64,000 nt of DNA from Liolophura sinensis (lineage: Eukaryota; Mollusca; Polyplacophora; Chitonida; Chitonidae), in assembly GCF_032854445.1 (NCBI RefSeq), contig NC_088303.1, positions 33,487,501 to 33,551,500 on the forward strand, given 5' to 3'. This document shows, in pieces, positions 1 to 64,000 of this stretch. The first letter of the stretch is position 1; each line of letters opens with the position of its first letter. Below the pieces are notes generated by a model. The model was given only the letters and a program-made list of their open reading frames with translations. It was not told the DNA's origin and did no database searches. Position numbers and translations under genes: made by a program.

Positions 1-480
1 CTACATTTGATCGTATATAAATTCCACAGTTTATCACACAATGATCCTGGTGATACCACAGTTTGCCAGATTGATCGTGTAAGAACATTTTACCATGTTG
101 ATTGTGTATGGATTGTGTTGATTATCTATGAACAGTTTACTACATGGATCTTGTAAGGACATTTGACCACATTTATCATGTAAGGACATTTTACCATATT
201 GATCATGTAAGGGTATTTTGCCACATTGGTCATGTTGATGCAACGGTTTATCACACTGATGATATTAATACCACATTTTTACAGATTGAACATGTAAATA
301 CCAGTTTCCATTATTGATGATGTAAATTAATTTGATAATTTAACATATTAACATTGATCATTTAAATACAAGTACCATATTTTACCATACTGATTATGTT
401 GATTATGTAAACCACAGTTTACTGGAACGATCATCTAAACACAGGATTTTGCTACATAGATCATGTGGATTTACCATAGG
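1..480. repeat. Degenerate short tandem repeats flanking the 62-bp satellite
   Basis: Irregular units of about 30-60 bp built around words such as 'taccacagttt', 'gattgatcatgtaa' and 'aaggacattttacca'. They resemble parts of the regular satellite that follows, so they are probably its decayed edge. No coding sequence is seen. Confidence 0.6.
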
Positions 481-1965
481 TTACCAGATTGAGCATGTAC
501 TTATCATATAGATCTACCACAGGTTACCAGATTGAGCATGTACTTATCACAGCGTACAGCAATTATCATATAGATCTACCACATGTTACTGGATTGAGCA
601 TGTACTTATCACAGCGTACTGCAATTATCATATAGATCTACCACAGGTTACCGGATTGAGCATGTACTTATCACAGCGTACAGCAATTATCATATAGATC
701 TACCACAGGTTACCGGATTGAGCATGTACTTATCACAGCGTACAGCAATTATCATATAGATCTACCACAGGTTACCGGATTGAGCATGTACTTATCACAG
801 CGTACAGCAATTATCATATAGATCTACCACAGGTTACCGGATTGAGCATGTACTTACTACAGCGTACTGCAATTATCATATAGATCTACCACAGGTTACC
901 AGATTGAGCATGTACTTATCACAGTGTACTGCAATTATCATATAGATCTACCACAGGTTACCGGATTGAGCATGTACTTATCACAGCGTACTGTATTTAT
1001 CATGTAGATCTACCACAGGTTACCGGATTGAGCATGTACTTACTACAGCGTACTGCAATTATCATATGGATCTACCACAGGTTACCGGATTGAGCATGTA
1101 CTTACTACAGCGTACTGCAATTATCATATAGATCTACCACAGGTTACCGGATTGAGCATGTACTTATCACAGCGTACTGCAATTATCATATAGATCTACC
1201 ACAGGTTACCGGATTGAGCATGTACTTATCACAGTGTACTGCAATTATCATATAGATCTACCACAGGTTACCAGATTGAGCATGTACTTATCACAGTGTA
1301 CTGCAATTATCATATAGATCTACCACAGGTTACCGGATTGAGCATGTACTTATCACAGTGTACTGCAATTATCATATAGATCTACCACAGGTTACCAGAT
1401 TGAGCATGTACTTATCACAGTGTACTGCAATTATCATATAGATCTACCACAGGTTACCGGATTGAGCATGTACTTATCACAGCGTACAGCAATTATCATA
1501 TAGATCTACCACAGGTTACCGGATTGAGCATGTACTTACTACAGCGTACTGCAATTATCATATAGATCTACCACAGGTTACCAGATTGAGCATGTACTTA
1601 TCACAGTGTACTGCAATTATCATATAGATCTACCACAGGTTACCGGATTGAGCATGTACTTATCACAGCGTACTGTATTTATCATGTAGATCTACCACAG
1701 GTTACCGGATTGAACATGTACTTACTACAGCGTACTGCAATTATCATATGGATCTACCACAGGTTACCGGATTGAGCATGTACTTACTACAGCGTACTGC
1801 AATTATCATATAGATCTACCACAGGTTACCAGATTGAGCATGTACTTATCACAGTGTACTGCAATTATCATATAGATCTACCACAGGTTACCGGATTGAG
1901 CATGTACTTATCACAGTGTACTGCAATTATCATGTAGATCTACCACAGGTTACCGGATTGAGCCT
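481..1965. repeat. 62-bp satellite array, about 24 copies
   Basis: Head-to-tail 62-bp monomers; for example the word 'tagatctacc' recurs at 571, 633 and 695. Variants at a few positions (gcgtact/gtgtact/gcgtaca, ttatcac/ttactac, catatag/catatgg/catgtag) define monomer subtypes. A block of about seven monomers at 745-1196 recurs in the same subtype order at about 1427-1878, an offset of 682 bp or 11 monomers. The array probably lies in an upstream intron of PLOD. Confidence 0.9.
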
Positions 1966-2610
1966 GTATTTGGGACGACATCTTGGTTCATAATAATGTT
2001 CTAAATAATGATGTGATGCATGTGTAAAAAAATTACACCTTTGTAAATCTGTTGTTTATATCCAAACACACATGCGTCTAATGCAAATATATTTATTTAC
2101 AATGTGTTACATCCTCGTTTATGACATGATTACATAAAGTCATTGTATAACAAGAGCTGGTCCCAAATACCCACCGGTGGGGCCTCCGTGGCTTAGTCGG
2201 TTAGCGCGCTAGTGCAGCGTAATGACCCATAAGCCTCTCACCAATGCGGCCGCTGTGAGTTCAAGTCCAGCTCATGCTGGCTTCCTCTGCGGCCGTACGT
2301 GGGAAGGTCTGCCAGCAACCTGAGGATCGTCGTGGGTTTCCCCCGGGCTGTGCTCGGTTTCCTCCCACCATAATGCTGGCCGCCGTTGTATAAGTGAAAT
2401 ATTCTTGAGTACGGCGTAAAACACCAATCAAATAAATAAATAAATCAAATACCCACCGGACAAAAATTAGTTGTCACATGTCTTTTTTTCATGAAATTAT
2501 AATCGAAAAAAATAATTGGAGCCCGCATTTGCAACTAACTGTTTGTGCTCTTTCATCTGAGCTTTATGTCATTTTTATGTTTTTTCCACCTTTAAGCACA
2601 AACTATATAG
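1966..2610. mobile_element. Foldback (MITE-like) element, split by a SINE
   Basis: The segment 1966-2174 begins 'gtatttggga' and ends with the inverse 'tcccaaatac'. After the inserted SINE (2178-2446), the sequence up to about 2600 matches, in reverse complement, the outer arm of the related element at 8857-9443 (shared words such as 'aaaacataaaaatgac'). No transposase ORF is seen. The left outer arm is not evident beside the satellite. Confidence 0.55.
2178..2446 (+). mobile_element. tRNA-derived SINE (family 1), full length, with target-site duplication
   Basis: This is the best plus-strand copy of the commonest SINE here. It has a tRNA-like head (ggcctccgtggcttagtcgg, then a B-box-like gagttcaagtccag), a body (gcggccgtacgtgggaag; tgggtttcccccgggctg) and a tail (acggcgtaaaacaccaatca, then TAAA repeats). 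A 13-bp direct repeat, aaatacccaccgg, flanks it at 2165-2177 and 2447-2459, which marks a clean insertion into the foldback element. Confidence 0.9.
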
Positions 2611-3495
2611 TGTATTAATACAGATACATCAGGCTTGATGGCTATTTTAATTGAGCAATAAATTCCTGCATTGTATATGAAAACTTTTCCTCTCGGCACT
2701 TGCAGCAGGAAGTTTGCCGTGATTCTCAGTCAGGCTTTATGGTAATTACACCTACTAATTCCTGGTATCTAAGTGTAATACCTGTATTCAGTACAAACTA
2801 TAGATTTCTTTGAAGTGCTCAAACCAAGAAATTGATAGAATGTAATCTCACTTGTGAAAATTGCATGTAAATTAAAGGCGCCTTTTGTATTTTGGGGCAT
2901 AATTGAGGAAGCAGGATATTTTGGATCAGATGTGTTCATAACTCTTGTACATGTATTATTAAAATCTCTGGTGGGTTGATGTGCAAACGCCTTGTCATTT
3001 CTTGGAACCATAAGTCATATTTTTTATAAGATGTTTATGACACATCTTTATGTTTATGACACATCTTAATGTTAAAGCTAGGAAAAAAAAGGGAAGAAAA
3101 GAAAAAAAGACAAAGCCCATCGTGTATTATGGAGTCGTGGTGCAACATTACTATGTATAGATTGTCATTTGGAGAGTGCATCGGGTTGGCTGGCAGTAGC
3201 GATACCAGCTGGGGTAATCCTCTGTCAGATTGGCTGTGCTGGGCTCGCACGCCTCAAAATGCCGAATTTTCCTAGAATTCCTTCCTGATTCAGCCCTCAG
3301 TCCTGCCAATTGTTTCGGTCACACGCAATTAACCTCGAAATAGACCCAAACATGGCTCTGGTTGATTAGTTTATTTGTGATTGGAGATACAATCAACCCG
3401 TAATTGTCTTATGTTTTAGTAGGTAGAAATTAACATACACTGTACTTGCTGTCATATGCACACAGCAATTCCTTTGAGCTTTATGGGAATGACAG

Positions 3496-3532
3496 AGAGC
3501 CCGGGGGAAACCCACGACCATCTGCAGGTTTA
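3496..3532 (-). mobile_element. Family 1 SINE fragment
   Basis: Short match to the SINE body (agcccgggggaaacccacga, then ccatctgcaggtt). No head or tail was seen. Confidence 0.5.
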
Positions 3533-4267
3533 AATAATAATGTATTTGTGTAAAATATCTATTGCATCAAATTATGATTCAGTACATAGGTCAAGTAGTT
3601 AGCTATGTGGTATATGGCCAAGAGTAGACAGTGTTTTATACAGCTTCCTGCTTCATCAACTGGGCCCCGGGCCATATGTGGTCAGCCACTGGCTACCTGT
3701 TAGCTCACCATTAGCCCATTTCTACATAGGACACAGATTTTATATTAGAATGTGGACTGGTCTGTAGATAAGGTTACCATGCAGTTATTTGTTACTTTTG
3801 TGCAGCGATTCAACTACTATTTCACAGGCTCACTACAAACACACCATTTGCAAAGTCTGTGATATATGATACAGGCTGGCTGAAAACTGGCTCAAACTGA
3901 CCACACCCATGATCATCTTAACCTTTCCAACATAAAAATGCTTTGTACCAAGTTTAAAAGTTACGTTACTTTTCAGATAGTGGTAAAAAACCTTGAACAG
4001 CATTGATATTTACTCCAGCATTGATAGCATTGAGCATTGATATATAAATCTCCATACATAATTCATTTGAGCTGCGCTTCTAAATACTGTTCATCACAAT
4101 ATGGTTGAAATATTGCCGATGTGGCATTAAGCTATAACCGTTCATACATTCTAAATACTGTATCATGTGCTGGCTACTGTGCCATTTTGGTTAAAAGAGT
4201 TGACCTTTAAGGCCTCAATCCTGAGCTGGATGAATGGTAGGAAAGAAAGCATGGTTCTTGTGGCCTG

Positions 4268-4540
4268 TATTTGACATCCAGCATTATGGAAATAACCAGT
4301 AGTCAGTTGTGCCATCCAGCATTATGGAAATGAACAGTTGTCAGTTGTGGCATTCAGCTTTATGAAAATACCCAGTTGTCATTTGTGGCATTCAGCATTA
4401 TGGAAATAACCTGTTGTCAGTTGTGCCATCCAGCATTAAGGAAATAAACAGTTGTCATTTGTGCCATTCAGCATTATGGAAATAACCAGTAGTCATTTGT
4501 GGCACTCAGAATTATGGAAATAACCAGTACTCAGTTGAGA
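4268..4540. repeat. 38-bp minisatellite, about 7 copies
   Basis: The word 'gcattatgga' or close variants recur every 38 bp (4281, 4319, 4357, 4395, 4433 and on), joined by 'ttgtcagttgtgccatcca'-like text. It is intronic if the PLOD gene continues upstream. Confidence 0.8.
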
Positions 4541-4940
4541 CTGGGCTTAGTGTCGTGCCGAGTGTCTTTGGCTTACATGCTTGAGTGAGGCAGCATAAAC
4601 TGAGTGTGAGAAGACATACATCTACAAACCCCAGTATGGGTAAATGAACCATACAAATACATCATAGCAGTTATGTATTACATCAAAATGTGAGTGTTAA
4701 TTTCCTAGACAACTAGCATCTCATGTGTTTTCCGCAGGACATTCAAAAAAATGTTCTTTGTCTGTCATATGAACCACCCTTTTTCGTGTCATGAAAAGAT
4801 ATGACCAACAAGCAATGTTTCGCATTTGATTCCGAGAGCCACATTAAAGAAAATGTAAATCAGTTCTGTTTCATGTTCATTATGTTGGTGAGCTGTGCAT
4901 GTATGTTAAATAACCCTTGTTTTTTTTTTTTGTCTTCTAG

Positions 4941-5053
4941 GTTTTATTGGATATGCAAAAGACATATACGAAATTGTTTCCCATGACGTCATCAAAAATC
5001 GTGATGATGATCAACTGTACTACACGAAGATTTACCTTGATCCAGAACTGAGG
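4941..5053 (+). CDS. PLOD: PLOD exon a (glycosyltransferase region)
   Basis: Acceptor 'tgtcttctag' and donor 'gtaagc'. It encodes [12 protein letters not shown]...[17 protein letters not shown]. The acidic run matches the Asp-rich metal-binding segment of the LH3 glycosyltransferase domain. Enters with two bases of a split codon and leaves in phase 0. Confidence 0.95.
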
Positions 5054-8000
5054 GTAAGCTTAGCAATCTAAAATACCCCGTAGTTAAAGACTTCTGTTAC
5101 CTACGCTATAAGATTCAAGACGCACGCGTAACACATTTTTATACAAATGAGAGTATTTTCTGTTTTTGAAAGGTTTGCCTTGAAAGGTTTCCAGCTTTTC
5201 AAGAAGGCATGATAGAACTTTAGATGTAATTTGTGAAAGAATTGCAGACATTAAAATTATGTTTCTGCACTTATTAATATTGAAATATTGCTTATTTTGT
5301 CTAGGCATGCAGAATAATTATATTCATTATGTTTGACTGTTATTTATAGATGTTGATAAATGTGGATAGTTGACTTTTTGACTTTTCAGTTTGCTCATTC
5401 CGTTTGTAGGATATGTAAAATTCACAAGCAGGAAATGGGATGAAAATGTCATTAGCTAGGCTAGTGATAAATGATAAATGATTTAAAAAAGAATAATTAA
5501 TAAAGAAATGTCCCCATTGTTGATGGGCATTCAATGGCAATAAGACCCCACCATGAAGTTCTGGAAGACCCGACTAGACCCTGTGGCCAGTGGACCCCAG
5601 CTAATTTGGCTTCACACTTCTAAGACTAATTCGGGGGTTGACAGTTCTGAGGTCACTTGAGTGGTTTGTTGCAGTCTAATGTTTGTTAACTTCCACCAGT
5701 ATGGTGTACACATGTACATGTACATCATATGTGGGAAAGTTCATCATTTACCTGCCAGTGGTATGTGGTTTTCCCAGGCAGGCTGTTTACCTACACCCAA
5801 TAAACTCTCCAATAAACAATAAACTGTAGAAGTGAATTATTCTTGAGTATGTCATTACACAGAAATAAATACATGAAATTAAACACGATCTTTGTTATAA
5901 CAGAGAAAACATTGTTTTTTTTTTTCAGAAAAAATGGAGTATAAGGTTGGACAATAGAGGTGAAATATTTCAGAATCTTAATGGAGCTTTAGGTGAGTAC
6001 TTCAGTACTTCTGCTGACTCTGTTTCTCCTTCAGGTCATGTTTAGTTCTTGTACCTCACATAAAGTTTTACATACATGTAGACCATTTCAAATTTACTGG
6101 GGGGCCCTCCGTGGTCATCCGTTCATGGTCGTGCGTTTGTGGTCATGCGTTCGTTGTGAGTTCTAGTCATTCTCATGTTGGCTTCCTCTCTGGCCATATG
6201 TTTGAAAGTCTGTTAGCAACCTGCTGATAGTCGTGGGTTCCCCCCGGGATCACCCTGGTTTCCTCCTATCATAATGCTGGCCACCATGATATGAGTGAAA
6301 TGTTCTTGAGTACGGCATAAAACACCAATTAAATATATAAATAAATAAATCAGATTTAATGGAGCTGTCAAATTGAGAGAATACCTGTGCGAAGGTTCTT
6401 GCTTGTTAGATTAGCTTGTTAGAAAAACTGTTAATTTGAGATTCTACAAAACCATTTACATGTATAACGCACATCAAAATTTAAAATATAATTTAAATGC
6501 ATATTTTTAGACCATATGAGTTAATATTAGAAACACTAAACAAGTGTTATGTTAAAGAGACTATACTGGGAAATTATGGTGAAAAAATTGATCAGCTCAA
6601 ATCCAATCAAATTTTTGCTAATATATTAGAGTGGCCCAGATAATTACCTTTCATGAAATATCATCCTTGTCCGTCCTCGTGTTAGCGTGCAAAATTTCTT
6701 CATAAAATGTATAGTACTTCATTTGTGCTTCATTACTTTATCAAATTTGAGAATCATTTTAACATTATAAATAGTACAGATAGGAGTCTAATATTTTTGT
6801 GAAGAGCAATCATTTGAACCTTTCTTGTGAATAGAGAAAATGTGATTTGATTAGCCAATACAGATTTGTTTGCCCAAAATCTATAGCATAGCCTTTTTAA
6901 TGGTAAATACATGAAAATTTGAAGCTGTGAATGCGTATTGTATCTGACTTTAAAATCTTGACTTGAGTCGAAAGTCCCTTTGTGGAATTCATTCAGAAAT
7001 GGGGGGGAAAAATGGCATTTTAAATACATGGAAGATTTTAAGAATGTCTAGTTTATGGTATAAATCACATCTTATCTACCTTTCAGTATTTGAACTGTAG
7101 GAAAAACAAAGGCAGCTTGTAAGACAAAAAAATAGGGATAATTTGTTTGCCATTTTTCTCATGCCATTAAGAATGCCTCTAGGGCAGCTTGACCTAGCTT
7201 TTGCCTGGCTAGAGTATGGAGCCTAGATAAATTCTCACTGGTATTTATGGGACGTTATTTTCTCCAGTCTGTCATAATTTTATGACCTGGGAACAAACCT
7301 GTCAAAACAAACAGTACTGAGTACATTTATTATACTCATGTCACTTAGAGAAGTAAAGTAAGCTACTTCCACAAACTGCTGATTTTCTTCCATAAATAAA
7401 GCCGTTTTATGGAGCAACGTATGGAGCTGATTATATTTCCTGTCATAACTTTTGTTGAAGTTGTCCACAGGTGAGCAAAACTCAGCAAAAACAATTCGAA
7501 CAGTTTTGTTTTGACAAACAAATTGATAATTCCATTTAACTATATTTCTTATTTATTTGTGCAGAAGTTGGTACACTCTTAAATGCTTTCAACTATTTTA
7601 ATATTATATAGTTATTTTAAGTAGACATGAATTCAGTGTAGCTTACACCTGCTCTGTATAAATCATTTGTTTGACATATTTGATTGGTGTTTTACGCTGT
7701 ACTCAAGAGTATTTCACTTATCCTTCAGCAGCCAGCATTATGATGGGAAGAAACAGGGCAGAGCCCAGTTTCACAGATCGGCATACGACATTTTTTCTCG
7801 TACACTTGTCGCACTATATATTGTATGTCACTATTAACGTAGCATTGTCCTATATGTGCAATATTGTACAAGTTTAACATCTTTGTGAAAGTGGTCCCAG
7901 AGCCATTACCATCCACAGGTTGCTGGCAGATTTTCCCATGTATGGCTGGATAGGAAGCCAGCATGAGCTGGACTTGAACTCACAATGGCTGCCTTGGTGA

Positions 8001-11000
8001 GAGGCTCCTGGGTCACTGCATAAATCTTATTTTAATTTCGCTCATAGCTCTACAGTAGCCAATCCCGTGTTAAAGGGAGACTACTCCTGATAAATTGTCA
8101 TCACATTTTTGCTTCACTTCTGTTAAACATAACAATGTGCAGTCAGTGTGCGTAATGCACATAAGCAGATTTCTTCCATGAGTGTGCATTTCTTTTTTTT
8201 TTTAATTTCAGATGAGATTGTGGTAAAGTTCAAAGAACCAAATAGCTACTTGTACAACATCAAGACAGGAACAACCCCTATCGTTGTCCATGGCAACGGA
8301 CCCATTAAGGTAATGATGCCGTATACAATTACAGTGGTCATCTGTCAAAGTGTAAGACTTCAAAACACACTACAGTGTAGCTAGTTTGATACTACCTCAG
8401 CCGAAAGAGAATATGACATGACGTAAACTACACGTTTTGTTTCATGTTCTGTTTGTACTATTTGTAAATATATAAAAACCAATCATGATTATTTAATGTC
8501 ATAAACCTTCAAAAGTATGACTGTAGACTCGCTACATGTTAAGGGCATGTACGTTTCTGGAGTTGAAAGTTTTTGTTTTTATACAATTCCCCTCAGTATT
8601 TAGATTTTAAGACCGAGTTCACCCATAATTACATTGTCAAGTAATTTTTATGGGTTGTTCAGTATTGTCATGCTTTTTTTTATTTTTATTTTCACACAAA
8701 ATCTTACAAAGAAATATGTCACTATTTTTTCACCCCACTAACAACATAACCACATGTTCATTAATTTGCCTAAACTTGCTAGTCTGGTACACTGTTGTAT
8801 GTCAGGCCCAGGGATTACAAAGTGATCTTAGACTTAAGTCAAATTTTCAGATCACTTAAAGGTGGAGAAAACATAAAAATGACACAAAGTTCTGATGAAA
8901 GAGTGTGAAAAGCTATTCCTAAATGTGGTTTTCAATATTTTTTCCAATTTTTCCTTAAAGAGAAAAAGATGCTTGAAAGTAATTTTTCTGTGGTGGGTAT
9001 TTGGGACCAAATTTTGGTATTTATAGTCTTTGTTTAATAATGTCATAAATGAGGATGTAGCACAGGTTTAATAAATATTTTTGCACTAGAATTTCTTCTT
9101 TACAGCTGACAAATGTATTAAACCTCAATTTGGATCATATTCATATTTTTAATATGTTCATAAATATTATCAAAATTTTGGTTAAATGCATGTTGCGATA
9201 TAAACAACAAATTTGCGTTCAAATAAATTTATTAGCATGCATCACATCCTTATTTAGAACATTATTATGCAACAGCGATAAAAACCAAAAGTTGGTCCCA
9301 AATACCTACCATGCAAAAATATTTTCAAATACACTTTCCTCTTGAAAAAAAATCCCCCCAAAATATTAAAGATAGTTGCAAGTAAATTTTGAAGCTCTTT
9401 TATCTAATTTTGGCATCATTCTTATGTTTTGTGCTCCTTTAAAATTGTTTTTTTTTTCTTGTATTATAAGGTCAAAACTTAGCTTGAAAATTAAATGTAA
9501 GTTCTGAGTAAGTTATTGTGCAATGTATTCCAGCAAAAATTACAGAAAAGCAACATACCAAATGTAATGATTGAAGGGTTGACTTAATTCTAAGATGACT
9601 TCATGATCCTGTGGTCTGATGTATTTGTAAACAACAATCTGTTTTCATGCTTCTGGCTTTTTTATTGAGCAGACAATATACAAAGAGACATTCTGTGATT
9701 TTTCACACCGCTATGAACTGTTCCACATTATTGTTTAGGTGGAGTTTAACCGAATGGCTGCATATTTGACAGAAGGCTGGACACCAACAGGGGGCTGTAA
9801 GCTATGTAAAGAGGATACCATCAGCCTGGAGGGTTTGAAGGTCAGCTGGAAAGATCAGTTTTTGATGACCTGCCTTCGGTTTCACAAAATCTCAAAGTCT
9901 CAGTAAATTTTGAAGTTTTGAAGTGAAGTTTTATTAATCGAGATTCTTGACTTCAAATTTTGTTTGTACGATGTACTGTTTTTGAGTATTGTATATTTGG
10001 GCTTGAGTTTTGTTTTTCTATTGAGTCATACTCAATTCAAGGTTTTAAATTTGAGATAAAGTGTTGCCTCTTAGATGTGCATATTGTTTAATTGAAGTAC
10101 TAATTTAGACATTATATAAAGCAATTGAAGTCATACCTAATATAAAGGCTCAAGGTTGGCAAAGGTATCATAATTAGATCACTCTAGTTATGATGATGAA
10201 TTTTTCTTTACACATGACAACATTGTAAAATTAGTACAGGTATTTCAGTGTGAAAAAATTTTGAAGTACATGTATTAAAATGTTTTTTTTTGTGTGTAAA
10301 ATGAAATGAAGTAATATTTATAAACATGGCATAATTACCTTTCAGAAATTTAGAACATGCAGAAAAGAATGTTTTTTTTATTTTATTTTTTTTTATTTTG
10401 CTGCAGGAAGAGGATTTTCCCACTGTGATGATGGGAATTTTCATTGAGAGGCCGACCCCATTCATTACAGAGTTCTTCTGGAATATTGGAAATCTGACAT
10501 ATCCCAAACAGAAGATTGATATTATTATTCATAATGCTGTAAGTAAATACTGGCCTAAATGTCAATGATTGACGTGGTTTTAACACACTTGCCTTAAAAA
10601 TACTAGGACACATAAGGTACAGGTTCAACCCTGGCCTTGGACAGGGAAGTAAATCTGTAGATTCTCCTGGACACAGTATTTTGGAGGTTTGGTGACGACA
10701 TGGAGTGTTTTGAACCAATGTGGTGTTCATATATGTTTACGTCACATGGTAAAGTTCTTCAGTAATGTGTCCAAGGGTCGGTGGTTTTCCCTGTCACATC
10801 TGTTTCTTATGAAATTGATGGCCATCAAGATAAGTGCAAATTGTTGAATATGGCGCTGAACAACAATCAAAAACAAAAACACAAAAAATAATTGTCCAGC
10901 ACCATATGTCCATCAGTGGCCAAGTAATGTACAGTGTAGTTCTTGTGACAACATCTAGTTCTTGTGGCGGACATAAACCCCTGGATCAGTATTAAGCGTA

Positions 11001-14000
11001 TATCATACATGACATAAGTTGTTTTCTTGTTTGAGAAAACTTGAAATATTTGCAGTATACATAATGCTCAACTTCCATTCCAGGCTTATCTGAAAACTAA
11101 AAAAGTGTGCAAGTATGGTAAACAATTGCTGTATTACAGCTCGTGTTAGGCTTTTTTCCCCCTGTTCTAAAAACACAAACCTTATGTATATATATGTCAG
11201 TTATCGCTATACATGCGTTGGTTTATTCCAAATACTTTGTGGCAGTGATGGTTTTAACCTGAGAAAGCTAAAGAAACAAAACGTGCCTGTTTCAATCTTT
11301 CAGAGTGTAGATCTTCAAAAGCATTCAGTCAGCATTCATATTACCTGATTTTGGGGAATAATGTATTAATTTTAATTTATGCAATTAATGTAGAATCTGC
11401 AAAACGTACACGTGCAAGACTATGAGAGGAAAGCTTTTGGACCTTAGTGACACACTGGGAGATATGTTTTGATGACAAATTTTTTAGATGGAAAACAAAG
11501 TCACACTAAATGAATTCATGTCAACAAATTTACCATCATGTTTGTCAGACTTTTGGATGTTTTGTCGGTTAATTAAGACAACAGGGTTTTTGTCCGCAGG
11601 GGTTTTTGTTTGCCTGAGTTTTTGTCCGCCGGGACTTTTGTCCTGGATTTATATATGTCAGTCTAAATGTGCACGTACATGTAATGGTAAGAAGTGGAAA
11701 TCTGTTGGTATATGGATTTGTATTTGTATTTAGTTGTAAAATCAACGGTTTTATCATTGTCCATTGTATTTATGCGCAGGATAGTATGTGAAATTACAAA
11801 TCTAGTGTAAATTTATGATGTTTTTTTTTTTCAGCATGAATATCACAGAAAAGATGTAGTAAAGTTCACCTTGGCCAACAAGGGAAAGTACAATTCTGTA
11901 CAGTTGATCTCGCCTGACCAAGAAATGACTGAGTGGAACGCCCGAAATGCTGGCCTGTGAGTTCAGTATAAATGTTTGTCATTTTAGTAGGACATGCTTC
12001 TTATGCTTATTCAACAAAAGTATAAAAAAGAAGTCAAGTAGAACAGTAAAAATGTTGGGTGTCAAGAGAACTATAGACCATAGCAAGGTAGATCTCATAC
12101 ACAGTTACCAGCCTCGGTGCATGAATGTTTGCCGCAGGAAGGGGGCAACGGTTTTTATTTTTGTGGCAGGATTTTTGAAAGCTGCCAATAAAAACTGTAC
12201 CCTGAGAATTGCACATGGAGCAAAAGTGAAAGATAAACATGTGGGATTTACATGAAGTTGCCCCAGTATGGTGGCTCCCAGTAGTTTGATAATGATGAAA
12301 TGATTTTGAGGCACATGATGCTTGCACGCGATGGAGTGATATTGTTGGTCGACCTCTGAAAGAAGTCCAGCAGAAACTATATGGATCTTAGTCCTGATCT
12401 TGTGACGTTGGCCTGTGGAAGGAAGTAGGATTAGTTCTATTTTAGAATGCATCATAGCAATATGTCAAGATATGTAGCAGGATAGACTCAATGTTGGCAC
12501 ACTCATGGTGCTGCATCACTGGTATGCCATGCTGGAGATACCTGTTGACCTGAACACTGGCATGAAGTTTGATTCGTTTTGTAAACACTTACAACAATGA
12601 CGGAAGTTAACGCATAGCGTAGCCAGCATGTGTTGTGTTCCCTGATTGTTTTGTCAACCGTCATTTAGCCAGTCAATAAAGTTGTCAATAAAGATAAGGG
12701 TAACAGATTGCTTGAGGGATATATTATTTGATCGGTGGAAACTTTGCCCATTACATAAGGCGGGACGACCAAAATCTGGCGTACCTAAACCAACGGCCGC
12801 CGGCTTTTATGGAGATGCTTGGTTCTGAAGTTGGAGACGTAACCAACTTGTAACTGAACCAGTGTTTCCAGGTTGTGAAGCAGATGGTCTATCCCGCAAT
12901 CCGCTGCAAAATGGCTTCAACATTTGACGTTACTCTGCTCTCCCAATACAGGTGCCGATTCCTCAAAGCTATTTCTGACTTGAGTCAAAATTTGATATGC
13001 GATCTTAAAGCTCATTTTTTCTGCTTCAGAAATTAAAATTTTTGTTCACCTCGTCAGTTTTATCTGAATACAAATGTGCCCAAATGTCAGCTTCAGTTAC
13101 GAAAATGAAAGCATTGTGAAGAGGGTTAAAATTTTGACTTAAGTCAGAAATGGTTTGTGGAATTGGCCCCTGGAGATTATACAAATTACAATGTGAAAAA
13201 TGCTTGAGTTGACGAAAACATTTCACACTAATCCAGAACCAGAAAACCAGTGATGTCATTTCACTAGTTGACGTTTATAAACAGTTTTCAAGGCTGATGG
13301 CACATGAATTACAAAGCCGGTTGGCGTATGAATTTCGAAGCCTGGTGGTACATGAATTTCGAAGCCAGTTGGTGCATGAATTTCGAAGCCGGTTGGCATA
13401 TGAATTTCGAAGCCTTTTGGGTACATGAATTTCGAAGCCAGTTGGTACATGAATTTTGAAGCCTGTTGGTACATAAATTTCGAAGCCTGTTGGTACTTGA
13501 ATTACAAAGCCGATTGGCGTATGAATTTCGAAGCCGCTTGGTACATGAATTTCGAAGCCTGGTGGTACATGAATTTTGAAGCCTGGTGGTACATGAATTT
13601 TGAAGGCTGTTGGTACATAAATTTCGAAGCCGCTTGGTGCATGAATTTCGAAGCCTGTTGGTACATGAACTTCGAAACCTGTTGGTACCTGAATTTCGAA
13701 GCCAGTTGGTGCATGAATTTTGAAGCCGCTTGGTACATGAATTTTGAAGCCTGTTGCTACATGAATTATCAGCTTTGACAAGCAGCTCTGTAATTCGCTC
13801 TTGTGAGTGAAATTTTTGACATCCTGTATTTTAATATTGGCCATCTACTTTGACGATATCAACTTTTTGTAGAACGTCACACTATTGCAAATGAGTGCTT
13901 GCTTCATATGTGTACTTAAGTTACATGGCTGCACATATTTTGACAGTTTGGTGTGCATGTCACGTTTTGTTAACATTCATTTTAATGTCCTCTCATTTCA

Positions 14001-17000
14001 GTGATGAATGCATCAAGAGGGATTGTCAGTACTACTTCTCCCTGGACTCAACTGTTCAGATCACCAACACAGAAATACTGGAAGTTTTGATTGAACAGAA
14101 CAGGTGGGTAATCACTCAGGTCACAAACACAGAGACACTGAAGTTTTGATTGAACAGAACAGGTGGGTAATCACTCAGTTCACAAACACAGAGACACTGA
14201 AGTTTGATTGACCAGAACAGGTAGGTAATCACTCAGGTCACAAATACTGAAGTTTGATTGAACAGAACAGGTAGGTAATCACTCAGGTCACAAACACAGA
14301 GACATTGAAGTTTGATTGACCAGAACAGGTAGGTAATCACTCAGGTCACAAATACTGAAGTTTTGATTGAACAGAACAGGTGGGTAATCACTCAGGTCAC
14401 AAACATATAAACAGGAAGAATAACTGTAGCCATTGATTCAGTCCTAATTATTCTTCTCTTTTTATCAAGTGTCCAAGACAAAATCATTTCTTGAGATGAG
14501 ATGTGCAAGGGGAAGTAACCAATCAACCAAAACCCACCTAGATTTGTCTCCCCTCCCATTATTCCTGAGTGAATGATTTGAGCCTTATGCGATGTATTTG
14601 TAATATGATCTTCATCATTCGTGACACAGTTTGGACAACGAATAAGGAATGACCTGATGTTCAGAAGGTTTTGTTTAGATAACTTTGACTCACTGCACTC
14701 ATATCTGAACCTGTAGGATTGCTTAAGACTACTCTCACTGTAACCAGAGGCACTGATGCAGTGTTTGATATTTTCTTGCTAGAACTGTCATTGCCCCGAT
14801 GATGGTGCGTCCCTTCAGGCTGTGGTCAAACTTCTGGGGCGCTCTGGACCCTGAAGGATGGTATTCTCGCTCAGAGGACTATGTGGATCTGGTGGAATTT
14901 AAGAAAAAGTGAGTACTTTGTGTATGCGTCTGTGTACATCACGGTTGCCACAGCTGTGATAAAACCTTAAATGTCTTGAATAAGATTTGTGATGAAAAAG
15001 TTATCAGTTTTGAAAATGTTTGAGAAATTCAAGAAAATTTCATGAAGTTTCATTTCCCTGAGATTCTTTTTGTGTTTACGTATGTATTCATGATAGTAGC
15101 TAGCTAGTTAGACATGTTATGTCATTTGTGGATGTATGTTTCCGTAGCATCCTGGTTTGATGGGGAAACATCTCACCTGAATCATTGCAATGGTGCAGTG
15201 CTGGTGTTCAGATTTTGTCATTTTGTATTGTAAAGTTCATAAATTCATGTCAGATATACTTCATGAAAACTCATGAAGGTTTTTTTTAGAAATATCTGTG
15301 GTAACGTCTTCACAGTCTGCTATTTTGTGACTGTGTAAGTATAGGGCTGTTCTAAGACGGGAAATTTTCAAGATCTGGTGTGGTGGTACATGAAGTTTGC
15401 TGGAAAGCATTAACATATATCAGACACGATAGACACGCATAGCAGGAAGATTATTTCCATCCCCTAAAACCCTCCCTAAAACATTTAATGTGGGTAATAT
15501 GCAGTTAAATAAGAAAAACTCCAGTCAGGTAAACATTTTCCCACTCACATAAAGTAGCGTTGGAAGATCACAGCAAAGTTATTCTAAGTAGCGCGAGCCT
15601 TGCAACGTCATACACACCGGCTAAAACTATTGGCTCTAGACAAAAGGGGTACTAGTCTATATAGTCACTGATTTCAGTTTGAATGTGTATCAAATGATAC
15701 AAATGCAAATGCAGCAGTTGAAAGTAATCTGTAAAATGTCATGACTGGTGAAACATTTGTTGGTACCGATCTGTTTGTAATCTTCGACAGTGACGCATTT
15801 CTCACAGTGAAATAAACACTGCTGTCAAGTGTTGTTTACATATCGTCTGCAGCACACTGGTTAGTACATATACATTATTCAGTGTTTTCTGGGAATGAAA
15901 TACAATGTTGCAAATCGTCCACCATATACTAATTATAAATTCTAAAGCCTTTCTGTGATGTCATGACATCACAATAGCTTTTCTCGAGGATGGAATGGAA
16001 TGGAATTAACAATGTCGCGAGATATTTATCCATTGATGTTTATCAGTGAAAATTCGTCTGTTCTATTTACATCATCAGACAAGCGTTTTGCACACTTATA
16101 TGTAATATGAAAATGGTTGAGGGTTGTAGAATTTGTGACTTTATATCAGGAAAGATAGTTCACTTGAGTCCATGAAGAAAATGAGGAAAAATTTTTTGTT
16201 ATGTTGGAACTGGAATAAGGTATCCAATAATTTCTAAATGTTGCTGTTTGATAATTTTTTTATCATCAGAATTTGTCTGAAGTTATTAGCAAACTAATGT
16301 CAACATGCACCATTATCTTTTTCTCCCTGTCTTACCTACAGAGGACTATGGAACGTTCCACATGTGACACAGATATATTTGATTCATGGTCACATGGTAC
16401 AGAAGATCAAAGGGGCATTCATTAATGGGAACCTGGATGCAGATATGGCCTTCACAAAGACAATTAGGGATATGGTAAGAAATCGAAACTGTATTACACT
16501 TATGGCTGATTATAAATCAAAATGTTTGTCGTCGTTTTCTTGCTGAATCGATATGTAATGTATTTTATAGCATACTGAAAGTCGTAAATCATCAAAGCTG
16601 TACGGTTTTATTATTTTGTTCTGTCCCTTAAAAGTGTAAGGTTTCACAATGATTTAGTAATTCACATGCATTGTTAAATGTTGATTTCATTGATCACTTT
16701 GTTTCATTTACAGGGTAACTTCATGACCTTGACTAACCTTGAACATTATGGGCATCTAGTCAACAATGATTATTTTGACACCAGTCATGTGCATAATGAG
16801 ATGTGGCAGATTTTTGACAATCCATTTGTAAGTGTACATGTACTTGATCCATGGACATATGACATTAGCTTCTTATAAATAAATAAAGAGTATATAAAAT
16901 CATTTTTCTTCCAAAATTAATGTTTATTAACTATGCACACAGACAATGTTTGAGAGAACCATTTGACTGACATGTCATGCTGTATGGCAGCGCCATCTGA

Positions 17001-20000
17001 GTTTGTAGGTTGCAGGAAGTAGTTTTTCAAAACATTAAAATTAATCAGACAATTCAGCAGACAATCAACTTTTCAGTAAAACTGAAATCAATTATAATTC
17101 CGATTAGCAGATTATTTTATCTAGATTTAAGGCAGTGTGAAAGTTTGTGTTTGACAAGGGAGACAACACTGAGAAATCCAAAAATGGAATTAAAAAAAAA
17201 ACTGAATAACAACTTTTTTTTATTTTGACAGACATTGATCATGATATTTTCTTGATTTTCTTGCTTTTCAAGTTTTTTCTTTCATCTAAATTATGTCTTC
17301 ATCAGCAAAAATTGCAGAGACATTCCATGTTTCCCTCTTATTAGATGATTTGTAAGTTTTATTTTTATCTCTATACCCTACTTTGACATTGGGAAAAAGA
17401 TTCATTTTGTCTTTAAAACAACCATTTGAAGAGGTGTAGCCTGAGCCTCATATGATTTAAATCCTTGAAATGCAAATTGAATTTTAAAATTTTAAAAAGA
17501 GATGTCATTGGAAACATGATAAAACTAGAATGTAGCAAAGACCAAAAATTTATGTGTTGCGATTTTACTTTGATATGTTATATTTTGATGGATTGTACAG
17601 GACTGGGAGCTGCGATATCTCCACGAGAACTACACCCAAGCTCTGGACCCTAACACAACCCTTCTGCAGCCCTGCCCTGACGTGTACTGGTTCCCCATCT
17701 TCACACCCGCCTTCACCTTGGCACTCATAGATGAAATGGAAAACTTAGGAACATGGTCGAATGGCCAAAATAGCGTAAGTTAAAAGGCCCAGACCGCCTG
17801 TGAATATAGTATATATCACCAGATAGGTCATTTGTTTAGCAAATTTCAGATATAGTTTTCCTTTTTTTGTTAACAGGGTATAAACTTCAAAGAACAAAAA
17901 ACATATTTGAAATCAGAATAACATGGCCTTTTGAATGATGCTTACATGTAGGTTGTCTTCACTTGTAAATAGTGCCAATGCATTCGCTGTGAGTTCAAGT
18001 CCAGCTCAGACTGGCTCCTTCTCCGGCCGTACATGGAAAGGTCTGTCAGCAGTCTGCGAATGGTCGTCGGTTGCCCCTGGGCTTGGCCTGGTTTCCACCC
18101 ACCATAGATGGCGTCGTATAAGTGAAACATTCTTGAGTATGGTGTAAAACGCCAATCAGATAAATAAATAAATAAATTTTAAATAGTTGATGTTTTTTTT
18201 TTTAACCATATTGCCTTCTACAGACAAATACAGGTGTTAATCCAGTCATTCATTGGCAGTTTGTAAGTATGGGTTTGTAGTTCTCATCAGCTGAGCACAT
18301 TATAAAGGCCGAGTGCAAGGTTTTGGTATAATTTTTAGCACTGCTGTTATTCCTCCGTCCACCTATGAAAGTGGCTGGTTGTATAAGTGAAATATTATTG
18401 AGTACAGTGTTAACCCTAGTTAGAAAGCTACGTCTAAATACATTATATTTACTTGCACATTTGTTCAGTGTCCTGTGACTCCATTATGAAAATAATAAAA
18501 ATGGATACCCTCTGTCCACCTGTTAGCACGTATGTGTCTGTCCATACTTTGCTCATCTGTCTCAATCTGTCCCATTGTTCACATCACAGTGTCCATGGAC
18601 TGTTGCTTTCTCTGATCATCTGTAAGTATATCTCCATGAGTCTTCTTTTCTTGTTGGTTTTCAGAACAGTGATTGAATAATGTGTCTAAAGTTTTCCTCA
18701 TGTCATACTGCTTTTTGTGTTTTTGACCAATGAGTTTCCGTCTCTTTGAGCTCAAATCAAGATGTTTGTTTGTAACAGGATCCCCGATTGGCTGGAGGCT
18801 ATGAAAATGTGCCCACGATTGACATCCACATGAATCAGATAGGCTATGAGAGGGAATGGTTGTACATCATACAGAAATATGTCTCCCCAATCCAACAGAA
18901 AGCTTTTACAGGCTACTTCCACGATGTAAGTCTCATTTAAATTTCTCATCATTTTCTTTGATCAAAATGACTAATTAATTGTCTAGATTGTCTCTGGATA
19001 TATTCAATTTAACATAACTTTTGCATTGTACAAAAATGCTTTGAATCAACTCTACCCAGTTCATGTAAGTCACATCATGTGAGACTTTCCATACCTCTCT
19101 GTGGGTAAGACAAACAGAAAACGATGATTGTACAGGTTTGTTGTATACAGAAACGATAATTGTACGGGTATGTTGTATACAGAAAACGATAATTGTACGG
19201 GTATGTTGTATACAAAAAACGATAATTGTACAGATATGTTGTATACAAAAAACGATAATTGGACAGGTATATTGTATACAGAAACGATAATTGTACAGAT
19301 ATGTTGTATACAGAAAACGATAATTGTACAGGTATGTTGTATACAGAAAACGACAATTGTACAGGTATGTTGTATACAGAAACGATAGTTGTACAGGGTA
19401 TGTTGTATACAGGAAGTGATAATTGTACAGGGTATGTTGTATACAGAAACGATAGTTGTACAGGATATGTTGTATACAGGAAGTGATAATTGTACAGGGT
19501 ATGTTGTATACATGTATGTGGAGTAACGGTCAGATTATACCCATGTTCAAAACAATCTTGATATTTCCTGGTTGAGCACTCATCATTTTAAGCTTATGCT
19601 TGTTTCCTCTGCGGTCATGCATGGGAAGGTCTGTCAGCAACCTGCAGATGGTCAGGTATTCATGTATTCACCTCCTCAGCGTTTAGCCTAGTACTGTAAA
19701 TGATATAAAATTTCCTGACCGGCCCCGGTACCACAGTTGGTAGAGCTTCGGGAGTGGTAGATCCAGGGTCAATCCTGGATCGAGTCACACCTAAGACCTT
19801 AAAAGAGGAAGTTGTAACTTCCTCGCTTGGCGTTCAGCATGAAGAGGATAGTGCAGTGACTGGTTGACCCGTATGGTCAGCTCGGGCAGGGCGGCTTACT
19901 TGCCTTCGGTAAGGCGTCTCAGTGAAGGAGCACTAGATTAGAGAGTGGTGGAAGTCCGTCCTGCAACAAGGAGGTACATTACATGCACTCTAAGGATTCC

Positions 20001-22287
20001 TTTGTCGTCATATGACTGAAAAATTGTTAAGTACGACATTAAACCCCAAGCACTCACTCACTAAAAGTTCCTGCTTGACTAAAAACTAGCACGTTTTACT
20101 TGATTTGAAGAATTCTGTTGGTCATAGATAGGTGTTTTCATGTTGGTTTGGATGATATCTGCTGGCAAAATGCAGATTTCAGCAATAAAAGTAAGATATT
20201 ATGACATATACATTCCTCCAAATGTGCTATTTTTTGCACCCATATTTTAATTCATTTACCATATGTCATGATTGAGTGGGGCATGTTGTCTGGCGTTTTT
20301 TCATGTTCTTACAGTGAAACCACACAAGAAACATTTTGGTACTATGACTACCTGATACGTGCTGATATTGTCATGATGTATAGCACAGAAAAATGAAGAA
20401 GAGCTATATTATTTAGTTTAATTTTCACTTTAGTATTATAGTACATGTACACATAAGTATAAAAAGGTGAATGTAAAGCAAAAGTCAGGATTAAAATCGT
20501 CTTTCATTCAGTTCATTTTTGTAGAGATCTGATCAGTTCATTTAATCAGATTATTTATCATTACTTCATGCTGGCTTCCTCTCCGGAAGCACGTAGGAAG
20601 ATCTTTAAGCAACCTGCGGATGACCGTGGGTTTCCCCCAGGCTTTGCTTGGTTTCCTCCTGCCGCAATGCTGGCCATCATTGCATAAGTGAAATATTCTT
20701 GAGTACTGCATAAAACACCAATCAAATAAAGGAATAAATATTTATCTGTACATGTAAATCTCTGTAGTGTTTTGTAATTCTGACAGTTTCATGCACAGTA
20801 TAGATTACCCCTAACCCATGACAACTTTTCATGGTTTCCATGGTGATGGGGTGGTCTATGCTGTTCCAGGGGTCAATATTTTTGCGCAGCAGACGGAAAT
20901 TGACATATTTTCAGTTGTATCCTCAGCCTCCTACGTCTATAATGAACTTCGTGGTGCGATACAAACCGGATGAGCAGCCCAGCCTGAGACCGCATCATGA
21001 CTCGTCCACCTACACCATCAACCTGGCCCTCAACAGACCTGGCATTGATTACCAGGTAAGAACAAAATAAGATAGGTGATCTGCTGAAGAGGCTTTACCA
21101 AAGATTTTTGACAGAAAAAAGATAGAATTGCTAATAAATTCAAAATAATTCAAATAATTTGCCAAGGATAGGTCTAGTTATTGTCTTTCAGAAAATATCA
21201 AACTCGCATTATTACTATTGTGCTATTTATATTGACAATGTGATTCTAAAGTGATTATTTTTGTTTATAAATCATAACACATGTACATACGAGGGTGGTA
21301 TTTTGTGAAGGTACATATTTAGGCTATAACATACCGATAGTAGCCAAAATTTGATTGCATTTGCACATATTGATTTTTTGGCTAAAATTCTGCGGCTTTG
21401 GGTTAGCCAACTATCTGTTCACCTGTCCAACTGTCCAAGTGGACAGATGGAACAGAAAATAAGCACTATTTGGATTTCCTGTTTTTAGCACTTAGGCGAG
21501 ATATGTGCAGAGAAAAATGAAAGTTTGAACCCCCAGCTCAAACACCGTATCCTCCAAAGGGCTGTTTGGACACCCACTTTCACATTTCTGGCAGAACACC
21601 TGCCTCCATGTGTGACCAAACATATCCAGGGGTGTTCCATTAGTCTGCCGGTAGTTTGACTACACTGAGCCTGTGGTGTGCTAGTGGACTGGTTGTAGAA
21701 GACTACAATTATTTATGTACATACAGTTGACCATTCACGATGACTGTATGCCCTCATCAAGTGAAGGTTTGTGGAATGGTGTTGACTGGTGGTAGAAGAC
21801 TATCAGTATGTTACTATACACATATGTGAATGTACATTTGACCAGTAAAGCTACTCACGTACCACTGCAGGTGAAGGCCTCTGGTGTGGTAGAAGCAAGC
21901 TAGTGGTGTAAGCCTGGAGCATAACACTGATAAACTTCAGCCTGTTTTTTTTTCTCTAGCCCACTGCAGTATGTTCACAAATTCAATTGTGAGAAAAAAA
22001 CATTCTGTTTTAATTCAGTTTTTTGTTGTTGTTTTCTTATTCATTTAACTGCATTTCCTTGAATGAATCAAAGTAATGCTTTTTATCATGTATACTGTAT
22101 ACTCTATCTGCGCTTTTTAATCTTTCTCTAGGGAGGTGGGTGTCGGTTCATTCGTTACAACTGTAGCGTCACGGCTTTGAGACAAGGCTGGATGCTGATG
22201 CATCCTGGGAGGTTGACCCACTATCACGAGGGATTGAAAACGACAGCCGGCACTAGATACATCATGATTTCTTTTGTTGACCCTTAA
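4941..22287 (+). CDS. PLOD: Procollagen-lysine 2-oxoglutarate 5-dioxygenase (lysyl hydroxylase), 3' part, 14 exons
   Basis: The encoded protein hydroxylates lysines of collagen in the endoplasmic reticulum, using Fe(II), 2-oxoglutarate and ascorbate; LH3-type members also glycosylate hydroxylysine. Joined exons: 4941-5053, 5929-5992, 8212-8309, 9739-9840, 10407-10538, 11835-11956, 14002-14103, 14783-14908, 16342-16474, 16714-16827, 17601-17774, 18779-18925, 20927-21055, 22132-22287. They give about 570 in-frame codons ending in SFVDP-stop, as in vertebrate PLODs. About 170 N-terminal residues lie upstream of the window, judged from the roughly 738-residue human LH3. Visible landmarks are an acidic RDDDQLYYT stretch of the glycosyltransferase region, VVHGNGP, the Fe site PHHD (H-x-D) with the later His in RLTHYHEGL, and the 2-oxoglutarate Arg in GTRYIMISF. 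An exon preceding 4941 must end in phase 1 and was not found. PLOD1, 2 and 3 cannot be told apart here; invertebrates usually have one gene. Confidence 0.96.
5929..5992 (+). CDS. PLOD: PLOD exon b
   Basis: Short 64-bp exon encoding [21 protein letters not shown], which aligns with the family segment ending [10 protein letters not shown]. Acceptor 'tttttttcag', donor 'gtgagt', phase 1 at the end. Confidence 0.93.
6101..6351 (+). mobile_element. Family 1 SINE, diverged
   Basis: Recognisable head (ggggccctccgtggtcatcc), body and tail (acggcataaaacaccaatta, then ATAAATAAATAAAT) in the intron after PLOD exon b. It carries several internal changes. Confidence 0.8.
7677..8020 (-). mobile_element. 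Family 1 SINE interrupted by about 120 bp
   Basis: Tail-end text (tttgattggtgttttacgct) starts near 7677, and the head side (agctggacttgaactcacaa) reaches about 8020. Between about 7776 and 7895 lies unrelated sequence, so the copy was split by an insertion or rearrangement. Intronic in PLOD. Confidence 0.75.
8212..8309 (+). CDS. PLOD: PLOD exon c
   Basis: Encodes [18 protein letters not shown]...[12 protein letters not shown], carrying the conserved PIVVHGNGP motif. Acceptor after a long T tract, donor 'gtaatg', ends in phase 0. Confidence 0.95.
8857..9443. mobile_element. Large foldback (MITE-like) element, about 590 bp
   Basis: The two halves are imperfect reverse complements. The left edge reads 'aaaggtggagaaaacataaa' and the right edge 'catt..cttatgttttgtgctccttt'. 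The inner arms at 8994-9065 (tggtgggtatttgggaccaa) and 9238-9310 (ttggtcccaaatacctacca) also pair. There is no ORF for a transposase. It shares sequence with the element at 1966-2610. It lies in a PLOD intron, so the transcript could form a long hairpin. Confidence 0.65.
9739..9840 (+). CDS. PLOD: PLOD exon d
   Basis: Encodes [20 protein letters not shown], then [14 protein letters not shown]. It matches the family segment around 'GWTPEGGC..C' and keeps both cysteines. Phase 0 at both ends. Confidence 0.94.
10407..10538 (+). CDS. PLOD: PLOD exon e
   Basis: Encodes 44 residues with [20 protein letters not shown] and IDIIIHNA, matching the family's central accessory domain (F.EQPTPF...LDYP.....LF.HN). 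Acceptor 'gctgcag', donor 'gtaagt'. Confidence 0.95.
10580..10885 (+). mobile_element. Third SINE-like element
   Basis: A tRNA-like head with a B-box-like 'aggttcaaccctgg' near 10620 and a 3' end 'aatatggcgctgaacaacaa' followed by an A-rich tail. The end resembles other mollusc SINEs but differs from family 1. Intronic in PLOD. Confidence 0.55.
11835..11956 (+). CDS. PLOD: PLOD exon f
   Basis: Encodes [20 protein letters not shown], then [20 protein letters not shown]. It is less conserved but in frame with its neighbours. The donor 'ctgtgagt' splits a Leu codon (phase 2). Confidence 0.9.
13290..13770. repeat. 24-bp minisatellite, about 20 copies, open in several frames
   Basis: Units of the form 'ttggtacatgaatttcgaag'+'cctg' repeat every 24 bp. 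Because 24 is a multiple of three, long open frames appear on both strands (for example repeated MNFEACWY on plus, and GFEIHVPT and ASKFMYQ on minus). It lies in the intron between PLOD exons f and g and has no homology to PLOD, so these frames are taken as repeat artefacts. Confidence 0.9.
14002..14103 (+). CDS. PLOD: PLOD exon g
   Basis: Encodes [20 protein letters not shown], then [13 protein letters not shown], matching the family motif C...CEYYFSLDAD..LTN...L..LIEENR. The donor is the first of six near-identical copies (see the following repeat). Confidence 0.95.
14060..14405 (+). repeat. Tandem duplication of the exon g end plus splice donor
   Basis: The last roughly 40 bp of PLOD exon g and its donor (gaacag|gtgggtaatcactcag) are repeated downstream in units of 50-59 bp. 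Donor-like gt sites follow 'gaacag' at 14104, 14163, 14221, 14271, 14329 and 14380. Read-through from the first copy meets an in-frame TGA around 14147, so only the first donor keeps the PLOD frame. Confidence 0.9.
14783..14908 (+). CDS. PLOD: PLOD exon h
   Basis: Encodes [20 protein letters not shown], then [20 protein letters not shown]. It is very close to the family's KVIAPML...[24 protein letters not shown]. Acceptor 'cttgctag', donor 'gtgagt', phase 2. Confidence 0.97.
16342..16474 (+). CDS. PLOD: PLOD exon i
   Basis: Encodes [20 protein letters not shown] ... [14 protein letters not shown], matching GVWNVPYISQAYVI...D.DMAFCKS.RDKG of the family. Phase 0 at the end. Confidence 0.96.
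16714..16827 (+). CDS. PLOD: PLOD exon j
   Basis: Encodes [20 protein letters not shown], then [18 protein letters not shown], matching the family's F.H..N...FG.LL....Y.T.HLHPDLWQIFDNP. Confidence 0.96.
17601..17774 (+). CDS. PLOD: PLOD exon k
   Basis: 58 codons with [15 protein letters not shown] and [13 protein letters not shown]...[12 protein letters not shown], the junction of the accessory and dioxygenase domains in the family. Ends phase 0 after NGQNS; joining directly to 18779 restores the family's length (WSGGRHEDSRLAGG in human LH3). Confidence 0.97.
17960..18178 (+). mobile_element. Family 1 SINE, 5'-truncated
   Basis: Starts inside the tRNA-like head (gcattcgctgtgagttcaag) and runs through the body to the TAAATAAATAAAT tail. 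Intronic, between PLOD exon k and the candidate cassette exon. Confidence 0.85.
18224..18262 (+). CDS. PLOD: Candidate 39-bp cassette exon of PLOD
   Basis: An open 13-codon segment ([13 protein letters not shown]) is flanked by a strong acceptor (T-rich tract, 'ttctacag') and a consensus donor (gtaagt). Both neighbouring constitutive exons meet in phase 0, so its inclusion would add 13 residues without a frameshift between NGQNS and DPRLAGG. The canonical family has no residues here, so this would be optional. No homology supports it; the evidence is splice signals, frame and size only. Confidence 0.4.
18330..18412 (+). mobile_element. Family 1 SINE 3' fragment
   Basis: Contains 'tggttgtataagtgaaatat' and 'ttgagtaca', a decayed 3' part of the SINE. 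Confidence 0.45.
18779..18925 (+). CDS. PLOD: PLOD exon l
   Basis: Encodes [20 protein letters not shown] and onward to AFTGYFHD, matching [20 protein letters not shown] of the family's dioxygenase domain. Acceptor 'tgtaacag', donor 'gtaagt', phase 0 at both ends. Confidence 0.98.
19128..19515. repeat. 33-35-bp minisatellite, about 11 copies
   Basis: Units such as 'gtatgttgtatacagaaaac' followed by 'gataattgtacagg' repeat through the intron between PLOD exons l and m. Apparent ORFs on both strands are products of the repetition. Confidence 0.88.
19596..19655 (+). mobile_element. Family 1 SINE fragment
   Basis: Short body fragment (cctctgcggtcatgcatggg; aaggtctgtcagcaacctgc). Both ends are missing. 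Confidence 0.5.
19722..20066 (+). mobile_element. SINE family 2, full length (CACTCACTCACT end)
   Basis: tRNA-like head (ggccccggtaccacagttgg; gggtcaatcctggatcgagt), conserved body (ttggttgacccg-like; gcggcttacttgccttcggt) and 3' end (gttaagtacgacattaaacc, then ccaagcactcactcact). The family is distinct from family 1; a second, shorter copy is at 24745-25052. Confidence 0.85.
20566..20735 (+). mobile_element. Family 1 SINE, 5'-truncated
   Basis: Starts in the body (catgctggcttcctctccgg) and runs to the tail (ctgcataaaacaccaatcaa). Intronic, before PLOD exon m. Confidence 0.8.
20927..21055 (+). CDS. PLOD: PLOD exon m (Fe-binding HxD)
   Basis: Encodes [20 protein letters not shown], then [20 protein letters not shown]. 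The PHHD motif supplies the first His and the Asp of the Fe(II) site of the 2-oxoglutarate dioxygenase fold. Acceptor 'tatcctcag'; an alternative upstream AG near 20870 would add an open stretch but would lengthen the loop beyond the family norm. Confidence 0.97.
22132..22287 (+). CDS. PLOD: PLOD last exon (second Fe His, 2-oxoglutarate Arg, stop)
   Basis: Encodes [20 protein letters not shown] ... [12 protein letters not shown] ... [12 protein letters not shown] and then TAA. The C-terminus matches vertebrate PLODs residue for residue in length, so the reading frame is intact. Confidence 0.98.
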
Positions 22288-24640
22288 TTCTCATTACCTC
22301 TCTTTGTTTGATCTCTCATGTTGTATTGTAACAGGTTACTTCATCCTTAGTTGCCATGGTGACAAGGGCCTACGGTGTGTGTCTTCTAGTTATCTCCCTT
22401 TGTCTGATCTCTGTTATACTGTAACTGGTTACTTTATAGATCTGAAATTTTATGATTGAAAATGGTTGATCAGTGAGTCATGCCCATTTCAACAAGATTT
22501 ATGTGTATAAATGTAAAAAGAAGTGAATGACTGAATAGCTGTATCATTATGCTCATTATTTACAATTTGCGGAAAAACTGTTGAAAACTGTTCATGTTTG
22601 TGATTGAAGTTGAGAGCATTGAGAGCATTTTCACTCCTTAGAAAAGTACATTTATATTAAATTGTTCTGTGTTCTGTGAAAACGTGTTCCTTCAAAATAG
22701 TCCCAGATAATGTTGATTTGTGGTTGGTGTAGCTCACATCGAATATGTGTTACTTGTGTTGTAGCTTTAACTTTGTTCAAGATAGCTTAAGTGCTATCCA
22801 CTACATGTATGTTTGAAAATGTCAAAAAAATGTTTGATTTGTTTCATGTTTGATGCCAGCCATTTCTGACTCTGTATTTGCCCTTGTGCACATCTCCTCG
22901 AATCGTACTGGTCTTAGCAATATTATAACATGAAAAAGAGAATACTGATTTCATCTGTCACTTGAAATCTAATATATCATGCTGGTGCTGTTGTTGTTAG
23001 ATATAGGTTATCAGAACTTTCACAAATTGTTGATGTATGAAGTTATGTCGTAATGTTGAAGATGTTTGACCTTCCTCCCACGTTGGCTGTCCGTCTGTCT
23101 GTTCTATTTGTATTAAGATTTTATAACATCTGGATTTTTAGAGATATAATTTTGTGTATGAACTATGGTCAGTAACTGAAGAATTCTATGTTTGTTTTTA
23201 ATTCAGAATGGAATTAACGAGTTGCACATCATGGGATTCAATCTAATATGCTGACTCTGATTTAACGAGCAAAATATTAAAATGACTGGATTGTTGGATG
23301 GACTAGAATTTGTTGATGTAGGCTAAAAAATCTATCAAATTTTTGACAAGCGGAATTTTACTTTTACGTATATGTACACCCATCTAAATGCTAGTAGACA
23401 ACCTATGCAAATGATAGATAAGCCAAAGACAAAGGTTGTGGATTTTTTAAGGAAATATTGTCAACTTTGTACGAAGAGGTTTTAAATGTGTCAGAACTTT
23501 CCCATGCAATTTGTGTCACATAATGAATTACATGTTTTTTTGTGTTAAAGTTGGAAAGTACAAGTTGAAGCTCTAAATAAATTTTTAAAGTATTTACTTG
23601 TAGCATGATTTCGCTTGTCACATCATCAGATTTGTCTTCCACATGTGCTAGCATTTTAAACTAATGTTTTGATCAGTTGTTTTTGTCATATGAAAATCCA
23701 TATTATAAGAAATCTGATATTAGATTATGCAAATGTGATAGTATTTTTGTGTTCATGTCACTACATGTAATATGTGCCAATATACACAATGACAGAGTGA
23801 TTAAGTGGGCAGTTCATTGTTGTACCTTCTGCTGTAATAATTTGCTTAAAATCTAGATTGAAGAAAGATGAAGCAAATTTTTGGAAATCAAAAACAATTT
23901 TTTCAAAGTTTTCAGTGGAGAACTCTGAAAAGAATACCCTGAAGCTTCTGTGTGGAAAGGGATGTAGAATCAATTCTAATTGGCTGACCATGGAGATAGG
24001 ATATTCTGGGTTAAAGCAGAAAAACCTTTGAAACACTTGAGTGGACAGCAGGTATGCAAAAGTCAGCTTACATGTAGTTTTTGCTTGCCTTTCTCTCACA
24101 GCAACGAGTCAGAGGTGAATCTGTACATATTTCAGAAACAAAAGTTTTTTTTTAACATTTTACCCATTGGCGACATGATAATCTTGTCATTTTTTGAAGA
24201 CATTTTATCTGTTTTACGTACAGCTTCATAATAATGTTAACATTTTTACTGTGCATTTAATGATTGTCTCTTATCGATTTATACGCCCATTTTAATGGCA
24301 ATGATCCCTTGTGTTCAGTTTACCATGCATGCATCAGTGGTGTGCAGTATGGTTTACACACACTGCTGTATTTCAGAAAGGGCTGTAAGCTTTTTAACTT
24401 GCTTGTTAGTGTTTTCTAGTTATGAATTTATACGTAAATGCCCTAGAAGGGTGCCCTGAATTTACCACCGAATCTCGTTGACATTGTCAAAACCTGGTCC
24501 ACAACGTAATCAATGACTACATTTGGAGACCTGTTATGGTGCTATATTATGTATGAACTGTTCAAAATGTCACAGGTCGATGCACATACGTATATACCTG
24601 CACATTTGGCTAAATAGATTGAATAAAATACGGAAGACTA
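22288..24640 (+). other. Probable PLOD 3' UTR and downstream flank
   Basis: AT-rich non-coding sequence follows the PLOD stop. Plus-strand AATAAA hexamers occur at 23576-23581 and 24622-24627; either could direct polyadenylation. An imperfect direct repeat of about 45 bp (22298 and 22396 onwards, containing gtctgatctc-like text) follows the stop. No other gene was seen. Confidence 0.5.
23576..23581 (+). terminator. Candidate polyadenylation signal for PLOD
   Basis: AATAAA about 1.3 kb after the stop codon, followed by T-rich sequence. A second AATAAA at 24622 is an alternative. Choice between them needs transcript data. Confidence 0.35.
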
Positions 24641-24744
24641 CACCGCTTTCCACCTCTGACTATTGACGGTTTCTTTGTCGTTTTCACTTGATAGGCGTGT
24701 AATTTGCTACTGTTTAAGCATTAATACAAAATGATAAAATAAAA

Positions 24745-25052
24745 CGGGAGCGGTAAATCCACAATCAATCCTGGATTGAGTCACACCTTAGACCTTAAAA
24801 GAGGAAGTTGCAGCTTCCTCGCTTGGCATTCAGCCTGAAGGGGATAGTGCAACGACTGGTTGACCCGTACCAGTATAATGGCTCGGGCAGGGCGCCTTAC
24901 CTGCCTTCGGTGAGACGTCTCAGTGAAGGGCGGTGGAAATCCGTCCTGTAACAAGGGGCACATTACATGCACTCTAAGGATTCCTTCGTCGTCATATGAC
25001 TGAAAAATTGTTAAGTACGACGTTAAACCCTAAGCACCCACCCACTCACTGT
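24745..25052 (+). mobile_element. SINE family 2, 5'-truncated
   Basis: Starts in the head (ggagcggtaaatccacaatc) and matches the copy at 19722-20066 through to gttaagtacgacgttaaacc and cacccactcact. It lies between the PLOD 3' flank and the GH114 locus. Confidence 0.85.
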
Positions 25053-25674
25053 TAAAATAAAACACTGAAGTGAACTGACAAGACACCGTATTTCACCGGT
25101 TACATGTAACCATTTGCCAATTATCCCACTGTTGAATTGAGTCAGATCCCAGTATAAAACCAAGTGCTAAAATCCTGAGAGACGGTTTGTCGTAAACTCC
25201 GCCCATTTTGCTCCTCCACTGATTCAGGGTCCTATTCTACGTCTTATTGAAGAAAGATTATGTTGACGGCGATCGATTTGTAGTGGTTTAGAGGGGTTAC
25301 CTGTTCGCATTTTCGTGGTTCATCCTGACTGGTATAAAATTCACGTAGCATAAGGCGAAATCACCCTTCACAGTATGTAGTGCACGTTATCAAGACAGAC
25401 TCTTGTACATCATCATACAGAGTACAATTCGCGTAAACAAACGGAAATTCGCAGTGCAAGAACTGTATACCCGGACCATCTCGTAGACAGCCTTTCTCTT
25501 TAACTCTATACTCGTTCTATTGACTTTAGGTAGCCGGATTTGCGTTAATGCAGTGTATTACCGTCTACTAACACGGTGTCAAAAGAAAATAATAGTTATC
25601 CTACCCTTTTTACACAAATCCCTTAATTTCGTCTATTAGGACTTACCAGTAAGCACATGGTAAACCTGAGATTA
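25053..25674. other. Non-coding stretch, nothing recognised
   Basis: No open frame with family similarity, no tandem repeat and no RNA gene was seen. Confidence 0.5.
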
Positions 25675-25803
25675 TTTATTTATTTATTTCCTTGGTGTTT
25701 TACGCCGTACTGAAGAATATTTCACTTATACGACGGCGGCCAGCATTATGGTTTGTGGAAACTGGGCAGAGCACGGGGTAAACCCACGACCATTCGCAGG
25801 TTA
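25675..25803 (-). mobile_element. Family 1 SINE, truncated
   Basis: Tail and body are present (ttggtgttttacgccgtact; acttatacgacggcggccag); the head is missing after 'cgaccattcgcaggtt'. Confidence 0.8.
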
Positions 25804-26204
25804 ACCTGAGATTAAGAGACCCATGGTAAACCTATAATGCGACTTGCTGTGCAGTTTTCATTGTATCCTCGCCATGAATCCAGTTCAGTGTCCTGGCACT
25901 TGCATTGTGAAACAATGGTATTAAGTTAAAACGAACATGAAAGGATTTCTCCCAGAAATTCGGGCACCTTTAAAGCCAAAAGCTAGCATGCTTTTTCCAT
26001 TCCGTCAAGAGGTAGAAAGAGTCGTCTGGTTCAGTAAAAGATACTTTGATAATTTCAAACTCATGTATTTGAGAAGGTGCAGTTTTATTTTTTGTTTCTT
26101 TTTTTTGTCAAAGCAAAACTGCGTGAAGTTGTTAAACTGGCTTGCGGATATGGTAGCAGTAAGCGTTATTCCGGGGCGTTTGCCCGTATCAGAAGGAAGG
26201 AATG

Positions 26205-26370
26205 AATGAAAGAATGCCTGGGGTTTAACGTTGTACTTAAATTTTCAGTCATTTGACAAGGAGTTATTAGGTGTGTGTTTATATTGTCTTCATATGGCAG
26301 GGCGAGTGCATGACCCCAAAGTGCTGCAGGCACAGAAGTATCAAGGCTAAGACACCAGACATGACATCTC
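26205..26370 (-). mobile_element. Diverged SINE-like fragment
   Basis: The text 'ggggtttaacgttgtactta' followed by 'ttttcagtcat' resembles the reverse complement of the family 2 3' end; the rest is diverged. Called from that end only. Confidence 0.4.
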
Positions 26371-26752
26371 ACCTAATCACAATATACTGTCTATACCCTA
26401 CCATTTTTAAAGTCTTTGATATGACTCGATCCGGATTTGATCCGGATCAGGTCTAACGAGTTCCTATCCATATCTGTGTCGACATTATCTTTTTGAAGGC
26501 TTGTAAGGTTTAAAGAAACTTATACCACATATGCAGTTACTTCGGTGTTAAGAAGAGCCTTATTCATTGTCGGTGACCTTGGCAAATTATTCAAGTCAGT
26601 GGGGTAATTTAATTCTTCACGAGTAGAAGATTCTCAACAGCTTATGGCCGCAATTGGGTCTCGTCAACAAAGAAATACAAAGACCAAAAAAAAAAAAAAA
26701 TTACATATGCCTTTTATGGATTAAAAGACTTTGAAAGTGTTTTTATAGTGAG

Positions 26753-27031
26753 GTTTATTTATTTGATTGGTGTTTTACGCCGTACGTAAGAATATTTCAC
26801 TTAAACGACGACGGTCAGCATTACGATGGACGACAGGAAACCGGACAGAGCCCGGAGGAAAACCAAGACCATCCGTAGGTTGCTGCAGGCATTCCCACGT
26901 ACGTCCGGAGAGAAAGCCAGCAAGAAATGGACTGGAGCTCACAGCGACTGCATTGGTGAGAGGCTTCACCAATGAAGCCTCTCACCATAACGCAGTCATA
27001 ACGCAGCGATGGCGCGCTAACCACCTTGGCC
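26753..27031 (-). mobile_element. Family 1 SINE, near full length
   Basis: Reads tail to head: tttgattggtgttttacgcc, cacttaaacgacgacggtca, gtccggagagaaagccagca, then the tRNA-like end 'gcgcgctaaccaccttggcc'. A small duplication of 'gtgagaggcttcacc'-like text sits near 26955-26990. Confidence 0.85.
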
Positions 27032-27034
27032 ACA

Positions 27035-29535
27035 TATGCACCATTGTGTGGTATATTGTTTACGGATCCGAACGCTCTTCATGTCGATTTCAGTCACACA
27101 AATGTAGTTTAAAGTGAAAGACGGCACCCCATTAATGTTTATGTCCAAGGACAGACTATCTCTCAAAGTATCTTAAACCGGCATAAAATATTTTTTTTTT
27201 AGATTTTTTTCATTGCAGTAAAAACTTAAGTGAAACTTCGTCTTGTCATAGCTTCAGAGTGTCTCCATTATCGGCAGCACGGTGACGTCACGTTTACTCT
27301 AGTTCTCTAATGTCGAAGGTATTTCCCGTGCTATAATTGTATAAAACAATAGCCTAGGGCAGATTAAAGTTGTATACTTCGGCGATGACGGGCCAAGTGA
27401 TGAATGGCTTTCTCGGAAATTGGACATAGGCCTACTGGAAGGATATTTCTTCCACTGCTTGCACTGTTATACAGTTGGCTTGATATATCGTTTAGACAGA
27501 TGCACTGCCGGGGTATTCCTGGTTCAGGTCGTAACCTCCAGAGCGTGGTTGTGCCGGTACCGGGAATTCTGACACTATTAAATGTTTACAAAATTACAAT
27601 AGGATTGCCGTACAACTGGATTCATGCTCAATTCTGCTACAAATGGAAATAAATGTAAGCACCACTGACCACTGAGGCTAATCTTGGCATCCAACTGTCG
27701 CTGGATTGTTTGCTTTAATTTTGTTATGGTGTCTTAAGATGAGAGCAGTGCTGACCTAGTTATCGCGGACGTCAGAGAAAGCACCTCTGCTTAAACGCAG
27801 CGGTTCAATAATTTGACTATTTTATACAAGAAAACAGAATTAATATACCTTGTAGGCGAGAAAGACAATTTAAATTCTTCAGTTCTAATGAATTCAGAGA
27901 AAAAAAGTGTCTCATCAGATTTAGGTAATTTTAAGCATTGTCCGATGAGATGCCGTCTTCTCGTTCTCATAAACCTTCGGCATCCGTAATGAATTTTACT
28001 CTTACTGATATTTGTTATTTAGCAACTGCATGCTGACTAAACGCTAAAATGAACGACAAAAAATGTATTTGCATAATTTGAACAGCGTGTCAAAGTGATG
28101 GCCCGTAAATGATACAGACCTGTCCCACAACATCGCTACGGCTACGCGTAAATAAATCATTGTAAACAATCTCAATATGATGTTTTATGCAGTAGTTCTG
28201 TGTTATTGATAGGTCACTTCATGGCGTGAATGGGTAAAGGGGCTTCATCACAGATTAGACCGCGCAATTTGATAGCAACGTGTTTGATTGGATAGAAGTC
28301 TCAAGATGGCTGCATCGATTCACACCGGCCAGTTGAGCACTATTGTCATTTTTGTTCTACATTTTATTCGGTGAAATCTCTTTAAAACAATAAAGTATGA
28401 TACTTTTTAGAAAGCTTGAGTGTCCTGCTTTCGATTGAAATGTTTCAGCCAAGTGCTATCTTGCCATTTAAGGTAAATATATGGGGTTCACCAGAGAAAC
28501 AAGCAAAAGCGTATGCGGTACATAAGTGCATTAATTATAAAAAAAAAAAACCCCCAAAACAAACACATATGCATTGCTGTCCATTCCAAACGTTTTAGGT
28601 CACGAGGCAGTTTATTTTGAGAGCCAACAACATTCACAATGGGCTAAACAAAGATGTATCATCAATAAAAAATATTTATTTCTGATATAACATTGATGTT
28701 TATCTCATTTATGTCAACGAGGAAGAGTAATGGCTCAAGAAAAGAGCCCTGCGTTACATTTTGAGTATAACTAAATCTAACCCATTAATAAACTTTTTTC
28801 TCTTGTTTAAAAATCTTTCGAGGCATTTAATAGCAGATTGCTTTAAAGTATACAACACCCCTCTGTACTAGATTTCCTGTAAATCTGAAACCTTTTCAAC
28901 CTCCAAAGCAGTTTTTTCTGTGGAATTCTGGATACAATTATTTTGATAATGAGGCTAAAATGATTTGTTTGCATCACTGAAAATGCAAGCTTCATAAAAC
29001 GGTGCAAATTATTTCCCTCAACCAACAGTTTCTCTCAGAATGGTTTAAAATATTGGTCGCACAGGCGTTTGAAAAGGCGGAAGAATCAGGGTAATTACGC
29101 AAATGCTTTACTCACGTATATTTGAAGACGAGAATAACATCTTGCCTTCATAAATCGGTACAATTTTTTCTGTACCAATATAGTCAACTGACACACAGCA
29201 GAATCCCATCTTATGGAAAAATATATAGAGCGCCAGGAATGGAAGTTTTCTTGTCTTGCACCTTGCTGCCAGACATCTAGGGGCCCGGTTCATAAAGCAA
29301 TTTCAGGCTTTAGTTCAAAATTGTAATAAAAAAAAATCAGCTCTTAAATATATGCATCAAATGGATACAATTATGACCGCTGATTTTATGCTACGTGTAG
29401 TAGAAGAATTTCATCTCAGATTGAGCATCCGGCTTCAAAAATATTATTTTGTATTCAAAATTACAATTTTGAGCTTTATAGCCCAAGGTGGCTTTGTGAT
29501 AGAGGCGCCAGGAGTGGAGGATCATTTCTTTTTGC
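27035..29535. other. Intergenic DNA, no gene recognised
   Basis: Several short ORFs of 60-110 codons occur (for example about 27404-27652 plus), but none shows family motifs, splice context or codon bias that I can support. It lies downstream of the minus-strand GH114 gene and presumably contains its 3' UTR near 29.5 kb. Confidence 0.5.
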
Positions 29536-29538
29536 GCT

Positions 29539-29682
29539 CTAGCACACTAATCTCCAGGAATCCAAGTCCCACAGTTTTATCAGAGTACTGAAACCCGACG
29601 GTCTCCCTGAGGATGAGCACACAGTGGCTTTCTTGGCGTTTCCTTGCCACTCATAATTCACGTACTCCACATGAAAAACAGC
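29539..29682 (-). CDS. GH114-A exon 4 (C-terminus)
   Basis: 48 codons: AVFHVEYVNYEWQGNAKKAT ... GFSTLIKLWDLDSWRLVC and TAG. The acceptor is 'ctttgtcgaag' after a T/C-rich tract. Its length equals the last exon of copy B exactly, and LIKLWDLD.WRL.C is shared. Confidence 0.88.
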   Translation of the reverse strand, partial: AVFHVEYVNYEWQGNAKKATVCSSSGRPSGFSTLIKLWDLDSWRLVC

Positions 29683-32600
29683 CTTCGACAAAGAAAAAGA
29701 GAAATGCTTCACAATCATCTAAGTATTCATATAAGTATATATACAGGTTTTTATGTACTAATTTTGATTGGGTTTTAACGTACTCAGGAATTTTTCACTT
29801 GTACGGCAGCGGTCGGGTTTATGGTAGGAGGAAATCGGGGTGCCCGGAATAAACCAGTGCTCTTCACCAGGCGTTGCAAGAGGCCAGCGCTTTAATCATC
29901 TGAGCCATGCAGAGAGGACTTATGTCTTTTTAACAAATGTTCTAAACTTGAAATTTATGAACGGCAACTCACGACTGGCTATATTAAAACATAAGTCTGT
30001 AGATATGCCACATTTATAACCTTAAAATATATAGCCAAAAAGGAAAAAAAAGTAAACGGGCGACCAATTTATATACCAAATTACTCGCTATTGGTTGAAC
30101 TGAGTTCCAAGATAAACCTCCGTTTTATATTGTTATGTGCACAACTGCCGTCAGCTTCTAAATTTAGATTGCCACTGTTTACATATGCTGAGTTCAGGGC
30201 CTGCTGTCTACCTCTGCCTTAGAATGTTCCAGAATACGCTCAGTTCGGGGCCTCTTTGTTTACAACAAGTGTTCAGGAGTTTTCTTATTCTGGAAAATTC
30301 CACCAGTCTATATAAGACCTATGAAAGCAGGTCAAAGGAGGGGAGAACGGAGAATTATTGAGAGTTTTGGATGCTCTCGCTGTGTATTACTTTAGTAGGC
30401 CTTTTGTGCTGAATTTTGGTGTCTTCATAGCCTCTGGCTTTGTTATATCCTATCTCCACCGAGCACTTGTTCAGTCTGAACTTAATTATATTTAATTAAG
30501 TATATTTAATTTGTGCTCTTGTGTACACAGTGCTTATTAGTACACGACCCTGTCTGTGGAAATCTGTGTATATTTCGTCATACACTCGGTTATACTGTGG
30601 ATTTTCCCTCTTATGAATATTGCCTCTATGCAATTTTTAGGCATTGTGGAGTATATGCGTCCGTTTGGACTTGACACCGTTGTACATGTAAGTACTTTAG
30701 TATTTTTATAGATACCGCTATCCTTTCTTGTTAAACGTATTTACTTTAGTATTTGTAAAAGTCTTGTTATCTGTTCTTGTTAAACCTAATAAATTGTTGT
30801 AAAATAAAATCTGCTGGTTTTGGTTACTTTTTTTTTTGTGCGGCTAAACTGTCTTGTATTTCGAACAAGCCATCTCTTTATAATACAGACAGTTTGGGTC
30901 GTAACAATATACACATTTATTTGTGCACACACCTGCACTTGACTAGAAGATTGGTGATGATGAAATATTACAGATGAATAAAAAAGAAAAGCAAAACGTA
31001 TGTGACAAATATCACAAGAGTACATGACAAATATCACAAACGTATATGACAAATATCACAAACGTATATGGCAAATATCACAAGCTTATATGGCAAATAT
31101 CACAAGCGTATATGACAAATGTTACAAACATATAAGATAAATATTACAGACAAATATTTACAAACCCACTATTAGTTATTTACATGCATGTACCTACACC
31201 TACAGTAACATACGAAAATGTATACTAACTCACCTTATTTTGGTCGAGAAATGGCTGGAGATCCGGGCACTCTGTATAATCCAGACACTCCTCGTTCAGG
31301 GCCCAGTCGAAGTAATCCACCAGCTCATTCACCTGCGCCAGATCGTTCTTCAATCCAACTGACAGTCCTCGTTTATGGGCCTCTGATGTTCAAAAGATGT
31401 TCGATTTATAAAACTCACCAAGACCATGCCTTAAACAATGTTTAATTCTCTGTACGATCAATGGTACATTCATGTATGTTGAATATGGACAAATTTGTTT
31501 GATTTGATTGGTATTTTGCACCGTACTCAAGAATATTTCAGTTTGTATATTGGTTTTGAATTAACAGACTTGACGTGCTTATTATTTGAAAGTTTAACAC
31601 GATTCTATTGTATTTCGGTATGATATGACGATAGTATCTCTTTGACACACTAACCGCCATCGTATAAATGCAAAAATTTATTCTCTGTAGGCCCTATACT
31701 GACATCGGGCCGACCAGGACCACGGCTTATAGGCCTAATCCAGATATAAATCCCTTAATGCTTATGCTGACTTTTTTTTGTATTTCATTCAACATCGGCT
31801 ATTGTTTGATACAGAATTTTCTTTTTAGATTTTAAAGCTACGGTACATATGTAGGCCTATAAGCCTAAACGACACCGCATGGCATGTACTACATTTGCAA
31901 AAACCAGCATGCTACGCGTTGCAATAAGCTAGGCTACATAGTGCACCATGCAAAGATGGGAAAATGTATATACTGGATATTAATGCATGATAGAATAGGA
32001 GACTTTGTAGACGTACTGTATACACTCTCACCTCGAGATATGAATTTGTTGTAATCCAGCTGATGAGCGGGTGTCAAGCCCAGCCCGTTGTTGTTGTCAT
32101 ACGCATCCATATTGTCCGGCTCGACACCGTCACAGCCGCGGCTCTGGGCGTAGTCTAGGCGTGCCATCATGATTTGTCTGATGGTGGAATCTCGGATGTC
32201 CACCCACTTCTCATCCGGATAGCCGGAGAGGATCGAACCTAATGTAGCTGCCGGAAACTGAGAATAATCGGCTCTAAAGTCTTCCGCACTACCAGCCGAG
32301 AAATAGCAGATAACAATCTTTCCCGCGCTGAAATGGTGAAATGGTTACATGTATCCTAGATACATTTTCATGTAGGATTAACCGATTTTACATAAACTGG
32401 ATACGAGTAAAATTTAAATCCTGATATATTTTGTTCAATCTCTGAATAGGCTTCAGATTAAACATATGATAAGGTATATTTAAGGAAGGTCGGTGGTTTA
32501 CTCCGTGTACCCCAGTTTATTCCACCATATATTTATTTATTTGATTGGTGTTTTACGCCGTACTCAAGAATATTTCACTTATACGACGGCGGCCAACATT

Positions 32601-32971
32601 ATGGTGGGAGGAAACCGGGCCGAGCCCGGGGGAAACCCACGACCATCTGCAGGTTGCTGACAGACCATCCCACTTACGTTTCACCATATAATAAATCTGA
32701 CCACCATCATGTTTATAAGTGAAACAAGGAAAATACAAAACACTGACTTTCAGATTAATACAACAATTTGAAGTAAAACATACGCTTTCAGTGTAGCAAT
32801 GTCCGAGGCTGTGGCTTCGTAGAGGTCTATGTCGTACATGTCAACGTTAAGACTTGTGTTTATGGTCTGAGTGATTTGCCACTGCCAAGTTGTACCAGGT
32901 GTCGGGCGCCAGATGCAAGAGGAAAAGCCCTGCCCTAGCAGCGAGAGTAAGACGGTGAGGAGAAGCCACAT
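29539..32971 (-). CDS. GH114-type secreted glycoside hydrolase (copy A), complete, 4 exons
   Basis: Joined minus-strand exons 32971-32784, 32327-32032, 31382-31234 and 29682-29539 give 259 codons. Residues 1-18 (MWLLLTVLLSLLGQGFSS) form a clear signal peptide, so the product is secreted or lumenal. The mature part has the GH114/TIM-barrel pattern: CIWRPTPGTTWQWQIT, VDMYDIDLYE, KIVICYFSAGSAEDFR, EKWVDIRDSTIRQIMMARLD, GCDGVEPDNMDAY, GLSVGLKND and a C-terminal LIKLWDLDSWRLVC. Characterised GH114 enzymes are endo-alpha-1,4-polygalactosaminidases; the substrate in this animal is unknown. I start at the ATG at 32971 (ACC before it) rather than the in-frame ATG at 32992, whose context is weak. Intron phases are 2, 1 and 0. 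A diverged paralogue lies just upstream on the same strand. Confidence 0.9.
29763..29915 (-). mobile_element. Family 1 SINE, strongly diverged
   Basis: Recognised by 'ttgggttttaacgtactcag', 'cacttgtacggcagcggtcg' and an end 'catctgagccatgcagagag'. Lies in GH114-A intron 3. Confidence 0.6.
30995..31150. repeat. About 22-bp tandem repeat, 7 copies
   Basis: Units such as 'atgacaaatatcacaaacgt' with 'at' linkers; later copies are diverged. Lies in GH114-A intron 3, close to the exon 3 donor. Confidence 0.75.
31234..31382 (-). CDS. GH114-A exon 3
   Basis: Encodes EAHKRGLSVGLKNDLAQVNE, then LVDYFDWALNEECLDYTECP and DLQPFLDQNK. This is the highly conserved 'GLSVGLKND' region of the family. Donor gtgagt, phase 0. 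Confidence 0.94.
31503..31546 (-). mobile_element. Family 1 SINE tail fragment
   Basis: About 40 bp (gattggtattttgcaccgta; ctcaagaatatttcag) in GH114-A intron 2. Confidence 0.5.
32032..32327 (-). CDS. GH114-A exon 2 (core barrel, putative active-site Asp)
   Basis: Encodes GKIVICYFSAGSAEDFR, a proline-rich loop, EKWVDIRDSTIRQIMMARLD and GCDGVEPDNMDAYDN. The acidic GVEPDN motif is the family's likely catalytic segment. Acceptor 'atttcag', donor 'gtgaga', ends phase 1. Confidence 0.93.
32528..32682 (-). mobile_element. Family 1 SINE, head missing
   Basis: Very similar to the consensus (tttgattggtgttttacgcc; cgggccgagcccgggggaaa), but stops after 'cccacttacg'. Lies in GH114-A intron 1. Confidence 0.85.
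32784..32971 (-). CDS. GH114-A exon 1 (signal peptide and first strand)
   Basis: Contains the signal peptide, CIWRPTPGTTWQWQI and NVDMYDIDLYEATASDIATL. The donor 'gtatgt' splits an Ala codon (phase 2). An upstream in-frame ATG at 32992 would add seven residues. Confidence 0.88.
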
Positions 32972-33645
32972 GGTTACTTTTGTCCGTATCATCAAGCAAT
33001 CTGAACAGCGATGTTAACAGAAAAAGCTAAGATTGATACAGTGCAGAGGTCGTTGTTCAGCCTGTGAGTGCAGCGCTGATGTAAACTTGTCAATAACTGG
33101 GTGTCCGTTTTAATTGAAAAACAAACAAACAAAAAAAAACACGTGTACACCGAGTTCCTGTTTGTATAAAGAATGTTACACACACCTGTAACCTTGTTCG
33201 TGGCCACACCCCTTTAATTAATTCTTATAGGTAAACAAGTGTGAGCACAGTTCACCAGACAGGTTAATGTTGTTCTCTTCTTTCAACACCGAGCCACTAA
33301 AAGAAAAAAAAAACAAAAGAAAACGCGTTTTTTTGCTATCACTCTTGCTAAATACTCAGACATTGCAAAAAATCCCTTAATTATACACAGAAAAAGAGAT
33401 AAGGCTGAGGGCAAATTCGTTTTCACATGTTAATATAAAATAGAAAAAAATTGTGGGATCTTTGCCAAGAAATATATATCTTAAGCCAACCTGATTGCAT
33501 TCCCACGTGTAGACATCTTTCTTCACGGTCGAGTGAAATACGTCTTCTGTGTTCTTTGTGATAAAAAACGCAAAAAGTAAAATAGAAAATATATAACAAT
33601 AACAAAAGAAAGTACATAACAATTCATCAAGCTGGTCAGTCATTT

Positions 33646-33895
33646 ATTCATTTAATAGGAGATTTACACCGTACTCAAGAATATTTCACTTATAGCATGG
33701 TGGCGAGCATTATGGTTGCAGGAGTCCGAGTAAAACTCACGACAATCCTCAGGATGCTGGCAGACATTTCCATGTACACTCGGAGAAGCCGTCAGCATGA
33801 TTGGCATGGAGTTGAACTCCCAGCGACGGCATAGGCGAGAGGATCCTGAACAAGTGATCTCTGCTAGCATGATAACCGCTCGGTCACGAAGACCA
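33646..33895 (-). mobile_element. Family 1 SINE, diverged
   Basis: Tail (accgtactcaagaatatttc), body and head end (accgctcggtcacgaagacc) are identifiable. The tail has lost its usual start. Confidence 0.75.
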
Positions 33896-33901
33896 CTCAA
33901 G

Positions 33902-33970
<69 letters not shown>
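33902..33970. repeat. (TA)n microsatellite
   Basis: About 34 uninterrupted TA dinucleotides between a SINE and the 23-bp minisatellite. It is able to extrude or slip, and likely to be length-polymorphic. Confidence 0.97.
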
Positions 33971-33979
<9 letters not shown>

Positions 33980-34084
33980 AAGAAACTTTCATACAAGAAA
34001 GAATGGGGAGGCGAGATTACAATTAAAGGCGTGAGATTCCATCTAAAGAGGACGCAAGATTCCAAGGAAGACGCGAGATTCTAA

Positions 34085-34730
34085 ACTTCTATCGAAGACG
34101 CGAGATTGCAGTTAATGAGGGCGCAAAACTCCAGGCAACGAGGAGGATAGATTCCACCCAACGAGAACGTGGGATTCCACCCAACGAGGATTCGAGTTTC
34201 CACCCAACGAGGACGCAAGATTTCACCCAGCGAGAATGTGAGATTTCACCCAAAGAGAAGGTGAGGTTCCACCCAGAGAGAAGGTGAGGTTCCACCCAGA
34301 GAGAAGATGAGGTTCCACCCAGAGAGAAGGTGAGGTTCCACCCAGCGAGAAGGTGAGGTTCCACCCAGCGAGAAGGTGAGGTTCCACCCAGAGAGAAGGT
34401 GAGGTTCCACCCAGAGAGAAGGTGAGGTTCCACCCAGAGAGAAGGTGAGGTTCCACCCAGAGAGAGGGTGAGGTTCCACCCAGCGAGAAGGTGAGGTTCC
34501 ACCCAGCGAGAAGGTGAGGTTCCACCCAGCGAGAAGGTGAGGTTCCACCCAGCGAGAAGGTGAGGTTCCACCCAGAGAGAAGGTGAGGTTTCCACCCAGA
34601 GAGAAGGTGAGGTTCCACCCAGAGAGAAGGTGAGGTTCCACCCAGAGAGAAGATGAGATTCCACCCAGAGAGAAGGTGAGATTCCACCCAGAGAGAAGGT
34701 GAGATCCCACCCGGAGAGGTGAGGTTCCTG
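34085..34730. repeat. 23-bp minisatellite, about 27 copies, open in all three minus frames
   Basis: Unit 'tgaggttccacccagagaga'+'agg', with an agaga/agcga alternation. Because 23 is not a multiple of three, each minus frame reads the same 23-residue cycle (FSLGGTSPSLWVEPHLLSGW...), giving overlapping ORFs of 170-243 codons. No start context, signal peptide or homology supports translation. Confidence 0.92.
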
Positions 34731-35057
34731 TACAAGCAAGATTGCCGATAAAGTCGTAGGCGTTGTAGTGGTTCCAGTATTGCTGTTCCTTCTTTGGGAC
34801 AGCATTGTGAGAGCCACCATCGGTCATATCCAGCTTTTGTACGGAACAGATTCTTGCTGAAAACTTACTTTCTGCTCCATGCTAAATTCATACCCCACTT
34901 CTAAAACCTTTTACATGAGTTTAATGCTAAGGATCAGGGTTTTCTTGATTACCTTCCCGAAGTGATACCAGTTTACATTATGCAATGCCTATTTTGCATT
35001 TAGGTTTTTTATATATAGGTTCCTGACAGACCTCTTAGCGAACTATATTCCAAGTTG

Positions 35058-35233
35058 ATCAGATCGTAAAGGGAAGGTCTTGTCTCAGCCTGTGGAATGT
35101 CGTGGGTTGCTTCCCCTGGGCTCTATCCGGTTTCCTTCCATGCACCATAATACTGACAGCCATTATATAAGTATAATATTCTTGAGTACGGCGTAAAATA
35201 CCAGTCAAATAAACAAATATATAAATAAATGAC
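35058..35233 (+). mobile_element. Family 1 SINE, 5'-truncated and diverged
   Basis: Body (gggaaggtcttgtctcagcc; cccctgggctctatccggtt) and tail (tgagtacggcgtaaaatacc, then ATAAATAAAT). Confidence 0.75.
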
Positions 35234-35276
35234 TGACTGCACGGCCAGAATCTGATTCGCGTAGTAGAGAACAGTG

Positions 35277-35412
35277 CTTTATACCCTTACAGTATACGAA
35301 TGAGCAAGTGGGGACGGCCTCTTTATACCCTTACAGTATACGAATGAGCAAGTGGGGACGGCCTCTTTATACCCTTACAGTATACGAATGAGCAAGTGGG
35401 GACGGCCTCTTC
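35277..35412. repeat. 44-bp tandem repeat, 3 identical copies
   Basis: The 44-bp unit beginning 'tttatacccttacagtatac' starts at 35277, 35321 and 35365 without visible mismatch, implying a recent expansion. Confidence 0.93.
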
Positions 35413-36380
35413 AGGGAATCACACGGAAACAAATCACGGCTGGAGGAAATGGGAGAATATCGTTCATTTTATGCGAAATCCCGCTTCAACGTACATACAT
35501 TCTTCGTATTGAGATAAGGACGGACAAGTGAACATAATTCTGTGCATGTGATAACCTGTAAAACTCGTTCTAAAGCGGTATTTTGCTGGAATTTCCTGCC
35601 GAAATCTGATAGAATGCATGTGGTAGAAACCATGCCTCACAAACTGATGTCGAACCAAATGATGGCCAACGGCTTGTTAAGTAGGGATACAGCATTGAGA
35701 TCTTAGATGAATCTACGTTTCGCACATCATACGTTTAAATATGCAAGAGGGATCAAAACGAATGATTAAAAATTAAATTCGCACATTCGATTTAAGTTTA
35801 ACATAACTGGAAAATATAGTGTTATCCGTGATTGCAACGGCCTGTCGAATAGGTCTACAGCAACCTGATGTCATTGTGGTGTTAAAATGAAATGTGAAAA
35901 ATGAATCGAAACGAAGTGTGCATTCCATTTAAATGTATTTAAATTGGAAATATACATAAGCCTGCGGTGAAAATCTATCTAGCAAGCCCTTATCGTTTTA
36001 ATACAAATATTTAAATTTCTATACATACAACTTACATGTCAATGAATCATGTTGATAAAATAGTACAAACAAAAGCACTGAAAGATCCGTATATGCACAT
36101 GCCTATGACTTATAATATATGCACTGGACAGTACTTATTATCTGATATGCATCGTTGATTTGCGTGTTCATACAAATTGAAAAAGTTTTATAAACACAAT
36201 CTTTTTTGTTGTTGTTGCGAAAACCATCTTCACATAAAGCAGGAAATACATGCAAACAAAGAATGTAATACCCTCAGAAAAAATAAGAGAATGTCTCGTG
36301 TGAAAGAATATATATTTATGTGAACTCAAATTCTATGCAAGTTATGAGCATTCCTGGTGTCCTGATTAGTTTAACGTAAT

Positions 36381-36645
36381 AACAAATATATATTTCTAAC
36401 AAGTATTTGCTGTGGAATGCTCCTACTACAAGAGTAGAGTAACTCCGGATAAGGAAAGACTCACTTGAGTCAACATTTCGGCACTTTATTTTGCCATCAT
36501 CAGGAGATGATGTTCTGATCTCCTGATGATGGCAAATAAAGTGCCGAAATACTGAGTCAAACTGAGTCTTTCGTTTTACGGAGTTACACTACTCTTGTAA
36601 TAAGAGCATTCCACAGCAAATGCTTGTTAGAAATATGTATTTGTT
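36381..36645. mobile_element. Foldback element, about 265 bp, nearly perfect hairpin
   Basis: The left arm from 'aacaaatatatatttctaac' pairs with the right arm ending 'gttagaaatatgtatttgtt'. The arms are about 125 bp (shared words ctgtggaatgct, gagtaactccg, agtgccgaaat, catcatcaggagat) and the loop is about 10 bp (gatgttctg). No ORF. It resembles a non-autonomous foldback/MITE. Confidence 0.8.
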
Positions 36646-36867
36646 CAATGCACAAAATGGCCTTTTATAATTAATCACTTCGTGAAAAGGCACCTTAGTC
36701 AAGGAACCACTGTCAGCTCTCCAGGTATTGTATTTCTGAGCACTGCAATCTTAGTAACAGCCTTGGATCAACTGCATGGGGAGAAGTTGTGCGCGATTGG
36801 TCAACAACTACAATGCATTTTCATACAACCGTGACTTGAATTTTGTCGCATAAACCAGTCTGTCTTA

Positions 36868-37418
36868 ATGCATATTAGTTGCGGAATGTAACTCTGAAAT
36901 CGAACAACATGAAGTGTTTGGAGAGTTACGGGGAATAACTGTTTCTAATGTGTCTGATCGACGCGCATTAAATCTTCCCAAACGTAAATAGATGTCAACC
37001 GAGTGGTCCACATAATCAACTAACCAGTTCTGAGTTTAGTCGAACCAAAAACGATCCATGGCAACCGCACAAATTTACAAAATACATTGCCAGACATTAC
37101 ACCCACTGTGGCCGCCATCTTATTCTGATAGTGGTACATACAAGTCACGTGATAGATGTGAGCGCAGAAACAGCCGCATTGGGTTTAGCGTCTGAAAATG
37201 TATTTATTTTGTAAATTTCTGCGGTTTTCAGAACAAGTTAGTTGATTATGGGGACCACTCGGTTGACATCGATTTTCGCTAGGGATAATGCGCTTGTGGA
37301 GATGTGGTAAAAGTGGCTTACCATCGATCCGAGACATTAGAAGCAGTTATTCTCCGTATAACTCTCCTAACACTTCGTGCTGGTCGATTTCAGAGTCACA
37401 TTCCGCAACTAAGTGCAT
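36868..37418. mobile_element. Foldback element, about 550 bp, arms about 170 bp
   Basis: The left arm (gttgcggaatgtaactctga; gatgtcaaccgagtggtcca; ataatcaactaac) is inverted in the right arm (gttagttgattatgggg; ccactcggttgacatcg; tcagagtcacattccgcaac). About 190 bp of unpaired centre lies between. No transposase ORF. Lies between GH114-A and GH114-B. Confidence 0.75.
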
Positions 37419-37618
37419 ATTTGACAGAATATATCCTGACTACTATTATCTGAACTGCACATTATGTTACAATTTGAAGTCATTTGAACAATAATGGCAT
37501 ACAAGTGTGTATCGATTGAAGTAGATGGACATCCACTACAAAGCCTGTTGGAGTCACTGGAGCAAGACGCATACATGTCCTTTTCAGTTTAAATCAATAC
37601 CTTCATCACTTTAATACA

Positions 37619-37762
37619 TCAGCAGTTCAACCTCCAGTTATCCAGATCCCAAAGTTTAATAAGCGTCTCAAAACCGGTCAGCTTGAACGGGGGCTGTAGG
37701 CCCTTTTCTTTGTTTACGTCCGATGTTTTCGTCGAATCCAGCTTACCCAGATGAAGAAGGGA
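37619..37762 (-). CDS. GH114-B exon 4 (C-terminus)
   Basis: Acceptor 'atcttgcag'. It encodes SLLHLGKLDSTKTSDVNKEK ... TGFETLIKLWDLDNWRLNC and TGA, 48 codons like copy A's last exon. The C-terminal 15 residues are nearly identical to A. Confidence 0.85.
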   Translation of the reverse strand, partial: SLLHLGKLDSTKTSDVNKEKGLQPPFKLTGFETLIKLWDLDNWRLNC

Positions 37763-40700
37763 CTGCAAGATATTAAAACACAACACCCAGGAAACTGACA
37801 GCAGATGACGAAGGAAATGGATTTGATCGGTCAACATTTTGGGCCTTATTTATTTGATTGGTGTTCTACGCCATACTCAAGAATATCTCACGTATATGAC
37901 GTCAGGCATGATGGCTGGAGGAAACCGGGCTGAGGCCGAGGGAAAGCCACGACCATCGGCAGTTTGCTGCAGACTCATTTTTTGTTATATTTATTTATTT
38001 ATTTGATTGGTGTTTTACGCCGTACTCAAGAATATTTCACTTATACGACGGCGGCGAGTATTATGGTGGGTGGAAACCGGGCAGAACCCGGGGGAAACCC
38101 ACGACCATCCGCAGGCTACTGGCAGACCTTCCCACGTACGGCCTGAGAGGAAGCCAGTATGAACTGGACTTGAACTCACAGCGGCCGCATTGGTGAGAGG
38201 CTTCTGGGTCACTACGTTGCGCTAGCGCGCTAACCCACCGAGCCACGAAGGCCTCCATTTTTTATTATAACCCGGGCTTCTCCATGCACATAACTTAATG
38301 GAAAGCTCATATCGAAATTTGTTTTACAGCTACATGTATTACTGGTTGTGTGTCGATATTGAGAAATATAACTGTTGTAGTCACATTATTCAGTCAGATA
38401 GGCACAATGTCTATTTAATACTAACATATACATATGTGATGAGACCAAAATGCCCCCTAACGCACTACTCCCTCCACCAAAAAATATAGAAACTAGAAGA
38501 ACATATCTTGACGGAAGTAACAGCTTATCCAGAACAGAAGCGTTAAAACACATTGGTTTATGCATGTTACATTTATTTTATTTCAGAGTTTTAAACTTGA
38601 ACTATTGCAATTAGTTACATGGGTGGAGGAAACTAGGGTGACCGGCTGATTTTACCCTCGTGTTTTCATACACGCAAGTCTGGCAAACGTCCCTTTGAGC
38701 GCCGTGGACTGCTTGTTGTCACCTGGTTGGCTTCTGCATTTACGGAGTATTTATTTACTTCATTGGTGTTTTACGCCGCACTCAAGAATATTTCACTTGC
38801 TGACGGCAGTCATCATTATGGTCCTTTCGCATTTACATGCTATAACATATTGCTTATATTTGTAGCTTTAAAGAGAGCAGCGGCTGACAGATGTAGTTAA
38901 GTTTTTGTCATTAAGTGACCTTTAAAGTAAGCGTCACTCACCTTATCCCTAAGCATGGGTAAGAATGTATAACCCTTGTTATCGGGGGTGTATTTCTCGT
39001 TCAAGTCCAGGCTCTCATACTCCGTGTACATTTCCACATCATACATTAATCCCCCTGGAACGTTTGATCTCTCTGAAAATCATTCAACTCGTTAATCAAC
39101 GTGTTAATAAAGAAAACAAAAAGCTTATGGTGTAGTTAGAGACACCTTTATTATTTTTAATTAAAGGAGGTCATGCATCACGCAAAAGACCACTTTACCT
39201 AGATTCTAAATATGATTTTCCCAATTTTCACATTCTTACAGTGAATAAAATCTTAGTGAAAAGAGCATTACACTTCTTTATTATTTTTAAATAAAGTAAG
39301 TCATGCATCATCTAAAAGACCACTTTGAGATTCGAAATATGATTTTCTTAATTTTTACATTTTTCCAGTGAACAAAATCTTCGCGAAACCTCCATGCTGT
39401 ACATTCATGCATTCTACATAAAAATACACAGGAGTTGTAAAGCTGCCCATTGTTTCTCCTTGGCCCATTTCTGTCTTGAACAATCTGATTATTCTTATTG
39501 AACAATAATCTGGCGTAAACAGCCTTGTAAATCAAAAATACACCTTATATACATCCTTGTGTTGTTATTGCATGGTACGTGTATCTTACCAATATGTTGA
39601 ATCCGCTGGGTGTAGTTCTGTTCCTTTTCCAGCGAACCTCTCATCGTGTGAAGGTCATCTAGCTTGGTATAGCTCCATATGTCTTTGTCTAGCGAACCCT
39701 TCATCCCGTGAAGGTCATCTAGCTTTGTGTAGCTTTGTAGCTCCTTATCCAGCGATCCACTCATCCTGTGGATATCATCTAGCTCCAAACCTTCCATCTG
39801 TTCCTTAACCTTCAGCTGAGCACGGGCTAGCAGGATGTCTTGCAGGGTCCCCCCGTGGGTGTCCAAAACGGTGTCCTCTGACATGGCCGGGAAGGCGATG
39901 TCGGGGATTGGGCTAATCCGGCCGTGCACGGACTCAGCCCTAACTGTCGAGAAGTAACACACCACGGGTTTCCTTAGAAGAAAAAACACTGAAGCTGGTA
40001 ATACTGTCAATTGTCACGGGCATCTAGATATGAGTTTGTTTTCTAGGGTTAATTTGTTGTGTAGGTAGAGGAAACCGGGATGAACGAGTTATACTACCGA
40101 CCTCCTGCAAAGTTACTGACCATATGCAAATATGCACACCATACAGGAGGAAGGTAAGTGGCCCTTTAATGATGAACGTTAGACTGTGTAAGTGTTCATA
40201 CCAGCTTCTATTATGTTCATCGTGAAAAACACATTGCCAATTGACGTCTCTCTACCACGTATTCGTAGTCTCACCTTTACAAATGCCTCACAAACGGCCA
40301 CGGCCATCAATCGCTTATTGTCACCAAGGCCCTTAATCCGAGATTTCTGACATACCGTTAGGTTTATCACAATATCTGTTGTAAGCTTATAATATTTACT
40401 GTAAGTTCTAGTCAGAAAATCCGAACTACAATTCCCCATGAGCTTTTAGAGAAATCTATACAATTCACTGTCAAAGGTGGGTTGTTTTAGAAAGGCAGTC
40501 ACCTTGAACCGGGAGTGGTTTTACTAAACTCAAATTTACCAAGAGACAACTTCAAGTTTGTGGTACAAATTTGCATTCCAAGCTTTCAATAATACATCGA
40601 TTTCACCTTTAACAGTTTAACACTGTTTAAGGTTCGACTTGAAGTTGTCACTTTAGTGGTGTTCATGCTCACTTTGTGTGATTCATTATTGTAGAGCTAC

Positions 40701-41478
40701 GTCCGATATCAACTGTCAAAAGAATGATAAAATACCTTTCACGATTGGGATTTTCTGTTTTCTTACACAAATCCATTGTCGGTAAAGACTGGTATTAATT
40801 AAACAGATGTTGTTCTTAAAGCAGAGTTCTTCATAAAGCTGTACTTGATGAACACCTCTTTTGGCAGTCTCGGGTCTGCTGGCTATTTCCGTGGTGTGCG
40901 GAATTTGTTTGGAACAGCAACATGCAGCGCGTAACCTGCACGAGAAGATACGTGAAATCTCGGGAAGTCGACGTCAAATCAGATTAAATAAACAAATTGT
41001 TCTCATAATTATTTGCCCCGCCTTATGCTGTGGCTATTCATATTAAAATACACACGTGTGCACGGTTATAATACTGGCTGGAGTTCTTTGTGTACGTCGA
41101 CACGAATTATTTTCCTTTTAAATATACCTTTATTTGGTCTTCACACGAATAAGTGCACATGAAAACGTGTAAGCTTACAGGCTCACGGCAATGTTATAAC
41201 TAGACTGTTAGCAGTCGCTTTCACCATAGCTGGAACGTGCAAATGTTGTAACGCCTCGTACTATCAGGCGATAAGTGGATAAAATCGACTCGCTTGTCCA
41301 GTGACATTGTATACTGTGACTCCGTGTCATATCTGGTGATACAGGGTGACAGTGAGGCAGAGACATTCAGTTTTGTCGACTTTGGGATTGGCTTGCTACA
41401 AGCGGACACGGTCAAAATATAACCATTGTAATATTGAAAGCGAATTTGCCCTCGAATAGAATTTCCAGAGGTGCAAAT
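37619..41478 (-). CDS. Diverged GH114-like paralogue (copy B), 4 exons, 5' end uncertain
   Basis: Exons 41478?-41225, 39972-39590, 39072-38942 and 37762-37619 join with phases 2, 1 and 0, the same as copy A, and the last exon is 144 bp in both. Shared text includes KPVVCYFS (A: KIVICYFS), ILLARAQL and GLELDD (A: IMMARLDY, GVEPDN), exon 3 ending FLPMLRDK (A: QPFLDQNK) and LIKLWDLDNWRLNC. The rest is strongly altered: the GLSVGLKND block is gone, and exon 2 carries a triplicated 20-residue unit right at the putative catalytic Asp. It may have lost enzyme activity and taken a new role, or be drifting; the intact frame and splice sites argue against a simple pseudogene. No ATG was found for exon 1. 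Confidence 0.7.
37850..37975 (-). mobile_element. Family 1 SINE, truncated
   Basis: Tail and body only (tttgattggtgttctacgcc; cgaccatcggcagtttgctg). It abuts a younger full-length copy. Confidence 0.8.
37989..38255 (-). mobile_element. Family 1 SINE, full length, with target-site duplication
   Basis: Runs from the tail (tatttatttatttgattggt) to the head (gcgctaacccaccgagccac; gaaggcctc). Near-identical 13-bp direct repeats cattttttgttat and cattttttattat flank it at 37976-37988 and 38256-38268. Lies in GH114-B intron 3. Confidence 0.92.
38750..38823 (-). mobile_element. Family 1 SINE tail fragment
   Basis: Text 'ttggtgttttacgccgcact' and 'caagaatatttcacttgctg'. Lies in GH114-B intron 3. Confidence 0.65.
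38942..39072 (-). CDS. GH114-B exon 3
   Basis: Encodes RSNVPGGLMYDVEMYTEYES ... GYTFLPMLRDK. Acceptor 'gattttcag', donor 'gtgagt'. Position, phases and the ending match copy A exon 3, although the GLKND motif is lost. Confidence 0.72.
39590..39972 (-). CDS. GH114-B exon 2 with triplicated 20-residue block
   Basis: Acceptor 'ttcttctaag', donor 'gtaagat'. It begins KPVVCYFSTVRAES, then DTVLDTHGGTLQDILLARAQ, EGLELDD and three 20-residue units. It is 383 bp against 296 bp in copy A, and still ends in phase 1. Confidence 0.78.
39603..39782 (-). repeat. Coding tandem repeat, 3 x 60 bp, in GH114-B exon 2
   Basis: Three 20-codon units, LDDIHRMSGSLDKELQSYTK, LDDLHGMKGSLDKDIWSYTK and LDDLHTMRGSLEKEQNYTQR. 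On the plus strand the word 'tcatct' plus 'agct' recurs at 60-bp steps (39651, 39711, 39771). Substitutions between units are mostly conservative, which suggests constraint on the protein. Confidence 0.93.
41225..41478 (-). CDS. GH114-B candidate first exon
   Basis: An open segment bounded upstream by TGA at 41479-41481, ending at donor 'atg|gtgaaag' in phase 2 as in copy A. It has CITRYDTESQY where A has CIWRPTPGTTW, and VDFIHLSPDSTRR where A has VDMYDIDLYEATA. It lacks an in-frame ATG, so a leader exon must lie upstream or the start has decayed. Support is moderate to weak. Confidence 0.4.
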
Positions 41479-41524
41479 TCAATCCCGCACTTGGACTGGA
41501 ACATGGGTATTTTGTATTTCACTG

Positions 41525-42255
41525 CCTAAGATGGTGTCCAAAACGGTGTCCCCTGACATCGAAATTCTCTAGAAATAACACACCACGGGTTTCCTTGAAA
41601 TACAGAAGATTGTAATATCGTCAGAAATCATGGGCATCAAGTTGTATGTTTGTTTTTTAGGATTTGATTTGTTATGTAGTTGGAGGAAACTGGTGTGCAC
41701 AGATTAAACCACGGACCGCTAGCAACTTACTTATTTATTTTTCAGATTGGTGCTTTACGCCGTTCTCAAGTATATTTCACTTATACGACGACGGGTAGGT
41801 TTATGGTGGTAGGAAATCGTGCAGAGCCCGGGGGAAACCCACGACCATCCGCAGGCTGCTGATGGTCCTTTCCATGTTCCGTCAGGGAGGAAGAAAGTAT
41901 GAGCTGAGTCGAACTCACAGCAACCTTCAGTAAGTTATACAGACGATATGCAGATATACGCATCATGCTGAATGACAACAAGTGGCTTTTAAATAATGAA
42001 CTGTGCAAATGGTTACACGAGCTTCTCAGATGTTCATTGTGGAAAGTAGATTGTAACTTGACGTCTCCCTATCACAGGCCCGCAGGCGCAACCTGACAAA
42101 TCCCAACAAACGGCGTTACTGGACAGAGTTCTTTGTGTACGACTACACGACTTATTTCCTTTTAAATATATAGTTGATCTTTATATGAACTACTAAAATT
42201 CATTACGCTTCTTCCCTCGGGCTCATGACAATGCTATAACTAGACTGACATTTTT
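41525..42255 (-). pseudogene. Decayed partial duplicate of GH114-B exon 2 and flanks
   Basis: 41525-41593 matches the 5' part of GH114-B exon 2 (acacaccacgggtttcctt; gtccaaaacggtgtc) but is internally deleted and reads KPVVCYF-stop. Flanking intron text at 41600-41660 and 41930-42080 matches 39980-40060 and 40115-40265, and 42117-42255 matches 41086-41215 (gagttctttgtgtacg; atgttataactagactg). The block is a tandem duplication of the B locus with a large deletion, later hit by a SINE. Confidence 0.7.
41728..41925 (-). mobile_element. Family 1 SINE, diverged
   Basis: Tail (cagattggtgctttacgccg), body (agcccgggggaaacccacga) and a decayed head (gagctgagtcgaactcacag). Inserted inside the duplicated GH114-B flank. 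Confidence 0.8.
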
Positions 42256-42577
42256 CATTTAGTATGAATATGATAAAGTAACCAGTGAATAACTATTTCT
42301 GTACGGGTTTGTACCATGCCTTTTAATTAGACACGAAAATAAGATGCATGGTGCATAAACAGTGAACTTGGCTCTCATCTATTTATACATTTATTTCACG
42401 TCATCCTGCACAAATTCCAGCAGATCAGTCATCCCTGACGAAGGCTCCAATCTAGACGTGTTTTATAGCCTTTGTGGATTTGTTCCTTAGGAAAAGATTT
42501 ATATTGCACTCAAGAAAACAAAACGTCGACACTATTGCATATTATAAGGCGTTATTCACAGGTTTACCTTGGAAAGT

Positions 42578-43192
42578 TTACGACTGTTTTTGTTTCATAG
42601 TCACCTCAGTTAGTTTATTACTGCTTGCTTGGGCAACTATACTTCGGCGTCTTCTGAAATCGTTCACAACTTCAGCGTTTGATTCCCGCCTGCTTAGCAG
42701 AAGATCACTCTTGGATTTTTCAATCGCCTTCAATATCTCAACTTGCCGCATTCGCATGACTTTGGGATCTTTTTCCTGTCGAATTCGATTAATTTCCATC
42801 TTCATTTGCGGACAGTCAAAACCATATCGCAAGAGATGAAATTCAAGACTGCGCCGTCTCTCCGAATCTGGTGTGCAACTGGAGTCTCCGTCATCTGTGG
42901 CTTTCATAGATTCAAAATTTTCCACTCGGATTGTTTCGAGAGCTGCTTGGTATGCGGATATATTTTGTACCTTTTCTGTCATTAGTTGTTTTGAACGGTT
43001 CAGTTTTTCTGTTTGGTCTGTAGAGAGTTTTTTTAGGTTTTGTAGACGAACTGATAATTTTCGACTTTCTTCCCGGTTAAGCTGTGTCACTCTCTGGCGA
43101 CTCCTCGTAAAAACTTCGTCAATACTATGCTTCTCTTCGGCTAACTTCGGCCGTATGGTTTTCGGCATGGACAGAATCTCTGAGACGGCCAT
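42578..43192 (-). CDS. Uncharacterised 204-residue charged coiled-coil-like protein, single exon
   Basis: ATG at 43192 in strong context (AACAATGG) and stop TGA; the frame is open for 204 residues outside any repeat. The sequence is rich in Lys, Arg and Glu with heptad-like stretches (SRQRVTQLNREESRKLSVRL, then QNLKKLSTDQTEKLNRSKQL). It has an RRRSLEFHLLRYGFDCPQMK segment, and arginine-serine sites (RRRSLE, RRRSIV) that could be phosphorylated. No signal peptide or membrane segment. I do not recognise the family. It could be an intronless gene or the main exon of a longer one. It sits upstream of GH114-B on the same strand. Confidence 0.65.
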   Translation of the reverse strand: MAVSEILSMPKTIRPKLAEEKHSIDEVFTRSRQRVTQLNREESRKLSVRLQNLKKLSTDQTEKLNRSKQLMTEKVQNISAYQAALETIRVENFESMKATDDGDSSCTPDSERRRSLEFHLLRYGFDCPQMKMEINRIRQEKDPKVMRMRQVEILKAIEKSKSDLLLSRRESNAEVVNDFRRRRSIVAQASSNKLTEVTMKQKQS

Positions 43193-45296
43193 TGTTAGAG
43201 ATCTTGCTCAAGTACAGATGAATAAATCTGAAGGCAAATAGACGGAAATCAACAATTAAAATATTCTGAAATGTGAAGGCTGATACTATAAATCATATCC
43301 ATAAAAATTCTGTGCATGGTCTTATAACCATTAGTTATAATTAGAGATTTGAGAAGTTATGTATATACGAGGGCGTATCGAGGCATTGACTGTTGTTGAA
43401 CGGAAGCATAAAAGTTTCGCCGTATATCTAATCTTCAACGTCTACCCAATCAAAACAGATTCTAATGCCCTTTAAAAGGAATAATAGTGCGCGATTGGAT
43501 GCCGTCTGACATACAGGCTAATCCAATGGCTTATCTCCTATCTCCAATCTCTCCCGGGCAATCACTAACGTTTATGCTTGTTTATTTTACATAAGATGTT
43601 AAACTTATTTATTATAACCCACTCCCTATAGCATCTAGTTTTACAGTTACATTTACCTCCTGCTATATCGTCTAAGGCTACGCCCTCTAAATGGCTTTAT
43701 GCGCCAATTTAACCATTATGTGTTACATTCCACTCCTTCGAATCTGGGACTAACGTATATTATTTCCAGCCAGTATACATTTCTAAAGTTACGTATATAT
43801 CACTATACTCAAACCACTAAAGGCAACTAAATCATATTTTCACCCATGGACATCGGGGAAAAAACTAAAGAGAATTAAGGCGGGAAATGCTGCTATTTAC
43901 GTACATATATAGCCCTTAAGCACTTACCGACACTGGTCTATCATAAGCAGCGTTCGTATGTTTCAGCGATTTACACGATGTTTTCTAATGAACAGTTGTG
44001 TACGCCTTGTACACATACATGTATAAGGCTTACCGGAGAAGTGTGGTAGTATTTATACCTTCTTAAAATTACGGTCATTTGGTCAGTTGGTCACTAGCAC
44101 AGTTTAACGTCAGTGAAAAACGTTATTTTTTGAATTTATTGTTCGACGTTTGTAAAACCTATAGTTCAACGTTGTTAAAAAGCAAAGGAAGGTGCACTTT
44201 CGAGGTGACCCTTTGGCGCGCCCACGTTCAACACATTGTTGTCTGGCCAGTGAAACAACCCAGCGACCACTGGTCAGTATTATAGGGTGGGTGATCTATG
44301 GACACTACTGTTCGCTAACTATTGGAATTTGGTGGACATTGTACCACTCATAAATATTGATACCTTGCTCAGTGCTATATTGACAGAGACACACTGAACT
44401 GACTTTCGACGAGTGTTGCCAACTGTGATCGATCACCCACGACGAGCGAGTGTTGCAATTTGGATTTCCAGATCACGGTTAAAAAACACATTCATGTAAG
44501 GTATAACAAAGACAGGTGGGATACGAAAAATTCTGCTTGAACTTCAATCATACTTACACGCTGATAATGTAAACAATGGTCAATGACACGATTCAGCTTT
44601 TGCTATTTCTGTCGTGCAAGATAGTGAAGCATCCTGGGACGCCATCATCGTGCGTGTGGCCTTATAAGAAAGTGTTGATTTTACTTCAAGATATACGTTC
44701 AGTGTAACGATTCCTTACATTAAACCACAAAACATGTCACCACAATGAGGGTGTGTCAAGTGATTAGGAATTCAAGACAAAAAAAACCCCAAAACCAAAA
44801 CAAAACAAAAAAAAAAACCAAAAAAAAAAAAAACAACCCCCTAACATAAAAAACCTCTTAAAACGTCCACCTGCAGTAGAAACCATATTACAAAACTGTC
44901 AAAGCTGACGTATGATTCTTTTTAAAAATATCTTGGAACAGGGAGGATGAGAAAGCAAACAACTAATCGATGCTCCATATTGGATTGTTTAACGCTTTAC
45001 TGCGTTTTTCAGAAACTTTCATTACGGCTATTATAGTTTGGCTGCAGAAAACGTGAGTGCATGGAGTAACCCATCCACCTGTGAAAAGTAAAACTGATAA
45101 CTTTTATCCACATGTGATCTGTCATATGGGTTGAAAGCAACTGGTTTTCCGCAGACGTCATGCAAGGCTACATGAGAGAGCAAAGTCTAACGCTTACTGC
45201 CATCAACAATTATTGCCGCTTATTAAGCCCAAAGAACACGTTAGTGTCACTTATTTAGCCCCAAAAAACAATGGCAGCAGTTGAAGCTTACAAATT
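43193..45296. other. Intergenic DNA upstream of the 204-residue ORF
   Basis: No gene recognised. Contains an A/C-rich low-complexity run at about 44779-44845. The first few hundred bases should hold the promoter of the ORF at 42578-43192, but no clear TATA motif at a fixed distance was seen. Confidence 0.5.
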
Positions 45297-45402
45297 CTCT
45301 GCCCAGGGGTGGTATTGAACCCGAACAGCCTGTGCCACAGCGATTGAAAGTTAAGCATCTTAACGACCCGGGCATAACCAGCTCCGCTCGATGGTCTGTA
45401 TA
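45297..45402 (-). mobile_element. tRNA-like SINE head or fragment
   Basis: On the minus strand it has an A-box-like start and a B-box-like 'gggttcaataccacc'. It lacks a clean acceptor stem, so it is called a SINE relic rather than a tRNA gene. Confidence 0.4.
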
Positions 45403-46990
45403 CATGTAATCGCACATGTAATCCGTGTCATGTTTCAGAAAGTAATATCATGTTTCAGATGACAGTATCCATGCAAGTAGAATAGAAGAGAATGCCAAGC
45501 GTAAAGTCCTACGCCTGACGTGTGTCTTGTGATTGAACCGACTTCCACGCTTCTGACGTTAACGATTTACCCAGGAAACGTATCCATATAAACATGACAA
45601 AGACGCGACAAGCATGTTCAGCAACAAATGCAGCTAACCCATATGACCACCGGTAAAAGACAATGCGAGGATAACGTTCATTTTAACCATATATTTATTA
45701 AATATTCAGATAATAAACATTCGTAGGTTTGTATTTACTGATGCATATAAATGTATAATGACATCCCAATAATTTAAAAAATATACCAACACTATATTTG
45801 CTTAAAAACAACATAATCGTGGACTCCTAACTGTTGGTTTCCAGAGCAGTCCTTGTCAATGTTAACCACGCCGATTTCCTTAATGCTATACTTCATAATA
45901 CCGCCACAACTTCCACAGAGAGTAGACTAAGAGATAGGCATTATAACAACCAAAGTTTCCAAATGTCCATAAACTGGTATTGTCCCTGATACAGGCAGTG
46001 CTTTCCCAAACACCAAATGGTCCAGTGTGCAGATAATAAGGTCACATTTCATCACGCAAGTAATGATGTAATGACATTTTGAGGATATAGTTCATTTAAG
46101 GCGAAATCCCGCTTCTCAACGTAAATTTAATTCAAAATGATATGACTGACAGGTGAACACAAGTCTTGCTGCAAAGCGTGATTTCGACTTACATGACTGA
46201 TACGCCTCATTTTTTGGCTACAAACTGCATTTTTGTTAAATCCATTCATGCAATATTGTAACTGAACCTACAAAAAAGCTATTCTGATAATATACAAAGA
46301 TAATCATGATATAATGAAAATATTGTTTTGGCTGTTAAATCAATACCCATATTTTGCAAATAGTTTTTAGTGGTCTATTCTAATGAATTTAATACCCAAT
46401 CTTTTTGCTTTCTTCTCCTCTCATACAAAGAAAGGAAAGCTGTCTGTTCCAGATCAAACCAACATCAGTACAATCAGCATTTGAACAAGCCACATTTTTG
46501 CCAGAACTTAAGCCAAGGTACACAAAGCATGCATGGACACCTAAATTCAAATCTCAAAACACCATTAGCCTGGAAATCTGACCGGCTACTGGAAAGTTTA
46601 AGGTACAATTACTAGGAGTTAGGTTTCCTCTAAGGTTATCATTTTTTCACGGAGATCGTAATTAGACTCAGATATAAGTGCTCTTGCCTAATGGGCTAAA
46701 CAACTGGGACCACTGGCTCATGCGAATATTCCTCCAAAACAAACACATTATTTGACAGTTCCACAAATTCAAATATAATTCCAACAGAAAATTAATAACA
46801 ATGCCGAATTGTAATTCCCACATTTCAATAAAAAGTCACCTTAATACACACAATTTACCTTCATGTATTGACAATAAATATCACACTTATTGGACCTCTT
46901 TACAAATGAATTAAGTCGAAGCACATATATAATCTAGATCCAATCACTGTGCAGTTAATAGTATGCAGTCCTCCACAGATATATTGCTAT
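45403..46990. other. Non-coding AT-rich stretch
   Basis: No supported ORF, RNA or tandem repeat. It lies downstream of the P5B ATPase on its strand and may be intergenic or distal 3' UTR. Confidence 0.45.
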
Positions 46991-46993
46991 TGA

Positions 46994-47255
46994 TTTATTT
47001 ATTTGGTTGGTGTTTTACGCCCTACCCAAGAATATTTCACTTATACGACAGTGGCCAGCATTATGGTGGGTGGAAACCGGGCAGGGCCTGGGGGAAACCC
47101 ACAACCATCTGCAGGTTGCTGAAAGACCTTCCCATACATAGCTGGAGAGGTAGCCAGCATGAGCTGGACTTGAACTCACAGTGACCGCATTGATGAGAAA
47201 CTCGTGGGTCATCACGTTGCGCTAGCACGCTAACCAAATGAGCCACGGAGGGCCC
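46994..47255 (-). mobile_element. Family 1 SINE, full length, with target-site duplication
   Basis: Complete from the tail (tttatttatttggttggtgt) to the head (gctaaccaaatgagccacgg; agggccc). A perfect 12-bp repeat tattgctattga flanks it at 46982-46993 and 47256-47267, indicating a fairly young insertion. Confidence 0.93.
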
Positions 47256-47947
47256 TATTGCTATTGAGATAAGTCATGTATAAATATCACCACCAACATA
47301 ATGGACATAACAAATGTAACTTTTCCAAGCAGAAATGAATGCATTTAAATATGAGAAACCATTAAGAATTCAGTAAACCAAGTAAAACAAAATTTTTGAC
47401 TTAGTTAAATAACAGAGAGCTCAGCTTTATGTGTGGCAGAAACTATGTGTCTGGGGTAAACCAACGACCTTTGGAAAGTTGCCATGCAGTTTTGCGCTCT
47501 TTAATCCTAGTGGATAAACCCTTTTCCCATAAATGCAAGAAAAATAACTATCATCAGTGACAAAAAACCATGGTGTGAAATACACCATTATCAAAATTTT
47601 TGTAAACAAAAACTGTATTAACATGCTTTCTTGACTACGGTCACATTTCTCTGTGTGGATTTTAAACAATTCAAAAAAATTTAACCCCTACATTCAATAT
47701 CAGGTTTTATCACAGTGAACAATGCAGGCCTTTCATGATCTGCCACAAATTAGAAGCGGTTTAACAACGTACATGAATCTTAATAATCCGTTATCTTGTA
47801 GGAGTAACATTTTCGTACAGTAGTGAGTACATTCATGAAAAAGTTACTAACACACTTGGAACATGAACAATCAACAACTTGGCAGGTTTCAATGGTAATA
47901 TATATACATGAAGTGTTTTCTTTAAGCACCAAGTTATATAAACATCA

Positions 47948-47985
47948 ATGAATGATAATAATAATAATAATAATATAATAAATTC
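47948..47985. repeat. (ATA)n microsatellite
   Basis: About nine 'ata/taa' trinucleotides with one interruption. Confidence 0.9.
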
Positions 47986-48374
47986 TAAGAAATATATGTT
48001 ATTGTTAAAAAAAGCAAATAAAATTCACAACAGTACACCACATAAATGAAAACATGCTAAAAATTCCTCAATGCCTGAATGACATGTTAAATTAACAGAC
48101 TGATGAAAAACTTAACAGTACGTGCCCACGTATGCATCCAAAAGAGGTTTTACATTGCATATAAAATTACTGTGTATAAGTGTTACATTATCCCGGTTTA
48201 TAACTGAAATGAAGATCATTTAAAACTCAAAAATACAGAACCTCACAACATGTTGGATTAATGCTGGTCTGGGCCCTGTTCAACAAATCAATGCACTTAA
48301 TCTCGATCAATTGCTACCATGGTAACGAGTGATGCAGACAGTTACATCATACTTTGTGGTATGGTGCCCTGCTG

Positions 48375-48380
48375 TTTATT
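48375..48380 (-). terminator. Candidate polyadenylation signal for the P5B ATPase
   Basis: Minus-strand AATAAA about 240 bp after the stop codon. No other evidence. Confidence 0.3.
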
Positions 48381-48617
48381 ATAAACGTTATTATTGCTAT
48401 TAACAGATCTAATACAAGTAATGCAAATACGCGCTCATCCCAAAAACATCACATAACCAGACACATAAGATGCTGTAATTCTCACACACCTAAAAGCAGA
48501 ACTTTGCACTTTTGAGAGGTGTCACCTTTGTTACCACCAAATACTTAACCTATAAAACCATCTTGGTTCCAACATACATGTACGCTGGTCTCTGTGATGC
48601 AGTTTTCATATCACCTG

Positions 48618-48803
48618 TTAGGGATGTGCTTCTTGCACAGCACTGCTCTCCAGGGTGCTTGTGGGAAGTGTCACATGATCAACAGGTGGCCAATCAGGCA
48701 GAAGTGTAAGTTCCTTCTCCACAAGTTTATACCTGTTCTTCGGTTTCTTTTTGTTCCTCAAAAATCGACACACCTTTTGGAAAGTTTCAGATTCTACTAT
48801 CCA
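48618..48803 (-). CDS. ATP13A3: ATP13A3 last exon (cytosolic tail)
   Basis: Acceptor 'tatttctag'. It encodes [20 protein letters not shown], then [20 protein letters not shown] and a Ser/Thr-containing tail, ending in TAA. A basic cytosolic tail after M10 is expected in the family. Confidence 0.9.
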   Translation of the reverse strand, partial: WIVESETFQKVCRFLRNKKKPKNRYKLVEKELTLLPDWPPVDHVTLPTSTLESSAVQEAHP

Positions 48804-51800
48804 CTAGAAATAAACAGAGAATGAAATGTACAACATAAACTTGTGCACAGAAGCATGTTTAAATACTAAAAGTTGTCCCTACATCAGCCGTGATTCTTGA
48901 TTGCCATTGGCTGATCAGGCGAGGTAAAAATCTTGACATACCCTTGTCAGAGCCGCAGGCCATGCCCACAAGGGGTATATGAGATTTAAACCCTGCGCAG
49001 CTGAATTACTTCACAGGCTGATGTCATTTTTCTCTGTGATGCTCAAATTATACCCTGTGCAACTAAATTAGTGCGCAGACTCACATCATTTTTCTTTGTG
49101 ACCCTGCATTGCATCACATCATTGTGACGTCACGCTATACCAGTGCTGTCTGCACTGGTGTTTTTAGTGTTTTTAGCTAGCATGTTTTTTTTTTACCTCA
49201 GCTTTACATACATGCCAGATTGGCTTTCTATTTGATAAATATTGTAGGGCCAAAATCATTATCTGCGAGTTGAGAAGGGTATATGAGGATTGAAACCCTG
49301 GGTGTGAAATTTTAAATTTTTTATATTTATTTTATATATATTTAAAATTCTGTAATATTTTACTCACACAAGTATTTGTGACTGATTCTATCTACATTCA
49401 ATATTTTACATTAAAACAGATTATTTTCTAACTCATGGCTGTTAATAATAAAATTGTTCTGTTAATTTATCTTCACAAGGCACCTGCTGTTTATGATAAT
49501 TTTTCATCATTACACTGCTATTTCCCCACATTTCACATTTGTAGAATTCTTGTAAACTGAAAAAAAAATAAAAAATAAAAAATATATACCCTGAAAAATG
49601 ACTTAAAATTTCACCCATAAAAGTGCATTTTTAGAGGCCAATAAATGTCACAAAATATTACTCATAATTTTCCAGAATATCATCCCATGTTCCACACAAA
49701 CCTCAAAACACCTTTCTAAAATCAATAGCACTCTCAGAATCAGGATATATGGGCAAGTTAGTCATGGACGAAATTTGTCTTCATTTAGGGTAACAAAAAA
49801 GTACACAAATCTTACCTCTATAAACAAGCACACCACAAAATTGACAGCGATGTATCCCACCAGCTTCAGCTTGAACTTCATACTTCGGCTCGGGTAATGC
49901 TTCAACTGGAAAATGTATGCACACACGCCAATTAAGAGTTTAATAAATACATGTAACCATCCATTCAACCCAACATTATCCTTCTCTTAAAATACACACA
50001 ATTTTTTGTTCAGATCAGTTTTATTTGAAAGCATCAAAATATGATGAATAAATTAATCCTGCCTCCTTATATTCAGTGTGGTTGGCAAGTCCTGTCCCTG
50101 CAATGCCTACCATGAGCATTGGGACCCCTTTGAAGGGTCCAATATCTTTAGGCACATTGGTATCAACGTTATCGTAAGTACATTTTATCTGCATGTTGTA
50201 CTTATGTGTATCATGCCATCAGAGAACATTAAGTCATCAGTTTTATTTCCCAGCGTACTGTAAACACACTTCCCCGCAGTGTACTAGTTAGAGATGCAGT
50301 ACAGATGAATGTAGGGGGACAATTGCTCTCTCCTGCCCTCTCCCTGAACTACAAGATTGCTGTGCATATTATTGTATAGCGTACCTTGAGGAAGTTACGT
50401 ACACCTTCTGGGGCAACAAACATAAGACAGGCAGTGAAGGCGACCAGGGCAACCAAAGACAGACTAAACAGGACTGTGGAAAGAAAAGTAACACAAGCTG
50501 ATCTATGAGGAAAATCAGGCTTCTTCATGTGATTGGTTAAGATACAAACTAAATAATGACACCAATGTCTTAAATCACGATAAGTCACAAGCTTATTTCA
50601 AACATCAGAATCTTCAAAATCCCTGCACAATGTTTTCCTTAAATTTTCTGATTAAAGACTGAGATACAAATACATGCCTATCACACATAACCTCCTCAAA
50701 GGAGCTAAAAAATACAAAGAAATCAGGTTTTGAACTCCTACAGATGGATGGATGACTATGATCATGCTATTTTGCCTGTCATTACTCAATTGGGTTACTT
50801 ACTTATTCGACTGGTGTTTTTACTCAAGAATATTTCACTTATACAACGACAACCAGCATTGTGATGAGAGACAATCAGGCAGAGCCTGGGGGAAACTCAC
50901 TGCCATCCGCAGGTTGCTGGCAGACCTTCCCACGCGTTGCCAGAGAAGTATTCATTATGCAAAGTTAGATAATATGTGAACGCACATTTTGTAGTATTCA
51001 GTATAAAATACTCACCATTTGACCATATTCTCCTTCTAAATGGAGGGCCTTTGGAGTAGGCAAAGGCTAGGGTCATGTACTGGAATGCTGACACGTAGAA
51101 TATGGTGGTGGTTTCAAAACACTGGTAGTTATCCGCGGAGGGAGTGGGCTTCACAGGGACAAACCTAGCCAACACAGAAATTAAAGGATATAAATAACTA
51201 CAGCATTCAAATATGTTGGCAAGGCTAACAAACAGTTCAATTGTTGAACACCTATAAAAAGGAGATCAAGCTCTAATGCAAACTAATTTATTTATTTGAT
51301 TGGTGTTTAATGGTGTACTTAAGAATTTTACCCTAGAAATAAGCATTTTAACTAAATGTAAAACTTCTGAGCTGATGCCAGACTTTGTCTCGCAACACCA
51401 CTTAATACATACCAGGGCTGTGCCTTGATGAGGAAGTAGGAGCCAACCTGAAATGCTGTGACAACGATCACCTGGAAAATGATTGACAGCAGGATGGACA
51501 GTTTGAGAAGGCTTCCTGGGGGGCGCCTGGCCACCAGTTTCCCATACGCCCCTGTATAGCCCACTGTAAAAGAGAGGAAGTGTTTACTGTGATTGACATA
51601 TTACCTGGCATACATGTAATTCACACAAAAAGGACTACAGTACAAATACTTTTCAAACTGTTACTCCCTTCTTCACAATATTACTTTAGCCCACTCTATG
51701 AACACAATTCAAATTTGAAAAAAAAAAAACAACTGAAGGTCATAAATACATATACTATATAAATTTTACATGCAAAACTATGTATTTTGGATGAAATATA

Positions 51801-54800
51801 AGCTATCCATCCTGTTTCATGGGTGTCAAGAATGCTGAAAGGTGACAATTATTTTTAAGAAATTCTAAATCCACGCAATAATAAATAACATTATATTTGT
51901 GTTTACATTAGTTATTACAAATCTAACTTTGTGATATGCAGGCGTATAATTAAACACACTTACTGAGAAAGGCTACTGTAGTTGTTATAAGTAAATCTAC
52001 ATACAGGAACATGAAATCAGACAAGTTCGTCTTGAACTGAAAATGAAAACAAGAAATTTTAAAGTATAAATATTTGATGCTACGTGAATACACTTGAGGA
52101 TGGGAATCTTTGCCATCAAAATCAGCTGCAATTTTCTTCTTCCAGGTGACCCCGTTTTGACCATTTATTTCAAAGATTAGACATTTTGAAAATCTTAATT
52201 TCCCTCAAAATCAGCTGAAAACAACTGAAATTCTCATCTATGGATACTAAATTCCTTAACATAAATGGACCTTGATCTGAAAACCAAAGAATTTTACAAA
52301 TGATTTCAGCGATTCTTCAGATACTCACATTATACAAGATGAGGACGGATGCAAACTGTATCATACTGTAGAGAGCCATGTATTTAAAACAGCCAAATGA
52401 TGTGACCAAGGCAGCTCTTCCTTCCCTGTGCAAATCAGAAAACAACATACAATTTAGCATAGACTAGTGCATTTCTCTTATTTTCTGGTTTCCAATATAT
52501 ACAGCTGCAAATAAAGCAGTATATAAACCACAATTTTTGCACATGTAGCCTATTTTTAATAGTCAAAAAAACGGCAGACAGTTTGTACTATGGTCTTGCA
52601 TGTATTTAGTGTATCATAGTTCTTCAAATTTTTCAATCGCCTCAACAACCACTATTTCAAAACTTTCTGAAAGAACTATGCGGTGCATAGAAATAATTTG
52701 CACAGTTTTAGGAAACTTCCGTCTTAAGTGACAAAAACAAATCATTTTAACATCATTTTGCTACAATGAAAAAAGCTGCTTTAGAAGTCGAAAATGTTGA
52801 TGATTTACAGAAAATTAGCTGAGAATCGAAGACTACACATCATTTACTAGTGAATATGTACAAGGCAGTTGTACACAGCAGCACACAGAATAACACCAGT
52901 ACCTGATGACAGTGGGCACACACTCTATGTTCTGGGTTTTGGAGGTGAAGGGCGAGGCCACAGATGCTTCTGCCTCAGACAGAGATATACCAGCATGGGC
53001 AGTCTTCAGGGCCTGCAGAAAATTACATACGGATTAATTATACAATACATAAAACTAACAGTCAAATACATCATTTCCTTATAACAAAAATACCAATCAA
53101 ACACTGGGGTACTCCTCAGTGAAGAACACTGCCATGGAGACAAGAGAAAATATTGGAATTCAATTTCACATTTTCTCAGTGGAGGGAAAAAAAATAATCA
53201 CAGCAGAAAATTGTGAACATAAGTGGATCCCACTATTAAGGAGAGAAAGAATGGAATGAGGACAAGTGCACTCACCATGCAGTCATTGGCACCATCTCCA
53301 CACATGCCTACTCCGTAACTGCAAACGTGAAACATCCAAAAAGCATGTTTAATACACAAATACATTGTTCACCACACTACAACAGTTTACTTTTCCACTA
53401 TGCATAGCCCGCAAATGAATATCATTTTATTTGTGTGACGAAACTGAATCCGCAACGTTACTCAATGGAAAGCAAACTTCTGTTAATGCCACTGAAAATA
53501 TCTATAGTATATTTTGTGACACAAAACTGCACACGGAAAAAGGCACGTAGTTCACCTTGTGCTCCTTTAAGCCAAAATCAAATCAAATGAAAACATGGTA
53601 AACTCTCTCACATGCACTTTTAACCTTTCACTACAACTAAATGATAGCGCACTCATTTCCATTTTGTTCTAAAAGTCTGAGATTGTGAAAAATCACATCA
53701 TATGACTGAGGCTTTGGAAATGTTTACAGTCATTAAAACGGCATGAACATTTATGTTCCACTAAAACACTTACCCTAAATCCTGCAGCTGCTTCACCAGC
53801 TGGGCTTTCTGTTCTGGTGACATGCGAGCAAATATGGTTCCTCTGGTACAGATCTACAAAAAGCACAAACCAACATTTTATGAGATGTCTGAATGATTGA
53901 CAGACATGTACATTTTCCCCCACACTGTTAAAACCTGCCCAAGCAAAAGCTGTTGCTGCCATATATATGTTTTCTATGTGTCGTCATAGCAGTGCTAAAT
54001 TAAGGGATAATACATTCAGCCTGTCCTATGAGAGAGTCCAGAGTTATTAATACAGCGATAAAGCATCTCATACCATGTTGTTAGCAAGATTGTAGTGGCA
54101 CTTTTCTGCCAAATTCTGGTGGAACTTTTCTGTCAGATTGTGGTGGCACTATTCAGCCAGACTGTAGTGGTACTTTTCTGCCAGATTGTGGTGGCACTTT
54201 TCTGCCAGACTGTGGTGGTACTTTTCTGCAAGATTGTGGTGTCACTTTTCAGCCAGACTGTGGTAGCACTTTTCAGCCAGACTGTGGTGACACTGTTCAG
54301 CCAGACTGTGGTGGCACTTTTCAGCCAGATTGTGGTGGCACTTTTCTGCCAGATTGTGGTGTCACTTTTCAGCCAGACTGTGGTGGCACTTTTCTGCAAG
54401 ATTGTGGTGTCACTTTTCAGCCAGACTGTGGTAGCACTTTTCAGCCAGACTGTGGTAGCACTTTTCAGCCAGATTGTGGTAGCACTTTTCTGCCAGCTTT
54501 TGGTGGCACTTTTCTGCCAGATTGTGGTGGCACTTTTCAGCCAGACACTAGTGGTACTTTTCTGCCAGATTGTGGTGGCATTTTTCAGCAACACTGTCGG
54601 TAACCCTGTAGAGCTGTTATTACGTGTACTATCACAGCCCTCTCTTGTTCCATAAGATTATCTTGAACACCTCTGTACTTCCCTTGCTGGCTTTAATATA
54701 CTACTGCTGGGCATCAAATAATTTGTTTGTCCATAGTCTTAGTTGTTTCAGCTATCAATTCCAGGTAAGTGCTCCCATGTGTTATCACCAATGAATTTTC

Positions 54801-57800
54801 TCATCAGATTGTGGGGTACATTTTCAGCCCCATTGAGGAATACTTTTTCAGCCCTGATCATGTAAAAACATAAATGCCTGAGATATGTTACCACTCTTTT
54901 ACAAACAATTCTAACCTTCGGCATGAGATCCTGGAAATACGTAGTTAGGACTGCAAAACTTCTCCCGGTTACAGCAAAGTGGTACTTCTCTGTTTCATCT
55001 GACAGGCTCACTGCATGATAGGACTGGAATAAGAAATGTAATGACATTTATATGAATAAATGATCTTTAAACAGGCAATGTAGCATAGGTCAAGTGCCTG
55101 AGTTTATGTTTACTTCAACACAGGCCCTTAACTTACCTCTTAAACATAAAAGGCCACAATATTCAAGTCACAGATCTTAAATTTTTTACATGCATGGACG
55201 GAAATGGAAGTTTTAACAAATACCCTTGAATAGGACAACTCTCTACAACATGGGTTTTTTTTGTGTCATAAAGTCAGAAAATCAAGCAAGGAATGGGCAT
55301 CTCTGCCAGGTTGCCAGATGTTGATGTTATAAAAATCAGCCAGTCAGCAATAAAAAGGCCAAGTTCTTTGCTTCCTTTATGTGACTGACTTGCTTGTGAA
55401 GGTACAATGGGGTTCGCCAGCTGTCTACAAAGGGAGGCAAATCTTTTAATTCATGAAACAACAGTGCCATCTACCTATCTGAATAACGTCAGCCATGATT
55501 ATTCATGATTATTGGTGCTGAAAGTGAAATCAGTGGTATTGTTACTTAAGTAGGTAGAGGGCAGTGCTGTTTTATGAGTTACAAGATTTGCCTCCCTTTG
55601 TAGAGGGCTGGAGAACCCCATTACACAGTGCTGGCTGTCATCTGTCAGCAGACACAATGCTGGATCAAGGCAAACTACAAATGCTTCCTTCAGGCATTAG
55701 GGTTCAACTACATGACAAGGCTATGTGTTTTCGTCCAACCACATAGCATGCTGCTTGCAAATAAATCATAACAAATCACAAATACCACTCAAAGCAACCT
55801 TGAAAATTCTGCTTTCATGGCCATTCCACATCATTTAAAAGAAAAGATCTCTAAACATCAAAGTATCGATCACTAAATAGACCACTTAAAACTAAGCATA
55901 AATATACTTTCATTTATGTTTTTAGACTTTTGTGAAAGAGTTAAAGTGTTTAAACATTTAAATTCTAAAGTGGGCATTATGGACCATACTATCAGGGTTT
56001 AGGAACTCTGACGTGACAGGACATTTTTCCAACTCTATTCTCGACACCGAAGGTTAGAATAACTCTTTTTACCCATGACTAAAAGATTATTGAAATAATA
56101 TTCCCAAAAATTCCTTCCTTTAGGTCAACATCATGAATAAAAGGAGATGTGATGTCAGATTTCCTAGATACCTTCAGTATTGCACATAAAGCCCTCCACA
56201 GTATTCAAATATTTGAATGCCTTTCAACACTCTTAAAAAACTCTGAAAAAATAAATGAAAGTATTTTCACGCATAGTTTTCAGTTCTCCGTACGATGAAC
56301 CCTACTTCATATTTTCGCCTTTTTTACTTTAACAGTTTTCTTTTCATTTCACTTTAAAACAAATCTTCACCAAAGCAGTAGGTATTCCCAATAGGCATAC
56401 CTCACTGAGCTTTGTACAAGTGAGCCAAAAAGTAACTATATCAGTGCAACAAACTATTTATTCACTGAAGAAAAGGTAAGAGGAGATCTAGCATGGGAAA
56501 TTTCAGTCTGCTACGCTTGATTTCCTTAATGACTCAACCACTATAAAACCAGCAGTGAATATTCTTAGTCAGGAGAACCCAGGAGTCTCTCACCAATGCG
56601 GTCGCTGTGAGTTCAAGTCCAGCTTTCTCTGTACGTGGGAAGGTACATGGGAAGGTCTGCAAGCAACCTGTGGATGGATCGTGGGTTTCCCCCGGGCTGT
56701 GCCCAGTTTCCTCCCATCATAATGCTGACCGCGGCCGTTCAAGTGAAATATTTTTGAGTATGGCGTAAAACACAAATCAAATAAATAAATAAATAAATAG
56801 ACAGGAGAATTCCACATAAAGTTTACTCTAAAAAGCTTTAAAAGATCACAGCCGTACAAAGTTAAACTCTGCTCATAATGAGTCGGCTGAAATTAAATAC
56901 CTTGGCTTGGCATTCCTGCTCCAGTTAATTTGACAAAAAAATATATATATTTATATACATGGCAAAATAAACAAAGATAAATAAAAGGTCAAGTTCTATT
57001 ACACCAATAAAAGTACACCTCCCCAGGGCCAAAAAACCCCTTCATAGCATAGTGCAGAGGTCATGGGGGGGTGGAATGGGAGGGGAGGGGAGGTAAGGGG
57101 AGGGGGAAGGCATGGATTAGCAGACTGACCTTTCCTCCACCAGATGTGCTAGAGACAAAGGGAGTGGCCTGAAACACACAAAAGTAGGAGGTGAGATGAA
57201 AGGCACATGGGTATAAGCTAAAACAACTAATGGTACCACCTCAGGAGCCATGTTAGCCTTGCTCAGCGGAGCTACATTTGTTCGAAATACAAACTATGTT
57301 ACAATACTGTACAGTATTATTTATAATCTGTATTATAGTTAATACCAATTATTCTTGTAAGAAGACTCAAATGTCCATCATAACATATAATTAACACTGA
57401 GTTAGTTTTTATTTAGGCTGCTCAATATATCAATTAATGATTACTTTCTAGTTGTATTTTAGTTAGTACAACATAAGATATAATAAACTTAGACTTTAAC
57501 AATATTTAATAATGGAGACCTGTCAAACACCTGGCCGCAGGACCTTGACATCATCTTATTAATGTCAAATGTTCCTTTCCCAGATCATCATGACGATGTC
57601 ACATTAAAAACAGTACTACTTTACAATAGAAGCTGATACATTGTAGCGGGTAAGAAGTTACGTTACAATCCATTCTTGACGTAACAATGCCCCAAGGTCC
57701 TGCACCACAGTAACGCCACGTCACGGGATTAAAAAATATGCCGCCTTCGCATTTGGAGAGTACTTTGTAAAACTTTTAGAATACTGAGTCTTAACACCAA

Positions 57801-60800
57801 AAATAATTACTCTACACAATCTGTGATACAAACTGTCTGCAGTCAAGGATGTGACATTTTGATAGAAAAAGGCAAATTGAAAGAAGACCAAGAGAATTGT
57901 GGGCATCAAATGAAAGAAAATACTTAGTAACCATGTTAACACAACAATGTCCATTTGTGAGATGATGTTACTTTTTATGGCATTTGGCCAATGGACTAAA
58001 ATGTTAAGACACTGTTAAGCCACGGATTAGAACTACCACAGGAAAATCACTCTGTTGTTAAAATGCTATTTACAAAGTCAATAAAACTTTATCAGCTCAT
58101 TCTGCTATACTATGAACATGGCAAACTCCTTGTGAACTTTGACCTGAAACCAGAGCGAGCCAGTTTTAAGATAACCTCATGGAGGAACATGTACCCCTTA
58201 ACTGTACAGAAAAAAGAAATTAATAGAGATGAAAATTAGTGTTTTATGAGCAGGGTCAACTGCCACCCTACCTCTGGGGGAACCTCTGCTTCGCTAGCTG
58301 AGCTGTCAGACGGCATTTCTGCAAACTGCCAGAGTATTGAGGCCTCTTTGTTGGTGACGGGATCGGGAGGGTTTGCATTCACCAGAATGACACGATCACT
58401 GCGTTGTACCATCCCACAATCCCGTGCTACGCTTATAGCCGTCAAGATGTTATCCCCTGCAACACATTTGTCACATATACAAACATATCTCGTCACAGCC
58501 CACTCCTCACTTTATTGCAAGAATGTTAAGACAACCTGATAGAGCATCTTTTCTGTCATGTCCAAAATCCCCCCTCCATCCATACCTCTCTTAGGTGGTC
58601 TGATATTTGTCTAACAACTCATGCTTTCATCGATATTCCTGCCATTTTTTTATGTGAGGAGGAAACCAGAGTAATGGGGAACTTTTATAACTCCCTCCCG
58701 TCTGTATCAAGGCATTCCAAAACTGTGAATTCATGTTCTTTCCTTCATTACATCACAATTATCGATGTACATGTGCTCACAAAACATATATGAACTACAC
58801 ACGCACTGCTACATCACAGAAGAAAACGATGCATTGTACTGTCATTTGGACCTTCTACGTAGCTTGTCCTCGAGTCTCCCATTGTCAAACAGAAGCCACT
58901 GTCAAAAACACCTTAACATCAGACATACGTCAATGGAATGTTTCACCAAAAGACTAATCAAATACATGCTTATGCACCTGCTTGGCCAATCAGAGTTAAG
59001 GTTACAAACCTGTGACCATGACGGTCCTGATATTGGCAGTCCTCAGTTTCTTGATGACTGGGGTGGTTTCTGGTTTCACAGTGTTCCTCATGATCAGAAG
59101 GCCCAGGAAATCCAGGTCGTGTTCTATCTTGTCCCTGGGATAAATTCATTGCCAATCATCGTTAAAATATACAGAACATACACTGGCAATACTTCAAACA
59201 ATACACCCTCTCCAGCCGTACGTGGGAAGGTCTTCCAGCATCCTGCGGATGGTCGTGGGTTCATCCAGGGCTGTGCTTGATCTCTTCCTATCATAATGCT
59301 GGCCTCCGTCGTATAAGTGAAATATGCTTAAGCATGGTGTTGAACATCAATCAAATAAATAAAAAAATAAATAAATCAAACTATACATGTTTATGAAGAA
59401 ATTGTTTATACAGAACCGCTGCAAACCTGTAGAAAGCATACCATTCTCCCATATCTTGTTACTGCTGACACCGTGTTTAACCGTCTGTGTTGCAGCAGCA
59501 AAACATATGCACTACCAGTCTTTGGAGGCAATTACATGTAAGTTCCAGGGCAATTTTGTCATGCTAATTATTGCATTTTGCACCTTCTGAAATTTTCTCT
59601 ATGGCAAAGTCACTAATTTTGCTGGCTTCTGAGAGTTCTATTGAATTTAAAAAAAGGTATTCTGAAGTTTGTTTGGAAGGTAGGATGATATCCTAATGGA
59701 AAGTTTCAAGTTTCAGCACCAAAATTAATATTTCCTAAGTTTTAATTTGCCTTTAAAAATGCACTTTTGAGGGGAAATTTGAAGTTCAATACAATACATA
59801 CTTTACAAAAACGGAAATGTCAGACTGTTTAAAATGTAAAATTAGACACATAAAGATGATATACTGTAATTCTTCAACCATTTCTCATGTTTGCAAGGTG
59901 TTTATTCAAGCATACTCTGAGAAAATTATCCTGTCTTGATGATAAATTATACTTTTTGTGAGGTCCTGAAACTGGACAATTTTACATTAGTTTCATCCCC
60001 AAAATTAAAACAAAATTGTGCATATAGTTGCTCTTTCATCTGCGAACTGATAGAGGAATTAGGGTTGTCATTTTTTGAGCTTTTGGCTGTTAAAGACAGA
60101 CAAAATGTCAGATGGGCCACAAATTTAAAGTGCTGTTTAACCAAAACCACCCCTAGACATAAAAATTAAAATACAATAAATTTTAAAGAAATGAAAATAT
60201 TTTAAAATAAAAGATTATACCTTGAGATTCTCTGTGCCTGATGCCAAGTGAGTTTTGAGTCAAATTCACGGTAAGCAAGGGCAATAACTCTGAACCCTTG
60301 AATTGTATACTGATGTAATACTTCTGGGAAATTCTCTGGTACTGGAGTAACACAGGAAAGGAAAAAAAAGTAACTTCTTTAGTACAAAGAACAACCCATA
60401 AAAAAACCAAAGTTGGATCTGATAATATCACATAACATTTTACACACTTTTATTTAAAAATGGGTAATTCACTCAAATTTGGATTTAAAATAGGAAAGAA
60501 ATGATGAAAAAACACATCTTTACAGACATCAAGTGTAGCAACAGATACTGGCTGTAAAGAAACAATGAGATGGAATGAGCCAACCAAAATAAAATTTTAC
60601 AATATGTAACTGACAGACTATCAAATATTTGGTCTGAAAAACAGAAGATTACAGAGGTGGTTTTCATATTCTAAGCTAAGTGGTCACTCATGATAAGCAT
60701 GTATAACAACAATGTAACAACCATGCGTTGTTGCATACAACGTAACTGGCCTAATGGCTGAATAACAAGTTATTTTTCACGGAATACATCAGTTATTCCT

Positions 60801-63800
60801 TTGACAGTGCACAGCCATTAGTTTATACTGTGGTGGGCAGCATAAAATACACCAAACCATGCAACCAAATTTCACAATTTCTAACTTACCAGTATGTGGT
60901 TTACAAAGAGAGATAATTTTCTCTGGCGCTCCCTTCACATACGCCGACATGTGCGACTGGCCCAATATACGCGCGATGACGCTCATCCTCTGCATGCTGC
61001 TGGAGAAGGTAAACTGACGAACTATCCCAACCTCAAAGGGAGGCTGGATCAAAACCAAAAAAAACATTACTTTGGTTAATTTTCGGGATGAGTGTACATT
61101 TTGTGAAAGATAAAATGAAGAAGTAAATTAACATGAACTCATAGGTAGTTATCATTATCTACATCTTGAAATAACTGTTGTTATTATGAACAGACAAGAA
61201 ATTAATTAAGAAAGTAGAAACAGTTTTGGTTTATTATAAGTTTTGAGCACATTAATCATTGTCAAAATGGACATATGTATACCTATAAACAGATAAAAAA
61301 AATAAATAAAAAGAAAAAAAACAATCTTTCAATAGTTGCAAAAAGTAAAATTATATTGAGCATCTGAAAATTATTATACGTACATGTATGCAGATTTAAA
61401 AAATTAAATTTAAATAAAGGTTTAATTAAAAGCCAAAGTGTGGCAGGCTATAAATTAAAACAAAAGTCATAAGCAAGCACATCACACAAAGGGTTTAAAT
61501 TAGTACAGAAAGACAATTATTAGGCTGTTAAAAAGGAGGGTAACAATGCAATGCAACTGTCTGTTACTTTCCTCTAGTATTTATATTTCAACACAAGCCT
61601 TTTTTTTGCAGACAAGCTCTAAACATCAGATTTGTAATGCAATTCAATAGATTTTTAAACTACTTGTTGAAGGATGTTAGTTTGAAAGAGTTTGCCAGAA
61701 AGCACAACAAGGCCATCTTCACTGATAGAAACAAAGCCATTAAAATTCATAATTTGATTACATGGCAATTTCAGTGATTTTTAAACTTTTTATAATATAT
61801 ATTAATTTACACATTACAGGAAGTAAACCTCAAGATACTTTCTCCTCTCTTTTTCAATTTTCTGTCTTACAATGTTTCTTTTATCAAACAAAAATCTGAA
61901 AGCTTTTCCTGAAAATATGTATACATATTAAAAATGGCAATTTTGCCTACACCAATGACTACATTTTGCAGACTGGCAAAGCAGAGTGGAGACAAAATAA
62001 GGTTGGGAGAATAGTCACCTTGTCAGGTAGACTGACATCATGCATGAATGTGTCTCGTGTACACGGTTTCACAACAGTAGGCATCATCGTTTCAAATTTA
62101 CTAGTATCCTGACCTGGCTCTTCTAAAACCTGAAAATGGACCAGTGGATGTCCTTCCAATTTCAGAAACGGCAAGAAAATGTTGAGCTGAAACCACCACC
62201 CACTAGGGCACACATGAGAACACTGGGCATAATTCTATGCGTAAAAGACATGCCCCTGTACCGAGTCTGTACCAACTTCTTTTGACCTGGGTCCATATTT
62301 ATCATACATCTCAAGACGGTGGCCAAAAATTCAAGCACAGTTAAAATGCTTTGCTGTCGGAAGTTCAAAATTGACACACTGATTCTTTGGTGCAGAACAA
62401 TGTACCATCCACAATTTGAGTTCTTTACGAGTTTGGCTTTTAAGCACTTGCAATTGATGACTTCAGTTGCTTAATAAATTATGAGCCCTGGCGACATGTA
62501 TGAAAGGTTACCTAATTCTCTGACCTTCTCAACCACCACTGTGACCTACATTTTGAAACATTCTGAGAGAGCTATGGGGAGTAGAGAAATAACTTGCACA
62601 ATTTTATTAATCCTGCACCTTTAGTGACACAAACAAATCAATTTTGTCCCCATTTTGATAATAATTGTATAAATAAATTCCACTGAAAAAAGTGCTTCAG
62701 AGGTTGAAAAGGTTGAAGATTCACAGTAAGTAAATGTTCATGTAACTACCATGCTAATGCACCGTAACCCTACAATACCGGGGGTCGCTGAGGAAAGTTA
62801 TCACAGGCCACAAAGTGAATTACAACTGCTAGGGCAAGAGTAAAGACATTTTGTTGCCATGGTAGTTTAAATCTGCGGTGTTGTTAGTCAACATGTCTCT
62901 CAAGAGACTGTCATGATAACAGGTTATCTCTTGAGGCTGGCGATATCTAATCATGTACCAAGAGGCTTGTGAAGGCTGATTATCAACCAAGAGGCTAGTG
63001 ATAACAAATTATCTACCAAGAGGCTAGTGATAACTGATTATCTACCAAGAGGCTTGTGATAACTGATTATCTACCAAGGGGCTTGTGATAACTGATTATC
63101 TACCAAGAGGCTTGTGATAACTGATTATCTACCAAGAGGCTTGTGATAACTGATTATCTACCAAGAGGCTTGTGATAACTGATGCACAATGATATAAACA
63201 GACAACAAAATGAAGTTTGTGAAAGTGTTTTATCACAAAGAAGCAATAACCCAAAGAAAATTATATACCAAAGCAGGCATGAAGCAGACATGAAGTAAGC
63301 AAATGAAGCGAATGCATTACAAGGCCGAATAACAATGTAAGCTTGTGTATTGAGAAATACAAGGAAATGGTTTTGGAAATGCTGTAAAAGGTATTTCAGA
63401 GAATATAGAGGCTACATTGGGCATACTACAAAAATACAAGCAACACACACCTTAATAGGGATATGTGTATACTACATGAGGCAGCAGAATTTACATGAAT
63501 TTTGATGTACACGTTAGTATGAAATGTGAATAACTACACCTGAATATGTATATATTATCTATCCTTGCACAGGCAGAGCCATGCTGCTTAAAAATTGTCA
63601 ACATGTGGCAAAATTACAATGTAACAAAATTTGCATACAAGCCAAATTTCCATGAATTTCTGACACTATTATTATACATAAACATACATGTACCTGCAAA
63701 AACTGCAAAACAAAAGCGCAACAAGCAAATTTGTGACATGCCCCCTAACAGAAGCCTGAAAACAAACAGGAAAAATGCAGAGGTCTAGGGAGTGGACAGG

Positions 63801-63989
63801 CTGAAAGGTTGGATGGGGGTAGGGGGGGAATTTGTTGTGGAGTAAGGATGGGGAGACCTTCACCTGCTGATTACTGTTGTAGGAGGGGTATCCCCGGTAG
63901 AAGGCTCGTGAGCCAGGTGCTTTAGGCTTAACCACAGTGGGCATAAGACAATCAAAGCGGGTTCTATCCTCCCCAGGTTCCTCTATGTC
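48618..63989 (-). CDS. ATP13A3: P5B-type ATPase (ATP13A3-like), 3' half, 17-18 exons
   Basis: P5B ATPases are membrane pumps of endolysosomal compartments that move polyamines and are linked to cation homeostasis. Minus exons: 63989-63864 or 62129-62019 (alternatives), 61043-60890, 60341-60221, 59134-59010, 58456-58272, 57168-57130, 55023-54916, 53853-53774, 53318-53276, 53012-52903, 52425-52329, 52036-51964, 51563-51413, 51164-51016, 50473-50385, 49905-49816, 48803-48618. From 61043 on they give exactly 600 codons. Motifs are [28 protein letters not shown] (nucleotide binding), [30 protein letters not shown] (hinge) and six C-terminal membrane helices. The phosphorylated DKTGT lies upstream of the window. 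It resembles human ATP13A3 more than ATP13A2 (SKLTWH..Q.ISRD). Confidence 0.95.
49596..49770 (-). repeat. Dispersed repeat, copy 1
   Basis: The reverse complement matches 59598-59790 (ttctgagagtgctattga; gggatgatattct; aaaatgcactttt). Intronic; class unknown. Confidence 0.6.
49816..49905 (-). CDS. ATP13A3: ATP13A3 exon (membrane helix 10)
   Basis: 30 codons, phase 0-0: [20 protein letters not shown], then [10 protein letters not shown], aligning with the last helix of the family (VN.FVS...E). Confidence 0.92.
50385..50473 (-). CDS. ATP13A3: ATP13A3 exon (membrane helix 9)
   Basis: Encodes [20 protein letters not shown], then [10 protein letters not shown] strongly hydrophobic helix, in frame on both sides. 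Confidence 0.92.
50800..50945 (-). mobile_element. Family 1 SINE, partial
   Basis: Diverged tail (ttcgactggtgtttttactc) and body (gcagagcctgggggaaactc) in an ATP13A3 intron; the head is absent. Confidence 0.75.
51016..51164 (-). CDS. ATP13A3: ATP13A3 exon (membrane helix 8)
   Basis: Encodes [20 protein letters not shown], then [20 protein letters not shown] and PFRRRIWSN, matching ENT.VF.IS.FQY...A.AFSKGKPFR. Helix M8. Confidence 0.97.
51286..51332 (-). mobile_element. Family 1 SINE tail fragment
   Basis: Only 'tttatttgattggtgtttaa' and 'gtacttaagaatttta' remain. Confidence 0.5.
51413..51563 (-). CDS. ATP13A3: ATP13A3 exon (membrane helix 7)
   Basis: Encodes [20 protein letters not shown], then [20 protein letters not shown] and SYFLIKAQP. 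The LV..RPP.SL motif precedes helix M7. Confidence 0.96.
51964..52036 (-). CDS. ATP13A3: ATP13A3 exon (membrane helix 6)
   Basis: Encodes [20 protein letters not shown], then VAFL. Hydrophobic helix M6; the L.DF.FL..DL pattern is conserved. Confidence 0.95.
52329..52425 (-). CDS. ATP13A3: ATP13A3 exon (membrane helix 5)
   Basis: Encodes [20 protein letters not shown], then [12 protein letters not shown]. Membrane segment M5 follows the REGRAAL motif. Confidence 0.97.
52617..52835. repeat. Dispersed repeat family, copy A
   Basis: Aligns with 62515-62740 in the same orientation (caacaaccacta...; agaaataatttgcac; gtgacaaaaacaaatca; tgaaaaaagctgctt). Intronic in ATP13A3. No coding capacity. Confidence 0.6.
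52903..53012 (-). CDS. ATP13A3: ATP13A3 exon
   Basis: Encodes [20 protein letters not shown], then [16 protein letters not shown], close to [20 protein letters not shown] of human ATP13A3. Confidence 0.97.
53276..53318 (-). CDS. ATP13A3: ATP13A3 exon with GDGAND hinge
   Basis: 43-bp exon encoding [14 protein letters not shown]. It holds the invariant P-type GDGxND motif that coordinates Mg. The residue after NDC is Met (ATG before the donor) where human ATP13A2 and ATP13A3 have Gly. Confidence 0.96.
53774..53853 (-). CDS. ATP13A3: ATP13A3 exon (P-domain)
   Basis: Encodes [20 protein letters not shown], then KQLQDLG, matching GTVFARMAPDQKTQLIE.LQ of ATP13A3. Acceptor 'tttttgtag'. Confidence 0.97.
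54095..54600. repeat. 24-bp minisatellite, about 21 copies, open on both strands
   Basis: Unit 'cagattgtggtggcactttt'+'ctgc' with ctgc/cagc and gtggtggc/gtggtgtc variants. It gives a 186-codon plus frame (ALFCQIVV cycle) and a 153-codon minus frame (SATTIWQK cycle). It lies in an ATP13A3 intron; no evidence supports translation. Confidence 0.92.
54916..55023 (-). CDS. ATP13A3: ATP13A3 exon (P-domain)
   Basis: 36 codons: [20 protein letters not shown], then [16 protein letters not shown], matching YHFAMNGKSF.V....FQDLVPK of the family. Donor 'gttaga'. Confidence 0.96.
56583..56800 (+). mobile_element. Family 1 SINE, 5'-truncated
   Basis: Starts at 'agtctctcaccaatgcggtc' and carries a short internal duplication (cgtgggaaggtacatgggaa). 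Tail ATAAATAAATAAATA. Intronic in ATP13A3, antisense to the gene. Confidence 0.85.
57059..57113 (+). other. G-rich tract with quadruplex potential
   Basis: Several runs of four or more G within 55 bp (gggggggtgg, ggaggggagggg, ggggaggggg). On the ATP13A3 sense strand this is a C-rich tract just downstream of the microexon donor. Confidence 0.7.
57130..57168 (-). CDS. ATP13A3: 39-bp microexon of ATP13A3
   Basis: 13 codons, phase 0-0: [13 protein letters not shown]. Acceptor 'tgtgtttcag', donor 'gtcagt'. It falls in the variable linker between the P-domain segments; skipping would keep frame. It is followed in the intron (sense strand) by a C-rich tract, the complement of the G-rich run at 57059-57113. 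Confidence 0.7.
58272..58456 (-). CDS. ATP13A3: ATP13A3 exon (P-domain)
   Basis: Encodes [20 protein letters not shown], then [20 protein letters not shown] and a Ser/Glu-rich linker ending EVPPE. The donor 'gtaggg' is weaker than its neighbours and lies before the microexon. Confidence 0.95.
59010..59134 (-). CDS. ATP13A3: ATP13A3 exon (N- to P-domain)
   Basis: Encodes [20 protein letters not shown], then [20 protein letters not shown]. It ends in the conserved TVMVTGD motif, split by the intron. Confidence 0.97.
59213..59380 (+). mobile_element. Family 1 SINE, 5'-truncated
   Basis: Body (gccgtacgtgggaaggtctt; atggtcgtgggttcatccag) and tail (gttgaacatcaatcaaataa). Confidence 0.8.
59598..59790 (+). 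repeat. Dispersed repeat, copy 2
   Basis: Counterpart, in the opposite orientation, of 49596-49770 (ttctgagagttctattga; ggatgatatcct; aaaatgcacttttgagg). Confidence 0.6.
60221..60341 (-). CDS. ATP13A3: ATP13A3 exon (N-domain)
   Basis: Encodes [20 protein letters not shown], then [20 protein letters not shown], matching GFRVIALA.R...SKLTWH of ATP13A3. Acceptor 'tactccag'. Confidence 0.96.
60890..61043 (-). CDS. ATP13A3: ATP13A3 exon with KGAPE motif
   Basis: Encodes [20 protein letters not shown], then [20 protein letters not shown] and [11 protein letters not shown]. This is the nucleotide-binding domain. Donor gtaagt, phase 1. Confidence 0.97.
62019..62129 (-). CDS. ATP13A3: ATP13A3 alternative exon, version 2
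   Basis: 37 codons, phase 0-0: [20 protein letters not shown], then [17 protein letters not shown]. Acceptor 'cattttcag', donor 'gtgact'. Either version joins in frame to the next exon starting [10 protein letters not shown]. Using both would repeat the same segment, so mutually exclusive use is likely. Confidence 0.88.
62515..62740. repeat. Dispersed repeat family, copy B
   Basis: Same family as 52617-52835. Lies between the two alternative ATP13A3 exons. Confidence 0.6.
62930..63182. repeat. 29-bp minisatellite, about 8 copies
   Basis: Unit 'gaggcttgtgataactgatt'+'atctaccaa' repeats every 29 bp. It lies in the intron that separates the two alternative ATP13A3 exons. Confidence 0.92.
63864..63989 (-). 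CDS. ATP13A3: ATP13A3 alternative exon, version 1
   Basis: 42 codons, phase 0-0: [20 protein letters not shown], then [20 protein letters not shown] and QQ. Acceptor 'ttttctccag', donor 'gtgaag'. It is homologous to the exon at 62019-62129 over EEPG.D...F...MPTVVKP and diverges in its C-terminal half. Confidence 0.9.
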
Positions 63990-64000
63990 CTGGAGAAAAG

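Follow-up and report, generated by a model that had tools for sequence, protein, structure and literature searches.

Two similar exons lie one behind the other in a P5B ATPase gene of Liolophura sinensis, raising the question of whether splicing selects one or the other. The window, that is, the whole 64,000-nucleotide stretch of DNA analyzed here, is contig NC_088303.1 (C9), positions 33487501-33551500. The gene is on the minus strand and its 5′ part runs past the window's high end. The adjoining 27.5 kb were therefore added, giving a joined sequence of 91.5 kb (extended coordinates) that contains zero N. Exons in the added 27.5 kb include one with MLTGES, one ending in ICFDK, one starting with TGTLTEDGLD, and one ending in GDPLDLKMFESINW before the donor gtaaga. 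From the sequence, we consider it probable that one P5B exon was duplicated in tandem, that both copies, A and B, were kept, and that splicing picks A or B to yield two pump isoforms. The relevant features are as follows, in window positions unless stated otherwise.

Ending at 65501 in extended coordinates (C9:33553001), minus strand: upstream exon, ending in ATAAACTGG (NW) before the donor gtaaga, phase 0.
63864..63989, minus strand: exon A, 126 nt, 42 codons, phase 0-0; 22 shared residues and a 20-residue variable tail.
62130..63863, minus strand: intron from A to B, 1,734 nt.
62019..62129, minus strand: exon B, 111 nt, 37 codons, phase 0-0; 22 shared residues and a 15-residue variable tail.
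61044..62018, minus strand: intron from exon B to the downstream exon, 975 nt.
60890..61043, minus strand: downstream (PPFE) exon, starting with CCTCCCTTT at 61043, phase 0, carrying KGAPE; presumed constitutive.
60221..60341, minus strand: next exon after the PPFE exon, starting with (V); first base placed by the AG acceptor.
59010..59134, minus strand: following exon, ending with (G); first base placed by the AG acceptor.
58278..58456, minus strand: part of the next exon further downstream, read from sequence.

The boundaries of exon A are ...ttttctccag/GACATAGAG...AATCAGCAG/gtgaag and those of exon B are ...tccattttcag/GTTTTAGAA...CCTGACAAG/gtgact. Both exons are GT-AG, stop-free, and phase 0-0, and they lie between a phase-0 donor (W/) and a phase-0 acceptor (/PPFEV). 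The coordinates, lengths, phases, and splice sites given in the original prediction were reproduced exactly, with a spacing of 1,734 nt. Its statement that either exon joins the PPFE exon in frame also held, as both exons are phase 0-0 and the flanking donor and acceptor are phase 0. A second in-frame GT (AAG/gtctcc) occurs at window position 63858, 6 nt beyond the exon A donor; its use would add Val-Lys.

Over residues 1-22, A and B are identical at 13 positions and share the framework EEPG....F....MPTVVKP. Their local alignment score of 81 was reached in none of 5,000 shuffles, the shuffle maximum being 46. The identity of 13/22, above all shuffles, bears out the proposal that these are homologous tandem exons, both intact. 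The second halves had been described as different, and indeed no similarity between the A and B tails after MPTVVKP was detectable in tail shuffles. A degenerate codon pattern for MPTVVKP, ATGCCNACNGTNGTNAARCC, had two exact matches in the 609-Mb assembly, both at this locus; the reversed control pattern had none in the same 609 Mb. In a protein search of the genome using the exon A side as query, exon B was matched weakly (E = 6.3, 21 residues).

The gene was taken as encoding a P5B-type (ATP13A2-like) ATPase, an assignment made from a spliced piece of 333-338 aa, not from a full-length protein. The motifs read in its exons are ICFDK/TGTLT (DKTG), MLTGES (TGE), and YVKGAPE (KGAPE); DKTG, TGE, and KGAPE are on the motif list in the available text of PMC4033846. 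The 333-aa spliced B form matched TIGR01657 ("ATP13A2 family polyamine export P-type ATPase") with an E value of 3.1e-132 and 442 bits, to be read against a whole-protein cut-off of 618 and a spliced piece that covers only profile positions 396-711 of 1,055. A PDB search with a 201-aa piece placed ATP13A2 on top (E = 4.2e-48), followed by the P5B structures 7op3/7op1/7op5. The profile match and the nearest structures, both of the ATP13A2 family, are in keeping with the earlier identification as a P5B ATPase. A vertebrate subtype name such as ATP13A3 may be unsuited to an invertebrate gene. Exon-wise matches to TIGR01657 also occur at C13:1592650-1624639, which is possibly a P5A (ATP13A1-like) gene.

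The same genome contains a second P5B gene at C5:9322042-9333014. In this paralogue, the slot is bounded by introns at identical positions and holds a single 36-codon exon (VLEEPGMEETRFDMMIPTVVRP...); a scan of 9330316-9326397 yielded no second exon copy. Every pair among A, B, and the C5 exon is identical at 13 of 22 residues. For five other exons or exon parts, the comparison of C9 with C5 gave pS values of 0.63-0.96 and pN values of 0.18-0.26, the same range as A-B. These equal identities and overlapping ranges suggest that the exon duplication is about as old as the gene duplication; neither identity nor pS/pN separated the A/B duplication from the C5/C9 split in order. Most protostomes have a single P5B gene, according to a figure legend in PMC5837089. 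In this animal, P5B pumps have diversified both through duplication of the gene (C5, C9) and through duplication of an exon inside the C9 gene.

The candidacy of A and B for exclusive use was evaluated using the rule of WebScipio. As described in the portion of PMC3228551 that was available, candidate exons differ by ≤20 aa in length, are each ≥15 aa, share a frame, and have a relative BLOSUM62 global score of ≥15%. Exons A and B are 42 and 37 aa long (a difference of 5 aa), have compatible frames and splice sites, and in our own implementation of the published scoring gave 0.221 when A was the query and 0.256 when B was, against the limit of 0.15. The same scores were calculated for all AG..G[TC], stop-free, phase-0 segments of similar length on both strands of the joined 91.5 kb, amounting to 5,538 segments for the A query (2,764 minus and 2,774 plus) and 7,147 for the B query (3,566 and 3,581). 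The best unrelated segments scored 0.043 and 0.030, respectively. No third exon copy was found in the surrounding introns or elsewhere in the joined 91.5 kb, and no relatives of the pair were confirmed in viral contigs.

According to the same portion of PMC3228551, 90 of 16,180 non-exclusive exons on the fly X chromosome, in 6 of 1,705 genes, share such features, and re-annotation of predicted exclusive exons to another type was judged unlikely. Together with the values for A and B, these frequencies favor exclusivity, without proving it. On this sequence evidence, A and B are very probably real alternative exons and are most likely mutually exclusive.

The alternative that survives best is non-exclusive splicing, whereby B is the default and A a cassette that on occasion joins B or takes its place, with A+B transcripts occurring as well. 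Each exon has a length divisible by three, the two are well separated, and their sites are GT-AG, so that the gene structure would allow an A+B transcript; B is also the more ancestral-looking exon, keeping WVLEE and scoring 81.4 bits against ATP13A2 versus 69.4 for A. However, A+B would double the EEPG...MPTVVKP segment, and its TIGR01657 score was 431.6 bits, as compared to 438.0 for A only, 442.2 for B only, and 412.8 for neither exon. Single inclusion outscores double inclusion by a modest margin of 6 to 11 bits, and a lower score is expected from an insertion of any kind. The general P-type profile TIGR01494 was slightly highest with neither exon (134.5 bits, versus 132.0 for A, 131.1 for B, and 130.3 for both), so the profile argument is that of TIGR01657 alone. 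Each exon by itself did give a normal-looking P5B nucleotide-binding domain. Given these scores and how few non-exclusive exons have such features (the 90 of 16,180 in PMC3228551), we consider the cassette arrangement unlikely.

Under the preferred reading of mutually exclusive use, a single ancestral P5B exon, encoding the stretch of the N domain that follows the "GDPLDLKMFESINW" segment, would have been duplicated in tandem long ago and both copies retained. The splicing machinery would join the upstream exon to A or B, and either of these to the PPFE exon, producing two pump isoforms. The isoforms would have the EEPG....F....MPTVVKP framework in common and diverge in the tail, which has 20 residues in one and 15 in the other and is probably a surface loop. 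Both exons would appear in mature mRNA, used one at a time, with the choice set by trans-acting factors or short cis elements that act on the two donors, both of which lack a +5 G. Finally, the loop switch would change regulation or partner binding, not ATP contacts.

The exon lengths and splice sites bear on how exclusivity might be enforced. At 126 and 111 nt, both exons are multiples of three; transcripts with both or with neither stay in frame, and enforcement by frame shift and NMD does not apply. Steric exclusion is unlikely because 1,734 nt of intron separate A and B. The donors gtaaga, gtgaag, and gtgact belong to GT-AG introns and lack a U12-like TATCC; no U2/U12 clash was seen. In the accessible part of a human survey, 377 clusters (60%) hold exons of a length not divisible by three, steric interference accounts for 57 (9%), and U2/U12 incompatibility for 5 (0.79%); 484 clusters need other regulation, as that survey suggests (PMC5740500). 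Docking/selector pairing was sought as ungapped helices between the three introns. None stood out, as 37, 17, and 12 of 40 dinucleotide shuffles did as well as the best helix of the respective intron pair. The best helix inside the first intron, like that inside the last, was equaled in 2 of 40 shuffles, and that inside the middle intron in 32 of 40. Neither the A nor the B donor has a +5 G, which is missing from 2 of 17 other placeable donors in the two genes (p = 0.035, with small numbers and with one C9 donor, after the EFEV exon, omitted from the count). As a lead only, this would suit regulated, competing donors.

We further evaluated whether both copies have been under selection. Counted over the 22 codons that A and B share, there are 5, 5, and 16 differences at codon positions 1, 2, and 3, respectively (26 of 66 bases). 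The corresponding pS was 0.93 (13 of 14 synonymous sites) and pN was 0.25 (13 of 52 non-synonymous sites), with a Fisher p of 5.5e-6; site counts were rounded to whole numbers for all Fisher tests. Saturation of the synonymous sites at this pN indicates that the two copies have been under selection at the protein level. For A versus the C5 exon, pS was 0.83 and pN was 0.33 (Fisher p = 4.8e-4), from which it is probable that exon A has not drifted freely. The Fisher p for B versus the C5 exon was 3.2e-3.

These data bear on a second alternative, that exon A is a relic or a spurious exon that is out of use. Exon A is without the VL start of the exon, its score against ATP13A2 is the lower one (69.4 versus 81.4 bits), and in a three-way comparison its unique changes had a weak third-position excess (5 of 9, P = 0.14), so the case for constraint on A by itself is drawn mainly from the A-C5 values. 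Against this stand an open frame, intact splice sites, and agreement at 13 of 22 residues with B as well as with the C5 exon despite saturated synonymous sites, as well as the A-C5 difference between pS and pN. Neutral decay was simulated in 20,000 runs starting from exon B, all change being placed on one copy, and survival was defined as an open frame, both splice dinucleotides, and ≥13 of 22 residues. The surviving fraction was 5% with 0.3 substitutions per site and 0.01% with 0.6; with 1.0, none of the 20,000 runs survived. As neutral decay so rarely preserves frame, splice sites, and identity, we regard a relic as very unlikely.

It is similarly improbable that both exons are constitutive, which would give every molecule of the pump a tandem-duplicated segment. 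Frame and splice sites would allow this, but the C5 paralogue has one copy, the ATP13A2 chains among the alignments listed (five per exon form) have one such segment, and A+B lowers the TIGR01657 score. That the pair reflects an assembly artefact, two alleles, or part of a second gene can practically be dismissed. Nothing was found in favor of this, the joined 91.5 kb contain no N, 26 of the 66 core bases are different between A and B, the neighboring introns are unrelated, and in the list of 12 matches to the 201-aa query the other four exons each occur once at the locus.

The introns were also inspected for traces of the duplication. Adjacent introns showed no clear similarity to each other (best E = 0.06-0.09), which fits a duplication long past. 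The first and last introns share T-rich stretches (best E = 2.9e-5), and the first intron holds a repeat that is also present at C5.

The exons were predicted to encode the variable loop of the N (nucleotide-binding) domain, and this is supported by alignment to approximately residues 584-617 of the 1,180-residue ATP13A2 chain, between "GDPMDLKMVESTGW" and "VSVLHRFPFSSALQRM". The exon A tail of 20 residues contains three basic residues and three tyrosines; the exon B tail has 15 residues. The suggestion that splice choice tunes ATP affinity fared less well. The KGAPE lysine is an ATP-adenine contact according to the available text of PMC4033846, KGAPE is encoded by the downstream exon, presumed constitutive, and the two copies show no conservation of the exchanged tail. 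For these reasons, we favor an effect on regulation, partner binding, or localization over a direct one on ATP affinity. More tentatively, the locus might be a regulated P5B switch in which the N-domain loop is exchanged by tissue or condition, altering regulation, partners, or localization, with an old pair shared across a wide invertebrate clade that would be the first of its kind in ATP13A; we regard this broader proposal as possible rather than probable.

Comparable exon pairs are known, and tandem duplicated exons occur in approximately 10% of human, fly, and worm genes (quoted in PMC5589949). Mutually exclusive exons of coq-2 have been described in nematodes and other helminths, annelids, and molluscs (PMC7434440). 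As in the P5B gene, two homologous internal exons exchange an enzyme segment, and the system occurs in lophotrochozoans; in contrast to the P5B pair, whose description is from sequence, the coq-2 pair is supported by RNA-seq and by exon deletion in C. elegans and has a known function, rhodoquinone versus ubiquinone synthesis (PMC7434440, accessible part). Exon 10 of the oyster alternative oxidase (AOX) likewise involves a tandem exon duplication and two protein variants, one copy being nearer the form of other species (PMC5589949). Between the AOX copies of C. virginica, 15 of 41 residues are different; unlike the P5B pair, these are terminal exons, chosen via an alternative 3′ splice site, and their expression responds to air exposure; the pair is present in two oysters and absent from the four other molluscs examined by the authors, according to the available text of PMC5589949. 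In Dscam, 14-3-3zeta, Mhc, and MRP1, as here, lengths, short introns, and spliceosome type do not explain exclusivity (PMC6071210). Docking/selector sequences are described in the accessible part of that paper, whereas the P5B introns show none above shuffles.

The closest relatives by family and domain are the polyamine-transporting ATP13A2/P5B proteins (TIGR01657; PDB 8iek, 7n70, 7op1). An ATP13A2 variant without five N-terminal residues is mentioned in PMC4033846, and at least 15 human ATP13A2 transcripts are reported in PMC4573652, in whose available text mutually exclusive exons appear as a general splicing category alongside the discussion of ATP13A2 transcripts. Another paper likewise names this category in general terms and lists ATP13A2 in a table of spliced genes, the event type not being given there. 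The open-access literature, covered mostly at listing level, yielded no ATP13A gene for which mutually exclusive exons are described, in agreement with the original prediction, which knew of no such case. Likewise, the accessible parts of PMC11765297, PMC13423992, and PMC6025963 contained no clear mutually exclusive pair in another P-type ATPase. Exclusive exon pairs are thus already known as a kind; what is new is a probable pair in the ATP13A family, for which the literature searched holds no described case.

The animal can probably make two pump forms with different versions of a single surface loop. Such a naturally occurring pair, preserved by selection, offers a ready-made way to study the role of a poorly conserved loop. 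As ATP13A2 is a Parkinson-linked lysosomal pump, regulation through the N domain is of wider interest.

Several repeats were noted at the locus. Within the A-to-B intron, a 29-bp minisatellite of 7.9 copies (ATCAGTTATCACAAGCCTCTTGGTAGATA) occupies window positions 62956-63183. A tandem repeat at 54062-54657 is free of stops in several frames of either strand (TVVALFSQ / CGGTFQPD units, ≤197 codons) and is probably a minisatellite, not a gene. Finally, an interspersed repeat with a recurring translated motif occurs at window positions ~41680, 47000, 50760, 56600, and 59200, and is present in both P5B loci.
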